Below are positions 1 through 64,000 of a stretch of DNA of 64,000 nucleotides, piece by piece. How positions within the stretch are numbered: position 1 is the stretch's first letter; every line of letters begins with the position of its first letter. The stretch lies in NCBI RefSeq assembly GCF_011516825.1, contig NZ_WOTA01000004.1, positions 1-64,000 on the forward strand, written 5' to 3'. Under the pieces are notes generated by a model. The model saw only the letters and a list, made by a program, of their open reading frames with translations. It had not been told where the DNA came from and searched no databases. This DNA is from Acetobacter oeni. GTDB lineage: Bacteria; Pseudomonadota; Alphaproteobacteria; Acetobacterales; Acetobacteraceae. The position numbers and the translations under genes were made by a program.

Positions 1-1
1 T

Positions 2-106
2 GCCAGACTGAAGCAGTTCAGAGGTATTGCAACACGCTACGAAAAACTAAAGTCAACATGCCTCGCTGCCGTGCAACTCGTCTCCGCAATCAGCGGTATT
101 AAATGA
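2..106 (+). mobile_element. 3' end of an IS5-family-like transposase (partial, cut by window edge)
   Basis: Reading from base 2, 34 codons run open to a TGA at 104-106. The peptide contains RLKQFRGIATRYEKL followed by a hydrophobic stretch. This matches the well-known C-terminal end of IS5/IS1031-type DDE transposases (family pattern: LKQFR-IATRY-KLA). The element therefore lies mostly outside the window to the left and its right end falls between the stop and the methyltransferase gene at 154. I cannot assign the inverted repeat or target duplication from one side only. Whether the element is intact cannot be judged. Confidence 0.8.
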
Positions 107-153
107 CGACATGCCCTAGGGAGTTTCTGTCCAGATCGGAAATGTTTCTGTGT

Positions 154-1257
154 TCAGGGAAGAAGCGCGGGATTTCGCCAGCCCTGAAGACCATCCACGA
201 TTGTGACAGGCTTTTTGCTGTCCAGCGTGAAAATGCAGGGACGTTCGATTTCGGGTATCCATCCGGCGGCAGACAGGGTCGTAAAGAGACGCCCTTCGAT
301 TTCGCGTGAATGGGTGCCGATGACGAGACAGGCAACGGTGCTGTTCAGTTCCGGCAGGCAGTCTTCGATAAAATCCGCCTCACCGCCCTGGATATCCATA
401 TGGAGCAGATCGAGCCGTCCCCCGGGCGGGATGAGATCGGCAAGCGGCAGCATAGGCACTTCGACATGCGATCCTCTGGCTGTCGCTTCGCGCCGTTGCT
501 GTTCCGATGCGTTGAAGACAGGCTCCAGGCCCCAGGACGCACCTTCGACCTGCTGGGTCGGAAAAAGGGCCATGCCTTTCCGACGCCCGGCGACCCCGTG
601 AACAATCATGAATTCTTCGGGCTGAAACCCGTTTGTCAGACAGGCCTCTCTGGCAAAAGTCGCGTAAGCGGGTTCGCCTTCAACACCGATCAGGGTGACG
701 CTTTTGCCGGCCCGACGTGCTGCGGCGCCGGCGTTGTTGATCCAGCACCCCCAGCCGCAGCCCAGCTCCATGACCGTAAAAGTCGGGCCGGACAGATCGA
801 CGGCCCGCAGAGCGGCACCCCATTCAGCGATGTCGGTATGCCAGTTTGCAGGAACGGGAAGACCGGCATTTACCTCACCTTCGCGGCCGGTGAGGATGCC
901 GGGGAAAAAACGTGTGTCCGTATAGACGCCAAGATAATTGGCAAGGTGACCGACTTTGGGTCTGACATCGGTCGCCTGATATTTTTTCATCAGACCAACG
1001 GCATCGAATGCGCTGTTATAAAACCAGAACGGACTTTGGTGAGTGTTTCCGGTTCCTGCCGGACCGGTCAGGACCGCATCAAGCCGTGCCTGAACGGCAT
1101 CCCGCTCTCTGACAAGGTCGTTTCGTTGTCTGTGAAGACGACGAAGCGGAGGAATACAAAGAGCCAGGGCGAGAGCGAGTTTTCGACCGATATCTCTGAT
1201 ATGTCCGGACCACCAGGAGATGATGCCGCCGGATGCAGCTTCGTGCGGCATAGACAT
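154..1257 (-). CDS. FkbM-family SAM-dependent methyltransferase
   Basis: Product of 367 residues. Residues about 15-60 hold a hydrophobic/basic stretch and a short helical segment; the C-terminal two thirds carry the methyltransferase fold. Motif I reads MELGCGWGCWINN (about 165-177), and the FkbM-typical LLHMDIQGGEADFI lies near residue 285. FkbM enzymes O-methylate sugars or polyketide-type hydroxyls; the substrate here cannot be named. No glycosyltransferase lies nearby inside the window; an IS5-like element ends about 50 bases beyond its stop, so glycan genes may continue on the other side. The start at 1257 lacks a clear ribosome site; the Met two codons later is equally possible. Confidence 0.8.
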   Translation of the reverse strand: MSMPHEAASGGIISWWSGHIRDIGRKLALALALCIPPLRRLHRQRNDLVRERDAVQARLDAVLTGPAGTGNTHQSPFWFYNSAFDAVGLMKKYQATDVRPKVGHLANYLGVYTDTRFFPGILTGREGEVNAGLPVPANWHTDIAEWGAALRAVDLSGPTFTVMELGCGWGCWINNAGAAARRAGKSVTLIGVEGEPAYATFAREACLTNGFQPEEFMIVHGVAGRRKGMALFPTQQVEGASWGLEPVFNASEQQRREATARGSHVEVPMLPLADLIPPGGRLDLLHMDIQGGEADFIEDCLPELNSTVACLVIGTHSREIEGRLFTTLSAAGWIPEIERPCIFTLDSKKPVTIVDGLQGWRNPALLP

Positions 1258-1348
1258 ATCAGTATTTACCCCGGCGACCTGTCAGAAACCATTATAGTGT
1301 AACAGGTTGCGGAAAATAACAAAATATTGCAGCAAAAAAGCACAATTA

Positions 1349-2719
1349 TCAGAGACCCGGATTGTCTCTTTTTTCAGGTTTCTCTTCACGCTCCGCCGGA
1401 ACGCTTTCGGGTGAAACGGTTCGCAGAAAACGTTCGGCGAGGGCGCCGTAAAGTGGTTGTTTGCAGATCATGCGGGAGACACCAAAGGCCAGAAAGGAAC
1501 TGGCCAGAAGAGCAAGCGTCACCTGCTGATTGTCGCACATTTCCATGACGATAACAGTAGCAGTCAGAGGAGCCTGCACGACTGCGGAAAAATACGCCAC
1601 GGTTCCAAGAAGAACGACTGCGCCGGGAGTGGTCTGAGGCAGAAACTGAGCCACCCAGCCGCCCATGCCGGCGCCCACGGAGAGTGACGGCGCAAACAGA
1701 CCTCCGGGAATACCAGAGCAATATGAGACAATAGTGGCAATATACTTCAGGATAAAATAGGAGGCCGGGTAGTGTTCTTCGCCCTGAATGATGGCGCGGG
1801 CCTGAGCATATCCGGTTCCGTAGGTCATCCCGCCGGAAGCCAGACCGATGACGGCGAGAACCAGTCCGCAAAGGGCCGCAAAAGCGATGGGATGCTGAGC
1901 AATAAAACGTCCGGCCGTGCCTGGCAGCCCCCTGGAAGCACGGATCAGAATGGCAGAAAATGTCCCGCCGGTAATACCACCCAGCAGACCGCAGGCAATG
2001 ACGGCCAGCCAACTCGCTCCGACGGGCACGACGGAATCTGTATGGCCGAAATAGCTGTAGTTACCGACCAGAGCGATCGCGGTGACACCGGCGAGAACGA
2101 CACCAGCCAGCACAACGCCGCTGGTGCGCTGTTCGAAAGAGTGGGCCAGTTCCTCAATACCAAACACGATTCCTGCGAGCGGCGTGTTGAAGGCTGCGGC
2201 GACGCCGGCTGCTCCGCCTGTAAGGACGAGCGCGCGCCGGGAAAGAGCGTCACCGATATCTGTAAACCGGCCAACAGCGTTCATAATGGCGGCCCCGACC
2301 TGAACGGTCGGACCTTCGCGCCCGATCGACGCGCCCGCGAAAAGCCCCAGACAGGTCAGCAGGATTTTGGCGGCAGCGATTTTAAGAGAGAGAACGCGAT
2401 TGACGACATCACCGTCGGAGAGATGCATGCAGGCGATGGCCTGAGGAATGCCGCTGCCCTGCGCACCGCGAAAATATGTGCGTGTCAGCCAGATAGACAG
2501 CGCGAGACCGCCGGGCGTAATGATCAGTATCAGCCAGGGACTGTAATCAAGAACATGATGACGGAGTTTTGCCGCATCATCGGCGAGAGTGGCGAAGGTG
2601 ACCGCCACGATACCAACCATGACAGAGCCACCCCAGTAGATCAGTTTACGACGCCATTCCGCCGTTGTAATGCGGGCAGTTTCGCGAAAATGTCTGATAC
2701 GGCCTGTAGCGGAGGACAT
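1349..2719 (-). CDS. ClC-family chloride channel or H+/Cl- antiporter
   Basis: A 456-residue polytopic membrane protein. The three ClC signature segments are visible: GSGIP near residue 90, GREGP near 134 (the Glu of this motif is the gating/proton-coupling glutamate of the family) and GGLFAPSLSVGA near 340. Length and content fit the bacterial ClC core; a C-terminal CBS pair is absent. The gene is monocistronic by position. In acid-tolerant bacteria ClC antiporters can serve extreme-acid resistance or halide efflux, but which applies here is inference. A 330-base non-coding stretch lies upstream. Confidence 0.92.
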   Translation of the reverse strand: MSSATGRIRHFRETARITTAEWRRKLIYWGGSVMVGIVAVTFATLADDAAKLRHHVLDYSPWLILIITPGGLALSIWLTRTYFRGAQGSGIPQAIACMHLSDGDVVNRVLSLKIAAAKILLTCLGLFAGASIGREGPTVQVGAAIMNAVGRFTDIGDALSRRALVLTGGAAGVAAAFNTPLAGIVFGIEELAHSFEQRTSGVVLAGVVLAGVTAIALVGNYSYFGHTDSVVPVGASWLAVIACGLLGGITGGTFSAILIRASRGLPGTAGRFIAQHPIAFAALCGLVLAVIGLASGGMTYGTGYAQARAIIQGEEHYPASYFILKYIATIVSYCSGIPGGLFAPSLSVGAGMGGWVAQFLPQTTPGAVVLLGTVAYFSAVVQAPLTATVIVMEMCDNQQVTLALLASSFLAFGVSRMICKQPLYGALAERFLRTVSPESVPAEREEKPEKRDNPGL

Positions 2720-3046
2720 GCGGTTTTTGTCAGCTTATTCCGGGATACGTGACGGGCGCCTTCGGAAGAACAGCGGAAGGCGAGGGACCTGATGTGGGCT
2801 TACGCCTCGCGGTATGACTTTCCAAGTCCTGAGATACAGTAATTACGTGGAATCTTACAGGCTGGTAACGCGGGTGCCATGACCGGGTTCATATCGTTTT
2901 TAGGAAAAGATTATTGTTCCCGCCGCATTGCATTTATGTGGAGATGAAAAATATCAACGCTGCATCACTCCGCCGGCAAGCGTTTCGATGCCGGAAATAA
3001 TAAGGAAATGACTGGCTGAACAGCTAGTTAAAAGGAGAGTGAAATT
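2720..3046. other. Non-coding stretch upstream of the ClC gene
   Basis: I find no convincing gene here. A 7-bp hairpin (CGCCTTC at 2757-2763 with GAAGGCG at 2776-2782) sits about 40 bases upstream of the ClC start codon and would be in its leader or promoter. The remainder shows no recognisable element. Confidence 0.35.
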
Positions 3047-3145
3047 ATGATCCGTGTTCCGGACAAATCCCGGGGTGCGGACCAGAGCCATCCCCGGACA
3101 AAAGGTAGTCGACCGCAATCGTGGAAAGCACCCACCGAAATATAG
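3047..3145 (+). CDS. Possible 32-residue small protein
   Basis: A short reading frame begins with ATG at 3047, preceded at 7 bases by a strong ribosome site (AAAGGAGAG). It encodes 32 hydrophilic, basic residues, rich in Lys, Arg, Ser and Pro, and ends at TAG 3143-3145. The ribosome site is better than that of many genes in this window, which is the only reason to list it. I recognise no family. It lies between two genes on the opposite strand. It may be a chance frame. Confidence 0.3.
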   Translation: MIRVPDKSRGADQSHPRTKGSRPQSWKAPTEI

Positions 3146-3172
3146 CAGCAGAAAAACTTAAATCCGGACCCA

Positions 3173-4204
3173 TTACAAAACATTGCTTTCAGCAGAATGC
3201 CTCTGCGATGCCGGAAAGACAGGATTCAGGATAATGCCCGTATTTTTCGCCTTATATTCCGGCTCGACATGGATATTGATCAGAGCGCGACCGATAACGC
3301 GGCGCAAACCGGCCTCAATGCGGTCGCAGATTTCGTGAACGACGGCGACGGTCATGGTGCCCGGAACCACGAGATGAAATTCGATGAAGGTGACCGCACC
3401 GACTTCACGCGTGCGGATGTCATGAGCCTCAATGGCGCCGGTAGCATTATCAGCGATTACTTCACGAAGTTTCTGCAGGGTCTCGGGGTCAGGCGCCTCA
3501 TCCATGAGCCCCGCAACCGACTGACGAAGCATTTCCCAGCCAACGCGGAGCACGTTCACGGCGACAAGAGCGGCGAGAGCGGGGTCGAGCCAGCGCCAGC
3601 CGGTGAAAGGTATCAGGGCAAGCCCCGTGATGAGGCCAAAGCCAGTCCAGACGTCGGAGAGGACATGCTGTCCGCCGGCGACAAGGGCGGGCGAGCGCTT
3701 TGATCGACCGATCCGTAGCAGGGTCACGCCCCATGCGAGATTGAGAATTGTGGCAACCCCGTTGAGCACGATGCCGGCCCAGGGAGACGCAACGGTGGCA
3801 GGGTGGAGAAAGCCATCAACCGAGGCCTTGCCAATGGCAAACGCAGTGACGAGCACCATGGCGCTTTCGATAATGGCAGACAGATATTCGGCTTTATAGT
3901 GGCCGTAAGTATGGTTGTCGTCGGCCGGACGCTCGGCGAGTCTGATGGCCCACAGGCCGCCAATGGCCGCAACGACGTTGATGACGGTCTCCAGCGCATC
4001 CGATTTCAGCGCGACGCTGCCCGTACAGGCCCAGGCCGCGTATTTCAGGCAGAGAGCGAGAATCGCAACACCAAGACTCAGCCAGGCGACCGCTGTTTTG
4101 CTTTTATCGTCCGCTGTCACAGATACGGTGCTCTGTCCGCTAAGTTCAGCCTGAGGGGACGTTTCAGGCAACCGGCATCTCTCCGAGGCTGCACCCGGCA
4201 TCAC
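3173..4204 (-). CDS. Cation diffusion facilitator (CDF) metal exporter, second of a pair
   Basis: A 343-residue CDF with six predicted membrane segments (about residues 40-230) and a cytoplasmic ferredoxin-like C-terminal domain. The family loop is visible as PADDNHTYGHYKAE, and transmembrane helix 5 keeps the HxxxD metal site (HVLSD). In helix 2 the usual second acidic residue of DxxxD/HxxxD appears to be Thr (DALET), so metal preference is unclear. Unlike its neighbour it has no His-rich segment. It overlaps the upstream CDF gene by 41 bases, which suggests translational coupling, although the true start could be further in. It exports divalent metal using proton exchange, by family knowledge. 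Confidence 0.85.
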   Translation of the reverse strand: MMPGAASERCRLPETSPQAELSGQSTVSVTADDKSKTAVAWLSLGVAILALCLKYAAWACTGSVALKSDALETVINVVAAIGGLWAIRLAERPADDNHTYGHYKAEYLSAIIESAMVLVTAFAIGKASVDGFLHPATVASPWAGIVLNGVATILNLAWGVTLLRIGRSKRSPALVAGGQHVLSDVWTGFGLITGLALIPFTGWRWLDPALAALVAVNVLRVGWEMLRQSVAGLMDEAPDPETLQKLREVIADNATGAIEAHDIRTREVGAVTFIEFHLVVPGTMTVAVVHEICDRIEAGLRRVIGRALINIHVEPEYKAKNTGIILNPVFPASQRHSAESNVL

Positions 4205-5267
4205 AGCGGGTCAGTTCGATCTGAAGGGTTGGGTGAATGATCCCGAAGCGCTCGCGCAGGGTCTGACCGGCGGCTTCGAGAATGGAATCATTGCCGCTGC
4301 TGTCTGCGGCGGTGCGGACAAGATGCGCGGTCAGGGCGGTTTCCGTGGTGCTCATGGCCCAGACGTGCAGATCATGCAGGCCGGTGACTCCCGGCAGACT
4401 GAGGAGATAGGTCTCGACGCCGCTGATGTCGATGCCTTTGGGAACACCGTCCAGCGCCATGTCGAGTGAGTCGCGCAGGAGAGACCAGGTCGCGGCGACG
4501 ATCATTACCGAAATGGCAAGGCTGATGGCCGGGTCAAGCCAGAGAAGCCCTGTGAGCATGACGAGGGCGCCTGTGACGACCACGGCAAAGGAGGCGAGGG
4601 CATCCGTGGCCATATGCAGAAAAGCACCGCGAAGATTGAGATCGTTTTTCTGTCCGCCCATGAAGAGCAGGGCCGTGCCACCATTCACAAGGATACCGAC
4701 AGCGGCGACGATCATAACGGTTTTGCCGACGACCGGTGCCGGATGCAGGAGGCGCAGCACGGCTTCCCAGGCAATGCCGCCCGTGACGAGCAGCAGAATC
4801 ACGGCGTTGCTCAGTGCGGCAAGAATGGAGGAGCGACGCAGACCATAGGTAAAGCGGGCCGAGGGGGCGCGTCGGGCCAGATCGTGCGCGAGCCACGCGG
4901 CCCCGAGCGCCAGGACGTCCGACAGGTTGTGTCCGGCATCGGCCAGCAGGGCAAGGGAGTGGGAAAGCAGGCCCCAGATGGTTTCCGCGACCAGGTAGGC
5001 GGTATTAAGGCCGATCCCGAGAGCGAAGGCGAAGCCGAAGGATGAGGGGGCATGATGATGGTGCCCGAAGAGACCATGGTCATGATCGTGCTCGCCATGA
5101 CCATGATCTCCGTGATCATGGTCGTGATTGTGCATGTGGTTCCCGTGATCACGCGAAATCTGAATACCGGACGATTCGTCATCTACGTGCGTATGACCGT
5201 CGTGGTCATGACCACAGGCCGTTGCGTGCGCGTGATGCGGATCGCTGTCTGTCAGGCGGGCTGTCAT
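4164..5267 (-). CDS. Zinc-type CDF exporter with His-rich N-terminus (CzcD/ZitB-like)
   Basis: A 367-residue inner-membrane exporter. Its first ~72 residues hold about 22 histidines mixed with Asp and Gly, a probable cytoplasmic metal-binding or sensing tail. Helix 2 has ADAGHNLSD and helix 5 has HMATD, both of the HxxxD type that form the Zn/Co/Cd transport site in CzcD and ZitB. The C-terminal domain begins near residue 285. It is the first gene of an overlapping pair with a second CDF. No metal-responsive regulator gene is adjacent. Repeated CAT/GAT codons give this tail a visibly repetitive DNA sequence at 5045-5250. Confidence 0.92.
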   Translation of the reverse strand: MTARLTDSDPHHAHATACGHDHDGHTHVDDESSGIQISRDHGNHMHNHDHDHGDHGHGEHDHDHGLFGHHHHAPSSFGFAFALGIGLNTAYLVAETIWGLLSHSLALLADAGHNLSDVLALGAAWLAHDLARRAPSARFTYGLRRSSILAALSNAVILLLVTGGIAWEAVLRLLHPAPVVGKTVMIVAAVGILVNGGTALLFMGGQKNDLNLRGAFLHMATDALASFAVVVTGALVMLTGLLWLDPAISLAISVMIVAATWSLLRDSLDMALDGVPKGIDISGVETYLLSLPGVTGLHDLHVWAMSTTETALTAHLVRTAADSSGNDSILEAAGQTLRERFGIIHPTLQIELTRCDAGCSLGEMPVA

Positions 5268-5414
5268 CGCACGGTCTCCTGGGGCGGACGAAAGAGCGCA
5301 CGGCTCTGCATAAAAAAATATAGTCGGCGGACTTTAGTCCTGCGCTCCGTTTCCTGCGCCAGGGACGATATGGCGCCGGCCGGTGAATTTGCCTGCGGAC
5401 GGGTATTGGGAAGA

Positions 5415-6071
5415 TCAGAACGCTTTTGCGTCAAGAACGGATTTAACGATCCGGATCGCCTCGGCAAGAACCTGTTCGGCGATCAGCGTGTCCGTTTCGA
5501 TTTTTACTGCGTCTGCCGCCATGCGAAGCGGTGCGGCCGAGCGGGAGGTATCGGCGCGGTCGCGTTCCGTCAGAGCGGCTTCGACTTCACTGATGCGGGC
5601 TTCCCGGTCAGGAGCGTCCACGCTTCCGCCTGTCTGCATATAGCGGCGTTCAGCCCGCGTCCGCACGGACGCGGTGATGTAGAGCTTAACGTCAGCATCA
5701 GGGAAAATTACGGTGCCAATATCACGACCGTCCAGCACGCCGCCGCGTTCGGCAGCGAAAGCACGTTGTGTGTGGACGAGGGCCTGTCTGACAGCTTGGT
5801 CACCGGCGACCAGGCTGGCGGCACGGTCAACATCCGGAGTGCGCAGATCGGTACGTTTCAGGTCGTCCGGACGCAGGGCAGCGGCGATCTGCTCGCCGGA
5901 CTGCGTGGCAGGATCGAGATCTCCGTCAAGCATCAGACGACCGACGGCGCGGTAAAGCAGTCCGGTATCGAGATAGGGGAGGCAGAGGGCATCGGCGAGA
6001 CATTTCGCGAGTGTCCCCTTGCCGGCGGCAGCAGGACCGTCCACGGCGATGACCGGTAGCGATTTCGTCAT
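5415..6071 (-). CDS. cmk: Cytidylate kinase
   Basis: A 218-residue cytosolic kinase that phosphorylates CMP and dCMP with ATP. The P-loop reads GPAAAGKGT at residues 12-20. DTGLLYRAVG, the pair of Arg/Asp segments around DGRDIGTVIFPDAD, and RAERRY are all typical of bacterial Cmk; length is normal. In many Proteobacteria cmk lies between aroA and rpsA; here it lies between metal exporter genes and an MFS gene with neither partner in the window. Start ATG at 6071 matches the usual N-terminus. It is separated by about 150 bases from the CDF pair, so co-transcription is uncertain. Confidence 0.93.
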   Translation of the reverse strand: MTKSLPVIAVDGPAAAGKGTLAKCLADALCLPYLDTGLLYRAVGRLMLDGDLDPATQSGEQIAAALRPDDLKRTDLRTPDVDRAASLVAGDQAVRQALVHTQRAFAAERGGVLDGRDIGTVIFPDADVKLYITASVRTRAERRYMQTGGSVDAPDREARISEVEAALTERDRADTSRSAAPLRMAADAVKIETDTLIAEQVLAEAIRIVKSVLDAKAF

Positions 6072-6594
6072 GGCATCATTCCTCTCTGCCGGTCTTTGTC
6101 ATCCAGGCGACGTGTAGGGCAGGGCGATACCCCGTGGGGAAATTAACCGTCAACCTGCCGGCGCTGAGTCGGAAGCGGACAGATCAGGAGTGTCACTGTC
6201 AGAACACGCCTTCCGGAGAGCCTGTTTGCGGGTAAGCCCCACAGACACCAGGAAAGGGACCATTCTGACGCATAATGCGGTGACAGGGAAAGTGACAGCA
6301 GAAAGGACCGGTGGCACAGGCACGCAGACGGCACGGCTGACGCCGGTGATCCGGGCCGCATGGAAGTTCGACAGCGCCTGTTGTCCTGCCCGATGCGCGA
6401 CCTGTTCAGGTGGAGTTCCCTGGGATGGACTGTGCTCATGTTGGTGTGAGCGTGCCTGTCGGCTGGAAGCATTCCCTCCGTTTCCTGTGCTGCAATCGAG
6501 GCACAGGCATAATGGTGTCGGGATCGTGAAGGCGGCGGGCGTGGCTTCGGGTGCGGCTGCGTGCAACGAACCGGGAGCGATCTGGAGACATTGC
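6072..6594. other. Long non-coding stretch between cmk and the MFS gene
   Basis: About 520 bases with no credible coding content. An open frame on the plus strand runs into the MFS gene but its translation is Cys/Arg-rich and unlike a protein domain, and an open minus-strand frame is antisense to the MFS start. Divergent promoters for cmk and the MFS gene should lie here; I cannot identify them with confidence. Confidence 0.4.
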
Positions 6595-7842
6595 ATGAAC
6601 ACTGAGCATATTTCCGCGTCTTCTTCCGGTGGGACAGCGGGTTGTGATCTGGCGACGGCGCGGCATGTTGTCGCCGCCTCTTTTCTGGGCTGGATGCTGG
6701 ACGCATGCGATTTTTTCATCGTGCTGTTTACACTCGACAATGTGGCGGAAAGCTTTGCCGTTCCATTGAGCACGGTTCTGCTGGCGCCGACGCTGACGCT
6801 GCTGACCCGACCGATCGGCGCATTTCTGTGCGGCCGGGCCGCTGATAAATACGGACGGAAACCGGTCCTGATCTGGACGATCATGATTTACTCCGTGATC
6901 GAGGTCTCATCGGCTTTCGCGCCTACGATCGGCGTGTTTCTGGCGCTCCGGACACTGTTCGGGGTGGCGCTGGGCGGCGAGTGGGGCGTGGGTACATCCC
7001 TGATCATGGAGAGTGTGCCGTCGTCCTGGAAAGGCATGAGTTCGGGAATTTTACAGGCGGGCTATCCGGCGGGCTATCTGCTCGCTTCACTGATGTTTCT
7101 GCTTTTGCCGGCGTTCGGCTGGCGCGGTCTGTTTATCCTTGGCGGAAGCGCGGTGATTTCCGCGCTTTATATCTGGTGGCGGGTGCCGGAGAGCCCGGAC
7201 TGGCTGGCGCGGCAGAAAGCTGGCAGCCGTGAGGTGGCTCCGGGACTGTGGAGCGTTATTCGCGGCAACACGGCTCTGTGCGTGTTTGCCGTGGCGCTGA
7301 TGGCGTCGTTCAACTTCATGAGCCACGGCTCGCAGGATCTGTACCCGAAGCTGTTTCTGGCGCTGGAACGGAAAATCACACCGGATCATGTGACACTGAT
7401 TGTGGTCCTTTATAATATCGGCGCGATAGCAGGCGGTATATTCTTCGGCTTCCTGTCCCAGAAAATCGGTCGTCAGTATGCGATTGCGACAGCAGCTTTC
7501 CTGGTTCTGCCGCTGTTGCCGCTGTGGACACTGCCGCATTCTTCGGTGTGGCTGACCATCGGAGCAATCTGTATGCAGTTCTGCATCCAGGGAGCCTGGG
7601 GGGTGGTCCCGGCTTATCTGAGTGAGTTGTCACCGGCGTCGGTGCGGGCGACATTTCCGGGTGTGGCCTATCAGTTCGGCAATCTGATTGCGGCAAGCAA
7701 TGCGCTGTTGCAGCATGGAATTGCATCCTCTCTGGGGGTGGGACTGGCGTTGCCTCTGATGCTGGTTGTGGGCGCGGCGGCACTTTCGGTACTGACGCTG
7801 ACGCTGTTGAATGCGAAGCTGCATCCAATGGAGCGGGTATGA
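6595..7842 (+). CDS. MFS transporter, sialate/carboxylate-type
   Basis: A 415-residue twelve-helix carrier. I chose ATG 6595 because the transporter fold begins immediately (GWMLDACDFFIVLFTLD, helix 1) and a GGAG lies 12 bases upstream; the open frame extends further left but is not protein-like. The loop 2-3 signature is seen as GRAADKYGRKPV, and GVALGGEWGVGTSLIMES and PAGYLLASL are typical of the metabolite:H+ symporter/NanT-JenL group, which imports organic acids such as sialate, lactate or pyruvate. The substrate is not predictable. It stands alone, followed 20 bases later by a small DUF2905 gene on the same strand. Confidence 0.88.
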   Translation: MNTEHISASSSGGTAGCDLATARHVVAASFLGWMLDACDFFIVLFTLDNVAESFAVPLSTVLLAPTLTLLTRPIGAFLCGRAADKYGRKPVLIWTIMIYSVIEVSSAFAPTIGVFLALRTLFGVALGGEWGVGTSLIMESVPSSWKGMSSGILQAGYPAGYLLASLMFLLLPAFGWRGLFILGGSAVISALYIWWRVPESPDWLARQKAGSREVAPGLWSVIRGNTALCVFAVALMASFNFMSHGSQDLYPKLFLALERKITPDHVTLIVVLYNIGAIAGGIFFGFLSQKIGRQYAIATAAFLVLPLLPLWTLPHSSVWLTIGAICMQFCIQGAWGVVPAYLSELSPASVRATFPGVAYQFGNLIAASNALLQHGIASSLGVGLALPLMLVVGAAALSVLTLTLLNAKLHPMERV

Positions 7843-7863
7843 CGCTGACGGAGTAAGGCCGGA

Positions 7864-8064
7864 ATGTCACGATTGCTGATTATGACAGGTCTGGCAATTG
7901 TGGCGGCAGGCGTGCTGTGGCCGTGGCTGATGCGGCTTCATCTCGGGCGGTTACCCGGAGATATCGTGATTCAGCGGCCCGGATTTACTTTTTATATGCC
8001 CATCATGACGGGGATATTGCTCAGTGTCGTGCTGTCACTGATTATGTGGCTGGCCAGGCGATAG
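7864..8064 (+). CDS. DUF2905 small membrane protein
   Basis: A 66-residue protein with two predicted membrane helices separated by a short loop containing LGRLPGDIVIQRPGFTFYMPI, which is the hallmark of the DUF2905 family. Function is unknown. It lies 21 bases after the MFS gene and may be read with it. A perfect 7-bp hairpin between its stop and the convergent purN stop probably ends transcription. Confidence 0.85.
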   Translation: MSRLLIMTGLAIVAAGVLWPWLMRLHLGRLPGDIVIQRPGFTFYMPIMTGILLSVVLSLIMWLARR

Positions 8065-8068
8065 AACG

Positions 8069-8089
8069 GCAGGACAACTCTGGTCCTGC
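8069..8089. terminator. Hairpin between convergent DUF2905 and purN genes
   Basis: GCAGGAC (8069-8075) pairs perfectly with GTCCTGC (8083-8089) around a 7-base loop. It fills almost the whole 25-base gap between two convergent stop codons. There is no T-run on either side, so efficiency as an intrinsic terminator is uncertain. Confidence 0.5.
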
Positions 8090-8740
8090 TCACACCACAA
8101 TCAGGCTGTTCTCTGCCATGCCAGCGCATTCCGGAGTCATTCCTGTGAGAATATGGCGAAGCGCCGCCGGATAGAGGACGTGCTCCTGTGCCAGCACCCG
8201 GGCCGCGAGAACGTCGGGGGTGTCTGTCGAAGGGAAGACCGGAACGGCGGCCTGAGCAATGATGGGGCCTTCATCCATGCCCGCCGTAACATGGTGGACG
8301 GTGCAGCCGTGAATACGCACTCCGGCTTCAAGCGCCCGTTCATGGGTGTGGGTGCCGGGAAAAAGTGGCAGCAGGCTGGGGTGGATATTGATCATGCGTC
8401 CGGCCCAGGCGTTTGTGAACCATGGAGTAAGCAGGCGCATGTACCCTGCGAGACAGACAAACTCGATACCGGAGGCGGTAAGAGCTTCGTTAACGGCGCG
8501 TTCGTGGGTTTCCCGATCTTTGCCGCAGGATTTGTGAGGGACAGCAATGGCCCGCACTCCGGCTTCACGGGCATAGGTCAGACCGGCGGCATCTTCGCGG
8601 TTACTCAGAACAAGAGCGACCGTTGCCGGAAAATCGGCAGCGGTACAGGCCGTAACGAGAGAGCGCATATTGCTGCCCCGGCCACTGATCAGAATGGCAA
8701 TCCGGATTTTGCGTCGGGCAGGCAGGGAAGAAGACGTCAC
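8090..8740 (-). CDS. purN: Phosphoribosylglycinamide formyltransferase
   Basis: A 216-residue cytosolic enzyme of purine synthesis that transfers formyl from 10-formyl-THF to GAR. Visible motifs: ISGRGSNM near the N-terminus, HPSLLPLF carrying the catalytic histidine after the INI segment, and GCTVHHVTAGMDEGPII carrying the catalytic aspartate. It follows purM on the same strand but is separated by an unusually AT-rich 155-base spacer. Length is normal for the family. Confidence 0.95.
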   Translation of the reverse strand: MTSSSLPARRKIRIAILISGRGSNMRSLVTACTAADFPATVALVLSNREDAAGLTYAREAGVRAIAVPHKSCGKDRETHERAVNEALTASGIEFVCLAGYMRLLTPWFTNAWAGRMINIHPSLLPLFPGTHTHERALEAGVRIHGCTVHHVTAGMDEGPIIAQAAVPVFPSTDTPDVLAARVLAQEHVLYPAALRHILTGMTPECAGMAENSLIVV

Positions 8741-8772
8741 GGGCGATCTGATCCTGAGTGGCAGCTAAATTT

Positions 8773-8823
8773 GAGAAAATTTTATAATCAACATGCTATC
8801 TATGTTTTCTAAAGCATTTTCTC
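8773..8823. repeat. Imperfect 22-bp inverted repeat in the AT-rich purM-purN spacer
   Basis: Arms 8773-8794 and 8802-8823 match at 16 of 22 positions around a 7-base loop; the outer 8 (GAGAAAAT/ATTTTCTC) and inner 5 (AACAT/ATGTT) are perfect. It lies 33 bases or more upstream of the purN start, in a stretch far richer in A+T than either flank. It could be a terminator/processing hairpin or a regulator site. Confidence 0.5.
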
Positions 8824-8895
8824 ATAAAGCTTATTTTTATAAAAACTTTAAAAACAATAAGTTATATAGATTTTCTTATGTAAAGCCTGAATTAC

Positions 8896-9993
8896 TCAGG
8901 GCCACGTGAATTCCGGCATGATCTTCATGTCGAGTGTCGGTGCATCATCTTGCGGAGCGCTTTCGATACGGCCCAGGACAACGGGGGCTTCACCAAGTTC
9001 CAGCAGGCGGGCGCATGTTTCATCCGGCTTCGGAGTCAGCAGGATCATGCCAAGGCCGCAGTTGAACACCCGGAGCATTTCATCGGGTGCTACATTTCCG
9101 GTCTGTGCCAGCCAGCAGAAGACGGGCAGCGGCGCCCATGGCCGATCGATGACGGCGCTGGTACCGGCAGGCAGGACGCGCGGAAGGTTACCAGGCAGCC
9201 CTCCGCCGGTGATATGGGCCGCGCCGGAAATCAGACCTTCGCGGTGAAGCGTAAGAACCTGCTGCACATAAAGCCGCGTCGGAGTCATCAGGGCTTCCGC
9301 GAGCGTTTTGCCTTCCGCAAAAGGAGCCGGATCGGAAAGGCTGAGGCCCGCGCTTTCCAGAATGCGGCGGACAAGGGAGAAGCCATTGGAATGCACGCCG
9401 CTGGAAGGCAGGCCGATGAGTGTGTCGCCTGCGCGGATGGAGCCGGGCAGAAGATTATGTCGCTCGGCAGCCCCGACAGAAAAGCCGGCGAGATCGTAGT
9501 GACCTGCGGCATACATGCCCGGCATTTCCGCCGTTTCACCGCCAACAAGGGCGCATCCGGAAAGGCGGCAGCCCTCCGCGATACCTCGGACAACACGGGC
9601 AGCATCCTCGACAGCGAGTTTGCCTGTGGCAAAATAATCGAGAAAGAAAAGTGGTTCGGCACCCTGAACAACAAGGTCGTTGACGCACATGGCGACAAGA
9701 TCGATCCCCACGGTATCGTGCAGGCCGCTGTCGATGGCGAGATTCAGCTTGGTGCCGACTCCGTCGGTGCAGGACACGAGGACGGGGTCGGTAAAACCGG
9801 CCGCCTTGAGATCGAACAGTGCCCCGAAACCGCCCAGTCCGCCCATGACGCCACGCCGTGTGGTGGCTTTTGCCGCCGGTTTGATGGCTTCGACAAGAGC
9901 ATCCCCTGCTTCAATATCCACACCGGCTTCACGATAAGTGAGGCCCTGGTTCCGGGCGCCGGACTTCACGGTGTCGGGTTTGGAGTGGCTCAT
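8896..9993 (-). CDS. purM: Phosphoribosylformylglycinamidine cyclo-ligase (AIR synthetase)
   Basis: A 365-residue cytosolic ATP-dependent enzyme that closes the imidazole ring in purine synthesis. Typical segments: GGFGALFDL, the conserved [14 protein letters not shown] and [25 protein letters not shown], then [11 protein letters not shown] and the C-terminal [16 protein letters not shown]. Start ATG at 9993 fits family length, with a slightly longer hydrophilic N-terminus. It is divergent from hdaA across 200 bases and upstream of purN on the same strand. Nothing unusual is seen in the protein. Confidence 0.95.
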
Positions 9994-10193
9994 CGGTCTG
10001 CTCGTCTTGTCTGAGGATGTCCGATCAGTGCTCGAACATCCGTGGCGTTTGAGGTAACAGGGTTCCGGGTTTCTTTACGGCAGGCGGGGCGGCGCGCATA
10101 GCGGTGACTGAGCAGGTTTCCGATCCGGAATGGTCTGAAGCGGCGCCCTCGCGCATCAGGGCAGGTGCGACCGGAGAAATCCGCGGGCCTGAA

Positions 10194-10883
10194 ATGTCGA
10201 CTCAGACAGCCTTTCTGTTCCGCCATCAGCCGCGATTTGATGAAACGGGATTTGTTGCGGCGCAATCCAATGCTTCAGCGCGGGCGTGGCTTTTTTCACG
10301 GGATGCCATGCAGGGCTGGTCGGAGAGCCGGCTGATTTTATGGGGCGCGCCGGGACGCGGCAAGACACATCTGTTACAGGCATGGGCAAAGCGATGCGGC
10401 GCTGCGGCTATGGAATGCAGCGATGGCATTCCGGACGCGGCGGTTCTGATGGAAGACGCTCCCGCAGCTCTGGCTCTTGATTCTGTTCCGACTGCGGATT
10501 TTGATGAGCTGGCGCTCCTGCGGATCGTCAATATGGCCCGCGAGCATCGGGTGCCGCTCCTGATGACAGCGCGGCTGCCACCCGGACGATGGAGAGTTTC
10601 TCTTCCCGATCTTTGCAGCCGTCTGAGGGCAACGATGACGGTGGAGCTGAAGCCCGCCGAGGATGCGTTGCTGCTCCGTCTGATGTTGCGGCTGCTCGCG
10701 GAGCGCCAGCTTGTGGTGACACGGCCGGTCACGGAGTGGCTGCTGCACCGCCTGCCGCGTGAAGCGCGGGCAGTGCACGAGGCTGTTGCCAGGATTGATG
10801 CCATGACACTGGCTGCCGGAATACCGCTGGACCGCAAAGGTGCCGCGCGGGTGCTGGAGGACATATGCGGAACCTCGGAATGA
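10194..10883 (+). CDS. hdaA: DnaA-related regulatory ATPase HdaA
   Basis: A 229-residue DnaA-like AAA+ protein lacking the DNA-binding domain of DnaA. Walker A is GAPGRGKTHLL; the Walker B region is degenerate (ALALDSVPTADFDE), and the sensor/lid region follows to the C-terminus. Hda-type proteins work with the sliding clamp to hydrolyse ATP on DnaA after initiation. The first family-like residues, TQTAFLFRHQPRF, begin right after ATG 10194; the frame is open to a GTG at 10104, but that extra 30 residues looks like leader sequence. Position between purM and ppk is the common arrangement in this bacterial family, by my knowledge. Confidence 0.85.
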   Translation: MSTQTAFLFRHQPRFDETGFVAAQSNASARAWLFSRDAMQGWSESRLILWGAPGRGKTHLLQAWAKRCGAAAMECSDGIPDAAVLMEDAPAALALDSVPTADFDELALLRIVNMAREHRVPLLMTARLPPGRWRVSLPDLCSRLRATMTVELKPAEDALLLRLMLRLLAERQLVVTRPVTEWLLHRLPREARAVHEAVARIDAMTLAAGIPLDRKGAARVLEDICGTSE

Positions 10884-11011
10884 CACGGAACCAGAACACC
10901 TGTCCGGTCGATTCAAAAAAAATGTCATGTGACAGCAGTGGATTGTCGGCGTACGGTTGCCGCTCTGAATTGACCCGGCGATGACCGGACCGGACTGACT
11001 GGAGTAAAGCG

Positions 11012-13345
11012 TTGGCGGGGAGTGAAGGTGGTAGCAGGACACGAGGCACGGGGCGCAGGGTAAAAGGCACGACGGGAGCAGAGGCAAAGGCCCGATCCCG
11101 GTCAGCGCGGAATGTTGCGGCAGTTGCCGAAAAAAAGACAGGCAAAACCAGGTCGGCTCTTGCTGCCGTCCGGACCAGAGACGCGGTCAGCCATACGATT
11201 GACGCAACATCTTCTGACCGTTTCATCAACAGGGAACTGTCCTGGCTGGCATTTAATCAGCGTGTCGTGGAAGAGGCGGAGAACGTCCGGAACCCTCTGC
11301 TTGAACGGCTGCGCTTTCTGTCGATCAGCGCCAATAATCTTGATGAATTCTACTCGGTGCGCGTGGCCGGTCTTGTTGGTCAGGTGCGGGAAGGGCTGAT
11401 CTCACTGTCGCCCGACGGTCTGACGCCGGCACTGCAACTCGCTGCTGTCCGGGAAAGGTCGGCGCAGCTTCTGCGGGAACAACAGCGTATATGGACGCAT
11501 CTGCGGGAGCTTCTGGCCGATGCAGGCGTGGTACTGTGCGGCCTTGAGCAGCTTGATGAAGCTGACAGGGTCTGGCTCACAGATTACTTCATGGAGCGTG
11601 TGTTCCCGGTTCTGACACCGCTTGCGGTGGACCCGGCACATCCCCTGCCATTTATCCCCAATATGGGGCTGGCGCTGGCGCTGCGTCTGATTTCGGCCGA
11701 GACGGATAAGTTCGTGATGAACGGGCTCATTCTGCTGCCGGCGCAGGTGGACCGGTTCATTCGTCTGCCATCTCCGCCGGGAAAGCCGCTTGTTGTCCGG
11801 TTCGTACTGCTTGAGAACCTGATTACGCTTTGTATTGACCGGCTTTATCCGGGTCTGGTGATCGGCGAAGGCGGTATGTTGCGTGTCGTGCGCGATACCG
11901 ATGTCGAATTTGAAGACGAAGCGGAAGATCTTGTCCGTTCCTACGAGACGGCGTTGAAACAGCGGCGGCGCGGCGTGGTCATCCATGTGGATATGGAAGC
12001 ACGGGTTCCTCCCGAACTGGCAGCCGCGATTGTCGACGAGCTTGATCTGCCGCCGGAAGAGGTCTCCGTTCATTCCGGAATGATCGGCGTGGTCGATCTG
12101 AAGCAGATGATCGTCGATGATCGCCCGGATCTGCTGTTTCCCCCTTATACGCCACGTTTCCCGGAGCGGATTGTCGATTTCGGCGGGGATTGTTTCGCTG
12201 CGATCAGGGCTAAGGATCTGATCGTTCATCACCCGTTCGAGAGTTTTGATGTGGTGGTACAGTTCCTGCGTCAGGCGGCGCTGGACCCGAATGTTATCGC
12301 GATCAAGCAGACGTTATACCGGACATCGCGTGATAGTCCGATTGTAAAGGCGCTGATCGAGGCCGCCGAATCCGGAAAATCCGTGACGGCGATGGTTGAA
12401 CTGCGGGCGCGGTTTGACGAGGAGGCGAATATCCGTCTGTCCAGGGCACTGGAGGCAGCGGGCGTGCAGGTGGTCTTCGGGTTTGCGGATCTGAAGACGC
12501 ATGCAAAGCTGAGTCTCGTTGTCCGGCGCGAAGGGAGCACGGTTCGCTCTTACGCGCATTTCGGGACCGGCAATTATCATCCGATCACAGCGAAGATTTA
12601 CACGGATCTGTCCTTCTTCACCTGTAATCCGGAACTGGTGCGGGATTCGGCCCGGCTGTTCAATTATGTGACCGGCTACGCGATGCCGTCGAAGATGGAA
12701 GCGATTGCCTTCTCTCCGCTGACCTGCCGCAAGACGCTGGAGAAGCTGATCGACGATGAAATCGCCTTTGTGCGGGCAGGGAAACCCGGACAGATCTGGC
12801 TGAAGATGAATGCGCTTGTCGATCCTGAACTGATCGACAAGCTATATGCGGCGTCCTGCGCGGGCGTGAAAATCATGTGTATCGTTCGCGGGATGTGCTG
12901 TCTGCGTCCCGGTGTGCCGGGATTGTCCGAGAATATCCGGGTAAAGTCGATTGTCGGACGCTTTCTGGAACATGCGCGGATTTACGCATTTGGAAACGGG
13001 CACCGGCTGCCATCACGTTCAGCGAAAGTGTTTATTTCATCGGCTGACTGGATGACACGGAATATGGACTGGCGGGTGGAAAGTCTGGTTCCGATTATGA
13101 ACAGCACGGTTCACGCTCAGGTGCTGGATCAGATCATGGTAACGGATCTGAAGGACAATCTGAATTCGTGGGTTCTGGAACGGACAGGACGTTATCGTCG
13201 GCTGGATCCCGGCACGAAGCCGTTTTCGGCGCATGAATGGTTCATGACGCATCCGTCCCTTTCCGGGCGCGGTTCCGCGGCCGTCGATGTGGGTATGCGC
13301 GCAGCATTGCCACCGCATCCACGGGACCGTCTGGCCGAAGATTAG
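11012..13345 (+). CDS. ppk1: Polyphosphate kinase 1 (TTG start)
   Basis: A 777-residue enzyme that reversibly makes inorganic polyphosphate from ATP. The start is inferred to be TTG 11012, because a GGAG lies 7 bases before it and no ATG or GTG upstream fits. The first ~65 residues are a Lys/Arg/Ser/Gly-rich tail absent from most PPK1 proteins; the canonical domain begins at [15 protein letters not shown]. The phosphorylated histidine lies in [10 protein letters not shown], with [21 protein letters not shown] next, and the second conserved His segment is [13 protein letters not shown]. Usual length is about 690-720. No exopolyphosphatase gene is adjacent. Confidence 0.95.
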
Positions 13346-13611
13346 GTTGTTTCGTTAGCGGGACAGAATGGATGCAGCAGCGAACCTGATGCGCGCTCGT
13401 TCTGTTCTGCTGCAATGTCGGTCTCAGCGGGTCGTTGCGGACCATTTTCCGCAAGGTTGTCAGATTTCCGTCTTTTTTAGAGCAACCGCACCGCGCCTGT
13501 GTATCCGGGCAGGCATGCTACCGGTCAGCACGTATCATTGCTGCAATCGATAGTCAGGAGACAAAAAAGCGCTCAATCGAGCCTCTGTGCGCAGGTTTTT
13601 CTCCGCTGTCA

Positions 13612-14474
13612 TGACTTCGATATGTCCTTTGCGCCGAAGAGGCACGCGGTGTGATGCGTCAGGAGGTGCGTGTCTATCCGTTAAACACGCTCATTATGGT
13701 TGCAATGATCCCCCTTGGTAATCTGGTTCCCGGACTATGTGCAGCATGACAGATTTTTTGAAACGCCGAAGTTTGCTTATAAAGCTGACAATCTGTCCTG
13801 GCCCGTCCTAGTCATTAAGTGCTGAAGTTCTCGGTTATCTGCTTTTTCCTGAAATGGTTCTATATATAAACAAAGTTAAATCACGGATATTATGTTTGTC
13901 TATAGCATCCATTTCTCGTGCTCTCACCTGCCCTATACTCGTTACAACCCATCATGCTTATGATAATCCAACCGGTACAATGGGTGCCGTGCGCATGTTG
14001 GGTGGATTTATCGCCGGCATTTCTCTTGCTCGCCTGATGAAGCTTTCCCCGCCCGAAAATCTGCATCACGGGGCTGAAATAACCTGGGCGGCGCTGGCGT
14101 TTCTGATTCTGACATTTGTTTTCCCTGTTATAAATCCGATCCAGAGTTTTGGCTTTGCCGTGCTTATTATGGGGCTGGCATGCCAGGGCGGATTTATCGA
14201 TCGCTGCCTTCGTTCACGTCTTGCATTATGGCTCGGCGCGATCTCCTTCCCATTTTATATGATCCATTACACCGCCTTTAAGATTTTCCAGTGGGCATGC
14301 GGCCCATGGATGGAGACGCTGCGGGCCGGAGAATGCGCCCTCGTACTGTGCGTTCTCGCCGGTGTGATTCTGTTGCTTGCGTGGGCATTACACGAATGGG
14401 TCGAACGCCCTTCACACAGGCTTGCTTGCACGGAAATGGACAGGCCCCCGGGTGCAGACCTGAGAAAGGACTGA
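13612..14474 (+). pseudogene. Decayed acyltransferase-3 (OafA/YrhL-type) gene
   Basis: The C-terminal half is intact as a frame (ATG 13854 to 14474), with membrane helices, GAISFPFYMIHYTAF and the family-typical HEWVERPSHRL end. Upstream of that ATG the same frame reads GPS-stop-SLSAEVLGYLLFP. This is the family motif GPSWSLSAE with its Trp codon TGG changed to TAG at 13809-13811. Still further left, in another frame (13612-13749), RQEVRVYPLNTLIMVAM matches the earlier RxYPL helix of the same family. The gene has therefore suffered at least one nonsense change and a frameshift, probably a deletion, and its N-terminal helices are not recognisable. Intact enzymes O-acylate surface glycans. Confidence 0.8.
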
Positions 14475-14607
14475 TACCTGTGAGATATCCTGCCAGATCA
14501 GTGAAACAGAATACCGTGATGTAACCCCCGTTTCCTTCGGAGCAGGTTTTACGATCCGGGAACTATGCGTCATACAGACTTCCGGATGAATGCTCCGGGG
14601 GACCGCT

Positions 14608-15486
14608 ATGAATAATGAAATTCACACGTTCGGCGATGCCTTGCTAAAGGCAACGGTTTCGGCACGCGGTGCGGAACTGACATCGCTGACACAGGCGGAT
14701 GGTGCGCCGCTGTTGTGGAACGCCGGACCGGAGTGGCGGCGTCACTCTCCGGTATTGTTCCCGATTGTGGGGCGTCTGCCAGGCGATACAGCAACGATCG
14801 ACGGCAAAGCATATCATCTGACGCAACACGGGTTCGCACGCGATCAGGCGTTTCAGTTCGTCGAAACGACAAGTGATGGCTGTGTGCTGGAACTGCATGA
14901 AAACGAAAGAAGTCTGGCTGCTTTTCCGTTCCGGTTCCGGTTGAGGATCGCGTATGCGATTGCCGGTGGAAAGCTGGCGGTTCACTATACGGTCGTGAAC
15001 CCCGATGACCGAAAAGTGCTGCATGCGTCTCTGGGTGCGCACCCGGCATTTCTCTGGCCCCTTCATAAGGGCGATCCCGGAACCGCGTATCGCCTGGTAT
15101 TTGAAGAGCCGGAGCCGGAGCCGATCCGCCGGGTGTCCGGCGGACTGCTTTCCGCCGCAGCGTATCCGACACCTGTGAACGGCCGTGAATTGGCGCTCGA
15201 TGATTCGCTGTTCGCAGATGACGCGGTGATTTTCGACCAGATCAGAAGCCGTTCACTTGTGTTCGGGCGACCCGGAGCAGCCGGGCTCAAAGTGTCCTGG
15301 GAAGGATTTCCCGAACTGGGTGTGTGGACAAAGCCGGGGGCCCCTTTTCTCTGCATCGAGCCATGGCACGGCCTCGCAACACCGCAGGGATTTAGTGGGG
15401 AATTTCGTGACAAACCGGGTCTGTTTCATCTTCAGCCGGGCGAGGCATGGGAAGCCGGATGGGCCGTGGAGGTCGTGAACGCTTGA
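14608..15486 (+). CDS. Aldose 1-epimerase family protein (LacX/YeaD-type)
   Basis: A 292-residue galactose-mutarotase-like protein. Start ATG 14608 is chosen because GGGGGA lies 6 bases upstream; an ATG at 14590 is in frame but lacks a site. Visible family segments: GAELTSLTQADGAPLLWN, HSPVLFPIVGRLPGD and HGFARDQAF carrying a conserved His, and CIEPWHGLA near the C-terminus. Members interconvert sugar anomers; substrate here is unknown. The stop TGA overlaps the likely TTG start of mltG, so the two are probably translated together. Confidence 0.88.
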   Translation: MNNEIHTFGDALLKATVSARGAELTSLTQADGAPLLWNAGPEWRRHSPVLFPIVGRLPGDTATIDGKAYHLTQHGFARDQAFQFVETTSDGCVLELHENERSLAAFPFRFRLRIAYAIAGGKLAVHYTVVNPDDRKVLHASLGAHPAFLWPLHKGDPGTAYRLVFEEPEPEPIRRVSGGLLSAAAYPTPVNGRELALDDSLFADDAVIFDQIRSRSLVFGRPGAAGLKVSWEGFPELGVWTKPGAPFLCIEPWHGLATPQGFSGEFRDKPGLFHLQPGEAWEAGWAVEVVNA

Positions 15487-16541
15487 GCAGACCCGCCCGA
15501 AAAAAAACAGACGGTGCGAAAAAACAGACGGCAGGGAAGCCTCGGCGCCGAAGCTGGCCGCGTCGTCTCGCCGGTCTTCTGGCTGGTAGCCTCTTGCTGG
15601 GCGGCAGCCTCGCCGGTGTCGGATACTGGCGATATGTAGCGCCCGGACCGCTGCCAGCTTCGACGCCGCTGGTCATTCCGCCCGGCGGTTATACCAGCAC
15701 GATCGCCGCACTTCAGCATGGAGGCGCTGTAAGGGATAACCCGGTTGATACCTGGCTTTTTCAAACTGCGATCATCCTGACGCGTCGGGACGGGCAACTG
15801 CATGCGGCGGAACTGCAATTCCCGGCTATGGGGTCCATGCGCGATATTCTGTTCGTGCTGCGGCATGGTCAGCCCGTGCGTCATCCGATCACTATTCCGG
15901 AAGGTCTGACGGCAAAGCAGATTGCCGCGCTCGTGAATGACGCACCATTGCTGACCGGACATCTGGACGTGCCGCCGGAAGGCGAAGTGCTGCCTCAGAC
16001 GTATAATTATCTTCGTGACATGCCCAGAACGACACTTGCTCTGCGGATGAAGCTGGCAATGCAGCGCGAAGTTGTGCGGATCTGGACGAGCAGGGTGCCT
16101 TCTCCCGAGTTGCGAGACCCGGAACAGTTAGTGATTCTGGCATCAATTGTCGAAAAAGAGACCGGATTGCCGGAGGAACGGCCCCATGTGGCACGGGTGT
16201 TCCTTAACAGGCTAAGGCTCGGTATGAAATTGCAGGCTGATCCGACCACAATCTACGCGCTGACAGATGGCGCCGGACATCTCGGTCGCCCTCTGACGCA
16301 TGCGGATATGAGTATACAGAGCCCGTATAATACCTACGTCACAGCAGGGCTGCCGCCGACGCCAATCTGTTCGCCGGGCGTGGCGGCGCTTGAGGCCGTG
16401 GCGCATCCTGCCCCGGGAGACGACTTATATTTTGTAGCGTCCGGTAACGGCACGCATCGGTTTACGGCATCGCTGGATGAGCATAACCACAATGTCGATG
16501 CACTGCGGGCATTAAGGGAAAACGCTGCCAGCCCTCCCTAA
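15483..16541 (+). CDS. mltG: Endolytic murein transglycosylase MltG
   Basis: A 352-residue inner-membrane protein: a basic cytoplasmic tail, one membrane helix (LAGLLAGSLLLGGSLAGVGYW) and a periplasmic YceG domain. ASIVEKETGLPEERPHVARVFLNRL contains the catalytic Glu of the family and LQADPTTIYAL follows. MltG cuts nascent glycan strands and sets glycan length. I place the start at TTG 15483, overlapping the preceding stop, with GGAGG ten bases upstream; ATG 15447 or 15459, inside the epimerase gene, are alternatives giving 12 or 8 more residues. In many bacteria mltG neighbours pabC, tmk or fabF; here none is present. Confidence 0.9.
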   Translation: MSRPARKKTDGAKKQTAGKPRRRSWPRRLAGLLAGSLLLGGSLAGVGYWRYVAPGPLPASTPLVIPPGGYTSTIAALQHGGAVRDNPVDTWLFQTAIILTRRDGQLHAAELQFPAMGSMRDILFVLRHGQPVRHPITIPEGLTAKQIAALVNDAPLLTGHLDVPPEGEVLPQTYNYLRDMPRTTLALRMKLAMQREVVRIWTSRVPSPELRDPEQLVILASIVEKETGLPEERPHVARVFLNRLRLGMKLQADPTTIYALTDGAGHLGRPLTHADMSIQSPYNTYVTAGLPPTPICSPGVAALEAVAHPAPGDDLYFVASGNGTHRFTASLDEHNHNVDALRALRENAASPP

Positions 16542-16544
16542 GCC

Positions 16545-16578
16545 GTCGCCCCCGGCTGCCGATATCAGCGGGGACGAC
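16545..16578. terminator. Hairpin between convergent mltG and SYLF genes
   Basis: Arms 16545-16554 and 16569-16578 pair at 9 of 10 positions, GC-rich, with a 14-base loop. It spans the whole 45-base gap between two convergent stop codons. No T-run follows in either direction. Confidence 0.42.
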
Positions 16579-16586
16579 AGGGCCGG

Positions 16587-17474
16587 TCAGTAATGTTTGC
16601 CTGAGGTAACCGGGGGCAGGGATTGTGACTGGATAGCGCCGGAACCAGAGGAGGTGGACGGTGTGAGCGAGGTCGGGCCATCCGCCATCCCTGCTCCTGT
16701 TCCGGATGTGTCCGCTCCGGCAGCACCGGTTGACGTGGTGGCCTCGGCTGCTGTCGCACTCGTGCTGTAGCGTGTCAGGATTTCACGCAGCGGATCAGCT
16801 GCGGTATTGTTCACACGCATCGACACCACGATCTCCTCCGGGCCGACGATCTGATTGTAGTACGCACGATTCGCGTCGCTGTCGACGGTCAGTTTCGAGC
16901 CTCCGAGAGATACACCGGCAAACACGCCGGAGGATTTCTGGATAGCCATAATATCGGTGTTGGAGCGTCCGGCAGTCCCGCTTTCGATCCCGCCGCCCAG
17001 GGTCGCGAACGACGCATTAGCATTGGCGCCAAACTGGAACTGACTGTCGAGCAGGGCCTGCAAACCGCGATCAGTCATAACGAAGAATATGATCTCGGAA
17101 GACTGCACGCCAAGCTGAAAGCCCAGCGAGGCTGAACCAAGTCTGTAGAACGCGGGATCGGACCAGGAACCCCGGGCATCGCGCGACATGAGAACACATC
17201 CGCCTCCGGAGCCGCCGATACCGATCGACATGCGAAAGACGGAGGGACAGACCATGACAGCGCGGGATTTTCCAAGATAACGATAAACGCGATCCGTCGT
17301 TTTCGCACCGATAAAAATATCCTGCACAGCCAGCGTGGCTTTATCGACCAGTGTCTGCTGCGTTTCATTGGAAGCGGCGCGACTCTGTGCAGGCAGGGCG
17401 AACAGCCCCGCAACCGCCGTCGTAAGGGCGGCTGCGGTATAAATCGAAAGCCGAAAGGAACGGCGAGCCCGCAT
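16587..17474 (-). CDS. Secreted SYLF (Ysc84-like) domain protein
   Basis: A 295-residue exported protein. Residues 1-33 form a signal peptide ending near QSRA. The SYLF domain covers about 40-235: segments such as AVMVCPSVFRMSIGIGGSGGGCVLM, FYRLGSASLGFQLGVQSSEIIFFVMT and SGVFAGVSLGGSKL are typical. SYLF domains bind lipids in eukaryotes; bacterial ones sit in the periplasm or outer membrane and their role is not settled. The last ~55 residues are a low-complexity Thr/Ser/Gly/Ala tail without known function. It is monocistronic, convergent with mltG. Confidence 0.88.
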   Translation of the reverse strand: MRARRSFRLSIYTAAALTTAVAGLFALPAQSRAASNETQQTLVDKATLAVQDIFIGAKTTDRVYRYLGKSRAVMVCPSVFRMSIGIGGSGGGCVLMSRDARGSWSDPAFYRLGSASLGFQLGVQSSEIIFFVMTDRGLQALLDSQFQFGANANASFATLGGGIESGTAGRSNTDIMAIQKSSGVFAGVSLGGSKLTVDSDANRAYYNQIVGPEEIVVSMRVNNTAADPLREILTRYSTSATAAEATTSTGAAGADTSGTGAGMADGPTSLTPSTSSGSGAIQSQSLPPVTSGKHY

Positions 17475-17614
17475 GCGAAAGGTCTCCTGTCACGAGGCGA
17501 AGCAGATCGAATCGCCTGAATTTGTGGCGGCAGCATGGCCGAGGTTACGGCCGCCTGCAATTTTAAGTCCTGTGAAAAAGATGCGACGTCACGCCCGGAC
17601 CTGAGCCGGCCGCG

Positions 17615-18565
17615 TTATTTCAGAGGGAGAGGGACCCCGTTTACGGTGAGCACGCCACCTTCCCACGTTGTGTCCCAGGTATTGCCGCCATCTGCCTTGT
17701 GGCTGACCATACGCGCGAGAATCAGGGCGGTGGCAATCTTCATCTGACCATCCTGTCGTGCATGGTCGATCAGCGCGCTGATGTCGCGGACTTCGAGATG
17801 ACCGCTCGCCGAAGTGTTGTCCGTTTCCCCCGTCAGCGTCGCTCGCCCGTTGCCGGACAGTTCGATTGTGTCGCGCTGTGCCGTCAGAGAACTGATTGTC
17901 ACATGCACGGCGGGAAGAGTGGCAGTTTTGCCCGCCGTGGCGGCCATCAGCGGGGCAAGTTCGCCTTGAGGCAGCGTGAAACTGGCCGTGGCGGAAGACG
18001 GCATCAGGGACGGCGTGGCCACACCACTGACAGATACGCCGCTGACCGACAGAGTGGCATCCGCGCTGGCGCCGCCATTTTGTAGAGTAAGCCGGGTCGA
18101 GCCAATGCCGATATGAAGCGCACCGCGTTTGACGCTCACGCCACTCCAGTTCAGGGAAAGGTTGTGACTGGCGGCAAGGGTGGTCTCGGCGCTCCTGCCT
18201 TCGTTTTCCAGCCATGAGGAACAGGCCGCATCATGGTGGCCGGTGAGGGCCGCGAGCAGCAGAACAGAGGCCGCATCGGCAAGATCCGGTCCGGCATCTG
18301 CCGTTGTCCCTGTCAGCGACTGGCTGGTCGCGGTCAGAGTGCCGCCACCGGAGCCCGCCGTGACTATGATACGATCGAAAGAAGTCCGCTCCTGATCGGC
18401 GCTGTGCCCCCCATGCGTGATCCGGGCACAGCCGGCAGGGATCGCAGAAGCACGCGATACGGAAGATGTCACGGCTCCGCAAAGCAGGAGACCAGTGAAC
18501 GCGGCGGCTGACAGGCGGTAACGGTATCGCGACAGCCTGACAGGATGAATGGCTAAGTATTTCAT
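17615..18565 (-). CDS. Exported protein of unknown function
   Basis: A 316-residue protein. I start it at ATG 18565, where a basic segment followed by SAAAFTGLLLCGAVTSSVSRASA makes a convincing signal peptide; the frame is open 40 codons further upstream but that part is not leader-like. The mature part is Ser/Thr/Ala-rich and beta-strand-like, with repeated short segments of alternating hydrophobic residues, and ends TWEGGVLTVNGVPLPLK. The ending recalls DUF2125-type alphaproteobacterial proteins, but the match is weak. It is divergent from the symporter gene that begins about 110 bases away. Confidence 0.65.
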   Translation of the reverse strand: MKYLAIHPVRLSRYRYRLSAAAFTGLLLCGAVTSSVSRASAIPAGCARITHGGHSADQERTSFDRIIVTAGSGGGTLTATSQSLTGTTADAGPDLADAASVLLLAALTGHHDAACSSWLENEGRSAETTLAASHNLSLNWSGVSVKRGALHIGIGSTRLTLQNGGASADATLSVSGVSVSGVATPSLMPSSATASFTLPQGELAPLMAATAGKTATLPAVHVTISSLTAQRDTIELSGNGRATLTGETDNTSASGHLEVRDISALIDHARQDGQMKIATALILARMVSHKADGGNTWDTTWEGGVLTVNGVPLPLK

Positions 18566-18674
18566 TTGACGGTAAACGTGGCCCAGATAGCGGTAATTCG
18601 CAATCGTGCCGGAGCACATGGTGCGCTGCGCCGTGTCTGCTCTGTGAATCTGGTCTGTGAATCTGGAAAAAATT

Positions 18675-19655
18675 ATGCTGTTCAAGCCGGACCCGTTTCT
18701 GCTCAGTCTGATCGTGACGCTGATTATCGCAACGATTCTACCCTGTCATGGCGCGGCTGTTCCGGTGTTTCAGTGGCTTGCCATCATCGTGATTGCGATC
18801 ATGTTTTTTCTTCAGGGCGCGCGACTGTCCCGGACGGCCGTGGTGAATGGGCTGACGGCGTGGAAGCTGCATCTGACGATTCTGGCCTGCACCTTCGCCT
18901 TGTTTCCCCTGCTTGGTCTGGCACTGCACGCCCTGGCGCCGGGACTGCTGCTTGATGATGTGTGGATGGGCGTTCTGTTTCTGTGCTGTCTGCCATCAAC
19001 AGTACAGTCCTCGATTGCATTCACGTCGATCGGACGCGGAAATGTCCCGGCGGCCGTCTGTTCGGCGACGGCTTCGAACATCGCGGGAATTTTCATTACG
19101 CCCCTGCTGGTCGGGCTGGTTCTGGCGAAGCACGGCGCACAGTCAGGCGGAGTAATGGGTATTGTGCTGCAACTGCTCCTGCCATTTGTGGCGGGACAAC
19201 TCCTGCAGCCCTGGATCGGCGGCTGGGCGCATCGCAATAAAAAGCTTCTCTCCATGACAGACCGGGGATCGATCCTGATCGTGGTTTACACCGCTTTCAG
19301 CGAGGCGATCGTGCAGGGGCTCTGGCATCGCCTGCCACTGGAACAACTGGCGATCATCGCACTTGTGGATACGCTGCTTCTGGTGACTGTACTGACTGTG
19401 ACAACATTCGGCAGCCGGATGCTCGGTTTTTCGCGCGAAGACGAGGTCGCCATCGTGTTCTGCGGGTCGAAAAAGACTCTGGCATCAGGCGTCCCGATGG
19501 CAAATGTACTGTTTCCGGCCGCAAGCGTCGGTTTCGTTGTCCTGCCACTGATGCTGTATCATCAGATCCAGCTTTTTGTCTGTGCGTGGATCGCGCGTCG
19601 GTTCGCGCGGCAGGCGGAGATATCGGAAGCGGGCAGCAGCAATCAGACAGTCTGA
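18675..19655 (+). CDS. Bile acid:sodium symporter family (SBF-like) transporter
   Basis: A 326-residue membrane protein with about ten helices. Family landmarks: FFLQGARLS, LCCLPSTVQSSIAFTSIGRGN and ATASNIAGIFITPLL, which correspond to the discontinuous helices that bind Na+ and substrate in the ASBT fold. This is the YfeH/PF13593-like branch. Substrates of bacterial members are mostly unknown organic anions. ATG 18675 follows a weak GGAAAA; GTG 18657 in frame is an alternative. Its 3' end overlaps the convergent thioredoxin-fold gene by 13 bases. Confidence 0.88.
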   Translation: MLFKPDPFLLSLIVTLIIATILPCHGAAVPVFQWLAIIVIAIMFFLQGARLSRTAVVNGLTAWKLHLTILACTFALFPLLGLALHALAPGLLLDDVWMGVLFLCCLPSTVQSSIAFTSIGRGNVPAAVCSATASNIAGIFITPLLVGLVLAKHGAQSGGVMGIVLQLLLPFVAGQLLQPWIGGWAHRNKKLLSMTDRGSILIVVYTAFSEAIVQGLWHRLPLEQLAIIALVDTLLLVTVLTVTTFGSRMLGFSREDEVAIVFCGSKKTLASGVPMANVLFPAASVGFVVLPLMLYHQIQLFVCAWIARRFARQAEISEAGSSNQTV

Positions 19656-20365
19656 AACGGTGCGGCGCCCGGGCTCCAGCCTTTGTCCGCCGCCTGGGTC
19701 GCAGCCGAAAGACTGGTTGCAAGCGCCGCATCAAGCAGTCTGTTGAGAACCGATGCGTCATGCACACCTGTCATCGCCAGTCCATCGATAATGATGGACG
19801 GGACACCGTTAATACCGGCGCGCTGGGCGTTGATCTGGTCAGACGTCACCGTTCCGATCAGCGTGCGCCCGACAAGAAAATGCAGCGCCAGGTCAGGATC
19901 AAAACCGTGCTGTTCCGCGATATAAGCAAGCGTGACAGGATTGCCGATATCGGCGCCATTTCTGAAGTGAGCGTCAAGAATCGCCAGCACGAGGCTTGTG
20001 CAGTCCCCGCGTGAGGCGGCCCATGCGATAAGCCGGTGGGCGTCCATCGTGGGCGGAACATGGGTAATGCGATCAAAATGCAGTGTTGTCCCGAGACTAC
20101 GCCCCTGATTTTCAATGAGATGCAGAAGGCGGCGGCCGCGGTCATCGCTTCCGTGCCGTCCCCGAAGCCAGGCAGAAAAAGTTATGCCTCCCGGAGGAGC
20201 GCCGGGGTTCAGGATAAACGGGCGCCAGATATAGTTTATGTCGACATCGGTCCGGCTGCGGAATGCGGAAACCGCCGTTTCGACACCCAGACAGCTCCAG
20301 GGGCAGACAAAGTCAAAGACGACTTCGACACCGATTCTGGTCCGAACTGGGGCGAGCATGTTCAT
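19643..20365 (-). CDS. DsbA-family (FrnE/HCCA isomerase-like) oxidoreductase
   Basis: A 240-residue thioredoxin-fold protein. The active-site region is DFVCPWSCLG: the first Cys is kept but the resolving position of CxxC is Ser, so it is a monothiol form like 2-hydroxychromene-2-carboxylate isomerases and some FrnE proteins. The rest follows FrnE: FILNP, AHRLIAWA, the helical insert and GINGVPSIIIDG with cis-Pro. No signal peptide is seen, so cytosolic. FrnE proteins are glutathione- or thiol-linked oxidoreductases; substrate unknown. Alone, convergent with the symporter gene. Confidence 0.82.
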   Translation of the reverse strand: MNMLAPVRTRIGVEVVFDFVCPWSCLGVETAVSAFRSRTDVDINYIWRPFILNPGAPPGGITFSAWLRGRHGSDDRGRRLLHLIENQGRSLGTTLHFDRITHVPPTMDAHRLIAWAASRGDCTSLVLAILDAHFRNGADIGNPVTLAYIAEQHGFDPDLALHFLVGRTLIGTVTSDQINAQRAGINGVPSIIIDGLAMTGVHDASVLNRLLDAALATSLSAATQAADKGWSPGAAPFQTV

Positions 20366-20440
20366 ACACGTATAATAGGAAAAACAGATGGGGGTTGCCC
20401 ACCTGTATTCTCAGATTTTTGCTTTATTGTGACCGTGTGC

Positions 20441-21490
20441 TCAGGATTGGGATTGAGTCTGACCGCTGGCCGGAGCCGGCTCAGGAGATTCAGCAATTAT
20501 TGCGGCCATGCCAGGCTTCGGCCAGAAGGCGCCGGCAATTTCAGTCTGGATAACCTGCAGCTCATGCTGAATCCAGTCATTGAATTCATGCAGACCTCTC
20601 ACGATGATTTCCTGCGCTGTCTGCTGACCAAGAATATTCCGCAGGTGCTCGATACGACCAACGATAGGAGAAGCGCCCCGAAGGTAATAATCGCGGCGAA
20701 GCTGCGTGAGATTGCCGTGCAGCAGGCGCAGATTTGTTGAAAGCGAGCGGGGAAAGGCCTCGCTCTTAAGGAGAAAGCCGACGATGCTTGAGGGCCGGAT
20801 ATCGGCCGTCATGACACGGCGATAGGCGTGATAGCCCGCCGCGGAACGCAGGACGGCAGACCACTGACTGATATCCACTTCAGAGCCGACGCCCGCCTCG
20901 GACGGAAGCAGCGTGTGATATTTGATATCAATGAGGCGCGTGATCTGGTCGGCGCGTTCCAGATGCCGGCCGGCGTTGTAAAAAATACTGGCCTGATCGC
21001 GATAAAATGTTCCTTCGGTAATGCCGGTATGGGTCTGGCACTCCTGTTTTATGCGGGCGCAAAGCTGAAAGATCTCGCTCGGGCGAATATCCTCCCTGCC
21101 CAGACCGCGAATGAATTTTGTAAAGATGTTGAGCTGGGACCACATTTCCGTGGAAATAACGGGGCGGAGCGAGCGGGCATTTTCCCGCGCGGCATGAGCA
21201 AGTGAAACAATCGAAGTCGGGTTTTCCGTGTCGATCGTATAAAAAGCGATAACACTCCGGGCTGTGGTCGCATCATGCGTGGCGAAGAACCGTTCCTCAT
21301 CGGCATTGATCTGCACGATGCCGCGCCAGCCATCGGAGGCTCCGCTGCGAACGAAGGTCTCGGTAACGTCGATGATGCGGGCCAGGTTTTCGATGCGCTC
21401 CATATATCGCGCCAGCCACATGGTACATTCCGCATAACGGGACAGCAGCGGTAGCGGAACGGTCGCGATCGGATCTATGGTCGTAGTCAT
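20441..21490 (-). CDS. Alpha-E domain protein (DUF403)
   Basis: A 349-residue all-helical protein. Near its N-terminus it has LSRYAECTMWLARYMERIENLARI, the diagnostic opening of the alpha-E family. The start ATG overlaps the stop of the upstream ATP-grasp gene as ATGA, which decides the start over the ATG five codons earlier. In many bacteria these two genes are joined by a transglutaminase-like gene and sometimes a proteasome-type protease; the set has been proposed to make or attach a peptide-like tag. Neither third partner is present next to this pair. The last 30 residues are Pro/Ser/Gln-rich. Confidence 0.88.
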   Translation of the reverse strand: MTTTIDPIATVPLPLLSRYAECTMWLARYMERIENLARIIDVTETFVRSGASDGWRGIVQINADEERFFATHDATTARSVIAFYTIDTENPTSIVSLAHAARENARSLRPVISTEMWSQLNIFTKFIRGLGREDIRPSEIFQLCARIKQECQTHTGITEGTFYRDQASIFYNAGRHLERADQITRLIDIKYHTLLPSEAGVGSEVDISQWSAVLRSAAGYHAYRRVMTADIRPSSIVGFLLKSEAFPRSLSTNLRLLHGNLTQLRRDYYLRGASPIVGRIEHLRNILGQQTAQEIIVRGLHEFNDWIQHELQVIQTEIAGAFWPKPGMAAIIAESPEPAPASGQTQSQS

Positions 21491-23040
21491 TGTGCAAGCA
21501 CCCATGTGTCCTTGGACCCGCCGCCCTGTGACGAATTGACGACGAGTGATCCGCGACGAAGGGCCACCCGCGACAGACCGCCGGGAAGGACCCAGGTGGA
21601 GTGTCCGGTAACGGCGAAAGGACGCAGATCGACGTGTCGAGGTTCAAGGCCGTTCTCGCACAGCGTCGGTGAAACGGAGAGACTGATGACCGGCTGGCTG
21701 ATGTAGTTTGCCGGATCGGCTTCCAGCTTGGTTCGAAACTCAGCAAGCTCGCCTTTTGTGGCGTGAGGACCGATGATCAGGCCGTAGCCACCGGATTCCC
21801 CGACGGGTTTGACGACCAGTTCCGCGAGATTGGCGAGCGTGTAAGCTAGGCCTTCGGGCTCGGCGCAGATATGTGTCTCGACGTTGGAAAGAACCGGCTC
21901 TTCCGAAAGATAGTAGCGGATGATGCGGGGCATATAGGCATAGACGGCTTTGTCGTCGGCAACGCCGGTGCCAATGGCATTGGCAATCGTGACGTTATTC
22001 TTGCGGTAGGCTTCGACGAGGCCGGGAACACCGAGCATACTTGTCGGGTCAAAGGCTTCGGGATCGAGAAAATCGTCGTTCAGACGGCGGTAGATCGAGT
22101 GGACGGGGCGCAGACCAGCGGTTGTACGCATATAAATGCGGTCGTTTTCGGCGACGAGATCGCGGCCTTCAACCAGTGGCACGCCCATTTCACGGGCGAG
22201 AAAAACGTGTTCAAAATAAGCCGAATTGTAGATTCCGGGAGAGAGCAGAACGACCTGCGGATCGGAAACCCCTGCCGGCGCCAGTTCGGCAAGCGCATTC
22301 TGCAGGCGCATGCCGTAATCATCCACCGGCATCAGATCTATCCCGGCGGCAATATCAGGCATGACGCGAAGCGTCGTATGGCGGTTTTCGATGACATAGG
22401 ACACACCGGACGGAGTCCTCACGTTGTCTTCCAGCACAAGAAACCGGCCGGAATCGTCACGGACCAGATCTGTGCCGCTGATGTGGACGTAGGTACCGCC
22501 GGGCACATCCAGTCCGATCATGGCAGGACAGTAATTTGCATTCCCCAGAACGAGATCGCGCGGAATGACTCCGTCCCGGAGAATGTTCCGGTCGTGATAA
22601 ATATCCCACAGAAACATATTCAGGGCCCGGACACGTTGCCGGACGCCGGCGTCAATGTGCTGCCATTCCGGCTGCGTCAGAATACGCGGAATGAGATCGA
22701 ACGGCAGAATACGATCAATAGCATCGCGCTCGGAATAGACAGTGAAAGTGATTCCGAGATTGTAGAGCTCCTGTTCGGCCTGTTTCGCACGGGCGCGCAG
22801 GTCATGAAGAGGCAGGCTGGTGAGGCGGTCACGGATAAGATCAATCCGGGGATCTGACGGGCCACCACTGTTTGTCAGTTCGCAGAAGAAATGACCATTC
22901 CGGTAATCTGAGAAAAGACCTGAGCGGTCCGGAATATCGTGTCCGGCTGGTATCTGTCCCGACGATACGTCGATTTTATCAGCCAATGCCTGCTCCTGCC
23001 AGTTTTCTCTTTCGAACACTGAAGGCCCGGAAGAGTTCAT
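21487..23040 (-). CDS. Circularly permuted type 2 ATP-grasp protein (DUF404/DUF407)
   Basis: A 517-residue cytosolic protein. Recognisable segments: FDLIPRILTQPEWQHIDAGVRQRVRALNMFLWDIYH, GTYVHISGTDLVRDDSGRFLVLEDNVRTPSGVSYVIENR, and GESGGYGLIIGPHA, which together are diagnostic of this ATP-grasp family. Such enzymes join a carboxylate to an amine using ATP; the real substrates are unknown. ATG 23040 is preferred over a TTG three codons before. It is translationally coupled (ATGA) to the alpha-E gene. The first ~40 residues are a non-conserved hydrophilic leader. Confidence 0.9.
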   Translation of the reverse strand: MNSSGPSVFERENWQEQALADKIDVSSGQIPAGHDIPDRSGLFSDYRNGHFFCELTNSGGPSDPRIDLIRDRLTSLPLHDLRARAKQAEQELYNLGITFTVYSERDAIDRILPFDLIPRILTQPEWQHIDAGVRQRVRALNMFLWDIYHDRNILRDGVIPRDLVLGNANYCPAMIGLDVPGGTYVHISGTDLVRDDSGRFLVLEDNVRTPSGVSYVIENRHTTLRVMPDIAAGIDLMPVDDYGMRLQNALAELAPAGVSDPQVVLLSPGIYNSAYFEHVFLAREMGVPLVEGRDLVAENDRIYMRTTAGLRPVHSIYRRLNDDFLDPEAFDPTSMLGVPGLVEAYRKNNVTIANAIGTGVADDKAVYAYMPRIIRYYLSEEPVLSNVETHICAEPEGLAYTLANLAELVVKPVGESGGYGLIIGPHATKGELAEFRTKLEADPANYISQPVISLSVSPTLCENGLEPRHVDLRPFAVTGHSTWVLPGGLSRVALRRGSLVVNSSQGGGSKDTWVLAQ

Positions 23041-23215
23041 TACACTCAAGCAAGAAAAACTTCAGGCGCCAAGCCATAAATGGTGTTCGAGGCCTGAGCC
23101 GCCCGGAGGACCCTGGGCGGGAAGACAGTTAACCCGTTGTTAAATTAAATCTTTCAGTCTGCGGATACCTGTTCATATACGGCTGCAAAACGCGGTCGAT
23201 CTGGAGGCTTGTTTC

Positions 23216-24079
23216 ATGTCCGGCACTATTTCGGGTCTTTCACCCGTTTCGACCTATCTCGCTGACGAGAGCAATGAGACGAAGGCTGCTGAGACCTATG
23301 CGAAAACGGACTCCACTGTGAGCAACTACGTCAAATCCTTTGAAGAGACGGCGCCTGGCATTACTTCCGCTGATGCGCTGCTGAAAAATTATAAAGCGCT
23401 GACCGTCGTCCTGGGGGCCTACGGTCTGAGCTCCCTCGCCAGCGAAACGGCTCTGGTGAAAGACTTGCTGACTCAGGACCCAACCTCATCGACGTCTGTG
23501 GCAAAAAAATCAGACAATGCGACCTGGCTGAAATTTGCCGAAGCGTTTTCAGCATGGAATGAAGTGTCGACTTCCTCATCTTCTTCCTCGACATCTCCTT
23601 TCGCCGATCCAACGGCACTGGAGAGTACTGTTTCTAACTATGAACAGCAGGCATACGAAACGTCGCTTGAAAGCTCTGATTCGACCACGGGAACAGTGTC
23701 CGGCGTCGGGAACGCCCTCTATTTCACCCGATCCATGACCACCAGCATGACACTTGATGACATTATGTCGGACTCAAAGCTTCTGACCGTTGTTGAGACA
23801 GTTTCCGGCTTTAACCCAACGCAGTTTGGCGCTCTGAATTATGACGAGCAGAAACAGTTGCTCAGCAAAGCCGTTAATCTGACGGATTTTTCTTCGACCA
23901 AAAAAATTCAGCAATATGCTGAACGCTACCTGGCAACCCTTCAGTACGCGCCACAGACCGTGACAAAGACCAATACGCTGCTCTCGCTCTATGGCGCGGA
24001 TGGAAGCACGAATTCGACGCTTAGTCTGTTTGGCATAACATCGTCCAGCACATCACTTATCTCACAACTGTTCGGATAA
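23216..24079 (+). CDS. DUF1217 protein, flagellum-associated family
   Basis: A 287-residue protein, Ser/Thr-rich, with two repeats of the DUF1217 pattern: YVKSFEETAPGITSADALLKNYKALTVVLGAYGL and the related C-terminal stretch LNYDEQKQLLSKAVNLTDFSSTKKIQQYAERYLATL. In between, a run of serines forms a low-complexity linker. DUF1217 genes usually sit among flagellar genes of Alphaproteobacteria; none is present here, so this is an orphan. A GGAGG eight bases before ATG 23216 supports the start. No signal peptide, which fits a protein exported by the flagellar type III route, an inference. Confidence 0.82.
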   Translation: MSGTISGLSPVSTYLADESNETKAAETYAKTDSTVSNYVKSFEETAPGITSADALLKNYKALTVVLGAYGLSSLASETALVKDLLTQDPTSSTSVAKKSDNATWLKFAEAFSAWNEVSTSSSSSSTSPFADPTALESTVSNYEQQAYETSLESSDSTTGTVSGVGNALYFTRSMTTSMTLDDIMSDSKLLTVVETVSGFNPTQFGALNYDEQKQLLSKAVNLTDFSSTKKIQQYAERYLATLQYAPQTVTKTNTLLSLYGADGSTNSTLSLFGITSSSTSLISQLFG

Positions 24080-24103
24080 AATCTGAATTCCTGTCCGACA
24101 CGG

Positions 24104-24898
24104 TTATTCCGGAATACAATGTTCCAGAAACAGGCTGATGGCAGTTTCAACGTCCCCGGGTGCTTCTTCCGCAAGAAAATGCAGACCGTTGATCGCATGA
24201 CCTTCCGTCGGAGCAGATGTTACATCGCACCAGCGTCTGACAGGATCATACCATCCGCCGATGCGACCGGATGCCGCCCACAATACGAGAACCGGGCACC
24301 GGATCGGATGACAGGCAGCCGCCCAGGTAACCGTTCTGGCATGCTGCCATATTGATGCCGACAGGTAATCTGCCACGGCTTCCGGAGCAAATACACTCTC
24401 TGCCGGGAGTGGTTTTTCCAGCCATTCAGCGGGAACCGGTATCGTATGGGATTCCGGCTTGGGATGGAGTTGCGCAAACCAGCAACTGTTATACTGAGCA
24501 AGCGAAAAAGCCATGTCGTCCCGCCCCTCGTGAGTGGCGGCGGGAAGGGCCTCCATGAGAACCAGGGCCTGAACGCGGTCCGGTGCCGTGGCCGCTGTGA
24601 GATAACCCAGATGAGCACCGTAATCCTGTCCGACAATCACGAATTTATCGTGTCCCGTGATCGTTGCGAGCGTCAGAAGATCATTGACCTGCTGTTCCGG
24701 TGAACGCTCCGGGTGAAGATCCGGACAAATGACCGTGTAATATCGGGCAAGCAAAGGTCCGACACGATGCCACATGACATGCGTTTCCGGACGACCATGC
24801 AGAAGAAAGATCGCATCCGGCGCGGTGCCACCGGACCGGAAACGATATCGCACACCCTGCACGTCCTGCGTGACGAGAGAAAAACCCTCAAAGAACAT
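24104..24898 (-). CDS. Alpha/beta hydrolase, haloacetate dehalogenase/epoxide hydrolase-like
   Basis: A 264-residue cytosolic hydrolase. The oxyanion segment is HGRPETHVMWH, close to the HGYPQTHVMWH of fluoroacetate dehalogenases. The nucleophile elbow reads VGQDYGAHLGY, with Asp as nucleophile (family usually GHDRG), and the base histidine is in EGHAINGLHFLAEEAP. It is about 30 residues shorter than typical members, and the usual second Arg of the halide/carboxylate pocket following HDRG is replaced by Tyr. Activity on haloacids therefore should not be assumed. Start ATG 24898 follows GGGAGAAA. It is convergent with the DUF1217 gene and divergent from the decarboxylase gene. Confidence 0.82.
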   Translation of the reverse strand: MFFEGFSLVTQDVQGVRYRFRSGGTAPDAIFLLHGRPETHVMWHRVGPLLARYYTVICPDLHPERSPEQQVNDLLTLATITGHDKFVIVGQDYGAHLGYLTAATAPDRVQALVLMEALPAATHEGRDDMAFSLAQYNSCWFAQLHPKPESHTIPVPAEWLEKPLPAESVFAPEAVADYLSASIWQHARTVTWAAACHPIRCPVLVLWAASGRIGGWYDPVRRWCDVTSAPTEGHAINGLHFLAEEAPGDVETAISLFLEHCIPE

Positions 24899-25081
24899 GG
24901 ACTTGCATTTCTCCCGATATCATAGCCGACCTGTGCTGGGCCGGAGGCTCTGCTACTGATTTTACTGACTTGCAATGCTGGCTGAAAAGTCATTTTCCGC
25001 TTCTCAGAAGCGCAGCAACTTTATGTTAAAGCCGGTTTCACGACTGCCGGCGAGTGTAAATTGTATCAGGGACAGATCTGA

Positions 25082-26560
25082 ATGACAGACTACGAATTTT
25101 CTTCTTCGTCACTTGATCCGTCCGGCAATGACTGGGAGCAACTGCGAACACAGGGGCATCGTATGCTCGATGCCATGATCGATAATCTCGCCACGTTGCG
25201 GGACAGGCCGGTCTGGCAGCCCGTGCCCGATGCCATCAGGACAGGTTTTCGTGAGGCTCCTGTGCCCCGGAAAGGCGAAGACCCGGCCGACTTCTTTGAT
25301 CATTTTGCCCGCGAAGTTCTGCCATATTCCACAGGAAATCGGCATCCCGGATTTATGGGCTGGGTGCATGGCGGCGGAACGGCGATCGGTATGCTGGCAG
25401 AGATGCTGGCGGCGGGACTGAACGCCAATCTCGGGGGCAGGGATCATGCGCCCGTGGAAGTCGAACGCATGGTTATTCGCTGGGCAGCCACGGTCATGGG
25501 GCTGCCGGAAACAGCCTCCGGTCTGCTGGTAACCGGCTCGTCGATGGCAAATTTCATCGCGGTGATCGTCGCTTCCCGCGCACAACCGGATGGCGTGAAA
25601 ATGCGGACCACCGGACTACAGAGCCGGAAACTCACCGGCTACGCGGCCCGGACGGTGCATGGCTGCGTGAGCCGGGCTTTCGATCTGGCTGGCCTGGGAA
25701 CGGAGGCACTTCGTCTGATCCCGGTGGATGAGGCCTTCCGTATGGATGTGACTGCGCTCAGAAAGATGATCGCGGCGGATCGGGCTGCCGGGCTGGAACC
25801 ATTCCTCGTGGTCGGCACGGCAGGCACGGTGGATACGGGGGCGATCGATCCGCTGAATGACATTGCGGCGGTAGCAAAGGCAGAAGGTCTCTGGTTTCAC
25901 GTCGACGGCGCATTCGGGGCACTGGCTGTTCTGTCAGACCGTTTCCGTCCCGCGCTGGAGGCAATTGGACAGGCCGACAGTCTGGCGTTCGATTTTCACA
26001 AATGGGCGCAGGTTCCCTACGATGCAGGCTGCGTAATCGTTCGCGATCCGGTCCGCCATGCCGCCGCTTTCGCGCAGACTCTGTCTTATCTGTCACGCGA
26101 GGATCGGGGACTGGCGGCGGGAGCCCCATGGTTCTGCGATCTGGGTCCGGATCTGTCACGCGGCTTCCGGGCGCTGAAAGTGTGGGCAACCCTGTCCGTC
26201 TATGGCACGCAACGCCTCGGAGAAATGGTCGATCACTGCTGTGATGTGGCACAACATCTGGCGGCACGGGCAGAGCGTGAACCGAAGCTTGAACTGATGG
26301 CGCCGGTTTCCCTGAATATTGTCTGTTTTCGCGTAAGCCTCGCGGATGGAAATGAAGCGGCGCAGGATTCGTTCAATGCCGAACTGGTCAAAGACCTTCA
26401 GGAAAGCGGCATTGCCGCGCCATCTACAACGCGGATTGGCGGCCGGCTGGTCATCAGGGCGGCGATCGTCAATCACCGGACGACGCGGGCGGATGTGGAC
26501 CAGATGGCGGACGCAGTGCTGGACCTGGCGGCGCGGCGAAGCCTGCCCGCGTCCGGCTGA
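25082..26560 (+). CDS. PLP-dependent group II amino acid decarboxylase-like protein
   Basis: A 492-residue fold-type I enzyme. GMLAEMLAAGLNANLGGRDHAPVEVERMVIRWAA and GLLVTGSSMANFIA are typical of the aromatic-L-amino-acid decarboxylase group; the PLP aspartate region reads WFHVDGAFGALAVL and the Schiff-base lysine is in DFHKWAQVPYDAGCVI. Known members decarboxylate tryptophan, DOPA, tyrosine, glutamate or diaminobutyrate; some act as aldehyde synthases. Substrate is not predictable. No antiporter or amine-handling gene is adjacent. Convergent with cobT. Confidence 0.87.
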   Translation: MTDYEFSSSSLDPSGNDWEQLRTQGHRMLDAMIDNLATLRDRPVWQPVPDAIRTGFREAPVPRKGEDPADFFDHFAREVLPYSTGNRHPGFMGWVHGGGTAIGMLAEMLAAGLNANLGGRDHAPVEVERMVIRWAATVMGLPETASGLLVTGSSMANFIAVIVASRAQPDGVKMRTTGLQSRKLTGYAARTVHGCVSRAFDLAGLGTEALRLIPVDEAFRMDVTALRKMIAADRAAGLEPFLVVGTAGTVDTGAIDPLNDIAAVAKAEGLWFHVDGAFGALAVLSDRFRPALEAIGQADSLAFDFHKWAQVPYDAGCVIVRDPVRHAAAFAQTLSYLSREDRGLAAGAPWFCDLGPDLSRGFRALKVWATLSVYGTQRLGEMVDHCCDVAQHLAARAEREPKLELMAPVSLNIVCFRVSLADGNEAAQDSFNAELVKDLQESGIAAPSTTRIGGRLVIRAAIVNHRTTRADVDQMADAVLDLAARRSLPASG

Positions 26561-26580
26561 TTTTCAGAAGCCTGTGTCTG

Positions 26581-28488
26581 TCAGGCGGCCTGAATGCGGC
26601 GGCCCGATCTGCGATCTTCGTCGAACAGTTCCGAGAGTTTTTTCATCATCGTTCCACCAAGTTCTTCCGCGTCGGTGATCGTGACGGCGCGACGATAATA
26701 ACGCGTGACGTCATGACCGATCCCAATGGCGATAAGTTCAATTTCCTTTCTGTTTTCGATACTCGCAATGACCTCGCGCAGATGATCTTCCAGATAGGAG
26801 CCGGGGTTAACGGAGAGCGTGCTGTCATCAACGGGCGCGCCGTCCGAGATGACCATGAGAATGCGGCGTTGCTCATGACGCACGCGCAGTCGGCGGGCGG
26901 CCCAGAGCAGAGCTTCTCCGTCAATGTTTTCCTTGAGCAGCCCTTCGCGCAACATCAGACCTAGGTTGCGGCGGGCACGCCGGAGCGGCGTGTCGGCAGC
27001 CTTGTAGATAATGTGGCGAAGATCGTTGAGGCGACCGGGATTCGGCGGCTTCCCCTCAGCAGTCCATTTCTCCCGACTCTGTCCGCCTTTCCAGGCCCGG
27101 GTCGTAAAACCGAGGATCTCCACCTTCACACCGCACCGCTCCAGGGTCCGGGCGAGGATATCGCCGCACATGGCAGCGACCGAAATCGGTCTGCCGCGCA
27201 TGGAGCCTGAATTATCGATCAGCAGGGTAACGACCGTATCGCGGAACTCAGTTTCGCGCTCGCGTTTGTAAGAAAGCGAAAGCATCGGATTGACGACTAT
27301 ACGGGAGAGACGGCCTGCATCCAGGATGCCTTCCTCAAGGTCGAACTCCCAGGCACGAGTCTGCTGCGCCAGCAGTTTGCGCTGCAGGCGATTGGCCAGT
27401 TTTGAGATCACGCCGGAAAGACTGGCAAGCTGAAGATCAAGCTGCTGGCGCAACCGACTCAGCTCATCCTCATCGCAAAGATCTTCCGCCGCCGTTTCTT
27501 CATCGAACTGCGTCGTATAGGCGTGATAGCCACTGGCAGTATCGCCAGGCGTAGCGTGCCTGCCTTCATTCGGACCGGACGGGTCGCCTGAGCCTTCGCC
27601 CTCGCCACCTTCGGCATCGGATGTCTCGTCCGGCTCTCCGGCTTCGCCCGACTGCTCCATAAGCTGCGGCTCCGGGCCGCCATCCTGTTCCTCTGTGTCG
27701 TCGGAGGGGGGATGATCCTCAGTTTCCGGAGGCGGCTCTTCGCCGGCCTCTTCATCCTGAGACATATCCACGTCCCCGTCCTCGTCACTGTCCGGACGTT
27801 CGGAGTCCATTTCGACAAGAGAGCAGGCCGCCATCAGGCTTCGGGCCGCGCGGGAATAGGCCTCCTGATCGTTCTGAGCGGCGGCAAGTCCGGAAAGAGC
27901 GGTCTGCGCTTCCGGAGGCAGCTCCCGGCTCCAGTCATTGAGAAGAGCGCGGGCAGATGTCGGCGCCGGGCGGCCACTGAGTTTTTCGCGGGCGAGCAGA
28001 CCGAGCGCGAGAGCGGTCGGGAGCTGCTCCCTGCTGGTCATGTGCGGAATGCCGGCATCGGTGCATTCCTGCTCCATGCGCCGGTCAAGATTGGCGGCAA
28101 CGCCCTGCATGTAGCGTGAACCGATGGCTTCAATTCGGGCCTGTTCGAGCGCGTCGTACACGGCCCGGGCCGTCCCGTCGTCGGGCTGGCGGGAACGGTG
28201 CAGGTCAGCATCATGATGCCGCAGACGCAGAGCCGCGGCATCGGCTGCGCCGCGAACACGGGCGGCTTCATCTTCCGTGGCATGGCGGGAAGGCATGGGC
28301 AGCCGCACCGGACCATCCTGATCAAGCGCCCCCGGCGGCATGTTGCCTGCATGGAAGGTGACTTCCGTGTCTGTCCGTCCGCCGATGGCCCGCAGGACAC
28401 CGACCGTATTGCGGCGGAACGCTTCGGCCTTTTCGGCAGCTACGTCCGACGGGCTCGAGGCGTTCGGGGCACTGGGGCGTTCGGCCAT
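26581..28488 (-). CDS. cobT: Aerobic cobaltochelatase subunit CobT
   Basis: A 635-residue subunit of the CobNST chelatase, which inserts cobalt into hydrogenobyrinic acid a,c-diamide. ATG 28488 is chosen over an upstream ATG because a GGAG stands ten bases before it. The middle (about residues 200-320) is a long acidic Glu/Asp/Gly/Pro-rich linker typical of CobT. The C-terminal von Willebrand A domain carries the MIDAS signature DNSGSMRG near residue 425 and [10 protein letters not shown] near 560. It follows cobS on the same strand, so the pair is likely co-transcribed. The large cobN subunit is not in this window. Confidence 0.95.
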
Positions 28489-28612
28489 GTCCGGTCGTCT
28501 CCTGCGGGCCGGGAGCATGACGTTATCCGGCTACGGAACGCATCCCCGGCGGTGTATCCTGGCGGTCTTCAGATCGGTGCAGGCGTGTTCACCCGCAACG
28601 GACTATATGGCT

Positions 28613-29605
28613 TCAGCGCTTAGGCTTTGCGAGCGGGTCCACATTGAAGCAGCGCTGGTAGTATTCCGCGACCATCGCGCGCTCGGCTTCGTCACATTTG
28701 TTGAGGAAGGTAACGCGGAAAGCGAAAGCAATATCGTGGAAGATACGGTCGTTCTCGGCCCAGGCAATCACGGTGCGCGGGGACATGACAGTCGAGATGT
28801 CGCCAGCCATGAAGCCGGAGCGGGTAAGGCCAGCCAGCGCGACCATGTTATCGATCGTCTGTTTTGCCTTTTTATCGTCCGGCGCGATGCCGAGTTTCGA
28901 CTGAACAATGGCGACCTCCTGCTGGTGAGGCAGGTAGTTCAGCGACGTAACGATATTCCAGCGGTCCATCTGGCCCTGATTGATCTGCTGGGTGCCATGA
29001 TAAAGACCGGTCGTGTCACCAAGACCCACAGTGTTGGCCGTGGCAAAGAGGCGAAAAAACGGGTTGGGACGAATCACGCGGTTCTGATCGAGCAGCGTGA
29101 GATTGCCGTCGACCTCCAGCACGCGCTGGATGACGAACATCACGTCCGGACGTCCGGCATCGTATTCATCGAAGACGAGGGCACAGGGATGCTGAAGACA
29201 CCAGGGCAGCAGACCTTCGCGGAATTCGGTGACCTGCTGACCATCTTTCAGAACGATGGCGTCCTTGCCGATCAGATCGATGCGCGAGATGTGGCTGTCG
29301 AGATTGATGCGGACACAGGGCCAGTTCAGCCGGGCCGAGATCTGCTCGACATGCGAGGATTTACCCGTGCCGTGGAAGCCCTGGACAAGAACGCGGCGGT
29401 TGAAGGCGAACCCGGCAAGAACGGCCAGGGTCGTGTCATGGTCGAATACGTAGGACGTATCAATTTCCGGCACGTGCTCCGTGCGGATCGAAAAGGCCGG
29501 AACTTTCATATCCGTGTCGATGCCGAAGACGTCGCGGGCGGAGACTTCGAGATCCGGGACCGAGATGGCGGATGTGGGGACCAGTTCGTCGCTCGCTTCG
29601 TTCAT
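28613..29605 (-). CDS. cobS: Aerobic cobaltochelatase AAA+ subunit CobS
   Basis: A 330-residue MoxR-like AAA+ ATPase that powers cobalt insertion together with CobT and CobN. It begins MNEASDEL at 29605 (an ATG five codons earlier is possible). The CobS N-terminal [16 protein letters not shown] segment is followed by Walker [10 protein letters not shown], Walker [15 protein letters not shown], and [22 protein letters not shown]. The order dnaJ-like, cobS, cobT on one strand is widespread in Alphaproteobacteria. Nothing unusual is seen in the protein. Confidence 0.95.
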
Positions 29606-29645
29606 GATGAATCCGTTCATTGTGTTGCGGCAGAGCCTGCCACGA

Positions 29646-30251
29646 TCAGGCAGATTTTTCGAGACCGCCGTCGCTGTTCGATGCGAAATGGGCACGCAGG
29701 GTCGAGTAGGCCACATTGATGACCTTCAGTTTCTCTTCTGCATCCCGGTCGCCATGATTAATATCCGGGTGATGCTTTCTCGCGAGGCTTTTATAACGCG
29801 CCTTTATCTCGTCGAATGACACGGGCCATTTCAGCCCCATCGTGCTGAGCGGCTCGCGCAGGGGCTCCGGCGTCTTCGGCTCGCGCGCCTTGCGATGACG
29901 TCTCGCCCGGTCAGCGCGGGAAGCGTTGAGCACATCCAGCGGGTCCAGAATGTCTTCCTCGCTGAACGGCTGACGACCGATATGGCCGACTTTCCAGGAC
30001 GGCCGGTCCCAGGAAACGTCGGAGCGCAGCTGGGCCTCGATCTGGATCGCGCTCATCCCTTTATAATAATCCCAGCGGGAATTGTACTCCCGGACATGAT
30101 CCAGGCAGAACCAGAAATATTCGTTCAGCGTCGTACGTGACCGGGGGGCGCGATAACCGGCTTCTTCATCACAGCCGGGCGCGTCACAGCACTGCCGTGG
30201 CGCATCCGGATCGGGATCAAAGGCCCGATGGCGTGTGTTTCGTCTCCTCAT
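29646..30251 (-). CDS. DnaJ-domain protein with N-terminal Cys motif
   Basis: A 201-residue protein. The J domain is at the C-terminus (about 130-190), with the HPD motif in [19 protein letters not shown]. The N-terminal half has a CCDAPGC / [10 protein letters not shown] arrangement that could bind one zinc, followed by [19 protein letters not shown], which is conserved in the alphaproteobacterial relatives next to cobS. ATG 30251 is chosen because the frame above it translates to non-protein-like sequence. It presumably helps an Hsp70, and its constant linkage to cobS suggests a role near cobaltochelatase, which is inference. It is divergent from bolA. Confidence 0.87.
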
Positions 30252-30340
30252 GCGACCTGTTATGTGTGCCCCTGCGGGCGCTGCGCAAGAGGGATTTCGG
30301 TGTAGCTGACCCGGAAAACGATCTGAGAGGACGGCGTGTA

Positions 30341-30652
30341 ATGGCATCAGAGGCAACAGGACCACGTGCGCAGCGCGTCAGGAAACTGCTTGAGGAGAAG
30401 CTGTCTCCCGTAACGCTGGAGATCGTGGATGAGAGCGATCGCCACGCCGGTCATGTCGGTCGCCCGCGTGGACCGCAAGAGGGAATTGCCGAGACTCATT
30501 TCCGGTTGGCGATTGTGAGCGAAGCGTTCGACGGGGTGTCGCGGGTCGCGCGCTCGCGCAGAGTGCATGCCCTTCTGGAGCCGGAATTCGCTGACGGCCT
30601 GCACGCACTTGCGCTCTCACTTCGCACGCCAGCCGAGACAGCCGCCCGATGA
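30341..30652 (+). CDS. bolA: BolA-family protein
   Basis: A 103-residue protein. The BolA fold is seen in LLEEKLSPVTLEIVDESDRHAGH, then a short loop, ETHFRLAIVSEAFDGVSRVARSRRVHALL, and a final Ala-rich helix. The conserved His residues typical of Fe-S cluster sharing with monothiol glutaredoxins are kept. GAGG ten bases upstream of ATG 30341 sets the start. Its stop overlaps the start of the LolA-like gene (ATGA). Its position divergent from the DnaJ-like/cobS/cobT set recurs in Alphaproteobacteria. Confidence 0.9.
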   Translation: MASEATGPRAQRVRKLLEEKLSPVTLEIVDESDRHAGHVGRPRGPQEGIAETHFRLAIVSEAFDGVSRVARSRRVHALLEPEFADGLHALALSLRTPAETAAR

Positions 30653-31221
30653 GACCCGGCCTGTCCCGGCGGACGATGCTTCTGGCCGGACTGGCCCTGG
30701 CCGCCTGCGCGCAGTCGGGCACGGCAATACTCTCGGGCGGCGATCAGCACGATATTGCCCGGGTTGAAGCCTATTTCAACAATCTGACATCGTTGCGGCT
30801 TCTGTTTGAGCAGACTTTTATTGATGGAGGGCACGGTTCGGGGGTGATGAGCTACGCTCCGGGCAGCTTCCGGCTGGATTATTCCGTACCGCGTGGAATG
30901 ACACTCGTGGCCGGAGACGGGCACCTGGTGCTGAGCAACCCTCAGACCGGCGCTGTCACGCGGATGGGACTGTCGCACACGCCTCTGGGGCTCCTTCTGG
31001 CGCGACCGGTCAGGCTCAGCGGTCCGGTGACAGTCACCTCGGTCAGGCGCTCTCCGGGCGTTCTGCAGATGTCGATGGCCAAAACGGACCGAATGTCGGA
31101 TGGCCTGCTAACACTTCAGTTCGCCGATACGGGCGAAACGCTGACACTCTCCGGAATCGTGCTGGTCGATGACCGGCAGCATGTCACGACGTTACAGATC
31201 AGGGGCGCCGCATCGCCGTAG
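30649..31221 (+). CDS. LolA-like protein with a lipobox
   Basis: A 190-residue exported protein whose LolA-type half-barrel is suggested by YFNNLTSLRLLFEQTF, GVMSYAPGSFRLDYSVPRGMTLVAGDGHLV and a C-terminal TLSGIVLVDD. LolA carries lipoproteins across the periplasm. Here the signal peptide ends LALAACAQSG, a plausible lipobox with Cys at about residue 20, so it may itself be membrane anchored. It overlaps bolA by four bases and should be translationally coupled to it. No LolB gene is nearby. Function beyond the fold is inference. Confidence 0.78.
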   Translation: MRPGLSRRTMLLAGLALAACAQSGTAILSGGDQHDIARVEAYFNNLTSLRLLFEQTFIDGGHGSGVMSYAPGSFRLDYSVPRGMTLVAGDGHLVLSNPQTGAVTRMGLSHTPLGLLLARPVRLSGPVTVTSVRRSPGVLQMSMAKTDRMSDGLLTLQFADTGETLTLSGIVLVDDRQHVTTLQIRGAASP

Positions 31222-31320
31222 CCGGATGAGAACAAACCGGCCATCGCTGGAATGGCATCCCATCGTCCGACTGTCAGGATAATTACGACAGAAACTATAT
31301 TTTTCAGGTAAAGAAAAATC

Positions 31321-31397
31321 TGGCGCGCCCTAATGGATTCGAACCATTGACCCACAGCTTAGAAGGCTGTTGCTCTATCCAACTGAGCTAAGGGCGC
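31321..31397 (-). tRNA. tRNA-Arg (TCT anticodon)
   Basis: A complete 77-base cloverleaf including an encoded CCA end. The acceptor stem GCGCCCT/AGGGCGC, the D arm GCTC..GAGC, the anticodon stem ACAGC/GCTGT with loop CTTCTAA (anticodon TCT) and the T arm AATGG-TTCGAAT-CCATT all pair fully. It lies between the LolA-like gene and the NDUFS4-type gene. Confidence 0.96.
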
Positions 31398-31485
31398 GCA
31401 GCGGAGCACTTCGGCTCGTGCCTGGGTTTTATCGGAGGTTCTTCCTGGAAAAACAAGGGGCTTATACAGCCCGGAACCTGAAGAT

Positions 31486-31797
31486 TCAGTGCGTCCAGTT
31501 CTCGACACGATTAGCCGCGAAATTATCCGCGTAAACTTTTGGCTTGCGTGTATGAGCCGGGGCAGGCTGCTCAAGATTATACGCGATAGCATGTTTCCTG
31601 GCATACGCCACCGCAGCATCGCTGCTCTCGAAACGAAGACGAACCTGCGACTGCGTATCTCTGCTGCTGCCCGTCCAGCCCATCAGCGGATCAGGGTGAC
31701 GCTGAGCGGACTGACCGTAATCAAGAACCCAGGTATGAGTGCCGTGAAAACCCGACTGGCCGGCAGCCTTGGGCTGCCTGTAGATCCGTGTCGTCAT
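31486..31797 (-). CDS. NDUFS4-type complex I accessory subunit
   Basis: A 103-residue protein. The sequence TRIYRQPKAAGQSG near the start, GWTGSSRDTQSQVRLRFESSDAAVAYARKHAIAY in the middle and the C-terminal KVYADNFAANRVENWTH are the landmarks of the alphaproteobacterial homologue of mitochondrial NDUFS4/AQDQ, a peripheral subunit of NADH:quinone oxidoreductase. GGAGAGGG stands before ATG 31797. It lies only 39 bases downstream of tRNA-Pro on the same strand, so both are probably read from one promoter. No nuo gene is in the window. Confidence 0.9.
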   Translation of the reverse strand: MTTRIYRQPKAAGQSGFHGTHTWVLDYGQSAQRHPDPLMGWTGSSRDTQSQVRLRFESSDAAVAYARKHAIAYNLEQPAPAHTRKPKVYADNFAANRVENWTH

Positions 31798-31836
31798 GCT
31801 TGCCCTCTCCGGTGCAGTCACGTCATCGTATCGAAA

Positions 31837-31913
31837 TGGTCGGGGCGACAGGATTCGAACTTGCGACATCCTGCTCCCAAAGCAGGCGCTCTACCAGGCT
31901 GAGCTACGCCCCG
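31837..31913 (-). tRNA. tRNA-Pro (TGG anticodon) with an A-C mismatch in the T stem
   Basis: A 77-base cloverleaf including encoded CCA. Acceptor CGGGGCG/CGCCCCG, D arm, and anticodon stem CCTGC/GCAGG with loop TTTGGGA (anticodon TGG) pair fully. The T arm reads GCAAG-TTCGAAT-CCTGT: four positions pair (one as G-U) but the fourth pair of the stem (about 52-62) is A opposite C, where GCAGG would be fully paired. It is probably functional, since everything else is perfect. Confidence 0.94.
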
Positions 31914-31927
31914 ACACAGGGCGGTGT

Positions 31928-32866
31928 TTAAGTATCTCGCCGGCTGCTGGCAAGTCCCAATTCGTTGATCGCGTTACGAAGATTATCGCTGTTGCGGGAA
32001 AGTGCAGCCAGCGCCTCATCTCTGTCCGTTCCGCGCGCGATAAGAACAGCCGGTTTAACGTGCCCGTCCGTCTGCTCCAGAGCGATTCGGGCCGTCGCTT
32101 CAGGGCAGGCGGCAAGCCCCATCACCATCCGGACAGCCCGGCGGCGCAGTTTCGCGTTCCGACTGCGCATATCGACCATCTGAGCACGATAAACGCGTCC
32201 GAGACCGGTCATCAGGGTCGTGGAGAGCAGATTCAGAACGATTTTCTGGGCGGTTCCGGCCTTCATGCGTGTCGAACCGGCGATCGGCTCGGCACCGGTG
32301 CCAACGAAGACCGGACACGCCGCACCCAGAAGCAACGGTGTCTCAGGTACGTTCGCAATGCCGATGGTCAGAGCCCCCGCGCTGCGGGCCGCTTCGACAG
32401 CAGCAACAGTGTAAGGGGTGCGGCCACTGGCGGCGACGCCGACAAGAACATCATCAGGTCCGATAGCGGCCTCCCGCACAGCAGCACGGGCGGCGACCTC
32501 ATCGTCTTCCGCGTTTTCCACGGCATTCAGAAGTGCGCCCGGTCCCCCCGCAATCAGGAGCAGCAACCGTTCCGGTGGCCAGTTATAAGTCGGCTCAAGC
32601 TCCGCACCATCCTGCGCCGCGAGCCGTCCTGAGCTTCCGGCCCCGGCATAGATCAGCCGTCCTCCATTGCGAAGACAGGGCAGGGCGGCTTCCGCCGCGA
32701 CAGAGAGGGCAGGGAGGGCTGAGGAGACGATTGCGGCAGCCGCAAGCTGGGATTGCCACAGAGCACCGAGTTGCGTGGAAACCGGCCAGGTATCGAAAGC
32801 ATCGAAAGCGGGATCGGCACCTTCGGTGGCCGGTAAAGGCTGGCCAGACTGAGCAACACCGGACAT
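31928..32866 (-). CDS. murQ: N-acetylmuramic acid 6-phosphate etherase
   Basis: A 312-residue cytosolic SIS-domain lyase that removes lactate from MurNAc-6-phosphate to give GlcNAc-6-P in cell-wall recycling. Family landmarks: TEGADPAFDAFDTWP near the start, GRLIYAGAGSSGRLAAQDGAEL, AGGPGAL, VENAEDDE with the catalytic Glu, VGVAASGRTPY and GSTRMKAGTAQKIVLNLLST. It lies four bases downstream of gpt, so the two are probably an operon. The usual AnmK/AmgK partner is not adjacent. Confidence 0.95.
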   Translation of the reverse strand: MSGVAQSGQPLPATEGADPAFDAFDTWPVSTQLGALWQSQLAAAAIVSSALPALSVAAEAALPCLRNGGRLIYAGAGSSGRLAAQDGAELEPTYNWPPERLLLLIAGGPGALLNAVENAEDDEVAARAAVREAAIGPDDVLVGVAASGRTPYTVAAVEAARSAGALTIGIANVPETPLLLGAACPVFVGTGAEPIAGSTRMKAGTAQKIVLNLLSTTLMTGLGRVYRAQMVDMRSRNAKLRRRAVRMVMGLAACPEATARIALEQTDGHVKPAVLIARGTDRDEALAALSRNSDNLRNAINELGLASSRRDT

Positions 32867-32869
32867 GAT

Positions 32870-33364
32870 TTACGCAGTCGGTGCCGGCTTGCGGGCGAGC
32901 GGCGGCACGAAGAGCGGCGCGGTATCCCACGGAAACAGAACCCAGGTGTCCTGCGGTACCTCGACCACGAACAGATCCGTAAGAGGCTTGCCGCTGGGCT
33001 TGGCATAGAGGCACGCAAAAACCGCTTTCGGCAGGCGCTTGCGAACAGCCTGCGCGGTCACACCGGAATCGACCAGATCGTCGATAACCAGGAATCCGTC
33101 TCCGTCTCCCGCAGCGACCGGGTCTTTGATGATCCGTGGCTCTCCGCGTTCTTCCTCGTTCTGATAGGTAACGACGGAAATACTTTCGATCAGCCGGCAG
33201 TCCAGTTCGCGGGCAATGATGGCAGCAGGAATCAGGCCCCCGCGCGATACGGCAACGATCCCCCTGAATGGCCCGCGTGACATCAGTGTTTCCGACAGAA
33301 GCCGGGCATCGCGATGGAGCTGGTCCCATGTCACGGTTGCGTAATTGGTTGCCATCTTTGCCAT
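32870..33364 (-). CDS. gpt: Xanthine/guanine phosphoribosyltransferase
   Basis: A 164-residue salvage enzyme that makes XMP or GMP from PRPP. FRGIVAVSRGGLIPAAIIAREL binds the base side, and the PRPP motif is FLVIDDLVDSGVTA; the C-terminal DTWVLFPWD is typical of Gpt. Length is usual. The ATG at 33364 or the Met three codons later could start the protein. It precedes murQ with a four-base gap. Confidence 0.93.
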   Translation of the reverse strand: MAKMATNYATVTWDQLHRDARLLSETLMSRGPFRGIVAVSRGGLIPAAIIARELDCRLIESISVVTYQNEEERGEPRIIKDPVAAGDGDGFLVIDDLVDSGVTAQAVRKRLPKAVFACLYAKPSGKPLTDLFVVEVPQDTWVLFPWDTAPLFVPPLARKPAPTA

Positions 33365-33517
33365 AGCCTTTCAGTGGTCCCGGAACGCGCCGCGTCGCCA
33401 CCGGGAGGCGGTTGGGACGAGCGTTAAAGGCTGGTATTGCCCGTGCGCCGGGTCATTTGCAACGCGGATCATTATCAGCCCCGTGCCAGAGCGCGCGCGG
33501 CCTGCTAGAGACGCTGC

Positions 33518-34753
33518 ATGTCTGAGCAAACCATGACCGATACAGCCCTGCTTCGTCAGCCGGGACTGCTGGCCTGTCTCGTCGGGCGCAATGTCGCCGC
33601 CTTCTCATCCCAGGTGCAGTCCGTGGCGGTCGGCTGGCAGATCTACGCACTGACACACAGTGCCGCCGCCCTGGGATTCGTCGGCCTGATGCAGTTCCTG
33701 CCCATGTTCGCTCTGATCTTTCCCGCCGGACACGCAGCGGATCAGTTCAACAGACGCCGGATCGTGATGATCTGTCAGATCGTTGAAACCTGCTCGGCCG
33801 CCATCATGGCGATCCTCTCTTTTGAACACGTCCTCGGACCCTGGGGCATTTACGCAATGGTGATGCTGTTCGGAGCCTGTCGCGCATTTGAAATGCCGGC
33901 GCAGCAGACATTTTTGCCTTCCCTGGTCCCCGCGTCACTGTTTCCGAAAGCATCGGCGCTGTCATCCTCGCTGTTCCAGGTGGCCTCCATAGCCGGCCCG
34001 TCTCTTGGCGGCGTGCTCTACGGGCTGGGCGCGGATACCTGTTACGCACTCTGCGCCATCGGATTCGGTGTCTCGGCCGTGGCGACAGGTGTCATGCGGC
34101 TGCAATTCACAGTGCGCCCCCGGCAGCCCGTGACACTGGAATCCGTTTTCGGCGGGATCGCTTTCCTTCGCGGTAAACCCGCCATGCTGGGTGCGATCTC
34201 TCTGGATCTGTTCGCCGTGCTGCTGGGCGGCGCGACCGCGCTGCTGCCGTTGTATGCGGACACTATCCTGCATGCGGGATCGACCGGCCTGGGCCTGCTC
34301 CGGGCCGGCCCGGCAGTCGGAGCCATGCTGATGGCGGGAATTCTCACCCGCTGGCCACTCAACCGTCATGCCGGGAGAATCATGTTTCTGAGCGTGGCGA
34401 TTTTCGGCGTGGCGACGATAGTCTTCGGGTTGTCCCGCTCAGTCGCGGTATCCGTGATCGCGCTGATGGTGCTCGGCGCCGCCGACGTGGTGAGCGTCAT
34501 GGTCCGTGGCGCCCTGGTTCAGCTGGGCACACCGGACGAAATGCGGGGCCGCGTCTCGGCGGTGAATATGCTGTTTATCGGCTCATCGAATCAGCTTGGT
34601 GAGTTTGAGAGCGGCATGGTGGCGAGTGCCATAGGGGCCGTTCCCGCCGTGGTGCTCGGTGGGATCGGCACCCTGATCGTTACGGTCCTCTGGATGCGTC
34701 TGTTTCCAGGGCTCCGTGACCTCGACAGACTGGATGAAATTACAAGTGACTGA
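33518..34753 (+). CDS. MFS exporter (EntS/DUF894-like)
   Basis: A 411-residue twelve-helix carrier. RNVAAFSSQVQSVAVGWQIYALTHSAAALGFVGL opens helix 1-2, followed by the loop AGHAADQFNRRRI, as in the EntS-like branch of drug and siderophore exporters. PSLVPASLFPKASALSSSLFQVASIAGPSLGGVLY is the typical helix 4-5 region. Substrate unknown. The start may be ATG 33518 or 33533. Its last codons overlap the start of the NUDIX gene by 20 bases. No siderophore biosynthesis gene is close. Confidence 0.87.
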   Translation: MSEQTMTDTALLRQPGLLACLVGRNVAAFSSQVQSVAVGWQIYALTHSAAALGFVGLMQFLPMFALIFPAGHAADQFNRRRIVMICQIVETCSAAIMAILSFEHVLGPWGIYAMVMLFGACRAFEMPAQQTFLPSLVPASLFPKASALSSSLFQVASIAGPSLGGVLYGLGADTCYALCAIGFGVSAVATGVMRLQFTVRPRQPVTLESVFGGIAFLRGKPAMLGAISLDLFAVLLGGATALLPLYADTILHAGSTGLGLLRAGPAVGAMLMAGILTRWPLNRHAGRIMFLSVAIFGVATIVFGLSRSVAVSVIALMVLGAADVVSVMVRGALVQLGTPDEMRGRVSAVNMLFIGSSNQLGEFESGMVASAIGAVPAVVLGGIGTLIVTVLWMRLFPGLRDLDRLDEITSD

Positions 34754-35192
34754 AACGATACCGGGTCCGCGCGGAGGTGTTCTCGCGGTCATGCAACGAG
34801 ACAGCGACCGGGCATTTCTGCTCGTCCGCAGGGCCAATCCGCCCGATGCGGGGCTCTGGGGATTCCCTGGCGGAAAGATCGAGCCAGGCGAGGAAATGCG
34901 GTGCGCGGCGGTGCGGGAACTGAAGGAAGAAACCGGGGTGGAAGCTAAGGGCGGCGACGTTCTTTCTGTGTTTGATTCCATCCATCGCGCCGAAAATGGC
35001 CAGCTGCTGTTCCACTATCTGATCGTCGCCGTGCGTTGCCGTCCGGTCGATCCGCTTCTGCCGCTGGCGGCGCGCGCCGGCGATGACGCGCTGGAAGTCG
35101 GCTGGTTCGACATCGCGGCAATACGCGCTCTGGGCAAGCGGGCCAGCGCCGGATTACTGCCTCTGGCCCTTCTGGCGGAGGAACGGATGTGA
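34734..35192 (+). CDS. NUDIX hydrolase
   Basis: A 152-residue protein with a clear Nudix box, GGKIEPGEEMRCAAVRELKEETGV, in which all metal-binding glutamates are present. The upstream GPRGGVLAVMQ and downstream HYLIVAV segments complete the fold. It resembles the ADP-ribose/dGTP-type hydrolases but the substrate cannot be assigned. ATG 34734 lies inside the last 20 bases of the preceding MFS gene, which suggests coupling; an ATG six codons earlier is possible. Confidence 0.88.
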   Translation: MKLQVTETIPGPRGGVLAVMQRDSDRAFLLVRRANPPDAGLWGFPGGKIEPGEEMRCAAVRELKEETGVEAKGGDVLSVFDSIHRAENGQLLFHYLIVAVRCRPVDPLLPLAARAGDDALEVGWFDIAAIRALGKRASAGLLPLALLAEERM

Positions 35193-35238
35193 CGGTCTTC
35201 TCCTTGCGCTTCCCGCCCGGCTTGTCTATCGCGCTGGC

Positions 35239-36183
35239 ATGAGCAGCAACGAACAACCGGCCCCGGAAACGGCTGAAAACACGATGGCGGACGTGTCTTC
35301 GCCTCGCAGGCCGCCGGTGCCCGATGAGCCGGAACTGCGATCCGAAATCGCCGCGCAGGGACCGGAGCCGGTTCTGGACCTGCGCCCCGAGAAAGGATTT
35401 GCTCACATCCGCCATGCGGCGCGGGATTTCCGCGATGGTTTCGCGCTGTTCAGGCTCGGCTGGACGCTGGGCTGGCTGGATATCAAACTCCGTTATCGCG
35501 GCTCCATGCTGGGACCGTTCTGGATGACAATTTCAACAGCGATTCTGGTCGGCTCGATGGGCGTGCTGTATGCGACGCTGTTCCACATCGAACTGCGGAT
35601 TTATCTGCCGTTCCTGTCATTTTCTCTGATTTTGTGGGCCTACCTCAACACCACAGTGTCCGATGGCTGCGCGACGTTCACCAGCTCTTCCGGCCTTATT
35701 CACGCCATGAGAATGCCGTTCAGCCTGCATGTGCTGCGCGTGACCGTGAGAAATTTCCTGACCTTCCTCCACAGTGTCGGCGTCATTGCGCTTGTCTTTA
35801 TTATTTTCCGCATCGCGCCTGTGCCAGACTGGCAAATCCCGGCCGGTCTCGTTTTGTGGGGAACAGATCTTTACGCCATCACCCTTCTGACCGGCGTGCT
35901 CGGCGCGAGGTTCCGGGACATGCCGCCAGTCACCGCGAGCATAATGCAAATCCTGTTTTTTGTGACGCCCGTGCTCTGGAAACCCGATCTGATTTACGCC
36001 GGGCGCCAGTATATGCTACTCGATCCGTGCTATCCCCTGATCGAGATCATCCGCGGCCCCTTCATGGGCCTGAGCGTAAGACCTTCCATCTGGCTCGTCG
36101 CGGTCCTTTACAGCATCGCACTCTGGATCGTTTCATTTTCGCTGTTTGCGCGGATGCGCGCGCGGCTGGCTTATTGGGTGTAA
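35239..36183 (+). CDS. ABC-2 type polysaccharide export permease (Wzm/KpsM-like)
   Basis: A 314-residue permease. Residues 1-75 are a hydrophilic Pro/Glu-rich extension, longer than in KpsM; ATG 35284 would shorten it by 15. The conserved IKLRYRGSMLGPFWMTISTAILVGSMGVLYATLF segment opens the first membrane helix, and six helices follow. The ending YPLIEIIRGPFMG is also typical. It forms the membrane channel for the ATPase encoded six bases downstream, exporting a capsule, O-antigen or similar glycan. No glycosyltransferase or chain-terminating gene is in the neighbourhood. Confidence 0.9.
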   Translation: MSSNEQPAPETAENTMADVSSPRRPPVPDEPELRSEIAAQGPEPVLDLRPEKGFAHIRHAARDFRDGFALFRLGWTLGWLDIKLRYRGSMLGPFWMTISTAILVGSMGVLYATLFHIELRIYLPFLSFSLILWAYLNTTVSDGCATFTSSSGLIHAMRMPFSLHVLRVTVRNFLTFLHSVGVIALVFIIFRIAPVPDWQIPAGLVLWGTDLYAITLLTGVLGARFRDMPPVTASIMQILFFVTPVLWKPDLIYAGRQYMLLDPCYPLIEIIRGPFMGLSVRPSIWLVAVLYSIALWIVSFSLFARMRARLAYWV

Positions 36184-36189
36184 GCGGGC

Positions 36190-36951
36190 ATGGCGAGCGT
36201 TGACGTTTCAGGTCTCACAATCTCTTTTCCGCTCTATCATGGCGATGCGCGAAGTCTGAAGAAGACGCTCGGCGGCGCTCTGAACCGGCGTGCCCTATCC
36301 GGCAGATTCGCCCAGGACAACCGGCAGCGCGTGATGGTTCAGGCCCTTACGGATGTAAGTTTCTCACTGTGTCCGGGCGAACGGCTCGGGCTGGTCGGCC
36401 GGAACGGCGCCGGCAAAACAACTCTGCTTCGCGCGCTGGCGGGCATTTACGAGCCGGTCAAGGGCAGAGTGCTCCTTCGGGGACGGATCGGCAGTCTTCT
36501 CGACACATCGCTCGGCATGAATCCGGAATTATCCGGACGGGAAAACATCCGGCTGCGCTGCCTGTTTTCCGGCCTCTCGGAAAAAGCGATCGCCGAAGTC
36601 GAACAGGACGTCGAATCCTTCGCCGGCCTGGGTTCCTTCATGGATCTGCCCCTAAAAACATACAGTTCCGGTATGGCTGTCCGACTGGCATTCGGCCTCG
36701 CAACCGCGATCATGCCGCAGATTCTAATCATGGATGAATGGTTCATGGCCGGCGACGCCTCCTTCATCCAGAGAGCGGAACAGCGCATCGCCGGACTTGT
36801 GGAAGGCGCGGAAATTCTGATCGTCTCCAGCCACATGCCGGAAATCATTTCGCAATGGTGTACGCGGCTCATCTGGATGGAACAGGGCCGCGTGGTCATG
36901 GACGGACCAACCGAAGAAATCCTCCACGCGTATCTGAGCGCTGAGCAGTAA
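36190..36951 (+). CDS. ABC-type polysaccharide export ATPase (Wzt/KpsT-like)
   Basis: A 253-residue ATPase. Walker A is GRNGAGKTTLL, the signature is YSSGMAVRLAFGLA, and Walker B is ILIMDEWFMAGD, all in the form seen in Wzt/KpsT/TagH exporters. An insertion before Walker A (LGGALNRRALSGRFAQDNRQRVMVQAL) is normal for this subfamily. There is no C-terminal carbohydrate-binding domain like that of O9a Wzt, so chain length control would be elsewhere. It pairs with the permease immediately upstream. Confidence 0.92.
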   Translation: MASVDVSGLTISFPLYHGDARSLKKTLGGALNRRALSGRFAQDNRQRVMVQALTDVSFSLCPGERLGLVGRNGAGKTTLLRALAGIYEPVKGRVLLRGRIGSLLDTSLGMNPELSGRENIRLRCLFSGLSEKAIAEVEQDVESFAGLGSFMDLPLKTYSSGMAVRLAFGLATAIMPQILIMDEWFMAGDASFIQRAEQRIAGLVEGAEILIVSSHMPEIISQWCTRLIWMEQGRVVMDGPTEEILHAYLSAEQ

Positions 36952-36954
36952 CCC

Positions 36955-36986
36955 GATCCCGGGTCCGGTTTAGCCCGACCCGGATC
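36955..36986 (+). terminator. Bulged hairpin after the export ATPase gene
   Basis: GATCCCGGGTC (36955-36965) pairs with GACCCGGATC (36977-36986) with one bulged C. It begins four bases after the ATPase stop. No T-run follows, so it is a moderate terminator candidate. Confidence 0.45.
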
Positions 36987-37164
36987 AGACCATTACCGGA
37001 TCTTCTTCTTTCAGATGCCGCTGTTTTTCCCGGGCTTTGCCCTGAAACTCACCAAAGACCGTCAGCCTGTTGAAACCTGTTTTTATATAAACGGATCGGG
37101 GGGCAGGGGGCTGTTGTTCCCGCCGGCCATTCGGCCCGAACCTGCATCACTAAAGACTATTCTG

Positions 37165-37638
37165 TCAGCTTGTCGCCACGATACAGGCATCACCATGCCC
37201 TGGATGATGCTGAGCAACATCCGGATTTTCCGGATCAATAAGATAAAAATCAGTAAAATTCGCCGTGCCGAGCGCCTGGAATATATGTCCGTCCGGATTA
37301 TGAAGCACACCGGCGCTGCTGACATTATGCGTCTCGGTCCTGCCTTCCGGCGCCCGGATCGTGATCTCTCCGCACAGAGCATAGGTGTGTTCAACACGGC
37401 CCGCCTGAGTCGGGATCGTTTCGACCTTGCGCGTCGTGTCGCCGTTCAGAACAAAGGTCGCAACGAGTTCGCCATCGACATACAGACGGGAAACTTCCGA
37501 AATTTCCTGCGGGGCTTTCTCGTCCACAACAACAAACTGCCCCGCCAGAGCCGGCGTCGCACCCAGGATTCCGGATGAGACAAGAATTGCGGAAAATACG
37601 TAAACACTGTAGCTGGCACGACTGAACATCTTCATCAT
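37165..37638 (-). CDS. Exported protein of unknown function
   Basis: A 157-residue protein with a clear signal peptide (MMKMFSRAS, then a hydrophobic core ending ATPALA). The mature part is about 125 residues with one Cys near its middle and one near its C-terminus (DACIVATS end), so a disulfide is possible. I recognise no family. The longer open frame reaching 37923 is antisense to prmC and not protein-like, so the start at 37638 (or the adjacent ATG 37635) is preferred. Divergent from prmC. Confidence 0.7.
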   Translation of the reverse strand: MMKMFSRASYSVYVFSAILVSSGILGATPALAGQFVVVDEKAPQEISEVSRLYVDGELVATFVLNGDTTRKVETIPTQAGRVEHTYALCGEITIRAPEGRTETHNVSSAGVLHNPDGHIFQALGTANFTDFYLIDPENPDVAQHHPGHGDACIVATS

Positions 37639-37714
37639 AAGACGAATATAACCTGGTATCCGGCTCACCTGAACCAAAAAGCATTCGCCCCGACTACAGG
37701 TTGACACAGCAGGG

Positions 37715-38614
37715 GTGACACCGTCTTTGCTTCCCGCCATGGTTGCGGACCCCACATTGCCACGTTCATCTGCGTCGGAAACGGTCGCCAGTCTCATCGC
37801 GCGGGGGACGAAAGAACTCGCGGCTTCGGGGATCGGGGAGCCACGCCGGGAAGCCCGTCTTCTGCTGAACATCGCCTTTGGCCTGACAACCGGCTGGCAG
37901 CTTTGCCACGCGGATGAAGTCATCGCGAACGCCGTCCCTTATGACAGGCTTCTCGAACGCCGCGCGCATGGCGAACCGGTTGCCTATCTCTCCGGAAAAC
38001 AGGGATTCTGGACCCTTGATCTCGCCGTCTCCCCCGAAACACTCATTCCACGCGCCGATACGGAAACACTGATCGAAGCGCTCCTCAGCCAGCGCCCGGA
38101 ACGGGAGTCCGTTCGTACAATCCTGGATCTTGGCACCGGCACCGGATGCCTGCTTCTTGCCGCGCTAAGCGAATATCCTCTGGCAACAGGAATCGGCGTG
38201 GACCGTATTCAGCAGGCCACGATCCTTGCGGCCGACAATGCCCGGCTGAACAATCTTGAAGATCGCTGTTCGTTCGCGGTCAGTCAGTGGAATGCGGCCA
38301 TCGCAGGCCGGTTTGATGTTATTCTTTCAAATCCCCCTTATATTCCGAGCGGCGACATTCCGGGGCTTATGCGTGATGTCGCCGATTATGAACCGGTCAG
38401 TGCCCTGGACGGAGGGACTGACGGACTGGATGATTACCGCATCCTGATCCCGGCGCTGAACCACCTCCTCGCGCCGGATGGCGTGGCAATTTTTGAAATC
38501 GGCATCGGACAGGATAAATCAGTTCCGGCGCTGGGCTGCCAGGCCGGACTGCGCGTCGTGGAAATATGTTGCGATCACGGCGGCCACCCCCGGGCGGTTA
38601 TCTTTGCCGCCTGA
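37715..38614 (+). CDS. prmC: Release-factor glutamine methyltransferase
   Basis: A 299-residue enzyme that methylates the GGQ glutamine of RF1 and RF2. The N-terminal helical domain is followed by the Rossmann domain: ILDLGTGTGCLLLAAL is motif I and FDVILSNPPYIPSGDI holds the NPPY catalytic motif. GTG 37715 opens the frame; ATG 37739 is a likely alternative and neither has a strong ribosome site. In most Alphaproteobacteria prfA comes directly before it; here prfA is absent and an unrelated secreted-protein gene diverges instead. A DUF4167 gene follows, as usual. Confidence 0.93.
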   Translation: MTPSLLPAMVADPTLPRSSASETVASLIARGTKELAASGIGEPRREARLLLNIAFGLTTGWQLCHADEVIANAVPYDRLLERRAHGEPVAYLSGKQGFWTLDLAVSPETLIPRADTETLIEALLSQRPERESVRTILDLGTGTGCLLLAALSEYPLATGIGVDRIQQATILAADNARLNNLEDRCSFAVSQWNAAIAGRFDVILSNPPYIPSGDIPGLMRDVADYEPVSALDGGTDGLDDYRILIPALNHLLAPDGVAIFEIGIGQDKSVPALGCQAGLRVVEICCDHGGHPRAVIFAA

Positions 38615-38920
38615 GCCCGGTTTCTTCAGCTTGTTGGACTTGCCGTCACAGCGGTAATTACATTGTGCTTGCGTCCGCACGCATCCTGTGGTCAAAGACA
38701 AACCGGAGTGTCTGACGTTATTCCCGGCAGATCAGGTCATAAATGACCCGGTTGTTCTGTCCGGATATCAAAACACCCGCCAAGGTCTGTGTCCGCGAAT
38801 CGGTTACACGCTCGCACCAGTCCTTAACCCGAAAAACACAGGTTTTCGAGAAGTCAGTCAGTAAATACACTACTCTTACGCTGACTGTGCAGAGACAGGA
38901 AAAAGTGTCGTGGCAACACC
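38615..38920. other. Non-coding stretch between prmC and the DUF4167 gene
   Basis: About 305 bases with no credible gene. It is mixed in base composition and lacks an obvious terminator for prmC; a promoter for the DUF4167 gene is likely but not identifiable by eye. Confidence 0.35.
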
Positions 38921-39352
38921 ATGAATATGAAACGCACACGCAGCCGCCATCACCGGCCCGGAACTAATAACAGCGGGGGAAGCGGAAGCGCGCCGCGCCA
39001 TCAGAATGGCCAGATTCCACTGAACCGGAATCATGTATTCGACAGCAATGGCCCGGAAGTCCGTATTCGTGGCACGTCACAGCAACTGTTCGAGAAATAT
39101 CTCCAGCTCGGACGGGACGCGACTTCGAGCGGAGACCGGGTAACGGCTGAAGCTTACTTCCAGCATGCCGAACATTATTTCCGTATCCTGAACGCCATGA
39201 ACCAGGCCGCCCAGCAGGCGCAGGCCGAGCGCCAGGAACGAGCCGCAAGGTCGCGACCGGTTTACCAGCAGCAGCCGGAAAGCGGTGCGGAAGAAGATTA
39301 CGATGACCAGCGCGGTGAAGCGCAGCCTGAATCGGAAGCCGTCGCTTCCTGA
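38921..39352 (+). CDS. DUF4167 protein
   Basis: A 143-residue, very hydrophilic protein. The opening basic region (MNMKRTRSRHHRPG) and the conserved core FDSNGPEVRIRGTSQQLFEKYLQLGRDATSSGDRVTAEAYFQHAEHYFRI identify DUF4167, an alphaproteobacterial family. The C-terminal half is Gln/Glu-rich and disordered. Function is unknown; frequent linkage to prmC suggests a translation-related or RNA-binding role, an inference. ATG 38921 or 38927 could start it. Confidence 0.9.
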   Translation: MNMKRTRSRHHRPGTNNSGGSGSAPRHQNGQIPLNRNHVFDSNGPEVRIRGTSQQLFEKYLQLGRDATSSGDRVTAEAYFQHAEHYFRILNAMNQAAQQAQAERQERAARSRPVYQQQPESGAEEDYDDQRGEAQPESEAVAS

Positions 39353-39416
39353 TGGCCGACCGGGCAGGCGGGAGAAAGGGCTGGCAAAGCCCCGTCTCCG
39401 CTATCCCGGACGTGGA

Positions 39417-40496
39417 TTACCTGACAGCCGCCGGATAATCCACGTAGCCTTCGGTCCCTTGGGAATACCAGGTCTGCATGCTTTGAAGCTGCGCCAGAGG
39501 CAGCCCCTTGCGAATGCGGTATGGCAGATCCGGGTTTGCCATGAACAGCCGCCCGAAGCTGATCGCATCCGCTATCCCCGAAGCAACCGCCTTCTCCGCC
39601 GCATCTGGCGTGTAATCAGAATTCAGAATGAGAACCCGGTCAAAGACCTCCCGAATCTGCGGCGACAGCTTCGGCACATCGGTTGAACCAAATGTTCCCT
39701 CAGGTCCTGGCTCGCGAAGGCTGAGAGAGGCAATTCCCAGACCGGACAACATCTTCGCCGCCGGGATAAATACGGCCACAGGATCGCTGTCATCAGTCCC
39801 CTGCGAATCTCCGTTGGGCGAAAGACGCAGATGCGTGCGATCCGCGCCGACAGCGGAAATGACCCGTTCCGTCACTTCGCGCAGCAGCCGGATGCGATTT
39901 TCCGGCGATCCGCCATAAGCATCTTCACGGTGATTGACGCCATTGCGCAGAAACTGATCGATCAGATAGCCGTTCGCCGCATGAATCTGAACGCCGTCAA
40001 AACCCGCCGCGATCGCATTGCGCGCGGCACGGTCATAGTCCTCCAGCAAACCCGGGATCTCATCGAGACGAAGCGCCCGAGCCGATTCATAAGGACGTTT
40101 GCCCTCATAAGTGTGAACCTCGCCTGGCGCCGCACCCGGCGAGGACGACACCGGCTGCTCTCCCGTGACCGATGAGTGAACCAGCCGCCCCATGTGCCAG
40201 AGCTGAGCAATGATCCGCCCGCCACGCTCGTGCACGGCCTTTGTCACCGGCTTCCAGGCCTCGGTCTGCTCATCGGACCACAGCCCGGGCGCGTAAGGCC
40301 AGCCAAGTCCCTGACGGCTGATCCCCGTCGCCTCGGAGATGATCATGCCCGCGCTGGCCCGCTGGGCATAATACTCGGCCATGACCGGCGTCGGAACATG
40401 GGCGCGGGTGGCACGGCCGCGCGTAAGCGGGGCCATGATGATCCGGTTTGGCGCCTCGATTGCGCCGATACGGAGAGGATCGAACAGGGTGGTCAT
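39417..40496 (-). CDS. Old yellow enzyme-type ene-reductase (NemA-like)
   Basis: A 359-residue FMN enzyme that reduces activated alkenes, nitro compounds and similar electrophiles with NAD(P)H. MAPLTRGRA, the substrate-binding HMGRL..., the segment FDGVQIHAANGYLIDQFLRNGVNHREDAYGG and the FMN-phosphate region ISFGRLFMANPDLP are all typical. ATG 40496 is preceded by AAGGG at about nine bases; a longer open frame to 41255 is antisense to rpsD/ArsR and not protein-like. It is divergent from an ArsR-type gene with a palindromic site between them, so electrophile-induced control is likely. Confidence 0.93.
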   Translation of the reverse strand: MTTLFDPLRIGAIEAPNRIIMAPLTRGRATRAHVPTPVMAEYYAQRASAGMIISEATGISRQGLGWPYAPGLWSDEQTEAWKPVTKAVHERGGRIIAQLWHMGRLVHSSVTGEQPVSSSPGAAPGEVHTYEGKRPYESARALRLDEIPGLLEDYDRAARNAIAAGFDGVQIHAANGYLIDQFLRNGVNHREDAYGGSPENRIRLLREVTERVISAVGADRTHLRLSPNGDSQGTDDSDPVAVFIPAAKMLSGLGIASLSLREPGPEGTFGSTDVPKLSPQIREVFDRVLILNSDYTPDAAEKAVASGIADAISFGRLFMANPDLPYRIRKGLPLAQLQSMQTWYSQGTEGYVDYPAAVR

Positions 40497-40538
40497 CGAA
40501 TGCAGCCCTTTCATGAGTGGCAGGAGATGACCTGTTAT

Positions 40539-40558
40539 AGTTCGTATTTCATCGAACT
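40539..40558. promoter_or_regulatory. Palindromic operator candidate in the ene-reductase/ArsR divergon
   Basis: AGTTCG (40539-40544) and CGAACT (40553-40558) form a perfect 6-bp inverted repeat with an 8-base spacer. It lies 42 bases upstream of the ene-reductase ATG and about 95 bases upstream of the ArsR ATG, a typical place for an ArsR-family dimer to repress both promoters. Confidence 0.6.
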
Positions 40559-40652
40559 TCAAATAAGGGATTTTATTACAATGTGATAATCTCGACGCCG
40601 ATGTCCCGCGCCCGCATAATACGGATGAAACGCGGAGCAGGGGAGGGAAGTC

Positions 40653-40982
40653 ATGGAGCGTTATACTCATCCGTCGATTGATGCCGTGGAAACCTGCGCG
40701 GTGTTTCACGCCCTTTCCGACCCGTTCCGGCTCGATATCGTGCGGACCCTGGCGCGACGCGGTCCGCTGAACTGCGCCGCCCTGAGCTGCGACCGGCCAC
40801 GCTCGACCATGTCTCATCATTTCCGTGTGCTGCGCGAGGCCGGCCTGGTCAGAACCGCCACTCAGGGCACCGAACATATCAACACCCTGCGACAGGATGA
40901 ACTGGAACGCCGTTTCCCCGGGCTTGTCGCGCTTATTCTCGGAACGACAGTACCGCCGGAATTGACAGAAACCGCCTCCTGA
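40653..40982 (+). CDS. ArsR-family transcriptional regulator
   Basis: A 109-residue winged-helix protein: VFHALSDPFRLDIVRTLARRGPLNCAALSCDRPRSTMSHHFRVLREAGLVRT includes the recognition helix STMSHHFRVL. There are Cys residues near positions 15 and 46-50, candidates for sensing metals or, as in QuiR/YodB-like sensors, electrophiles. The linked ene-reductase suggests the latter, which is inference. GGGAGGGAAG precedes ATG 40653. Its product probably binds the palindrome at 40539-40558. Confidence 0.9.
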   Translation: MERYTHPSIDAVETCAVFHALSDPFRLDIVRTLARRGPLNCAALSCDRPRSTMSHHFRVLREAGLVRTATQGTEHINTLRQDELERRFPGLVALILGTTVPPELTETAS

Positions 40983-41035
40983 CCTATAGGCGCCACCCAT
41001 TGCCGGGAACGTGGACGGACCGGCCGGCCCAGCGG

Positions 41036-41063
41036 GTATTATGCTCCCCGGGGCCGGTAATAC
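41036..41063 (+). promoter_or_regulatory. Hairpin in the region upstream of rpsD
   Basis: GTATTA (41036-41041) pairs with TAATAC (41058-41063), with a CCCCGGGG core inside. It ends about 110 bases before the rpsD ATG. It could be a terminator for the ArsR gene or part of an rpsD leader that S4 might bind for autoregulation; the sequence does not decide. Confidence 0.35.
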
Positions 41064-41172
41064 GGAACGCGCCCGCTCTGAACCATGCTGGTCAGAGACT
41101 ACCGGTGCCACTGCGGGCAGACGGGGATTAATGTCCGCGCTGCCTTGCAAAAGATGAAAGCAGAGCGCGCAG

Positions 41173-41790
41173 ATGAGCAAGCGCCTTGAGAGCAAATACA
41201 AAATTAACCGTCGTCTTGGCGTCAACCTGTGGGGCCGTGCAAAGTCTCCGGTCAACCGTCGTGACTACGGACCTGGCCAGCACGGTCAGCGCCGCAAAGG
41301 CAAGCCTTCGGACTTCTCTGTCCAGCTCATGGCAAAGCAGAAGCTGAAAGGCTATTACGGCAATATCAGCGAGAAGCAGTTCCGCAAGTATTATGAGGAA
41401 GCGGTGCGTCGCAAGGGCGATACCTCCGAAAATCTCATCAATCTGCTGGAGCGTCGCCTGGACGCCGTCGTGTATCGCCTGAAATTCGCGATCACGCCGT
41501 TCGCTTCACGTCAGTTCATCAACCACGGCCATATCCTGGTGAACGGCAAGAAGGTGAATATTCCTTCCTACCTGGTTCGCGAAGGCGACGTGATCGAAGT
41601 CCGCGAGAAGTCCAAACAGCTCGCTGCGGTCCTTGATGCGGCTCAGTCTAACGAGCGTGACGTTCCTGAATACATGGAAGCCGATCATCGTCAGATGAAA
41701 GGCACGTTCCTCCGTGGTCCCGGCCTCTCCGATGTGCCTTATCCGGTGCAGATGGAACCGAACCTCGTGGTCGAGTTCTACTCGCGCTAA
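41173..41790 (+). CDS. rpsD: 30S ribosomal protein S4
   Basis: A 205-residue primary 16S rRNA-binding protein. [33 protein letters not shown] is the usual N-terminus without zinc cysteines, and the S4 RNA-binding domain follows as [42 protein letters not shown]. The C-terminal [27 protein letters not shown] is intact. It stands outside the S10/alpha operon, as usual in Alphaproteobacteria. A strong hairpin follows the gene. Confidence 0.97.
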
Positions 41791-41834
41791 TTCCTGCGAG
41801 ACTACCCGGTCCTTACCGACCGGGGCCGTTCTGG

Positions 41835-41865
41835 CGCCGGGCGGAGAGTCTCTCTCCGCCCGGCG
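41835..41865 (+). terminator. Strong hairpin between rpsD and prfC
   Basis: A perfect 13-bp stem: 41835-41847 pairs with 41853-41865 around the loop GTCTC. It is very GC-rich and is followed by TTGCCGTTTTC. A smaller stem (CCGGTC/GACCGG) lies just before it. It most likely ends rpsD transcription, making prfC a separate unit. Confidence 0.75.
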
Positions 41866-41924
41866 TTGCCGTTTTCAGGCCGTCAGACTTCGTGCCTCCA
41901 TCCATCGCAGGATGATCACCCGCC

Positions 41925-43487
41925 ATGACAGACACTCAGACCGCAACCGGAGCGCCGGACGACATCCGTGACGCTATCTCGCGCCGCCGGACTTTTGCGA
42001 TCATCTCGCACCCGGATGCCGGTAAGACGACACTGACGGAACGCATCCTGCGCGCGGGCGGAGCCATTCAGCTTGCCGGTAACGTGCGGGCCAAGGGCGA
42101 GCGCCGCCGCACAAGGTCGGACTGGATGGGCATCGAGCGGGATCGCGGCATCTCCGTCGTCACCTCTGTCATGACATTCGAATACGGTGGCTGCGTCTTC
42201 AACCTTCTCGATACCCCGGGTCATGAAGACTTCTCGGAAGACACCTACCGCACACTGACCGCCGTTGATTCGGCCGTCATGGTGATCGATGCAGCGAAAG
42301 GCATCGAAGACCGGACACGCAAGCTGTTCGAAATCTGTCGGATGCGCGACATCCCGATTGTCACTTTCATCAACAAGATGGATCGCGAGGCCCAGGACCC
42401 CTTCGCCCTGCTGGACGAAATTTCTTCATCGCTGGCTTTGGATACCACCCCCGCGACCTGGCCGGTCGGACGCGCTGCAAAATTTGTCGGCACCTACGAC
42501 CTGCGAACCAGGGAGTTGCACACCACAACGACGCTGGAACAGTCCGATCCGCGCATGATCCAGCTTGGCGAGGATCTGGAACTGATCGAAGCCGCTCTTC
42601 CGGAATTTGATCGCGAATCCTTCGACGCCGGCCATCTGACCCCCGTCTTCTTCGGCAGCGCCATGAAGGAAATCGGCGTCACCGATCTGCTCGACGCCCT
42701 CGTAGCCTTCGGTCCGTCACCCCGCGATCAGGCCACGGAAACGCGCACCGTCCACGCCGATGAGCCGGGTATGACAGCGCTGGTGTTCAAGATTCAGGCC
42801 AACATGGACCCGAATCACCGCGATCGCATCGCCTTCGCCCGCGTCTGCTCCGGCCGCCTGTCACGCGGCATGCGCCTCCACCATACCCGGACGGGCAAAG
42901 GCTTTGCGCTTCACACCCCGCAGTTCTTCTTCGCCCGCGACCGCCAGATCGCGGAAGAAGCCTTCGCCGGTGACGTGGTCGGTATTCCCAATCACGGCAC
43001 GCTTCGCATAGGCGATACCCTGACCGAAGGTGAAAATATCCGCTTCACGGGTGTTCCGTATTTTGCGCCCGAAATCCTGCGCCGTGTCCGTCTGGAAGAC
43101 GCGATGAAAGCCAAGAAACTCCGTCAGGCCCTCACGGAACTGGCCGAAGAAGGTGTGGTTCAGCTTTTCCGTCCGCAGGATGGCGCCCAGCCGATCGTCG
43201 GCGTGGTCGGCACCCTCCAGCTCGACGTTCTGCAGGCCCGTCTCAAAGGTGAATACGGCGTCGGCATAGGCTTCGATTCCACGCCGTTCTCGCTCGCGCG
43301 CTGGGTAACGGGCGATCACGCAAAACTCGATCTGTTCGCCCAGACCAACCGCTCATCCATGGCGGATGATCTCGACGGCGATCCGGTTTTTTTCGCCAGT
43401 TCCGCCTTCATGATGCGGCGTACCGAAGAAATGAATCCGGATCTGAAATTTCACGACATAAAACAGATCGGTCTGGCTGTCGGCTGA
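41925..43487 (+). CDS. prfC: Peptide chain release factor 3
   Basis: A 520-residue translational GTPase that recycles RF1 and RF2. G1 is SHPDAGKTTLTE, G2 includes the RTRSDWMGIERDRGISV segment, G3 is LLDTPGHEDFSEDT and G4 is FINKMDRE. Domains II and III follow to the typical end FHDIKQIGLAVG. Length is usual (about 525). It starts at ATG 41925, 135 bases after rpsD, behind a terminator-like hairpin. Nothing odd is seen. Confidence 0.96.
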   Translation: MTDTQTATGAPDDIRDAISRRRTFAIISHPDAGKTTLTERILRAGGAIQLAGNVRAKGERRRTRSDWMGIERDRGISVVTSVMTFEYGGCVFNLLDTPGHEDFSEDTYRTLTAVDSAVMVIDAAKGIEDRTRKLFEICRMRDIPIVTFINKMDREAQDPFALLDEISSSLALDTTPATWPVGRAAKFVGTYDLRTRELHTTTTLEQSDPRMIQLGEDLELIEAALPEFDRESFDAGHLTPVFFGSAMKEIGVTDLLDALVAFGPSPRDQATETRTVHADEPGMTALVFKIQANMDPNHRDRIAFARVCSGRLSRGMRLHHTRTGKGFALHTPQFFFARDRQIAEEAFAGDVVGIPNHGTLRIGDTLTEGENIRFTGVPYFAPEILRRVRLEDAMKAKKLRQALTELAEEGVVQLFRPQDGAQPIVGVVGTLQLDVLQARLKGEYGVGIGFDSTPFSLARWVTGDHAKLDLFAQTNRSSMADDLDGDPVFFASSAFMMRRTEEMNPDLKFHDIKQIGLAVG

Positions 43488-43518
43488 AGGGGAAGACTTT
43501 CTTTCCATCTGCTATCCT

Positions 43519-43552
43519 GCCGGAGAACTGGGATGCGCGTCCGGGTTCCGGC
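43519..43552 (+). terminator. Weak hairpin after prfC
   Basis: GCCGGA at 43519-43524 pairs with TCCGGC at 43547-43552, with further pairing inside (GGGA/TCC) and a two-base bulge. No T-run follows. A candidate only. Confidence 0.33.
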
Positions 43553-43668
43553 GATTCAGCAGGAGACCCGCTTTATCATCCACGCAGAACAGGATACCTG
43601 AAAAGAATCAGCCTGACAGAGACCGGTCAGCAAACCCGGGAAAGTTACGATTTTTGCGGTAAAGACGA

Positions 43669-43711
43669 GATCGTGTTCAGTTTCTTATTGTTCATTATAT
43701 TGAACACGATC
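43669..43711. promoter_or_regulatory. Nested palindromic operator upstream of the IclR gene
   Basis: GATCGTGTTCA (43669-43679) and TGAACACGATC (43701-43711) form a perfect 11-bp inverted repeat with a 21-base spacer. Inside, TGTTCATTATATTGAACA (43689-43706) is a second perfect palindrome that shares the right arm. There are thus three TGTTCA half-sites. The block ends 53 bases before the IclR GTG, the expected place for autoregulation by an IclR-type tetramer. Confidence 0.65.
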
Positions 43712-43764
43712 CCGTATGTCGGATATAGGCGATTCCAGTAAGCCGCGTCAAGGACCAGAATCTG

Positions 43765-44556
43765 GTGACAACAAAAGAAAACGAGTCCGTTCCCGCATTG
43801 AGACGGGCGGTCAGAATACTCGATCTGGTCGGGTCGCAGCCGACACCGCCAAATGCCGCGGAAATTGCCCGCCTGCTGGATCTGCCGCGCAGCTCCACTC
43901 ACGGTCTGATCGGCGTGATGACCGAACTCGGTCTGCTGGAATCCGCCGCCGGGCACGCATCAGGCTACCGCCTCGGCCCGCGCCTGCTGGACTGGGCCGC
44001 CCATGTCAGCTCCCGCCAGGACCTGATCGGCGCCTTTCACCACGTGGTCGGATCAAACCCGGAACTGGCGCCTTACACCGTCAGCCTCAGCACACTCGAT
44101 GGCGATGAGGTCGTCTACCTCGCCAGCCGCGCCAGCGAGCGGGGCCTCGGCGTTCATTACAGCGTCGGACTGCACCTGCCGGCAGTCTATACAGCGACAG
44201 GAAAAGTCCAGCTCGGTGCCATGGACAGAGCGGACTTCCGCGAATGGCTGACACTTTATCCGCTTCCCGCCTGGCCACCCGTGCCCACGGCGCACAACAA
44301 AATCACGCCGTCCGAAATCATGGAGGAAATCCGCATCGCCCAGAATGACGGCTACGCAATGGATGACGGCCAGATCCATCTCGGCGTCTGGTGCTTTGCC
44401 GCCGCCGTGCACGATTCGAGTGGCAATACGGTCGCCGGACTGGGCATCAGTCAGCCCAAACCGGCAAACGCGGAAAAAATGCGCGACGTCATGGCGCGGC
44501 TCGCCATCTCAACCGCCGCCGAACTCTCCGCGCGGCTCGGCTACCGTACCGCCTGA
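43765..44556 (+). CDS. IclR-family transcriptional regulator
   Basis: A 263-residue regulator. The N-terminal winged helix is ALRRAVRILDLVGSQPTPPNAAEIARLLDLPRSSTHGLIGVMTELGLL, followed by GYRLGPRLLDWAAH. The effector domain covers about 80-255: LPAVYTATGKVQLGAM and DDGQIHLGVWCFAAAVHDSSGNTVAGLGIS are typical. It starts at GTG 43765 with AGGA ten bases before. IclR proteins usually sit by the catabolic genes they control; here no such gene is adjacent, so the targets besides itself are unknown. A three-half-site palindrome lies just upstream. Confidence 0.9.
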   Translation: MTTKENESVPALRRAVRILDLVGSQPTPPNAAEIARLLDLPRSSTHGLIGVMTELGLLESAAGHASGYRLGPRLLDWAAHVSSRQDLIGAFHHVVGSNPELAPYTVSLSTLDGDEVVYLASRASERGLGVHYSVGLHLPAVYTATGKVQLGAMDRADFREWLTLYPLPAWPPVPTAHNKITPSEIMEEIRIAQNDGYAMDDGQIHLGVWCFAAAVHDSSGNTVAGLGISQPKPANAEKMRDVMARLAISTAAELSARLGYRTA

Positions 44557-44578
44557 AGGCAGGCGGGGCAGGGGAGCG

Positions 44579-44598
44579 GCACCCGGCTTGCCGGGTGC
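44579..44598 (+). terminator. Hairpin between the IclR and DUF3108 genes
   Basis: GCACCCGG (44579-44586) pairs perfectly with CCGGGTGC (44591-44598) around the four-base loop CTTG. It begins 22 bases after the IclR stop and ends 25 bases before the next ATG. No T-run follows. Confidence 0.5.
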
Positions 44599-44623
44599 AT
44601 GTCGCTGTGCTGAAATCATACGG

Positions 44624-45538
44624 ATGACAAAGGTCAATACCGGAGCGGCAACCGCGATCAGCCTGCACGCTCTTCGGATGACACGGACCCGCCGTCCGTT
44701 CCGCCGGCTCCTTCTTTCCCTCGCCTGCTCCCTGCTGACCGGTGCCGTCGCCGTGCAGGCGCAGACTTCTTCCGGAGGAACTGGCACCGCTCCCGCAGGC
44801 GCTGTCACCGGCAGCCAGACGCCTCAGAAGACACACCTGTCCTATACGCTCTATTCACACTGGTTCTCCGTTCTGGACATCACAACGGATTACCTGCTGG
44901 ATTCGGCCCGTTACGATGTCAGTATGGATGCCCATGCCAGCGGGCTGCTCAGCCTCTTCATGCGGATGAATATCCATTCCAGGGCTCAGGGCAGCGTCAG
45001 TGACAGCGTGGTCCGGCCGCAACGCTACGACAGCGCCGGCTGGGCACGCAAAACTATGCGGCACGTCATCATAGATTACCCGCTCTCCGGCCCCCGCGTC
45101 GTGCTGCAGGATCCTGCGGAAACCGATCGTGAGCCTGTCTCCGAAGACCAGCGTCGTGCCGCGACCGATATCCTGGGCACCATGATGAAAGTACTGGCGC
45201 AGATCCGTCAGACAGGCCGCTGCGACGGAACCTTCGATATCTTCGACGGCATCCGCCTGACACGCATGACGCTTTCAACCGCAGGCATGGAACCTCCCCC
45301 GGATATTCGCAAAGAATGGCGCGCCCCGGCCATGCGCTGCAACTTCACGGGCAGGCAGATCGCCGGGTTCATCAAAGGACATGAATCGACCTCGTCGCTG
45401 CGCGAACAGCACGGTGGCTCCATGTGGTTCGAAACCATTCCTGGCTTCGGCCCCGTCGCGGTTCGCGTGGAAATGGAACATCCCAAAATAGGCAAGGCCA
45501 CCGCGCTGCTGACCAAAGACCCGACGCTGGTTCCGTAA
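44624..45538 (+). CDS. Exported DUF3108 protein
   Basis: A 304-residue exported protein. The frame is open upstream into the IclR gene, so the start is chosen at ATG 44624 or 44678; the second begins MTRTRRPFRRLLLSLACSLL and makes the cleaner signal peptide, with cleavage likely after VQAQ. The mature part has LSYTLYSHWFSVLDITTDYLL and regularly spaced beta-strand segments ending in FETIPGFGPVAVRVEME, as in DUF3108. Function is unknown; relatives are predicted periplasmic beta-sheet proteins. Convergent with gph, with nine bases between stops. Confidence 0.82.
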   Translation: MTKVNTGAATAISLHALRMTRTRRPFRRLLLSLACSLLTGAVAVQAQTSSGGTGTAPAGAVTGSQTPQKTHLSYTLYSHWFSVLDITTDYLLDSARYDVSMDAHASGLLSLFMRMNIHSRAQGSVSDSVVRPQRYDSAGWARKTMRHVIIDYPLSGPRVVLQDPAETDREPVSEDQRRAATDILGTMMKVLAQIRQTGRCDGTFDIFDGIRLTRMTLSTAGMEPPPDIRKEWRAPAMRCNFTGRQIAGFIKGHESTSSLREQHGGSMWFETIPGFGPVAVRVEMEHPKIGKATALLTKDPTLVP

Positions 45539-45547
45539 TAAACCCCG

Positions 45548-46216
45548 TCAGCACGCTCCGGGCAGCAGACGCGCCGCAATCTCAGGCACCTCGTCAATCG
45601 TCGTTGCTGTTGCCGTCGCGCCATCGGCACAGGCCGGAATGCCATAACCCCAGGCGGCAAAAATCGAGCAGGCGCCGGCGCCGGTCGCAGTTCTGATGTC
45701 GTTGGCATGGTCCCCGATCATCACGCTGTCCGCCGCGTCCCCGTCAGCCAGACGGATCGTGCCGAGCAGATGACCGGAATCGGGTTTGCGTGTCGCGAAG
45801 GAATCTCCGCCACCCACCGCAGAGAGCAGGTCCATCAGACCGTATCCCTCAAGGATCGAACGCGCCGCCGATACAGGCTTGTTGGTACAAACAGCCAGAT
45901 GCCATCCCTGATCCCGCATCCGGATAAGCGTGGCCTTCGCACCGGGAAACAGCCGTGACCGCTCCGTCGCGCGCGGCCCGTAAATCTCCATGAAACGCTT
46001 TGTCGCTTTCTGCCGGTCAATCGTCGCGGCCCCCGGCCCGCTGCGCGACAGGGCACGCTCCACCAGAACCGCCACACCATCGCCGATCATACTTCGGACC
46101 GCACCGACATCCAGTTCAGAAAGTCCGTAGTCCTGAAGCAGGATGTTTACGCTGTCCGCGAGATCCGGAAGGGAGTCGACAAGCGTCCCGTCAAGATCGA
46201 AAACCGCCAGCCGCAT
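45548..46216 (-). CDS. gph: Phosphoglycolate phosphatase (HAD family)
   Basis: A 222-residue HAD hydrolase. The nucleophile motif is FDLDGTLVDSLPDLADSV, motif II lies in the CTNKP segment, and motif IV is MIGDHANDIRTA. It matches Gph, which removes 2-phosphoglycolate arising from oxygenation reactions and DNA repair. ATG 46216 is preceded by GGGAGGAG, which decides it over the upstream ATG at 46237. Divergent from glmU. Confidence 0.9.
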   Translation of the reverse strand: MRLAVFDLDGTLVDSLPDLADSVNILLQDYGLSELDVGAVRSMIGDGVAVLVERALSRSGPGAATIDRQKATKRFMEIYGPRATERSRLFPGAKATLIRMRDQGWHLAVCTNKPVSAARSILEGYGLMDLLSAVGGGDSFATRKPDSGHLLGTIRLADGDAADSVMIGDHANDIRTATGAGACSIFAAWGYGIPACADGATATATTIDEVPEIAARLLPGAC

Positions 46217-46329
46217 GATCTTTCTCCTCCCGGTCACATTCTCGGAAAATCATCGTAACGCGAAGTGACAGCTCGGGGCACCCCGGAGGTTTGACAGGAC
46301 TCCGGCTCTGGCTTACCGCAGAAAATATC

Positions 46330-47718
46330 ATGATAAATTCGCAGTTTTCCGCTTCATCGTCCGGTTTGTCACCTACCGGCTCCTCAACGGCCGTTCTTCT
46401 CGCCGCAGGCCTCGGCACCCGTATGCGGTCCGCGCTCCCCAAAGCCATGCAGCCGCTCGCCGGCCAGCCCATGCTCTCACACCTCATCGCCAGCGCCGCC
46501 AGCGTCTTTGATAAGGTCGTCGTCGTAATCGGTCCCGACATGGACGATGTTGCGAAACTCGCCGCCCCCCACGCCACCGTCATACAGCATGATCGCCTTG
46601 GCACCGCCCATGCCGCTCTTCAGGCCGAAAACCTGTTCGGCGATGGTGACGTCGCCGTGCTCTACGCCGACAACCCGCTTATCAGCGCCGAAACCATGGA
46701 ACGCCTGCTGGCCACCCAACGCGCGGGAACCGGCCCGGACCGCGCTGATCTCGCCCTGCTCGCCATGCGCCCCGCCGATCCTGGTCGCTACGGTCGCGTC
46801 ATAACGGATGCGGACGGCACTGTCCGGGAAATAGTCGAATGGGCGGATGCCACGGAGGCGGAACGTGCCGTCGGTCTCTGCAACGCCGGTGTCCTCTGCG
46901 CGGAAGCCGGCCGCTTCCGCGAATGGCTGCACAAAGTCGGTAACGCCAACGCAAAAGGTGAGTATTACCTGACCGATGTCGTCGCCGTTGCCCGCAGCGA
47001 AGGCGGTATCGTCCATGCCGTCGAAGCCCCCGAGAGCGAGTTGCGCGGGATTAATTCCCGCGTGGAACTGGCCGAAGCCGAAGCCATCGTCCAGCACCGC
47101 CTGCGCCGTGAGGCCATGCTCTCAGGCGTCACCCTGACAGCCCCGGAAACCGTGTTTTTCTCTTTCGATACGGTCCTTGAACCCGATGTCACCGTTCAGC
47201 CGAATGTCGTCTTCGGTCCCGGCGTTACCGTTCGCAGCGGTGCCGAAATCCGTGCCTTCAGTCACCTCGAAGGCTGCGAGGTCGGCCCGCGCGCCCTAGT
47301 CGGACCTTATGCGCGCCTGCGCCCCGGCAGCACGCTCGGCGAAGCCTCGCATGTCGGCAACTTCGTCGAACTGAAAGCCACGACCCTCGGCGCGGGCGCG
47401 AAAGCCAACCACCTGACTTATCTCGGCGATTCCAGTATCGGCGCCGGCACCAATGTCGGGGCGGGTACCATCACCTGCAATTACGACGGCGTGTTCAAAC
47501 ACCGTACCACGATCGGTGAAAACGCCTTCATCGGATCGGATTCTATTCTTGTCGCCCCGGTGACCATAGGCGACGGTGCCCTGATTGCGGCCGGAAGTGT
47601 GATTACCAGGGATGTCGAGACTGACTCCCTCGCTGTCGCGCGTAGCACACAGGTGAATAAACCGGGCCGGGCCGCGCGTTTCCGCGCCGCTCTGCGGGCA
47701 AAGAAGGAACAGGGCTGA
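46330..47718 (+). CDS. glmU: Bifunctional GlmU (glucosamine-1-P acetyltransferase/GlcNAc-1-P uridyltransferase)
   Basis: A 462-residue cytosolic enzyme making UDP-GlcNAc for peptidoglycan and LPS. The N-terminal nucleotidyltransferase domain has AVLLAAGLGTRMRSALPKAM, and VLYADNPLI with the metal Asp. The C-terminal left-handed beta helix acetylates: ARLRPGSTLGEASHVGNFVELKATTLG and HLTYLGDSSIGAGTNVGAGTITCNYDG are characteristic. About 17 extra residues precede the first motif from ATG 46330. The stop overlaps the glmS start (TGATG), so the two successive pathway steps are translationally coupled. Confidence 0.96.
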   Translation: MINSQFSASSSGLSPTGSSTAVLLAAGLGTRMRSALPKAMQPLAGQPMLSHLIASAASVFDKVVVVIGPDMDDVAKLAAPHATVIQHDRLGTAHAALQAENLFGDGDVAVLYADNPLISAETMERLLATQRAGTGPDRADLALLAMRPADPGRYGRVITDADGTVREIVEWADATEAERAVGLCNAGVLCAEAGRFREWLHKVGNANAKGEYYLTDVVAVARSEGGIVHAVEAPESELRGINSRVELAEAEAIVQHRLRREAMLSGVTLTAPETVFFSFDTVLEPDVTVQPNVVFGPGVTVRSGAEIRAFSHLEGCEVGPRALVGPYARLRPGSTLGEASHVGNFVELKATTLGAGAKANHLTYLGDSSIGAGTNVGAGTITCNYDGVFKHRTTIGENAFIGSDSILVAPVTIGDGALIAAGSVITRDVETDSLAVARSTQVNKPGRAARFRAALRAKKEQG

Positions 47719-49541
47719 TGTGTGGCATCTGCGGCGTCGTCGGGCACCGCCCCGCGACCCCCATCGTTTTTGAGGGACTGCGCCGGCTCGAATATCGCGG
47801 CTACGACTCAGCCGGCATCGCAACCCTGGACGATGGTCGTATCGAACGTCGACGGGCGGCGGGAAAACTCGATAACCTCGCAGCCGTGCTCGAAGATCAG
47901 CCGCTCTATGGCACAACCGGGATCGGACACACCCGCTGGGCCACCCACGGCGCCCCGACCGTGAACAACGCCCATCCGCACAGCACGAGCCGTGTCGCAA
48001 TTGTTCATAACGGTATCATTGAGAACTTCGAGACACTCCGTAAGGAACTCGAAGCTGCCGGAGAGGTTTTTGAAACCGAAACCGACAGCGAAACCATCGC
48101 CAGACTGGCCGATTTTCATCTCGCCGCCGGCAAATCTCCGCGCGAAGCCGCGTTCGCAACTCTGCGCCGCCTCGAAGGCGCCTATGCCATCGCCATGATC
48201 TTCGCCGGACACGAAGGCCTGATGATCGGCGCCCGCCGTGGTGCGCCGCTTGCCGTCGGCTTCGGGGATGGCGAGATGTTTCTCGGCTCCGACAGCCTCG
48301 CTCTCGCGCCGCTGACCCGCCGCATCGCCTATCTCGATGACGGCGACCGCGTCATCATCACACCGGAAAAAGCCGAATTTTTCGATCATACCGGCAAACC
48401 TGTGGAGCGCACGATCCAGACCACAGCGGCGATCGCCGGCTCCGTCGGAAAAGATGGCTACCGGCACTTCATGGAAAAGGAACTGCACGAACATCCGCTT
48501 GTAATCGGGCAAACCTTGCAACGCATGGTCGATCCGGCAACGCGCAAGGTCATCCTGCCGGATATGCCGTTCGATCTCGCCACCATTCCGCGTGGCGTGA
48601 TCACGGCCTGCGGTTCCGCCTATTTCGCAGGAATGATCGGACGCTACTGGCTGGAAGAAATCGCACGTCTGCCCATCGACATCGATGTCGCCAGCGAACT
48701 TCGCTACCGCAATCCCCCGCTCACACCCGGTTCCCTCGGGATGCTGATCTCCCAGTCCGGCGAAACAGCAGACACACTGGCCGCTCTGCGCGCACTCAGG
48801 GGCATCGGTTTGCCCGTGCTCTCCGTGCTGAACGTCGAACACAGCACCATGGCACGCGAGAGCGATGTCGTGCTCGGCACCGTTGCAGGTCCGGAAATTT
48901 CCGTGGCCTCAACAAAGGCCTTCACAGCCCAACTCACGGTCCTCGCCTGTCTGACCATCGCCATCGCCCGGGCAAAGGGAACTCTGGACGAACAGGGCGA
49001 AGACGAACTTGTCGCTGCCCTTCTGGATCTTCCCACAAGGGCGGAGCAGGTCTTCGCGCACCAGGACGCCATACGAAACATGGCGAGAATCGTCGCAGAA
49101 GCACGGGACGTTCTTTATCTCGGTCGGGGCAGCGCCTTTCCGGTTGCCATGGAAGGCGCCCTGAAACTCAAGGAAATTTCCTACATCCATGCCGAAGCCT
49201 ACGCCGCCGGCGAGATGAAGCACGGGCCGATTTCCCTGATCGACCGCACCGTCCCGATTGTTGCGTCCATCCCGTCCGGACCCCTGTTCGAAAAAACCCT
49301 GTCAAACCTTCAGGAGGCAAAGGCGAGGGGAGGGCGACTGCTCGCCTTTACCGATGAAGCCGGTGCCGACCGGCTTTCAGCCGTTGCCGAACAGACCATC
49401 GCGCTGCCGAAAGTGCATCCGTTCGTGACACCGATCATCCAGACCATCGGCGTGCAGATTCTGGCTTACGAAACAGCTCTGCTGAAAGGAACGGATGTCG
49501 ATCAGCCACGGAATCTGGCGAAATCCGTTACCGTGGAGTGA
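47718..49541 (+). CDS. glmS: Glutamine-fructose-6-phosphate aminotransferase
   Basis: A 607-residue enzyme that makes glucosamine-6-phosphate from fructose-6-P and glutamine, the entry step of amino sugar synthesis. MCGICGVVG carries the N-terminal nucleophile Cys2 of the glutaminase domain. Two SIS domains follow, with GVITACGSAYFAGMIGRYWLEE and ISQSGETADTLAALR. It ends with the usual LLKGTDVDQPRNLAKSVTVE. Start and stop agree with family length. No glmS ribozyme is upstream; expression depends on the coupled glmU. Confidence 0.97.
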   Translation: MCGICGVVGHRPATPIVFEGLRRLEYRGYDSAGIATLDDGRIERRRAAGKLDNLAAVLEDQPLYGTTGIGHTRWATHGAPTVNNAHPHSTSRVAIVHNGIIENFETLRKELEAAGEVFETETDSETIARLADFHLAAGKSPREAAFATLRRLEGAYAIAMIFAGHEGLMIGARRGAPLAVGFGDGEMFLGSDSLALAPLTRRIAYLDDGDRVIITPEKAEFFDHTGKPVERTIQTTAAIAGSVGKDGYRHFMEKELHEHPLVIGQTLQRMVDPATRKVILPDMPFDLATIPRGVITACGSAYFAGMIGRYWLEEIARLPIDIDVASELRYRNPPLTPGSLGMLISQSGETADTLAALRALRGIGLPVLSVLNVEHSTMARESDVVLGTVAGPEISVASTKAFTAQLTVLACLTIAIARAKGTLDEQGEDELVAALLDLPTRAEQVFAHQDAIRNMARIVAEARDVLYLGRGSAFPVAMEGALKLKEISYIHAEAYAAGEMKHGPISLIDRTVPIVASIPSGPLFEKTLSNLQEAKARGGRLLAFTDEAGADRLSAVAEQTIALPKVHPFVTPIIQTIGVQILAYETALLKGTDVDQPRNLAKSVTVE

Positions 49542-49670
49542 ACCCCGGAGCAGTCCGCCGCGTGCAGTCCGCCTGCGTCAGGATGTCCGCAACCGTAAAG
49601 CGCCCGGAAAATGGCGCGTGCAATCCGTATCGAATCAGATGCGGCGACCGGAAGACCGAAGACGAGACAT

Positions 49671-49700
49671 AAAAAAACCGTGGCCTTGTAAAAAACCATG
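49671..49700 (-). terminator. Terminator for the YfdX gene (minus strand)
   Basis: On the minus strand CCATGG pairs with CCACGG (one G-U) and is followed directly by a run of seven T. It lies about 65 bases beyond the YfdX stop. The stem is short, but the T-run is the best in the window. Confidence 0.45.
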
Positions 49701-49721
49701 GCTCAGACTGGCATACCGCTC

Positions 49722-49748
49722 GGATGCGACGAGAGACCCGTCGCATCC
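49722..49748. terminator. Hairpin between convergent glmS and YfdX genes
   Basis: A perfect 10-bp stem: GGATGCGACG (49722-49731) with CGTCGCATCC (49739-49748), loop AGAGACC, extended by CTC/GAG with a one-base bulge. It lies between two convergent genes and may work for both. Confidence 0.6.
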
Positions 49749-49763
49749 TGAGACAGCCCGCGA

Positions 49764-50483
49764 TCAGTTCTTTGCGGCAGGGGCCTGTCCAGCCGCTGGC
49801 GCACCCTGAGCACCTTTTCCCTGAGCTTGGGAATCGATGAAGTCATCAGAAACAAACACAATTCCACCGAGCGCCTCATTCAGCGCATCAACAGCCGATT
49901 TCGCATCCCGACCTTCCGTGAAAACCGTCGCGCGGTTCACAGCACCTTCGGTCGGCGTCAGCGGAGCCAGAGCCACGATGAAATCGACGTCTTCACTGAC
50001 AACCTGCATCGTATCGGCAGCCTGCTGGGTGGTGCCGGTCTTCAACTGACCATTCGCTGTTCCGACAGCGGCCTTCTTCTCAGGAGCAAGATTCTCGCTG
50101 GCAATCCACTCGCCACCAACCGGAACCCAGACATCAGGCGTCGCTGAAGGCACATGACCCGGAACAGCCGGATGCTGCGGAGCCGGCGTCAGCGCATTCT
50201 CAGCGGTCATCAGCTTCGTGTCAGCCTTCGCGGCCGCCTGAAGGCGCTTCTGTGCGTCGTAAAGCGCCGGAATGGCCTGATCGGTTTTACCAGCCGAAAG
50301 CATATCGCGCGCCATAAGAATATCGACAAGCGCACGCTGACCATCAGCCGACAGATGCTTCAGCGCCCGGCCGGCCTTATACTTTTCCCAGGCCACATGA
50401 GCGCCATGAACAGGGCCGGCATGGGCCAGAACAGGTGCCGCAGCCAGACCAGCAGCAAGAACCAGTGCAGAAAGACGTTTCAT
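49764..50483 (-). CDS. YfdX-family periplasmic protein
   Basis: A 239-residue exported protein. ATG 50483 has AGGA upstream and opens a signal peptide ending VLAHA. The mature YfdX domain shows HLSADGQRALVDILMARDMLSAGKTDQAIPALYDAQKRLQAAAKADTKLM and a C-terminal AVDALNEALGGIVFVSDDFI. In E. coli yfdX is acid-induced through EvgA and the protein is proposed to act in acid or drug stress; that role here is inference. The last ~20 residues are Ala/Gly/Gln/Pro-rich. Monocistronic, convergent with glmS. Confidence 0.88.
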   Translation of the reverse strand: MKRLSALVLAAGLAAAPVLAHAGPVHGAHVAWEKYKAGRALKHLSADGQRALVDILMARDMLSAGKTDQAIPALYDAQKRLQAAAKADTKLMTAENALTPAPQHPAVPGHVPSATPDVWVPVGGEWIASENLAPEKKAAVGTANGQLKTGTTQQAADTMQVVSEDVDFIVALAPLTPTEGAVNRATVFTEGRDAKSAVDALNEALGGIVFVSDDFIDSQAQGKGAQGAPAAGQAPAAKN

Positions 50484-50871
50484 AAATTCAGTATCCTGAC
50501 GACTAAGTGTAACATTCAGTTTCATGTCTATTTTATCTTATTACATAATGCGCGGAAATACCCGCCACGCACCGAATATCAGCTATTCCCTGTTATCAAA
50601 GGCGGAATAAATGATGCTGAAGAACGCAATTTTCCGGAAAATATCCCGGCTGCATAAGCATCAGAGATCCATAAAGAGCTGACAATATATATCTCGCGTC
50701 CGGGTTTTTTCTGCCCGGAGATGAAGTTCTTCCTTCCACATATCTTTTTGAAAAAACCTGCAGGAATAACTTCAGACCGCACATAAAACACGCGGGAATC
50801 ATAAATAAAAATGCCCGCGCAACCCGTCTATGACAGGCATTCACCAACATTCCGGAAAACCCGCCGGCCGC
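50484..50871. other. AT-richer non-coding stretch between the YfdX and inositol-phosphatase-like genes
   Basis: About 390 bases with no convincing gene on either strand. It must contain the YfdX promoter and the 3' end of the upstream transcript. No clear hairpin or repeat was seen. Confidence 0.35.
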
Positions 50872-51660
50872 TTACCCCAGAGGGATACCGACGGAAGCGG
50901 AAAGTGCATCAGCAATCCCCGGCGCCGTCGCGAGGATCGTCCCCGGCCCTTCAATTCCGCCATCCCGCAGAAATGGCGATACCCGCGCCCCGGCCTCAGA
51001 CAAAATCACCAGCGCCGCCGCCACATCCCAGAGATTGATGACAATCTCAATGTAACCATCCAGCCGGCCACACGCGACATCCGTCAGAGCCAGAGCGCCC
51101 GACCCGCCCGAACGCGGCATCGCTCCGAGATCCAGAACAGCCCCGATTTTCTCCATAAAAACCGGCTTCGGAACCCGGCTGCTCCACCCCATCTCAATCA
51201 TCGCACTGCGCGGGTCAGTCACCGTCGAAGCGGTAATCTTTTCCCCGTTGAGATAAGCGCCATGCCCCGCAAGCGCCGTGTAAGTCTCGCGCAGGGCAGG
51301 GGCCACAATCACCCCCGCTACCGGCCTGTCGCCCTCAAGAAGCCCGAGCGACACACACCAGCGATTCCGGCCCCGCGCATAGTTCGAAGTCCCGTCAATC
51401 GGATCCACCACCCAGCGCAAACTGCCATCACGCGCCCGGCCGCCTTCCTCGCCCTGAAAACCATCCTCCGGAAACAGCGCCTGCATCCGCCGCGAAATAA
51501 ACGCCTCAACAGCACCATCCGTCTCTGTCAGCCAGTCCTGCGCCGATTTCTGAACAGCAATTGGCCCCCCCGAAGGAGGGCGCATCGAAAGAGCCATGCG
51601 GGCGGCATCATCCACAACGGCACGGGCGGCTTCAAAACGACGTTCAAGAGCGGCTGACAT
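50872..51660 (-). CDS. Inositol monophosphatase family protein
   Basis: A 262-residue metal-dependent phosphatase. The first metal motif is GEEGG (about residue 70), the second is WVVDPIDGTSNYARG and the third WDVAAALVILSEAGARV. In Alphaproteobacteria such proteins act as histidinol-phosphatase (HisN), inositol phosphatase (SuhB) or PAP phosphatase; nothing here decides. ATG 51660 has GGAGG ten bases before, favouring it over the upstream ATG 51729. Divergent from sucC across 310 bases. Confidence 0.88.
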   Translation of the reverse strand: MSAALERRFEAARAVVDDAARMALSMRPPSGGPIAVQKSAQDWLTETDGAVEAFISRRMQALFPEDGFQGEEGGRARDGSLRWVVDPIDGTSNYARGRNRWCVSLGLLEGDRPVAGVIVAPALRETYTALAGHGAYLNGEKITASTVTDPRSAMIEMGWSSRVPKPVFMEKIGAVLDLGAMPRSGGSGALALTDVACGRLDGYIEIVINLWDVAAALVILSEAGARVSPFLRDGGIEGPGTILATAPGIADALSASVGIPLG

Positions 51661-51972
51661 CTGATCCTCCGGCACATCGGCCGGCCTCTGCTGCGGGGAA
51701 ACACCGGAGTCCGGTTCCCCTCCTGACACGAAACACCTTCCAGATAGGCCGCCCCGCTACGGGAAGTCGACCCTCCCGCCGCTCATAACCAGCAGACAGG
51801 CACGGTATTTTGTTTTGGCATCAGGCTGCATCGCGCCTAACGTTCGTTCCGTCTCATCTTCGGCTGTAAAAACAATAACTAAAGGCGAAGCCGGGATTTC
51901 GGAGCGGTCAGGATGCGCGACTATGGGTGGTCAGCGTTCAGGCCCTGTTCCAGCCGGATTCAGGACAGAAGA
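51661..51972. other. Divergent intergenic region upstream of sucC
   Basis: About 310 bases between two divergent genes. It must carry promoters in both directions. A TTG..-rich stretch at 51808-51820 and the AT-rich stretch at 51868-51885 are the only low-GC parts. No palindrome that I would call an operator was found. Confidence 0.35.
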
Positions 51973-53172
51973 ATGAATATTCATGAATATCAGGCCAAGG
52001 AACTTCTGAAGTCCTTTGGTATACCCATCCCCCGTGGCGTCGTCGTCCACTCCCCGGATGAAGCCCGTGACGCAGCAAAGTCCCTCGGCGGGCACCTCTT
52101 CGTCGTCAAGGCCCAGATCCACGCAGGTGGCCGAGGCGCCGGGCACTATTCCGGTGAGCCCGCCTGTAGCGGCGTCCGGCTCGTCAAGACACCGGACGAG
52201 GCCAGAACAGCCGCTTACGAAATGCTGGACCGCACCCTCATCACCCGTCAGACCGGTCCCCAGGGACGCGTGGTCCGCAAACTCTACATCGAAGAAGGAT
52301 GCCCGATCGAACGCGAACTCTACTTCTCCATGCTTATAGACCGGGCGGAACGCTGCATCGTCATCGTCGCCTCCGAAGCAGGCGGCATGAGCATCGAAGA
52401 CGTTGCCGAAAAAATGCCCGACAAGATCCGCAAGGTCGCCATCGACCCGGCGCTCGGCCTCGCCGATCACCAGTCCCGGGAACTCGCAACCAGACTCGGG
52501 CTGCACGGCTCGCAGATCCACCAGTTCGCGGAAATCGTCCGCTCCGCTTACACAGCTTTCACCACGCTCGATGCCGCCCTGATCGAAACCAACCCGCTGG
52601 TCGTGCTGAAAGACGGTTCCCTGCTGATCCTCGATGCGAAAATGGCCTTCGACGACAATGGCCTGTTCCGTCATAAAGCCATCCTTGAACTCCGTGATCC
52701 CAACGAAGAAGACCCCCGCGAGCAGGAAGCCGCCCGCTTCGGCCTGTCCTATGTCGGCCTCGACGGCACCATCGGCTGCATGGTCAACGGCGCCGGTCTC
52801 GCCATGGCCACCATGGACATCATCCACGAAGAAGGAGAATCCCCCGCCAACTTCCTCGATGTCGGCGGCGGCGCCTCAAAAGAAAAAGTCAGCGCCGCCT
52901 TCCGCATTCTCCTGGGCGATTCACGGATCGAAGGCGTGCTGGTCAACATTTTCGGTGGCATCATGCGCTGCGATGTCATCGCCGACGCCGTCATCTCGGC
53001 CTGTCGTGAAGTCGGCCTGCACGTGCCCCTCGTCGTCCGCCTCGCCGGAACCCGCGTAGAGGAGGGCATGGCCCTGATCACAAATTCCGGCCTCAATGTC
53101 ATCGTCGCGACGGATCTCGGAGACGCCGCCCGTAAAATCGTTGCCGCCGTACGCGCCCGGAGGACTGCCTGA
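51973..53172 (+). CDS. sucC: Succinate-CoA ligase beta subunit (or malate-CoA ligase subunit)
   Basis: A 399-residue ATP-grasp subunit. [22 protein letters not shown] opens the domain, [14 protein letters not shown] binds nucleotide, LIETNPLVV and [12 protein letters not shown] follow. It carries the short [16 protein letters not shown] insert seen in alphaproteobacterial SucC. Several stretches ([29 protein letters not shown]) also resemble MtkA of malate-CoA ligase. Its ATG 51973 follows AGGA. It is coupled to sucD (TGATG). With SucD it makes ATP from succinyl-CoA in the TCA cycle; the sequence alone does not exclude malate as substrate. Confidence 0.88.
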
Positions 53173-54047
53173 TGTCCATTCTTGTCGATCACAACACAAA
53201 AGTTATCGTCCAGGGCTTCACCGGCGCACAAGGCACGTTCCACTCGCAGGAATCCCTAGCTTACGGCACGAAAATCGTCGGCGGCGTCACGCCTGGCCGG
53301 GGCGGTGAGAGCCATCTCGGCCTGCCGGTTTTCGACACTGTCGAGCAGGCACAGCAAGAACTGAAGGCCGATGCCACAGTCATCTTCGTCCCGCCCCCCG
53401 GCGCCGCCGACGCCATTCTCGAAGCCATCGCCAATGACATCCGGCTTATCGTCTGCATCACCGAAGGCATCCCCGTGCAGGATATGCTCCGTGTCCGCAT
53501 GGAACTGAACCGCTCATCCAGCCTTCTCATCGGCCCCAACTGCCCCGGCGTGATCACCCCGGACGCCTGCAAGATCGGAATCATGCCAGGCCCGATCCAT
53601 CGACGCGGCCATGTCGGCATCGTCTCCCGCTCCGGAACCCTTACCTACGAGGCCGTAGCCCAGACCACAGCGGTCGGCATGGGTCAGAGCACCAGTGTCG
53701 GCATTGGTGGCGACCCCATCAAAGGCCTTGATTTTGTCGATGTGCTGGAAATGTTTCTCGCTGATCCGGAAACAGAATCCATCATTATGATCGGAGAAAT
53801 CGGCGGCACCTCGGAAAATGACGCCGCCCGCCTCCTCCAGGACAGCCACATCAAAAAACCCGTCGTCGCCCTCGTTGCCGGGATCACCGCTCCCCCGGGG
53901 CGCAGAATGGGTCATGCCGGCGCCGTCATTTCCGGTGGCGAAGACACAGCCGCAGCCAAAATCGAAGTCCTCCGCAGCGCCGGAATCCACATCGCCCCAA
54001 CTCCCGCCGACCTCGGTACCACTCTCCAGACCGTTCTGCGCGGATAG
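53172..54047 (+). CDS. sucD: Succinate-CoA ligase alpha subunit
   Basis: A 291-residue subunit that binds CoA and carries the phosphohistidine. [16 protein letters not shown] is the CoA-binding Rossmann start, [20 protein letters not shown] and [15 protein letters not shown] follow, and the phosphorylated His lies in [14 protein letters not shown]. Length and ends are normal. It starts one base inside the sucC stop. No other TCA gene is nearby; in many Alphaproteobacteria mdh-sucCD-sucAB form one operon, here reduced to sucCD. Confidence 0.93.
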
Positions 54048-54367
54048 AGCAGGAAGCGAAGTCTTGCACGCCTCTGCTTTGTCCATCAGACAGATCGTAT
54101 TCCACCCGTGGGGCGCCGCCTAATTCCTTAAGACCATGACAACAGAGTTTTGAAACACGATTGCAGAGCCGGCACACTCTGCAATCCATTCTGCTGCTCC
54201 GCACAAGTCATTGTCAGCTGTCATACTGCCCCGATCGCCCGGTCTTCCCGACATCCCAATATAAAAACCAGGAAAAGGGATTGGCTGGGCTGAAGACGTC
54301 ATGATGCTTTTTTACTGCGCCACCGCGTACTGAACGTAATGATCAGCATATTCCTGCACCGAAAAGT
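54048..54367. other. Non-coding stretch between sucD and the antiporter gene
   Basis: About 320 bases between two convergent genes. No gene-like frame is seen. I found no perfect hairpin adjacent to either stop. Confidence 0.35.
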
Positions 54368-55630
54368 TTATGTCGGCGGCGATGCGGATGACGGATAGAG
54401 CCTGCGGGCGACCCGCTCCATGGTCAGCCCCTGCACGATAATGGTGAACACAACCACACCATAACAGACAGGCAGAAGAAGATCCCTCAGGTCGCCCGGC
54501 GGTAACCCAAGCGCCAGCGAGACCGAAATGCCTCCTCGCAGTCCGCCCCATGTCAGAATACCGAGTACACGACCGCGCTCCCATCGCCGGAGATGAACCG
54601 GCAATGTGGACAGCAGCACGCTCAGTGCCCGGACCCCGATGGACAGCGGGATGACAGCCAGTGTGGCGATGACAGTAAACAGATGCGGCGTAATCTCCAG
54701 AATTTCAAATCCGATGAGCATAAACAGCAGCACATTCAAAACCTCATCAATGAGGCTCCAGGCAATGTCGAGTTCCCTGCGGGAGGCTGTGTCGAAAATG
54801 GAATGGCTATAGTTTGTCCCGAAGCAAAGACCGGCGACGACAACAGCAATCGCGCCTGACATGCCAAGCTGACCGGCAATGCTGAAGGTTCCGGTCGCCA
54901 GAGCGAGCGAGGTCAGCAGATCGATGTGTGAATCCCGTTGCGTTTTAAGCACGCGAAGCGCGATCCATCCCGTCACCGCTCCCAGCACTCCGCCACCGAG
55001 CGCCTCGCGACAGAAACTCATGGCAATATCGGACGCTGCTATCCCGTGGCTGTCTCCTGTCGCGAGCCCGATCGTCACGCCAAAAATGACAACGCCCACC
55101 CCATCATTGAACAGGCTCTCACCAGCAAAAACAGCCTGAAGCGGCCCCGGAAGTCCCAGACGTTTCAGCATGCCCACGACGGAAACCGGGTCCGTTGGCG
55201 CAAGAATGGCGCCGAGCACGATGCACCATATAAAGGGAGTGGGATGCCCCAGCAGAGGAAAAACAGCCCAGGCCGCGACCGCCAGGAAGATAACGGCAAG
55301 AACGGTCCCCAGAATGGAGAGGGCTGTGACGGATGCCAGTCTGGCTTGCAGATGTGCGACATTCACCTGCATGGCTCCGGCGAAAAGAAGGAGCGACAGG
55401 GCACCATTCAGAAGTGCCGCTGGCAGATTTATGGCTCCGAGAACGGACCGGGGGAGCGCCTGGAGATCGTATGCCGGGATCAGCGGGTTCAGGATCATAA
55501 TCAGCAGCGAAGTCAGTAGCGAAAAGACCAGAACGCCTATTGTCACAGGAACGCGCAGCGTGTGGTGATTGAGAATGCTAAAGCCGGCTGAGAGTGCGAG
55601 GAGTAATGCGATCAGGCTGATAGTATCCAT
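54368..55630 (-). CDS. Na+/H+ antiporter, CPA1 (NhaP-type)
   Basis: A 420-residue antiporter with about twelve helices. The conserved core reads GAILAPTDPVSVVGMLKRLGLP and AVFAGESLFNDGVGVVIFG, where ND/FND carries the ion-binding Asp of CPA1 electroneutral exchangers. Unlike longer NhaP members it has no large C-terminal cytoplasmic domain. It swaps Na+ or K+ for H+ at the inner membrane and so helps pH and salt balance. Start ATG 55630. Followed on the other side by the acetyltransferase gene on the same strand. Confidence 0.92.
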   Translation of the reverse strand: MDTISLIALLLALSAGFSILNHHTLRVPVTIGVLVFSLLTSLLIMILNPLIPAYDLQALPRSVLGAINLPAALLNGALSLLLFAGAMQVNVAHLQARLASVTALSILGTVLAVIFLAVAAWAVFPLLGHPTPFIWCIVLGAILAPTDPVSVVGMLKRLGLPGPLQAVFAGESLFNDGVGVVIFGVTIGLATGDSHGIAASDIAMSFCREALGGGVLGAVTGWIALRVLKTQRDSHIDLLTSLALATGTFSIAGQLGMSGAIAVVVAGLCFGTNYSHSIFDTASRRELDIAWSLIDEVLNVLLFMLIGFEILEITPHLFTVIATLAVIPLSIGVRALSVLLSTLPVHLRRWERGRVLGILTWGGLRGGISVSLALGLPPGDLRDLLLPVCYGVVVFTIIVQGLTMERVARRLYPSSASPPT

Positions 55631-55705
55631 GAAGGCGACCGCTGACCCTTCCGGTGCCCCGCGTCAAGAAAAACTCCTCATGCCCCGAATAAGATGACAG
55701 AGCCC

Positions 55706-56293
55706 TTACAGGTCGTCCCGCTCCGCCACCTCCAGAAAACCCTCGATATCCGAACTCATCAGTCCCGGCAGCCGCTCGCGCAATACATCCTCCGCCCAGT
55801 CCCACCACGCCACCGCCAGCAGCCGCGCAATAACCTCCGGGCTGAACCGATGCCGGATCACCCGTGCCGGATTACCCCCCACAATCGCATAAGGTTCCAC
55901 CACGCCCCGAACCAGCGCCCCCGCCGCAATAATCGCTCCGTCGCCAATCCGCGCGCCGGACAGGATCGTGCAGTTCGCCCCGAACCACACATCGTTGCCC
56001 ACCACAATATCGCCGTTCGTCGCGTGATCGTCTTCACCCGCCTCAGCCTCCGGCCAGAAATGCGAGAGCGTTTTGAACGGATATGTCGTCACCATATCCA
56101 TCCGGTGATTCCCCAGGATCATCGTTACATTCGGCCCGATCGAACAAAACCGTCCGATCTCCAGCCCGGCATACTCTGCCTCGAAAACAACCGGCTTTCC
56201 ATAAGTATGATCGCCAATCTTCCAGCCCCGGTCAGCAATCATCCACGACAGCGCATGCCGGGTCAGCAGGGAAAAAGAGTTCGTGCCGAACAT
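55706..56293 (-). CDS. CatB-related hexapeptide O-acetyltransferase
   Basis: A 195-residue left-handed beta-helix protein: LEIGRFCSIGPNVTMILGNHRMDMVTTYPF is the CatB/Vat signature, and GDIVVGNDVWFGANCTILSGARIGDGAIIAAGALV the repeated hexapeptides. VGGNPARVI closes the coil. The family includes xenobiotic acetyltransferases (chloramphenicol CatB, streptogramin Vat) and sugar O-acetyltransferases. Drug resistance should not be inferred. ATG 56293 with GGAG at six bases is preferred over TTG 56308. Confidence 0.9.
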   Translation of the reverse strand: MFGTNSFSLLTRHALSWMIADRGWKIGDHTYGKPVVFEAEYAGLEIGRFCSIGPNVTMILGNHRMDMVTTYPFKTLSHFWPEAEAGEDDHATNGDIVVGNDVWFGANCTILSGARIGDGAIIAAGALVRGVVEPYAIVGGNPARVIRHRFSPEVIARLLAVAWWDWAEDVLRERLPGLMSSDIEGFLEVAERDDL

Positions 56294-56471
56294 GAGCGTC
56301 TCCGTCAAAAAGCTGTCATAGCATCTTCCCCGAAAATGACGCGTAAATCACACCCGCTTCACATCCGGTGAAAACCGCGACGCAAGACGGATGTCCCGGC
56401 CGCTCCCCGAGCCGCACGAAACAGCTTCAGCACATTGTCAGACCAGCATATCCGGCGCGCAGACCGCTATG

Positions 56472-57224
56472 TTACTGAATGTAGTCCGGCTGTTCGCGAT
56501 CGAGCTTACGACGCAGCGCCTGCCAGCACAGACGGCCCTGGTCGCCGCCGGTTTCAAACTGAGCGCGGGTTCGCAAAATTTCTTCTTCAGAAGGAAGATG
56601 AGCCGGCACACCGGTCGACTGCACGGCAATCTGGATACGACAGGCCTGTTCCATGTACCAAATGCGATAGAATGCCTCCGCAACAGTTCCGCCTGCCGCG
56701 AGCAGCCCGTGGTTTTGCAGAATTAATCCGTAATTATTGCCAAGATCACGAACAAGACGCTCCCGCTCGCTCAGATTGTCATCGGCCGCAATGCCTTCAT
56801 AGGCATGAAACCCGATGCGTCCGTAAAACTCCATGCTGATCTGGTTGAGCGGTAAAATCCCGCCTTCCTGTGCCGCAACAGCCATACCGGCAAGGGTATG
56901 AGTGTGCATCACGCAGGCAGCGTCCGGCCGTGCCCGGTGAATGGCGGAATGGATCACAAAGCCCGCCGGATTGACCGGCCAGCTTGTCTCCTGTTTCGGA
57001 TGACCTTCCGCATCGACCAGAACAAGGGAGCTGGCCGTAATTTCCTCGAACAGCAGACCGTAAGGATTGACGAGAAAACTGTGGCCTTCTCCCGGCACCC
57101 GAACGGAAAGATGAGTATAGACGAGGTCCGTCATGCCAAAGAGCGCAACGAGACGATAGGCCGCCGCAAGATCTTCGCGCAGGGACTGCTCATCCTGACC
57201 GTCATAGGGATAATCGGGACTCAT
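56472..57224 (-). CDS. Class II aldolase/adducin family protein
   Basis: A 250-residue metal-dependent protein. [28 protein letters not shown] opens the domain and [15 protein letters not shown] gives the HxH zinc ligands, with the third His in [15 protein letters not shown]. This matches bacterial relatives of L-fuculose-P and ribulose-P aldolases, but the phosphate-binding pocket is not clear, so substrate is unknown. It is the last gene of the right-hand cluster and its ATG overlaps the oxygenase stop (ATGA). It may split a product formed by the oxygenase and isomerase-like enzyme upstream, an inference. Confidence 0.9.
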
Positions 57225-58273
57225 GAATGCGGCGCCTTTCGTCTGAAATGCCCGAAGGTTGCCGTACCACGGGCACCGGAAGGGAGAGAAAGCTCGCCCG
57301 ATTCCACTTTCTGCACAAGGTACTGGTAAGTTTGCAGAGCCTGCGACCACATATGGTCACCAATCCGGATCGTTTCATAGTCCTGACCGCCTTTGTCAAA
57401 GACGGCAAGCGGGCGGATCTGCGTATTATAATCGCAGGCATAAAACAGCGGGAATGAATAACGCTCTTCCCTGACACTACGGACACGATGCGCCGTGGCG
57501 ACAAAGGTGCCGGCCGTCATGACCTCAAGCATATCCCCGATATTGACGACGAACGCACCCGGCAGAGGTGGCGCATCGATCCAGTCGCCGTTTCCGTTCA
57601 TGACTTCAAGACCCGGCTGATCCGCGAGCAGAATAGTAAAACATTCATAATCGGTATGCGCGCCAATGCCTGGCGCATCCCGCACATCTTCGTCGAACGG
57701 GTAGTGAATCATCCGCAGCTTGGAAGGCGGAAATTGCGCCATATCGTCGAACGCATTTTCCGGCAGACCGAGCGCCAGGGCAAAGCCCTGAAAAAGCAGG
57801 CGTCCCAGTGAAAACACCGCCTGATAATAAGCCTCCGCCCGGTTCCGGAACTGCGGAATGTCCGGCCAGTTATTCGGGCCAAGCAGCGGCGTCCCGGCCT
57901 GCACGAGCGGATTGTCGGCCGGGACCTCAAATCCTATATCAAACGCCTCTTTATGATCGGGACGGCTCTTATTGTAGACTTCTTCGCCTTCCGGAACGAA
58001 ACCCTTATGGGTTGCAGACGTGCCGATGTAATAGTCCATCTTCTGTTCGAACGGCATGGCGAAGAAGTCTTTTGCCGCTTCCCTGACGCCGTCGATCAGG
58101 TTCTGTGGAACGCGATGTCCTGAAATATAGAGAAACCCGACATCCCGGGCCGCTTCACCGAGTTTTTCAGCAACGGCCTGCCTGGCGGCCAGATCCGACG
58201 AATAAAGTCCGGAGATATCGACGACCGGTATCGCCGTGAATGTTTCGGCGGGCGTCTGTGTTTCTGTTGTCAT
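57221..58273 (-). CDS. 2-Oxoglutarate/Fe(II) oxygenase, isopenicillin N synthase family
   Basis: A 350-residue non-haem iron oxygenase. [13 protein letters not shown] is the N-terminal DIOX domain; the facial triad is AHTDYE (His-x-Asp) plus the distal His in ATAHRV, and the 2OG-binding pair is seen as RYSFPLF (RxS). [26 protein letters not shown] is typical of the bacterial branch near yeast/plant homologues. Such enzymes hydroxylate, desaturate or cleave small molecules with O2. Start ATG 58273, one base after the isomerase stop; stop overlaps the aldolase start. Confidence 0.92.
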
Positions 58274-58274
58274 G

Positions 58275-59144
58275 TCAGATACCTTCTGAGGTCGAAATCA
58301 CGGCGCGTTGCTGCCAGGATGCGAAATGCCGCCGCTCATTATGACCGATCCATTGATTCAGCTCCCACAGATCGGCGACGGGCGCGTTTGTGAAGGGCAG
58401 GGTGTGGAGATAACCGTCCGGACCGCATTCGGGCGTGAGAGTTGTCACCTCGTAACCGCGAGTGCGTTGTGAAGCCCAGACTTTCTCCCAGAACTGCTGA
58501 TGAAACAGCAGAGCATTCCGATACTCCGGCGCCGCGGGATGAGGTACCTGAGGTCCCTGGTCATAACCGATCCGGGCCTGGATATGATGAACACGCTCGA
58601 TAAAGGCGCTGAAATCATCCAGCGGATCATCGGGGAGACGTTCACAGGTCACAACCCAGTGGCTGATATCCGTCGTAAATACGGCATCAGGGCACTGGCG
58701 AATAACGTCGAGCGTAATCCAGGGCGATGAAAGGATGCGCGACCGGTGCGTTTCAAAACTGCAAAGCAACCCGAAACGCCCGGACAACGTCTGCGCCTGA
58801 TTGATGAAATCAGCCTGCTGAACGGTGCTCCAGCGATCATTGCCTCCCAGAACATTGACGAAGCGCGGCTCCATCACGGCTGCCCGTTGCAGGGCAGTTT
58901 CAAGATCGTTCAGATGGTCTGCAACACTCGCCGCCTGCCTGGGGATAACGCCACCACCTGTCATGGCGATCGCAATAAAAGGTAGATTTTCACGACGCAG
59001 AACCGCCACTTTGTTCTGTGCTTCGGCCACGGTTTCCGGAATCCGCGCCTCGATTCCGTCAAAAGCAGCAGCGCGGATGTCGGGAACAATATCCTCCCAC
59101 GGACGCTGATCTCCCCACAATGTTTTAAAAACACTAAGACGCAT
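58275..59144 (-). CDS. Sugar phosphate isomerase/epimerase-like TIM barrel protein
   Basis: A 289-residue AP endonuclease 2-like barrel. [34 protein letters not shown] and [10 protein letters not shown] hold the acidic and His residues that usually bind the metal in this family. LYLHTLPF near the C-terminus is its last conserved region. Relatives isomerise or epimerise sugars, hydroxypyruvate or inosose. ATG 59144 is chosen since the upstream extension is antisense to the receptor gene; the gap to the receptor stop is 17 bases. It lies one base from the oxygenase start, so the two are co-expressed. Confidence 0.85.
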
Positions 59145-59161
59145 CAGGTCTGTTTCCCGGA

Positions 59162-61489
59162 TCAGAAATTGTAGCGCAGATCGCAGCCCACCCAGCGCGG
59201 TGTCTGGAGGTATTGCACCCGGCTGTTGTCGCTCCCGGTAAAAGAATAGGTGTCGCTGTGCTCGTTGAGCATGTTGTCGACATAAACGGCAGCTGTCCAT
59301 TTTCCGGTTTTCGGGCCGACCTCCATTCGCAGCCCCATGGAACTGACCTTGCCTGTTTTCCCGTTCGGGTCTCCCAGAGCGACCAGCATGTTATCTTTCC
59401 ACGTGTAACTCGCCTGCAATGCAACGCTGTAATCACGGCTGACATCGATGTTGTAGCGTGCGTAAGCGCTCCATGAGAAACGGGGCGCGAAGGGCAGGGC
59501 GGAATGACGATCGACAGTGCCAAGGATCGGCAGACCACCAATCGAAGAGACAGGTGATATGGTCTGTGCATCCAGATAGGCGAACGATCCGTGAACATCG
59601 AGATTTTGGATCAGGTTATGCAATGTACCAGACAGTTCGCCGCCACGGGTCCGGGCGCGGGGGATCGACCCAAGACTAAGTGACGTAATGCCCGCTGGCA
59701 TTTCTGCCACAAACAGCGTCTGGCGATTATGATATTCGTAGTCGAACAGAGCGCCTTCAAGCTGAAGTTTATTGTGAAACAGGCTTGTTTTCGCACCGAC
59801 TTCATAAGCAATCAGATTTTCTGGACGAACATAATCGAGTGCCTGAGGCGCCGTCACCGGAGCAGCGAAATAAGCTCCCGCCTTATAACCGTTTGAGATC
59901 GTGCCATACACAATCGTCCCGGGGGCAATTGTGTAACGCAGTCCCACGCGTCCCGTATAACGCTCATAAGTATGGTTCTGATTGACGTACGACAGAGAGC
60001 TGCCGGCAGTACCGGTCACAGCCCCTGAATCATCCCGGGTGCCACCGTTAAACCCACGCTCGTCATATGACAGACGGCCGGAGGCAATAAAATCCAGCCC
60101 TTTGACGATGTTGGTTACCGTATTGATATACAGGCCGGTCGAGAGATTCTGCTGGACGAAGTGATCCGTCAGATTGGCATTGGGCGCTCCGAGAATGAAA
60201 CTGCGAAAACTCGTGTAAGCACCGTTGATCTTGTCGTAAGATTCATAAACACCGACGGTAAGATGCAGACGTTTCGCAAGGTTCATGCGGAGATGCATGT
60301 CATGGGACTGGACGATATAAGTGTCGTTCCAGTGATAATCGCCGACATGCACGGACTCACCGTCATAATTGTCGTAATCGTCACGACGATAGAAATCGAT
60401 GCCAGTCGCCGACGTAAAGGTTCCGAAACTGAGGTCGCGTGTATAGTTGACCCCGACCCCGCCGCCGTTCTCCTTGCGACGCGCCTGATTATCACCCACG
60501 TTCACGGCATTGTATTTCGCGTTTGACCCGACCCCGATAGTGCGGTCGGGAAGACCGTTTACGGAATCGCCATTCGTGTCCTGCGGCGACATCGGCGTCC
60601 CGCGATCACGCGTATAATGCAGGTTCAGCATGACCGACGATTTGTCGTCGATCACGAACTGGGTGAGGTTACGCAGCGACAGAATATCCTGAGAGCCGTA
60701 AAGCTTTCCCGTATGAATGTCGTGCTGCCAGCCGTCACCCTTGATGTAACTGAAGGCGAACCTGTTATAAATATGGTCCGAGACCGGTGTATTGACGGCA
60801 CCACGAGCCGTATTGGTGTTGTAACTGCTGTAGCCCCAGTTCAGATAGCCACCGAAATGATCGGCCGGTTTGACGGACTCGATATTCATCGTGCCGCCGG
60901 TTGTGCTGCGACCATACTCAAAACCCTGCGGACCTTTTTCAACGCTCACGGTCTGCACATCGAACATCTGCCCGTTGTAGAAAACCGGGTAGGGCGCAAA
61001 AACCCCGTCCATATAAATGCCGATACCACCCATATTCGTGCCGATGTAATCGTCCAGCCCGATGCCGCGTATGGAAAAAATCGGCGTGCTGCCCGATGTT
61101 GCATTAACAGCCGTCACGCCGGGAATGAAGGCCGCGATTTCTTTCGGGCTGACGATATGGAGCTGCTGTAATTCACGTCCGCTCAGGGTGTTGACCGTGT
61201 TCGCCATACTCCCGAAGCGGCGACTTCGCGCACTGGTCACGGTAATGGCTTCCAGAGCCGGAGGCGCTTTCGGACGTGCGTGCGGTCTGACAGATGCCTT
61301 TCCGGTTCTCGCGGTAAGCGGGGCGCTCTGTATCTTTTTTCCGTACACCGTGGCGGCATGGGCCGTCACGTTACCGGTGCCCGCCAGAAGGAGCGCCGTC
61401 AGCAGAACCGGACGATTCCGGGTTAGCGAAGCAGGGCGGAAAAAACCGATACGACTGGTCATGCTGGGAGCTCGCTTCGTTGCTGTCAT
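59162..61489 (-). CDS. TonB-dependent outer-membrane receptor
   Basis: A 775-residue receptor. A long leader with a hydrophobic core (LLTALLLAGTGNVTAHA) precedes a Pro/Lys-rich linker and the TonB box-like EAITVTSAR near residue 80. The plug is FIPGVTAVNATSGSTPIFSIRGIGLDDYIGTNMGG.. with VSVEKGPQGFEYGRSTTGGTMNIES, and a 22-strand barrel ends in the C-terminal RYNF with terminal Phe. It belongs to the FecA/iron-complex-like and carbohydrate-receptor class; no siderophore gene is near. ATG 61462 is an alternative start. It precedes the enzyme genes and follows the ABC genes by 92 bases. Confidence 0.93.
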   Translation of the reverse strand: MTATKRAPSMTSRIGFFRPASLTRNRPVLLTALLLAGTGNVTAHAATVYGKKIQSAPLTARTGKASVRPHARPKAPPALEAITVTSARSRRFGSMANTVNTLSGRELQQLHIVSPKEIAAFIPGVTAVNATSGSTPIFSIRGIGLDDYIGTNMGGIGIYMDGVFAPYPVFYNGQMFDVQTVSVEKGPQGFEYGRSTTGGTMNIESVKPADHFGGYLNWGYSSYNTNTARGAVNTPVSDHIYNRFAFSYIKGDGWQHDIHTGKLYGSQDILSLRNLTQFVIDDKSSVMLNLHYTRDRGTPMSPQDTNGDSVNGLPDRTIGVGSNAKYNAVNVGDNQARRKENGGGVGVNYTRDLSFGTFTSATGIDFYRRDDYDNYDGESVHVGDYHWNDTYIVQSHDMHLRMNLAKRLHLTVGVYESYDKINGAYTSFRSFILGAPNANLTDHFVQQNLSTGLYINTVTNIVKGLDFIASGRLSYDERGFNGGTRDDSGAVTGTAGSSLSYVNQNHTYERYTGRVGLRYTIAPGTIVYGTISNGYKAGAYFAAPVTAPQALDYVRPENLIAYEVGAKTSLFHNKLQLEGALFDYEYHNRQTLFVAEMPAGITSLSLGSIPRARTRGGELSGTLHNLIQNLDVHGSFAYLDAQTISPVSSIGGLPILGTVDRHSALPFAPRFSWSAYARYNIDVSRDYSVALQASYTWKDNMLVALGDPNGKTGKVSSMGLRMEVGPKTGKWTAAVYVDNMLNEHSDTYSFTGSDNSRVQYLQTPRWVGCDLRYNF

Positions 61490-61499
61490 TTCTATTCAA

Positions 61500-61524
61500 G
61501 AATGAAACGGCTCCGGTTTCGTTC
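61500..61524. promoter_or_regulatory. Inverted repeat just upstream of the TonB receptor gene
   Basis: GAATGAAAC (61500-61508) and GTTTCGTTC (61516-61524) form a 9-bp inverted repeat with one mismatch and a 7-base spacer, 11 bases from the receptor ATG. A shorter hairpin (CAAAG/CTTTG at 61534-61547) lies beside it. They may form an operator or leader structure controlling receptor expression separately from the ABC genes. Confidence 0.45.
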
Positions 61525-61581
61525 GTAAGATGCCAAAGCTTACTTTGATAAAACTTTATATATCGATCAGCAGCCTTCCGC

Positions 61582-62340
61582 TCAGTACCGGATCATGCGG
61601 TCGAGAAAGTTTCGCGCACGGTCGGTTTTCGGGGACGTGAAGAAATCTTCGGGCGGAGCCACTTCAAGAATGGCGCCCCGGTCCATGAAGACAATCCGGT
61701 CCGCTATCCGTCGCGCAAACCCCATCTCATGTGTGACACAGACGGTAGTGATCTCCTGGGCTGCCAGATCGTCCATGATGCTGACAATGCCTGAAATTGC
61801 TTCAGGATCGAGCGCCGCCGTCGGTTCATCGAACAGAATAATTTCCGGATTCATGCAGAGAGCGCGCGCGATGGCGACACGCTGCTGTTGTCCTCCCGAA
61901 AGCTGGATCGGATATTTGTCAGCCTGTTCCGCAATGCCCACCTGCTCAAGATAACGCCGTGCGGCAGCGTCCGCTGCTTCACGTGCGGTGCCGCGCACAA
62001 GACGCGGCGCAAGTGTGCAGTTATCCACCGCACTGAGATGCGGAAACAGGTTGTAATTCTGAAACACCATTCCGACTGTTCCTCGCAGTTCAGTCAGATC
62101 GGTCTTTCCGTCGATGATTTTTCCGTCGATCATCAGCACGCCACTGTCATGTGGCTCAATACGGTTGAGGCAGCGGATCAGCGTCGATTTTCCTGAACCT
62201 GACGGCCCCAGAACAACAATTTTCTCACCTCTGGCGATATCGAGGCTGATACGGTCGAGTGCCAGAAAATCTTTGTAGAATTTGCTGAGATTCCGAATGG
62301 AGATCCTTGAGGCGGGATCGGGCAGGAGACTATGCGACAT
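61582..62340 (-). CDS. Polar amino acid-type ABC transporter ATPase
   Basis: A 252-residue ATPase. Walker A is [23 protein letters not shown], the signature [16 protein letters not shown], Walker [15 protein letters not shown] and the switch His is in VTHEM. All match the GlnQ/HisP/ArtP group. ATG 62340 overlaps the last 11 bases of the fused permease gene, so the two subunits are coupled. It powers import of the ligand captured by the fused protein. Confidence 0.93.
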
Positions 62341-63883
62341 TGGCGGAGGCCTTGTTGCGATCGGCCCAGGCAAAACGGCGTTCAATCCGTTTTTGCAGAT
62401 AAAGGAAGAAAAACACCATCGCGAGATAATAGATCAGCGCGGCAGAGTAATATTCGGTGAACTCGAATGTCCGGGCAACCTGGATCTGAGTGACGGCAAG
62501 AAGCTCCTGCAACGAAATGACGGAGGCCAGGGATGTTGTTTTCAGAAGACTGATGAACTCATTGATCGTCGGTGGCAGCGCGATACGCAGAGCCTGCGGG
62601 AAAATGACATGTCGATAGACCTGCGCAGATTTCATACCAAGCGCATCGGCGGCCAGGCGTTGACCCGGGTCTACGGCCCGCAGCGCGGCGCGGTTGATTT
62701 CCACCTGATAGGCGGATTCGTTGATGGAGAGCGAGAGCCAGGTCGCGAGAAAGGGCGTAAACCAGTGCTCGCGGAAGAAAGGCAGGAATTGCGGCAGGGC
62801 ATTCCAGATGAAAAGAAGCTGAAGAAGCGTTGGCGCGCCGCGAAAAACAGCAACATACGCCGAGAGTATAAATTTCAGCGGCGAATCAGGCCCGTTGAGC
62901 CGCATGGCGATCGGGATCGAAATGACAATCGCCATCATATGCGAGAGCACCGCAATCGTCAGCGTAAGAGCAGCGCCTTTCAGGAAAGCCACGGACGTCA
63001 GCGCAGAGAAAAACGTCGCAAAATCGAAGCGGGCCGGTGCATTTTTTTCCGAGAAAACCTGCTCGTGCTCGCCTGAAACACCCCATTTCTTCTCAAGCCC
63101 GGCAATCTCGCCTCCCGATGTCAGATCGTCGATGGCTCGTTGCAGTTGCACCCTGTCTTCTGCGTTCTTACGAATATAAATCGCGAATTGTCGGTAATCC
63201 GGATAATCCGGCTTGAAAATGATGCTGACTTTTCCACCGAGCTGCTTCTGACGATAATACAGCTCAACGTCCTGACTGATAAAGGCATTTACCCGTCCGA
63301 TCAGAACCTGCTGAACGACCTGATCTTCGGTCGGGTATTGCTGCACGATAATCGGCGTGCGCCCTTCAGCCCTGAGCGTGTCATTCTCTTTTTCAATCCG
63401 TGCGGCATAACTTGTGCCGGACTGAGTCGCGATCGTCTTGCCTGACAGATCCGTCATCGCGGTAAGCTTCGGGGCGCCGGCGCGGGCGACGACAACCAGC
63501 GCTGAGTCCGCATACGGAACCGCATCGTAGTTCTTCTCGCGTCCGCTCTGGCGCAGAACACCGCTGATTACCATCCCGCACCGCCGGGCCGCGAGACTGG
63601 GAAACATACCCTCGAAATCCATGGTGTCAGGAACGAAGGTTGCATGCCAGCGGGCCGCCAGCAGGCGGGCAAGATCGATGTCCATGCCCGCCAGGGCAGT
63701 CGTGTCGCTGCCGTTGACGAATGTCATCGGTGGCAGAGTCGGATTGGTACACAGCGTCAGCTGACCGTCCTGAATAAACCCGGGCGTTTCATCGGCCCGG
63801 GCGGCGGGATGATGCAGGACCAGCCCGGTCAGCGTGAACAACAGACACAACAACACGGACAGGCCGCGTGACCCCGGACTCAT
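62330..63883 (-). CDS. Fused solute-binding protein/permease of a polar amino acid-type ABC importer
   Basis: A 517-residue fusion. Residues 1-30 are a signal/anchor segment; 35-270 form a type 3 solute-binding domain (LTLCTNPTLPPMTF, GMDIDLARLLAARW, GKTIATQSGTSYA); the rest is a HisM/GlnP-like permease (AALTLTIAVLSHMMAIVISIPIAM, with the conserved EAA loop NRAALRAVDPGQRLAADALGM). The linkage keeps the ligand-binding domain tethered on the periplasmic side, as in GlnP-type fusions of Firmicutes. Start ATG overlaps the upstream stop (TGATG). The ligand is unknown; despite the family name it need not be an amino acid. Confidence 0.92.
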   Translation of the reverse strand: MSPGSRGLSVLLCLLFTLTGLVLHHPAARADETPGFIQDGQLTLCTNPTLPPMTFVNGSDTTALAGMDIDLARLLAARWHATFVPDTMDFEGMFPSLAARRCGMVISGVLRQSGREKNYDAVPYADSALVVVARAGAPKLTAMTDLSGKTIATQSGTSYAARIEKENDTLRAEGRTPIIVQQYPTEDQVVQQVLIGRVNAFISQDVELYYRQKQLGGKVSIIFKPDYPDYRQFAIYIRKNAEDRVQLQRAIDDLTSGGEIAGLEKKWGVSGEHEQVFSEKNAPARFDFATFFSALTSVAFLKGAALTLTIAVLSHMMAIVISIPIAMRLNGPDSPLKFILSAYVAVFRGAPTLLQLLFIWNALPQFLPFFREHWFTPFLATWLSLSINESAYQVEINRAALRAVDPGQRLAADALGMKSAQVYRHVIFPQALRIALPPTINEFISLLKTTSLASVISLQELLAVTQIQVARTFEFTEYYSAALIYYLAMVFFFLYLQKRIERRFAWADRNKASANVA

Positions 63884-64000
63884 CAGCAGACCTCTTCGAG
63901 AATAGCGCGAAACGTCTCTGCCAGAAGGCCGTTTTCCGGGGTGGGACGCACAAGGAGATGGAATGTATTTGTCAGGTGCAGATCACTGAAATCGACATGA
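63883..64000 (-). CDS. C-terminal end of a probable LysR-type regulator (cut by window edge)
   Basis: The last 38 codons and a TGA are present. The peptide HVDFSDLHLTNTFHLLVR is followed by an amphipathic helix (ENGLLAETFRAILEEVC), resembling the end of a LysR effector-binding domain, but 38 residues are too few for certainty. The stop overlaps the start of the fused binding-protein/permease gene, so it belongs to the same transcript. If it is a regulator, it would be encoded as the first gene of the cluster it controls. Confidence 0.45.
   Translation of the reverse strand, partial: HVDFSDLHLTNTFHLLVRPTPENGLLAETFRAILEEVC

Follow-up and report, generated by a model that had tools for sequence, protein, structure and literature searches.

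What does a bacterium take up and degrade with a run of seven genes in which an ABC importer of the amino-acid type and a TonB receptor are joined by a TIM-barrel protein, a 2OG/Fe(II) oxygenase and a class II aldolase-like protein? The question is raised by Acetobacter oeni contig NZ_WOTA01000004.1, whose positions 1 to 64,000 constitute the window (64,000 nucleotides) considered here; C4 denotes contig coordinates. A sequence-only reading had described a unidirectional seven-gene cluster headed by a probable regulator, and the cluster is indeed real and intact, with all genes on the - strand: six complete ORFs lie within the window, and the regulator, a LysR protein, is represented in the window by its 3′ end only and is completed past the edge. 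The features of the locus are:

56472..57224, - strand: AldII, a class II aldolase/adducin-fold protein of the PRK07044 subfamily, last gene of the run (Pfam, NCBIfam)
57221..58273, - strand: 2ODD, a 2OG/Fe(II) oxygenase (Pfam DIOX_N and 2OG-FeII_Oxy, tree, alignment with shared motifs, model)
58275..59144, - strand: TIM barrel, xylose-isomerase/epimerase-like (AP_endonuc_2 below cut-off, conserved residues, model)
59162..61489, - strand: TonB-dependent outer-membrane receptor (Pfam Plug and TonB barrel, synteny)
61582..62340, - strand: ATPase of a polar-amino-acid-type ABC importer (Pfam ABC_tran; best NCBIfam model GlnQ, below cut-off)
62330..63883, - strand: fused family 3 substrate-binding protein (SBP) and permease of the same importer (Pfam SBP_bac_3 and BPD_transp_1)
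63883..64000, - strand: LysR-type regulator, 3′ end only in the window (the ORF reaches C4:64968 at most)
C4:65043-65924, + strand: ADI/DDAH-like hydrolase, outside the window, divergent from LysR
C4:65949-66890, + strand: GhrA-like dehydrogenase, outside the window, divergent from LysR
C4:66937-68211, + strand: GabT-like aminotransferase, outside the window, divergent from LysR

The genes are tightly packed, as had been noted, with overlaps or gaps of at most 17 nt at five of the six junctions: LysR and the SBP overlap by 1 nt, the SBP and the ATPase by 11 nt if the latter begins, as is likely from the sequence, at the ATG at 62340 (its ORF extends to 62385), and 2ODD and AldII by 4 nt (ATGA), with gaps of 17 nt between TonB and TIM and 1 nt between TIM and 2ODD; the exception is the 92 nt between the ATPase and TonB. 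The domain calls of that reading also held, with SBP_bac_3, BPD_transp_1, ABC_tran, Plug, TonB barrel, DIOX_N, 2OG-FeII_Oxy and Aldolase_II all above their Pfam cut-offs. The search of other genomes that it had proposed found gene order kept well beyond close strains: several genera of acetic acid bacteria share the gene set, and its core is also present in Pseudomonas, Klebsiella, Marinobacterium and Terasakiispira. Four Komagataeibacter loci are divided into two separate units, the ABC/TonB genes and, in the opposite orientation, TIM-2ODD-AldII. Relatives of the TonB receptor were matched solely at loci of acetic acid bacteria, and it thus looks like an accessory. The solved relatives of the SBP are AncQR and Gln/Arg binding proteins; the Arg aligned with the conserved ligand Arg of AncQR, which we take to be carboxylate-binding, is kept in 11/11 SBPs, and the canonical ligand-amino Asp has no clear counterpart in the alignment, so that the ligand need not be an alpha-amino acid.

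The closest biochemical precedent for the oxygenase comes from Vreelandella boliviensis, where the oxygenase–partner pair MgdH/MgdL has been shown biochemically to demethylate methylguanidine; MgdH is described there as acting on methylguanidine and N,N-dimethylguanidine but on none of the other compounds tested, methylarginines included, and as forming a long-lived guanidino hemiaminal, and MgdL, first described in 2025, as an uncommon enzyme whose dedicated task is to split the hydroxylated guanidino intermediate (PMC12508155). In our tree, the TIM-partnered oxygenases are sister to four MgdH-like oxygenases, a branch without the Vreelandella MgdH sequence itself (joint node 97/96). Three of these four have as a neighbor an MgdL-like protein bearing a D-x-R motif; the Acinetobacter and Novosphingobium pairs are identified as MgdH/MgdL from their context and this motif. 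Foldseek comparison of the predicted 2ODD model (pLDDT 79.6) placed two solved structures closest, namely 9ovh, an ancestral reconstruction of the ethylene-forming enzyme (EFE), and 6jyv, an oxygenase of Pseudomonas aeruginosa PAO1 (presumably PA4191) that is the closest natural protein of known structure at 33% identity; the EFE structures are only 23-25% identical. In the PDB, 6jyv carries an isopenicillin N synthase (IPNS) title. No function was found for it beyond the likening of near-inactive EFE ancestors to this oxygenase (PMC12329707). The earlier designation of 2ODD as an isopenicillin-N-synthase-type oxygenase does not hold: fungal IPNS matched at 1.7e-26 versus 8.7e-67 for the nearest solved sequence, and both relatedness and context argue against an IPNS identity. 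2ODD appears instead to go with the MgdH-like oxygenases.

The partner of the oxygenase is a TIM-barrel protein that reaches 28.2 bits against AP_endonuc_2 (Pfam gathering cut-off 31.1). The nearest folds to its predicted model (pLDDT 82.9) are sugar epimerases and AsbF, and it matches xylose-isomerase-like proteins with probability 1.00 and TM 0.50-0.65. Residues E133, D161, H164, H189 and E241 (numbered on a 291-aa query beginning 2 residues ahead of the start codon) are invariant across 19 sequences. Given the fold it shares with sugar epimerases and dehydratases, TIM could be an isomerase that works on either side of the oxygenase step. A full-length 2ODD adjoins TIM in 20 of the 21 named loci; in L016 the oxygenase is reduced to a 50-residue piece. 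TIM is kept with an oxygenase even where the oxygenase family changes, being partnered with one of the fatty-acid-desaturase family in G435 and G490. Distant relatives of TIM (28-29%) occur in Runella and Spirosoma near phytanoyl-CoA-dioxygenase-family and sugar-type genes.

Import and degradation were thus rightly read from the cluster; its substrate class, which had been left blank, can be narrowed, as in three lineages the pair has neighbors indicative of a guanidino compound. In the acetic acid bacteria, the neighbor is the ADI-like hydrolase, which exceeds the Pfam cut-offs for ADI (88.5 bits) and DDAH_eukar (70.6 bits), has near its C-terminus a GGSVHC motif that presumably holds the catalytic Cys, and falls under the NCBIfam cut-offs for named enzymes (PRK01388, 73 vs 414; ArcA, 66 vs 489; DDAH, 57 vs 300). 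With matches counted if full-length and no less than 66% identical, in a 299-genome draw of the family, its gene is present in 13/14 TIM carriers and 13/285 non-carriers, the carriers being related and therefore not 14 independent events. In all 13 carriers having both, the two genes share a contig and lie within about 7 kb of each other. G295 has TIM-2ODD without an ADI-like match, and L082 and L084 have the ADI, LysR and ABC genes without a TIM match, as would follow from 2ODD/TIM being an addition to a core set for guanidino acids. An M20 carbamoylase adjoins the ADI-like gene in some relatives. The window genome has no match to the PF00491 ureohydrolases and no full-length match to a guanidine/urea carboxylase, which makes the ADI-like enzyme the obvious guanidine-removing step; degradation of free guanidine in this genome was rejected on the same grounds.

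In 5 of the 20 non-acetic loci (two Marinobacterium, where the genes were located by tblastn, Terasakiispira, Klebsiella and G455), a guanidinobutyrase-like gene lies directly before TIM; this count, like those for carboxylases, covers TIM carriers only. The Terasakiispira protein scores 502 bits to the 3nio guanidinobutyrase versus 313 to 3-guanidinopropionase, and has a Met at the position of 3nio Met161, which is Tyr in 3nip and which we take to be the specificity residue; the residue is of the GbuA type rather than the GpuA type. In Paraburkholderia, TIM-2ODD is flanked by two guanidine-I riboswitches and lies upstream of a UAAP1-UAAP2/carboxylase/allophanate hydrolase operon, with no AldII beside the pair. 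A guanidine riboswitch was found in Paraburkholderia only, among the 13 stretches compared with Rfam; such control of the window locus was discarded, there being no Rfam match (L002/L003). The examined stretches of ten Pseudomonas-type loci (L013-L018, L021, L056, L057, L059) contain none of the guanidine-handling genes that were sought.

We propose, at an even chance of being correct, that the locus serves to scavenge a guanidino acid by coupling import, N-dealkylation by the oxygenase and TIM, and guanidine hydrolysis, where the reactions, their order and the substrate are what we infer. Behind this reading are the gene order, its conservation, the protein families and the guanidino-specific neighbors. 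A carboxylated guanidino compound would enter via the TonB receptor and the amino-acid-type importer. With O2 and 2-oxoglutarate, the oxygenase would hydroxylate the carbon adjoining a guanidino nitrogen, most simply of an N-methyl or other N-alkyl group, yielding a guanidino hemiaminal akin to the long-lived MgdH product. TIM might then act in MgdL's place as a metal-type lyase splitting the hemiaminal to an aldehyde and the dealkylated guanidino acid, from which the ADI-like hydrolase, with the M20 carbamoylase in some relatives, would take off the guanidine group, an equivalent step probably falling to guanidinobutyrase in some gammaproteobacteria. The residual amino acid (GABA, if the intermediate is 4-guanidinobutyrate) could pass to an aminotransferase; GabT adjoins the locus in the window genome only, among annotated TIM loci, and its role in the pathway is accordingly left as possible. 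GhrA and AldII might deal with a part of the compound that is an alpha-keto or alpha-hydroxy acid; neither has a firm place in the N-dealkylation scheme.

A narrower version of this proposal, for which we hold out a low probability, is a route for N-methylated arginine derivatives: imported methylarginines, or their methylguanidino-keto or -butyrate products, would pass through alpha-keto/alpha-hydroxy acids to N-methylated 4-guanidinobutyrate, followed by oxidative N-demethylation, cleavage by a TIM lyase that replaced MgdL by convergence, and release of GABA via the ADI-like enzyme and carbamoylase or guanidinobutyrase. TIM would then be a new hemiaminal lyase class that also partners other oxygenase families. 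MgdL homologs were found in 0/369 genomes of a gammaproteobacterial draw, which shows little, as the search had no positive control; the Vreelandella pair was not recovered.

AldII is central to a somewhat unlikely alternative, namely that a guanidino compound is hydroxylated on its chain, with TIM isomerizing, epimerizing or dehydrating the hydroxylated acid, AldII making a retro-aldol cut and GhrA reducing the keto-acid piece before the ADI-like or guanidinobutyrase step. The modeled TIM fold, resembling sugar epimerases and AsbF, would suit it, as does the presence of AldII at every acetic TIM locus examined except L011, and of GhrA, a D-2-hydroxyacid dehydrogenase family member, at some of them as well as in Klebsiella and G455 (GhrA was not found in the examined stretches of the Gluconacetobacter and Komagataeibacter loci). 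Against this, AldII is missing from the examined stretches of L015, L017, L056, L057 and L059, all of the Pseudomonas type, which retain TIM-2ODD and the importer, and is likewise missing where the Paraburkholderia pair sits by its guanidine operon; the nearest characterized oxygenase type attacks an N-methyl carbon (PMC12508155). Nor does the kinship of AldII favor it. The earlier label of class II aldolase holds for the fold (Aldolase_II, 165 bits; PRK07044, 338 bits, cut-off 207; queries started 3 residues ahead of the start codon) and fails for kinship to sugar-phosphate aldolases: the nearest solved relatives are 3ocr, adducins, 4xxf, TqaM and NovR, with E. coli-type FucA further off, and 4xxf, though named a fuculose-1-phosphate aldolase, is placed between adducins and TqaM. 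A FucA/AraD identity was rejected (FucA models, 26-50 vs 250-400 bits; AraD-type, 22-60 vs 251-369).

More doubtful is release of free guanidine from a larger guanidino acid in the manner of EFE or homoarginine-6-hydroxylase, with the semialdehyde used and guanidine exported or otherwise degraded. The Paraburkholderia operon and the EFE ancestor as nearest solved oxygenase are consistent with it, as are a full-length carboxylase elsewhere in the genome in 8/8 non-acetic carriers of the phylum draw (guanidine- and urea-specific forms pooled) and UAAP1 and UAAP2 beside the carboxylase in 4/4 genomes examined, three of them non-acetic. However, no PF00491 match and no carboxylase match, whether full-length or partial, came from the window genome or from 9 of the 13 other acetic carriers, and on this reading an ADI-like enzyme or guanidinobutyrase by TIM would be left without an obvious job. 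Finally, a compound unrelated to guanidine (e.g., a sugar-like or hydroxy-acid metabolite), with the ADI-like, ureohydrolase and carboxylase neighbors coincidental or freeing nitrogen from another group, is very improbable: TIM, AldII and GhrA on their own resemble, to our eye, acid-sugar catabolism, and the Runella and Spirosoma neighborhoods fit this, but three unrelated types of guanidine-handling enzyme by one pair across lineages, and an MgdH-like sister clade, are hard to obtain by chance.

We found no description of the oxygenase/TIM system in the open-licence papers searched. If the scavenging reading is true, a second, unrelated family is tied to the sister oxygenases and kept upon oxygenase swap, and stable hemiaminals would be a widespread problem of metabolism to which more than one solution has arisen. 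This reading would also point to N-substituted guanidino acids as natural nutrients and give testable functions to genes annotated merely as 2OG oxygenase, sugar isomerase or aldolase, with the binding protein and regulator of the cluster as handles for finding the ligand.

Among known systems, EFE and the plant homoarginine-6-hydroxylases, which act on guanidino amino acids (arginine, homoarginine), belong to the same oxygenase superfamily as 2ODD; they have no TIM partner that we know of, and 2ODD differs from EFE in its low identity to the structures given above. The GbuA route converts 4-guanidinobutyrate to GABA and urea; it is paralleled by the GbuA-like gene before TIM in the five gammaproteobacterial loci and by the GabT-like gene of the window locus, whereas the window genome, lacking a PF00491 match, has the ADI/DDAH-like enzyme in that place. 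Unlike MgdH/MgdL, the oxygenase studied here has a TIM barrel rather than MgdL as its partner, and the window locus, with neither guanidine riboswitch nor carboxylase, features an amino-acid-type importer, a TonB receptor and an ADI-like hydrolase that replaces the carboxylase pathway. Yet the two systems share an apparently sister-clade 2OG/Fe oxygenase coupled to a dedicated partner gene and, in Paraburkholderia, the adjacency of the pair to guanidine-degrading genes.

The cluster of the window is, we infer, devoted to guanidino catabolism, with an MgdH-like oxygenase probably acting alongside a different partner protein, and would thus be a variant of a known process. The seven-gene cluster described in the sequence-only reading was confirmed: six complete genes, plus the 3' part of a seventh, are read in one direction on the - strand, five of the six junctions overlap or are no more than 17 nt apart, and the broad domain assignments of the proteins were upheld by domain searches. 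The functional interpretation offered with it, the import and degradation of a scarce compound, is supported in part and is here sharpened toward guanidino substrates. The contig, whose first 64 kb form the window, is 227 kb long, in a genome of 4.1 Mb, and reading beyond the window edge showed the first gene to code for a LysR regulator; divergent from it are genes for an ADI/DDAH-like hydrolase (ADI-like), a GhrA-like D-2-hydroxyacid dehydrogenase and a GabT-like aminotransferase. Two further features of the window are:

51913-54047, + strand, downstream of the cluster: succinyl-CoA-ligase-like pair by eye (ATP-grasp beta and alpha subunits), which might alternatively be a malate-CoA ligase
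55706-56308, - strand: acetyltransferase of the hexapeptide-repeat type, similar to Vat and CatB (streptogramin/chloramphenicol acetyltransferases) but far under their curated cut-offs (160 vs 300 bits and 138 vs 350)

A scan of named genomes with the TIM-barrel protein (TIM) recovered 21 loci, divided between acetic acid bacteria (10), the gammaproteobacteria Pseudomonas, Marinobacterium and Terasakiispira (10 together) and a Marinimicrobia bin (one). The named relatives closest to the window's TIM gene all belong to Acetobacteraceae. A full-length 2OG/Fe(II) oxygenase gene (2ODD) follows TIM in 20 of the 21, the exception being Pseudomonas sp. 30_B (L016), where TIM and the importer are present and the oxygenase is reduced to a 50-residue piece (10873-11022), apparently a decayed copy. 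The acetic loci usually show the order SBP/permease, ATPase, TonB, TIM, 2ODD and class II aldolase-fold protein (AldII), with the ADI-like gene, found in nine of the 10, divergent from the importer; the one lacking it (L011) is a short contig. LysR is matched at six of the 10, with no match at the Gluconacetobacter loci L004, L005, L009 and L010, and GhrA is likewise missing from some. The gene order is rearranged in four Komagataeibacter loci, each of which consists of two units and has an M20 carbamoylase gene after the ADI-like one. The gammaproteobacterial order is TIM, 2ODD, SBP and permease/ATPase, often with AldII next. Strong TIM carriers number 14/299 genomes in the family draw and 9/398 in the phylum draw (the source genome counts in both, and some draw loci duplicate named genomes, e.g., L058 = L013 and L068 = L045); hence, the module is patchily distributed. 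In the Marinimicrobia bin (L020, 2961-3827), the gene immediately before TIM resembles, by eye, a phytanoyl-CoA-dioxygenase-family oxygenase.

Beyond the acetic acid bacteria, a guanidinobutyrase-like gene immediately precedes TIM in five of 20 loci, counted among TIM loci only (11 named, two plasmid-collection records and seven of eight phylum-draw loci, L058 being left out as it shares a contig with L013):

L019 and L022: Marinobacterium
L023: Terasakiispira
L046: Klebsiella
L060: genome G455

For the Terasakiispira protein, the score to 3nio (guanidinobutyrase) is 502 bits, against 313 to 3nip (3-guanidinopropionase) and 168 to 7esr. In Paraburkholderia sprentiae, the TIM-2ODD pair is flanked by two guanidine-I riboswitches, and directly downstream are UAAP1, UAAP2, carboxylase and allophanate hydrolase genes, with a guanidine-II riboswitch preceding the carboxylase; none of the 12 other stretches searched yielded a guanidine riboswitch. 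A main rival to the route proposed below is that free guanidine is released. Among the carriers, the only genomes counted, a full-length carboxylase (in some cases read as two adjoining pieces) occurs in all eight non-acetic ones, and PF00491 is matched in 7/22; the acetic carriers G008 and G295 have a full-length carboxylase and G169 a partial one. UAAP1 and UAAP2 adjoin the carboxylase in all four genomes fetched (G008, G355, G483 and G435). The source genome has neither a PF00491 match nor a full-length carboxylase match.

The window oxygenase shares a 12-residue motif, RYSFxLF and QT(Y/F) with oxygenases of Acinetobacter, Sphingobium and Novosphingobium. A tree of 24 sequences covered 16 TIM-partnered oxygenases, four MgdH-like ones from Acinetobacter, Sphingobium and Novosphingobium, and four outsiders. 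Each of the first two sets groups by itself (TIM-partnered 84/77, MgdH-like 100/99), and the two are joined at 97/96 against the outsiders. The oxygenases of four guanidinobutyrase-linked loci group together (95/88; L022 is not in the tree), and that of L061 is a long branch. In the Vreelandella study, methylguanidine is reported to be hydroxylated by MgdH, giving a hemiaminal whose half-life exceeds 1 h and which is split by MgdL, D49 and R51 of the latter being required (PMC12508155). Three of the four MgdH-like tree oxygenases, those of Acinetobacter and two Novosphingobium, adjoin an MgdL-like protein in which a DLR motif is invariant; no other plasmid-collection record has such a protein. 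For two of the four (Acinetobacter and Sphingobium), the fetched stretch contains genes for carboxylase and allophanate hydrolase.

For TIM itself, a sequence search gave no solved relative at E up to 1. Sugar epimerases and AsbF are among the 50 matches listed for its predicted model (pLDDT 82.9), with probability 1.00 and TM 0.50-0.65, and residues E133, D161, H164, H189 and E241 (query numbering), invariant in 19 sequences, could form a putative metal site as in such folds. The other main rival to the proposed route is hydroxylation of the chain with TIM as an isomerase. In Runella and Spirosoma, a phytanoyl-CoA dioxygenase family gene lies near TIM relatives of 28-29% identity; that TIM also accompanies oxygenases of other families argues that it acts on the product of the oxygenase. 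In G435 and G490 (L062 10414-11445, L063 8470-9726), a fatty-acid-desaturase-family oxygenase replaces the 2OG oxygenase directly beside TIM, accompanied by a nitrate/taurine-type ABC importer.

The ADI-like hydrolase tracks TIM across the 299 family genomes: its close clade, defined by full-length matches with an identity of 66% or more (other full-length ones reach 52% at most, with one 81-residue piece at 61% in between), is found in 13/14 carriers, all except G295, vs 13/285 non-carriers (Fisher p 7e-15, ignoring kinship among genomes). A looser set of 90 matching genomes (E up to 1e-15) gives 13/14 vs 77/285 (p 9e-7). In two other Acetobacteraceae genomes with ~50%-identical proteins (L089 9371-10237, L090 8731-9564), the next gene resembles, by eye, a GlcD-type FAD-linked oxidase, again tying the hydrolase to 2-hydroxy acids. 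Two family genomes with no TIM match (L082 and L084) have ADI-like, LysR, ABC and AldII genes, the former also GhrA, M20 and TonB, and their clusters lack the oxygenase along with TIM; L086 has ABC and ADI-like genes together. Thus, importer and ADI-like hydrolase look like a core, and 2ODD/TIM an extension. The fetched stretches of the other ADI-only genomes (L083, L085 and L087) showed no ABC genes. A PtaA-like (pyoverdine transaminase-like) aminotransferase is encoded in L082 (5119-6288) and, by eye, L084 (7799-8977).

We propose that a guanidino acid would undergo oxidative N-dealkylation and then lose its guanidine group, the same net change being achievable through the ADI-like enzyme with M20 or through guanidinobutyrase. 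The binding proteins, which keep an Arg in 11/11 and do not clearly keep an Asp, would be compatible with a guanidino acid ligand that has no alpha-amino group, and guanidinobutyrase together with GabT hints at 4-guanidinobutyrate. An alpha-keto or hydroxy acid may be processed by GhrA and AldII; among the nearest solved relatives of the latter are TqaM and NovR, which act on hydroxy acids. Just as MgdH/MgdL extends a guanidine carboxylase operon, 2ODD/TIM would extend the importer/ADI-like core; unlike in that system, the MgdH-like oxygenase would here be partnered by TIM rather than MgdL.
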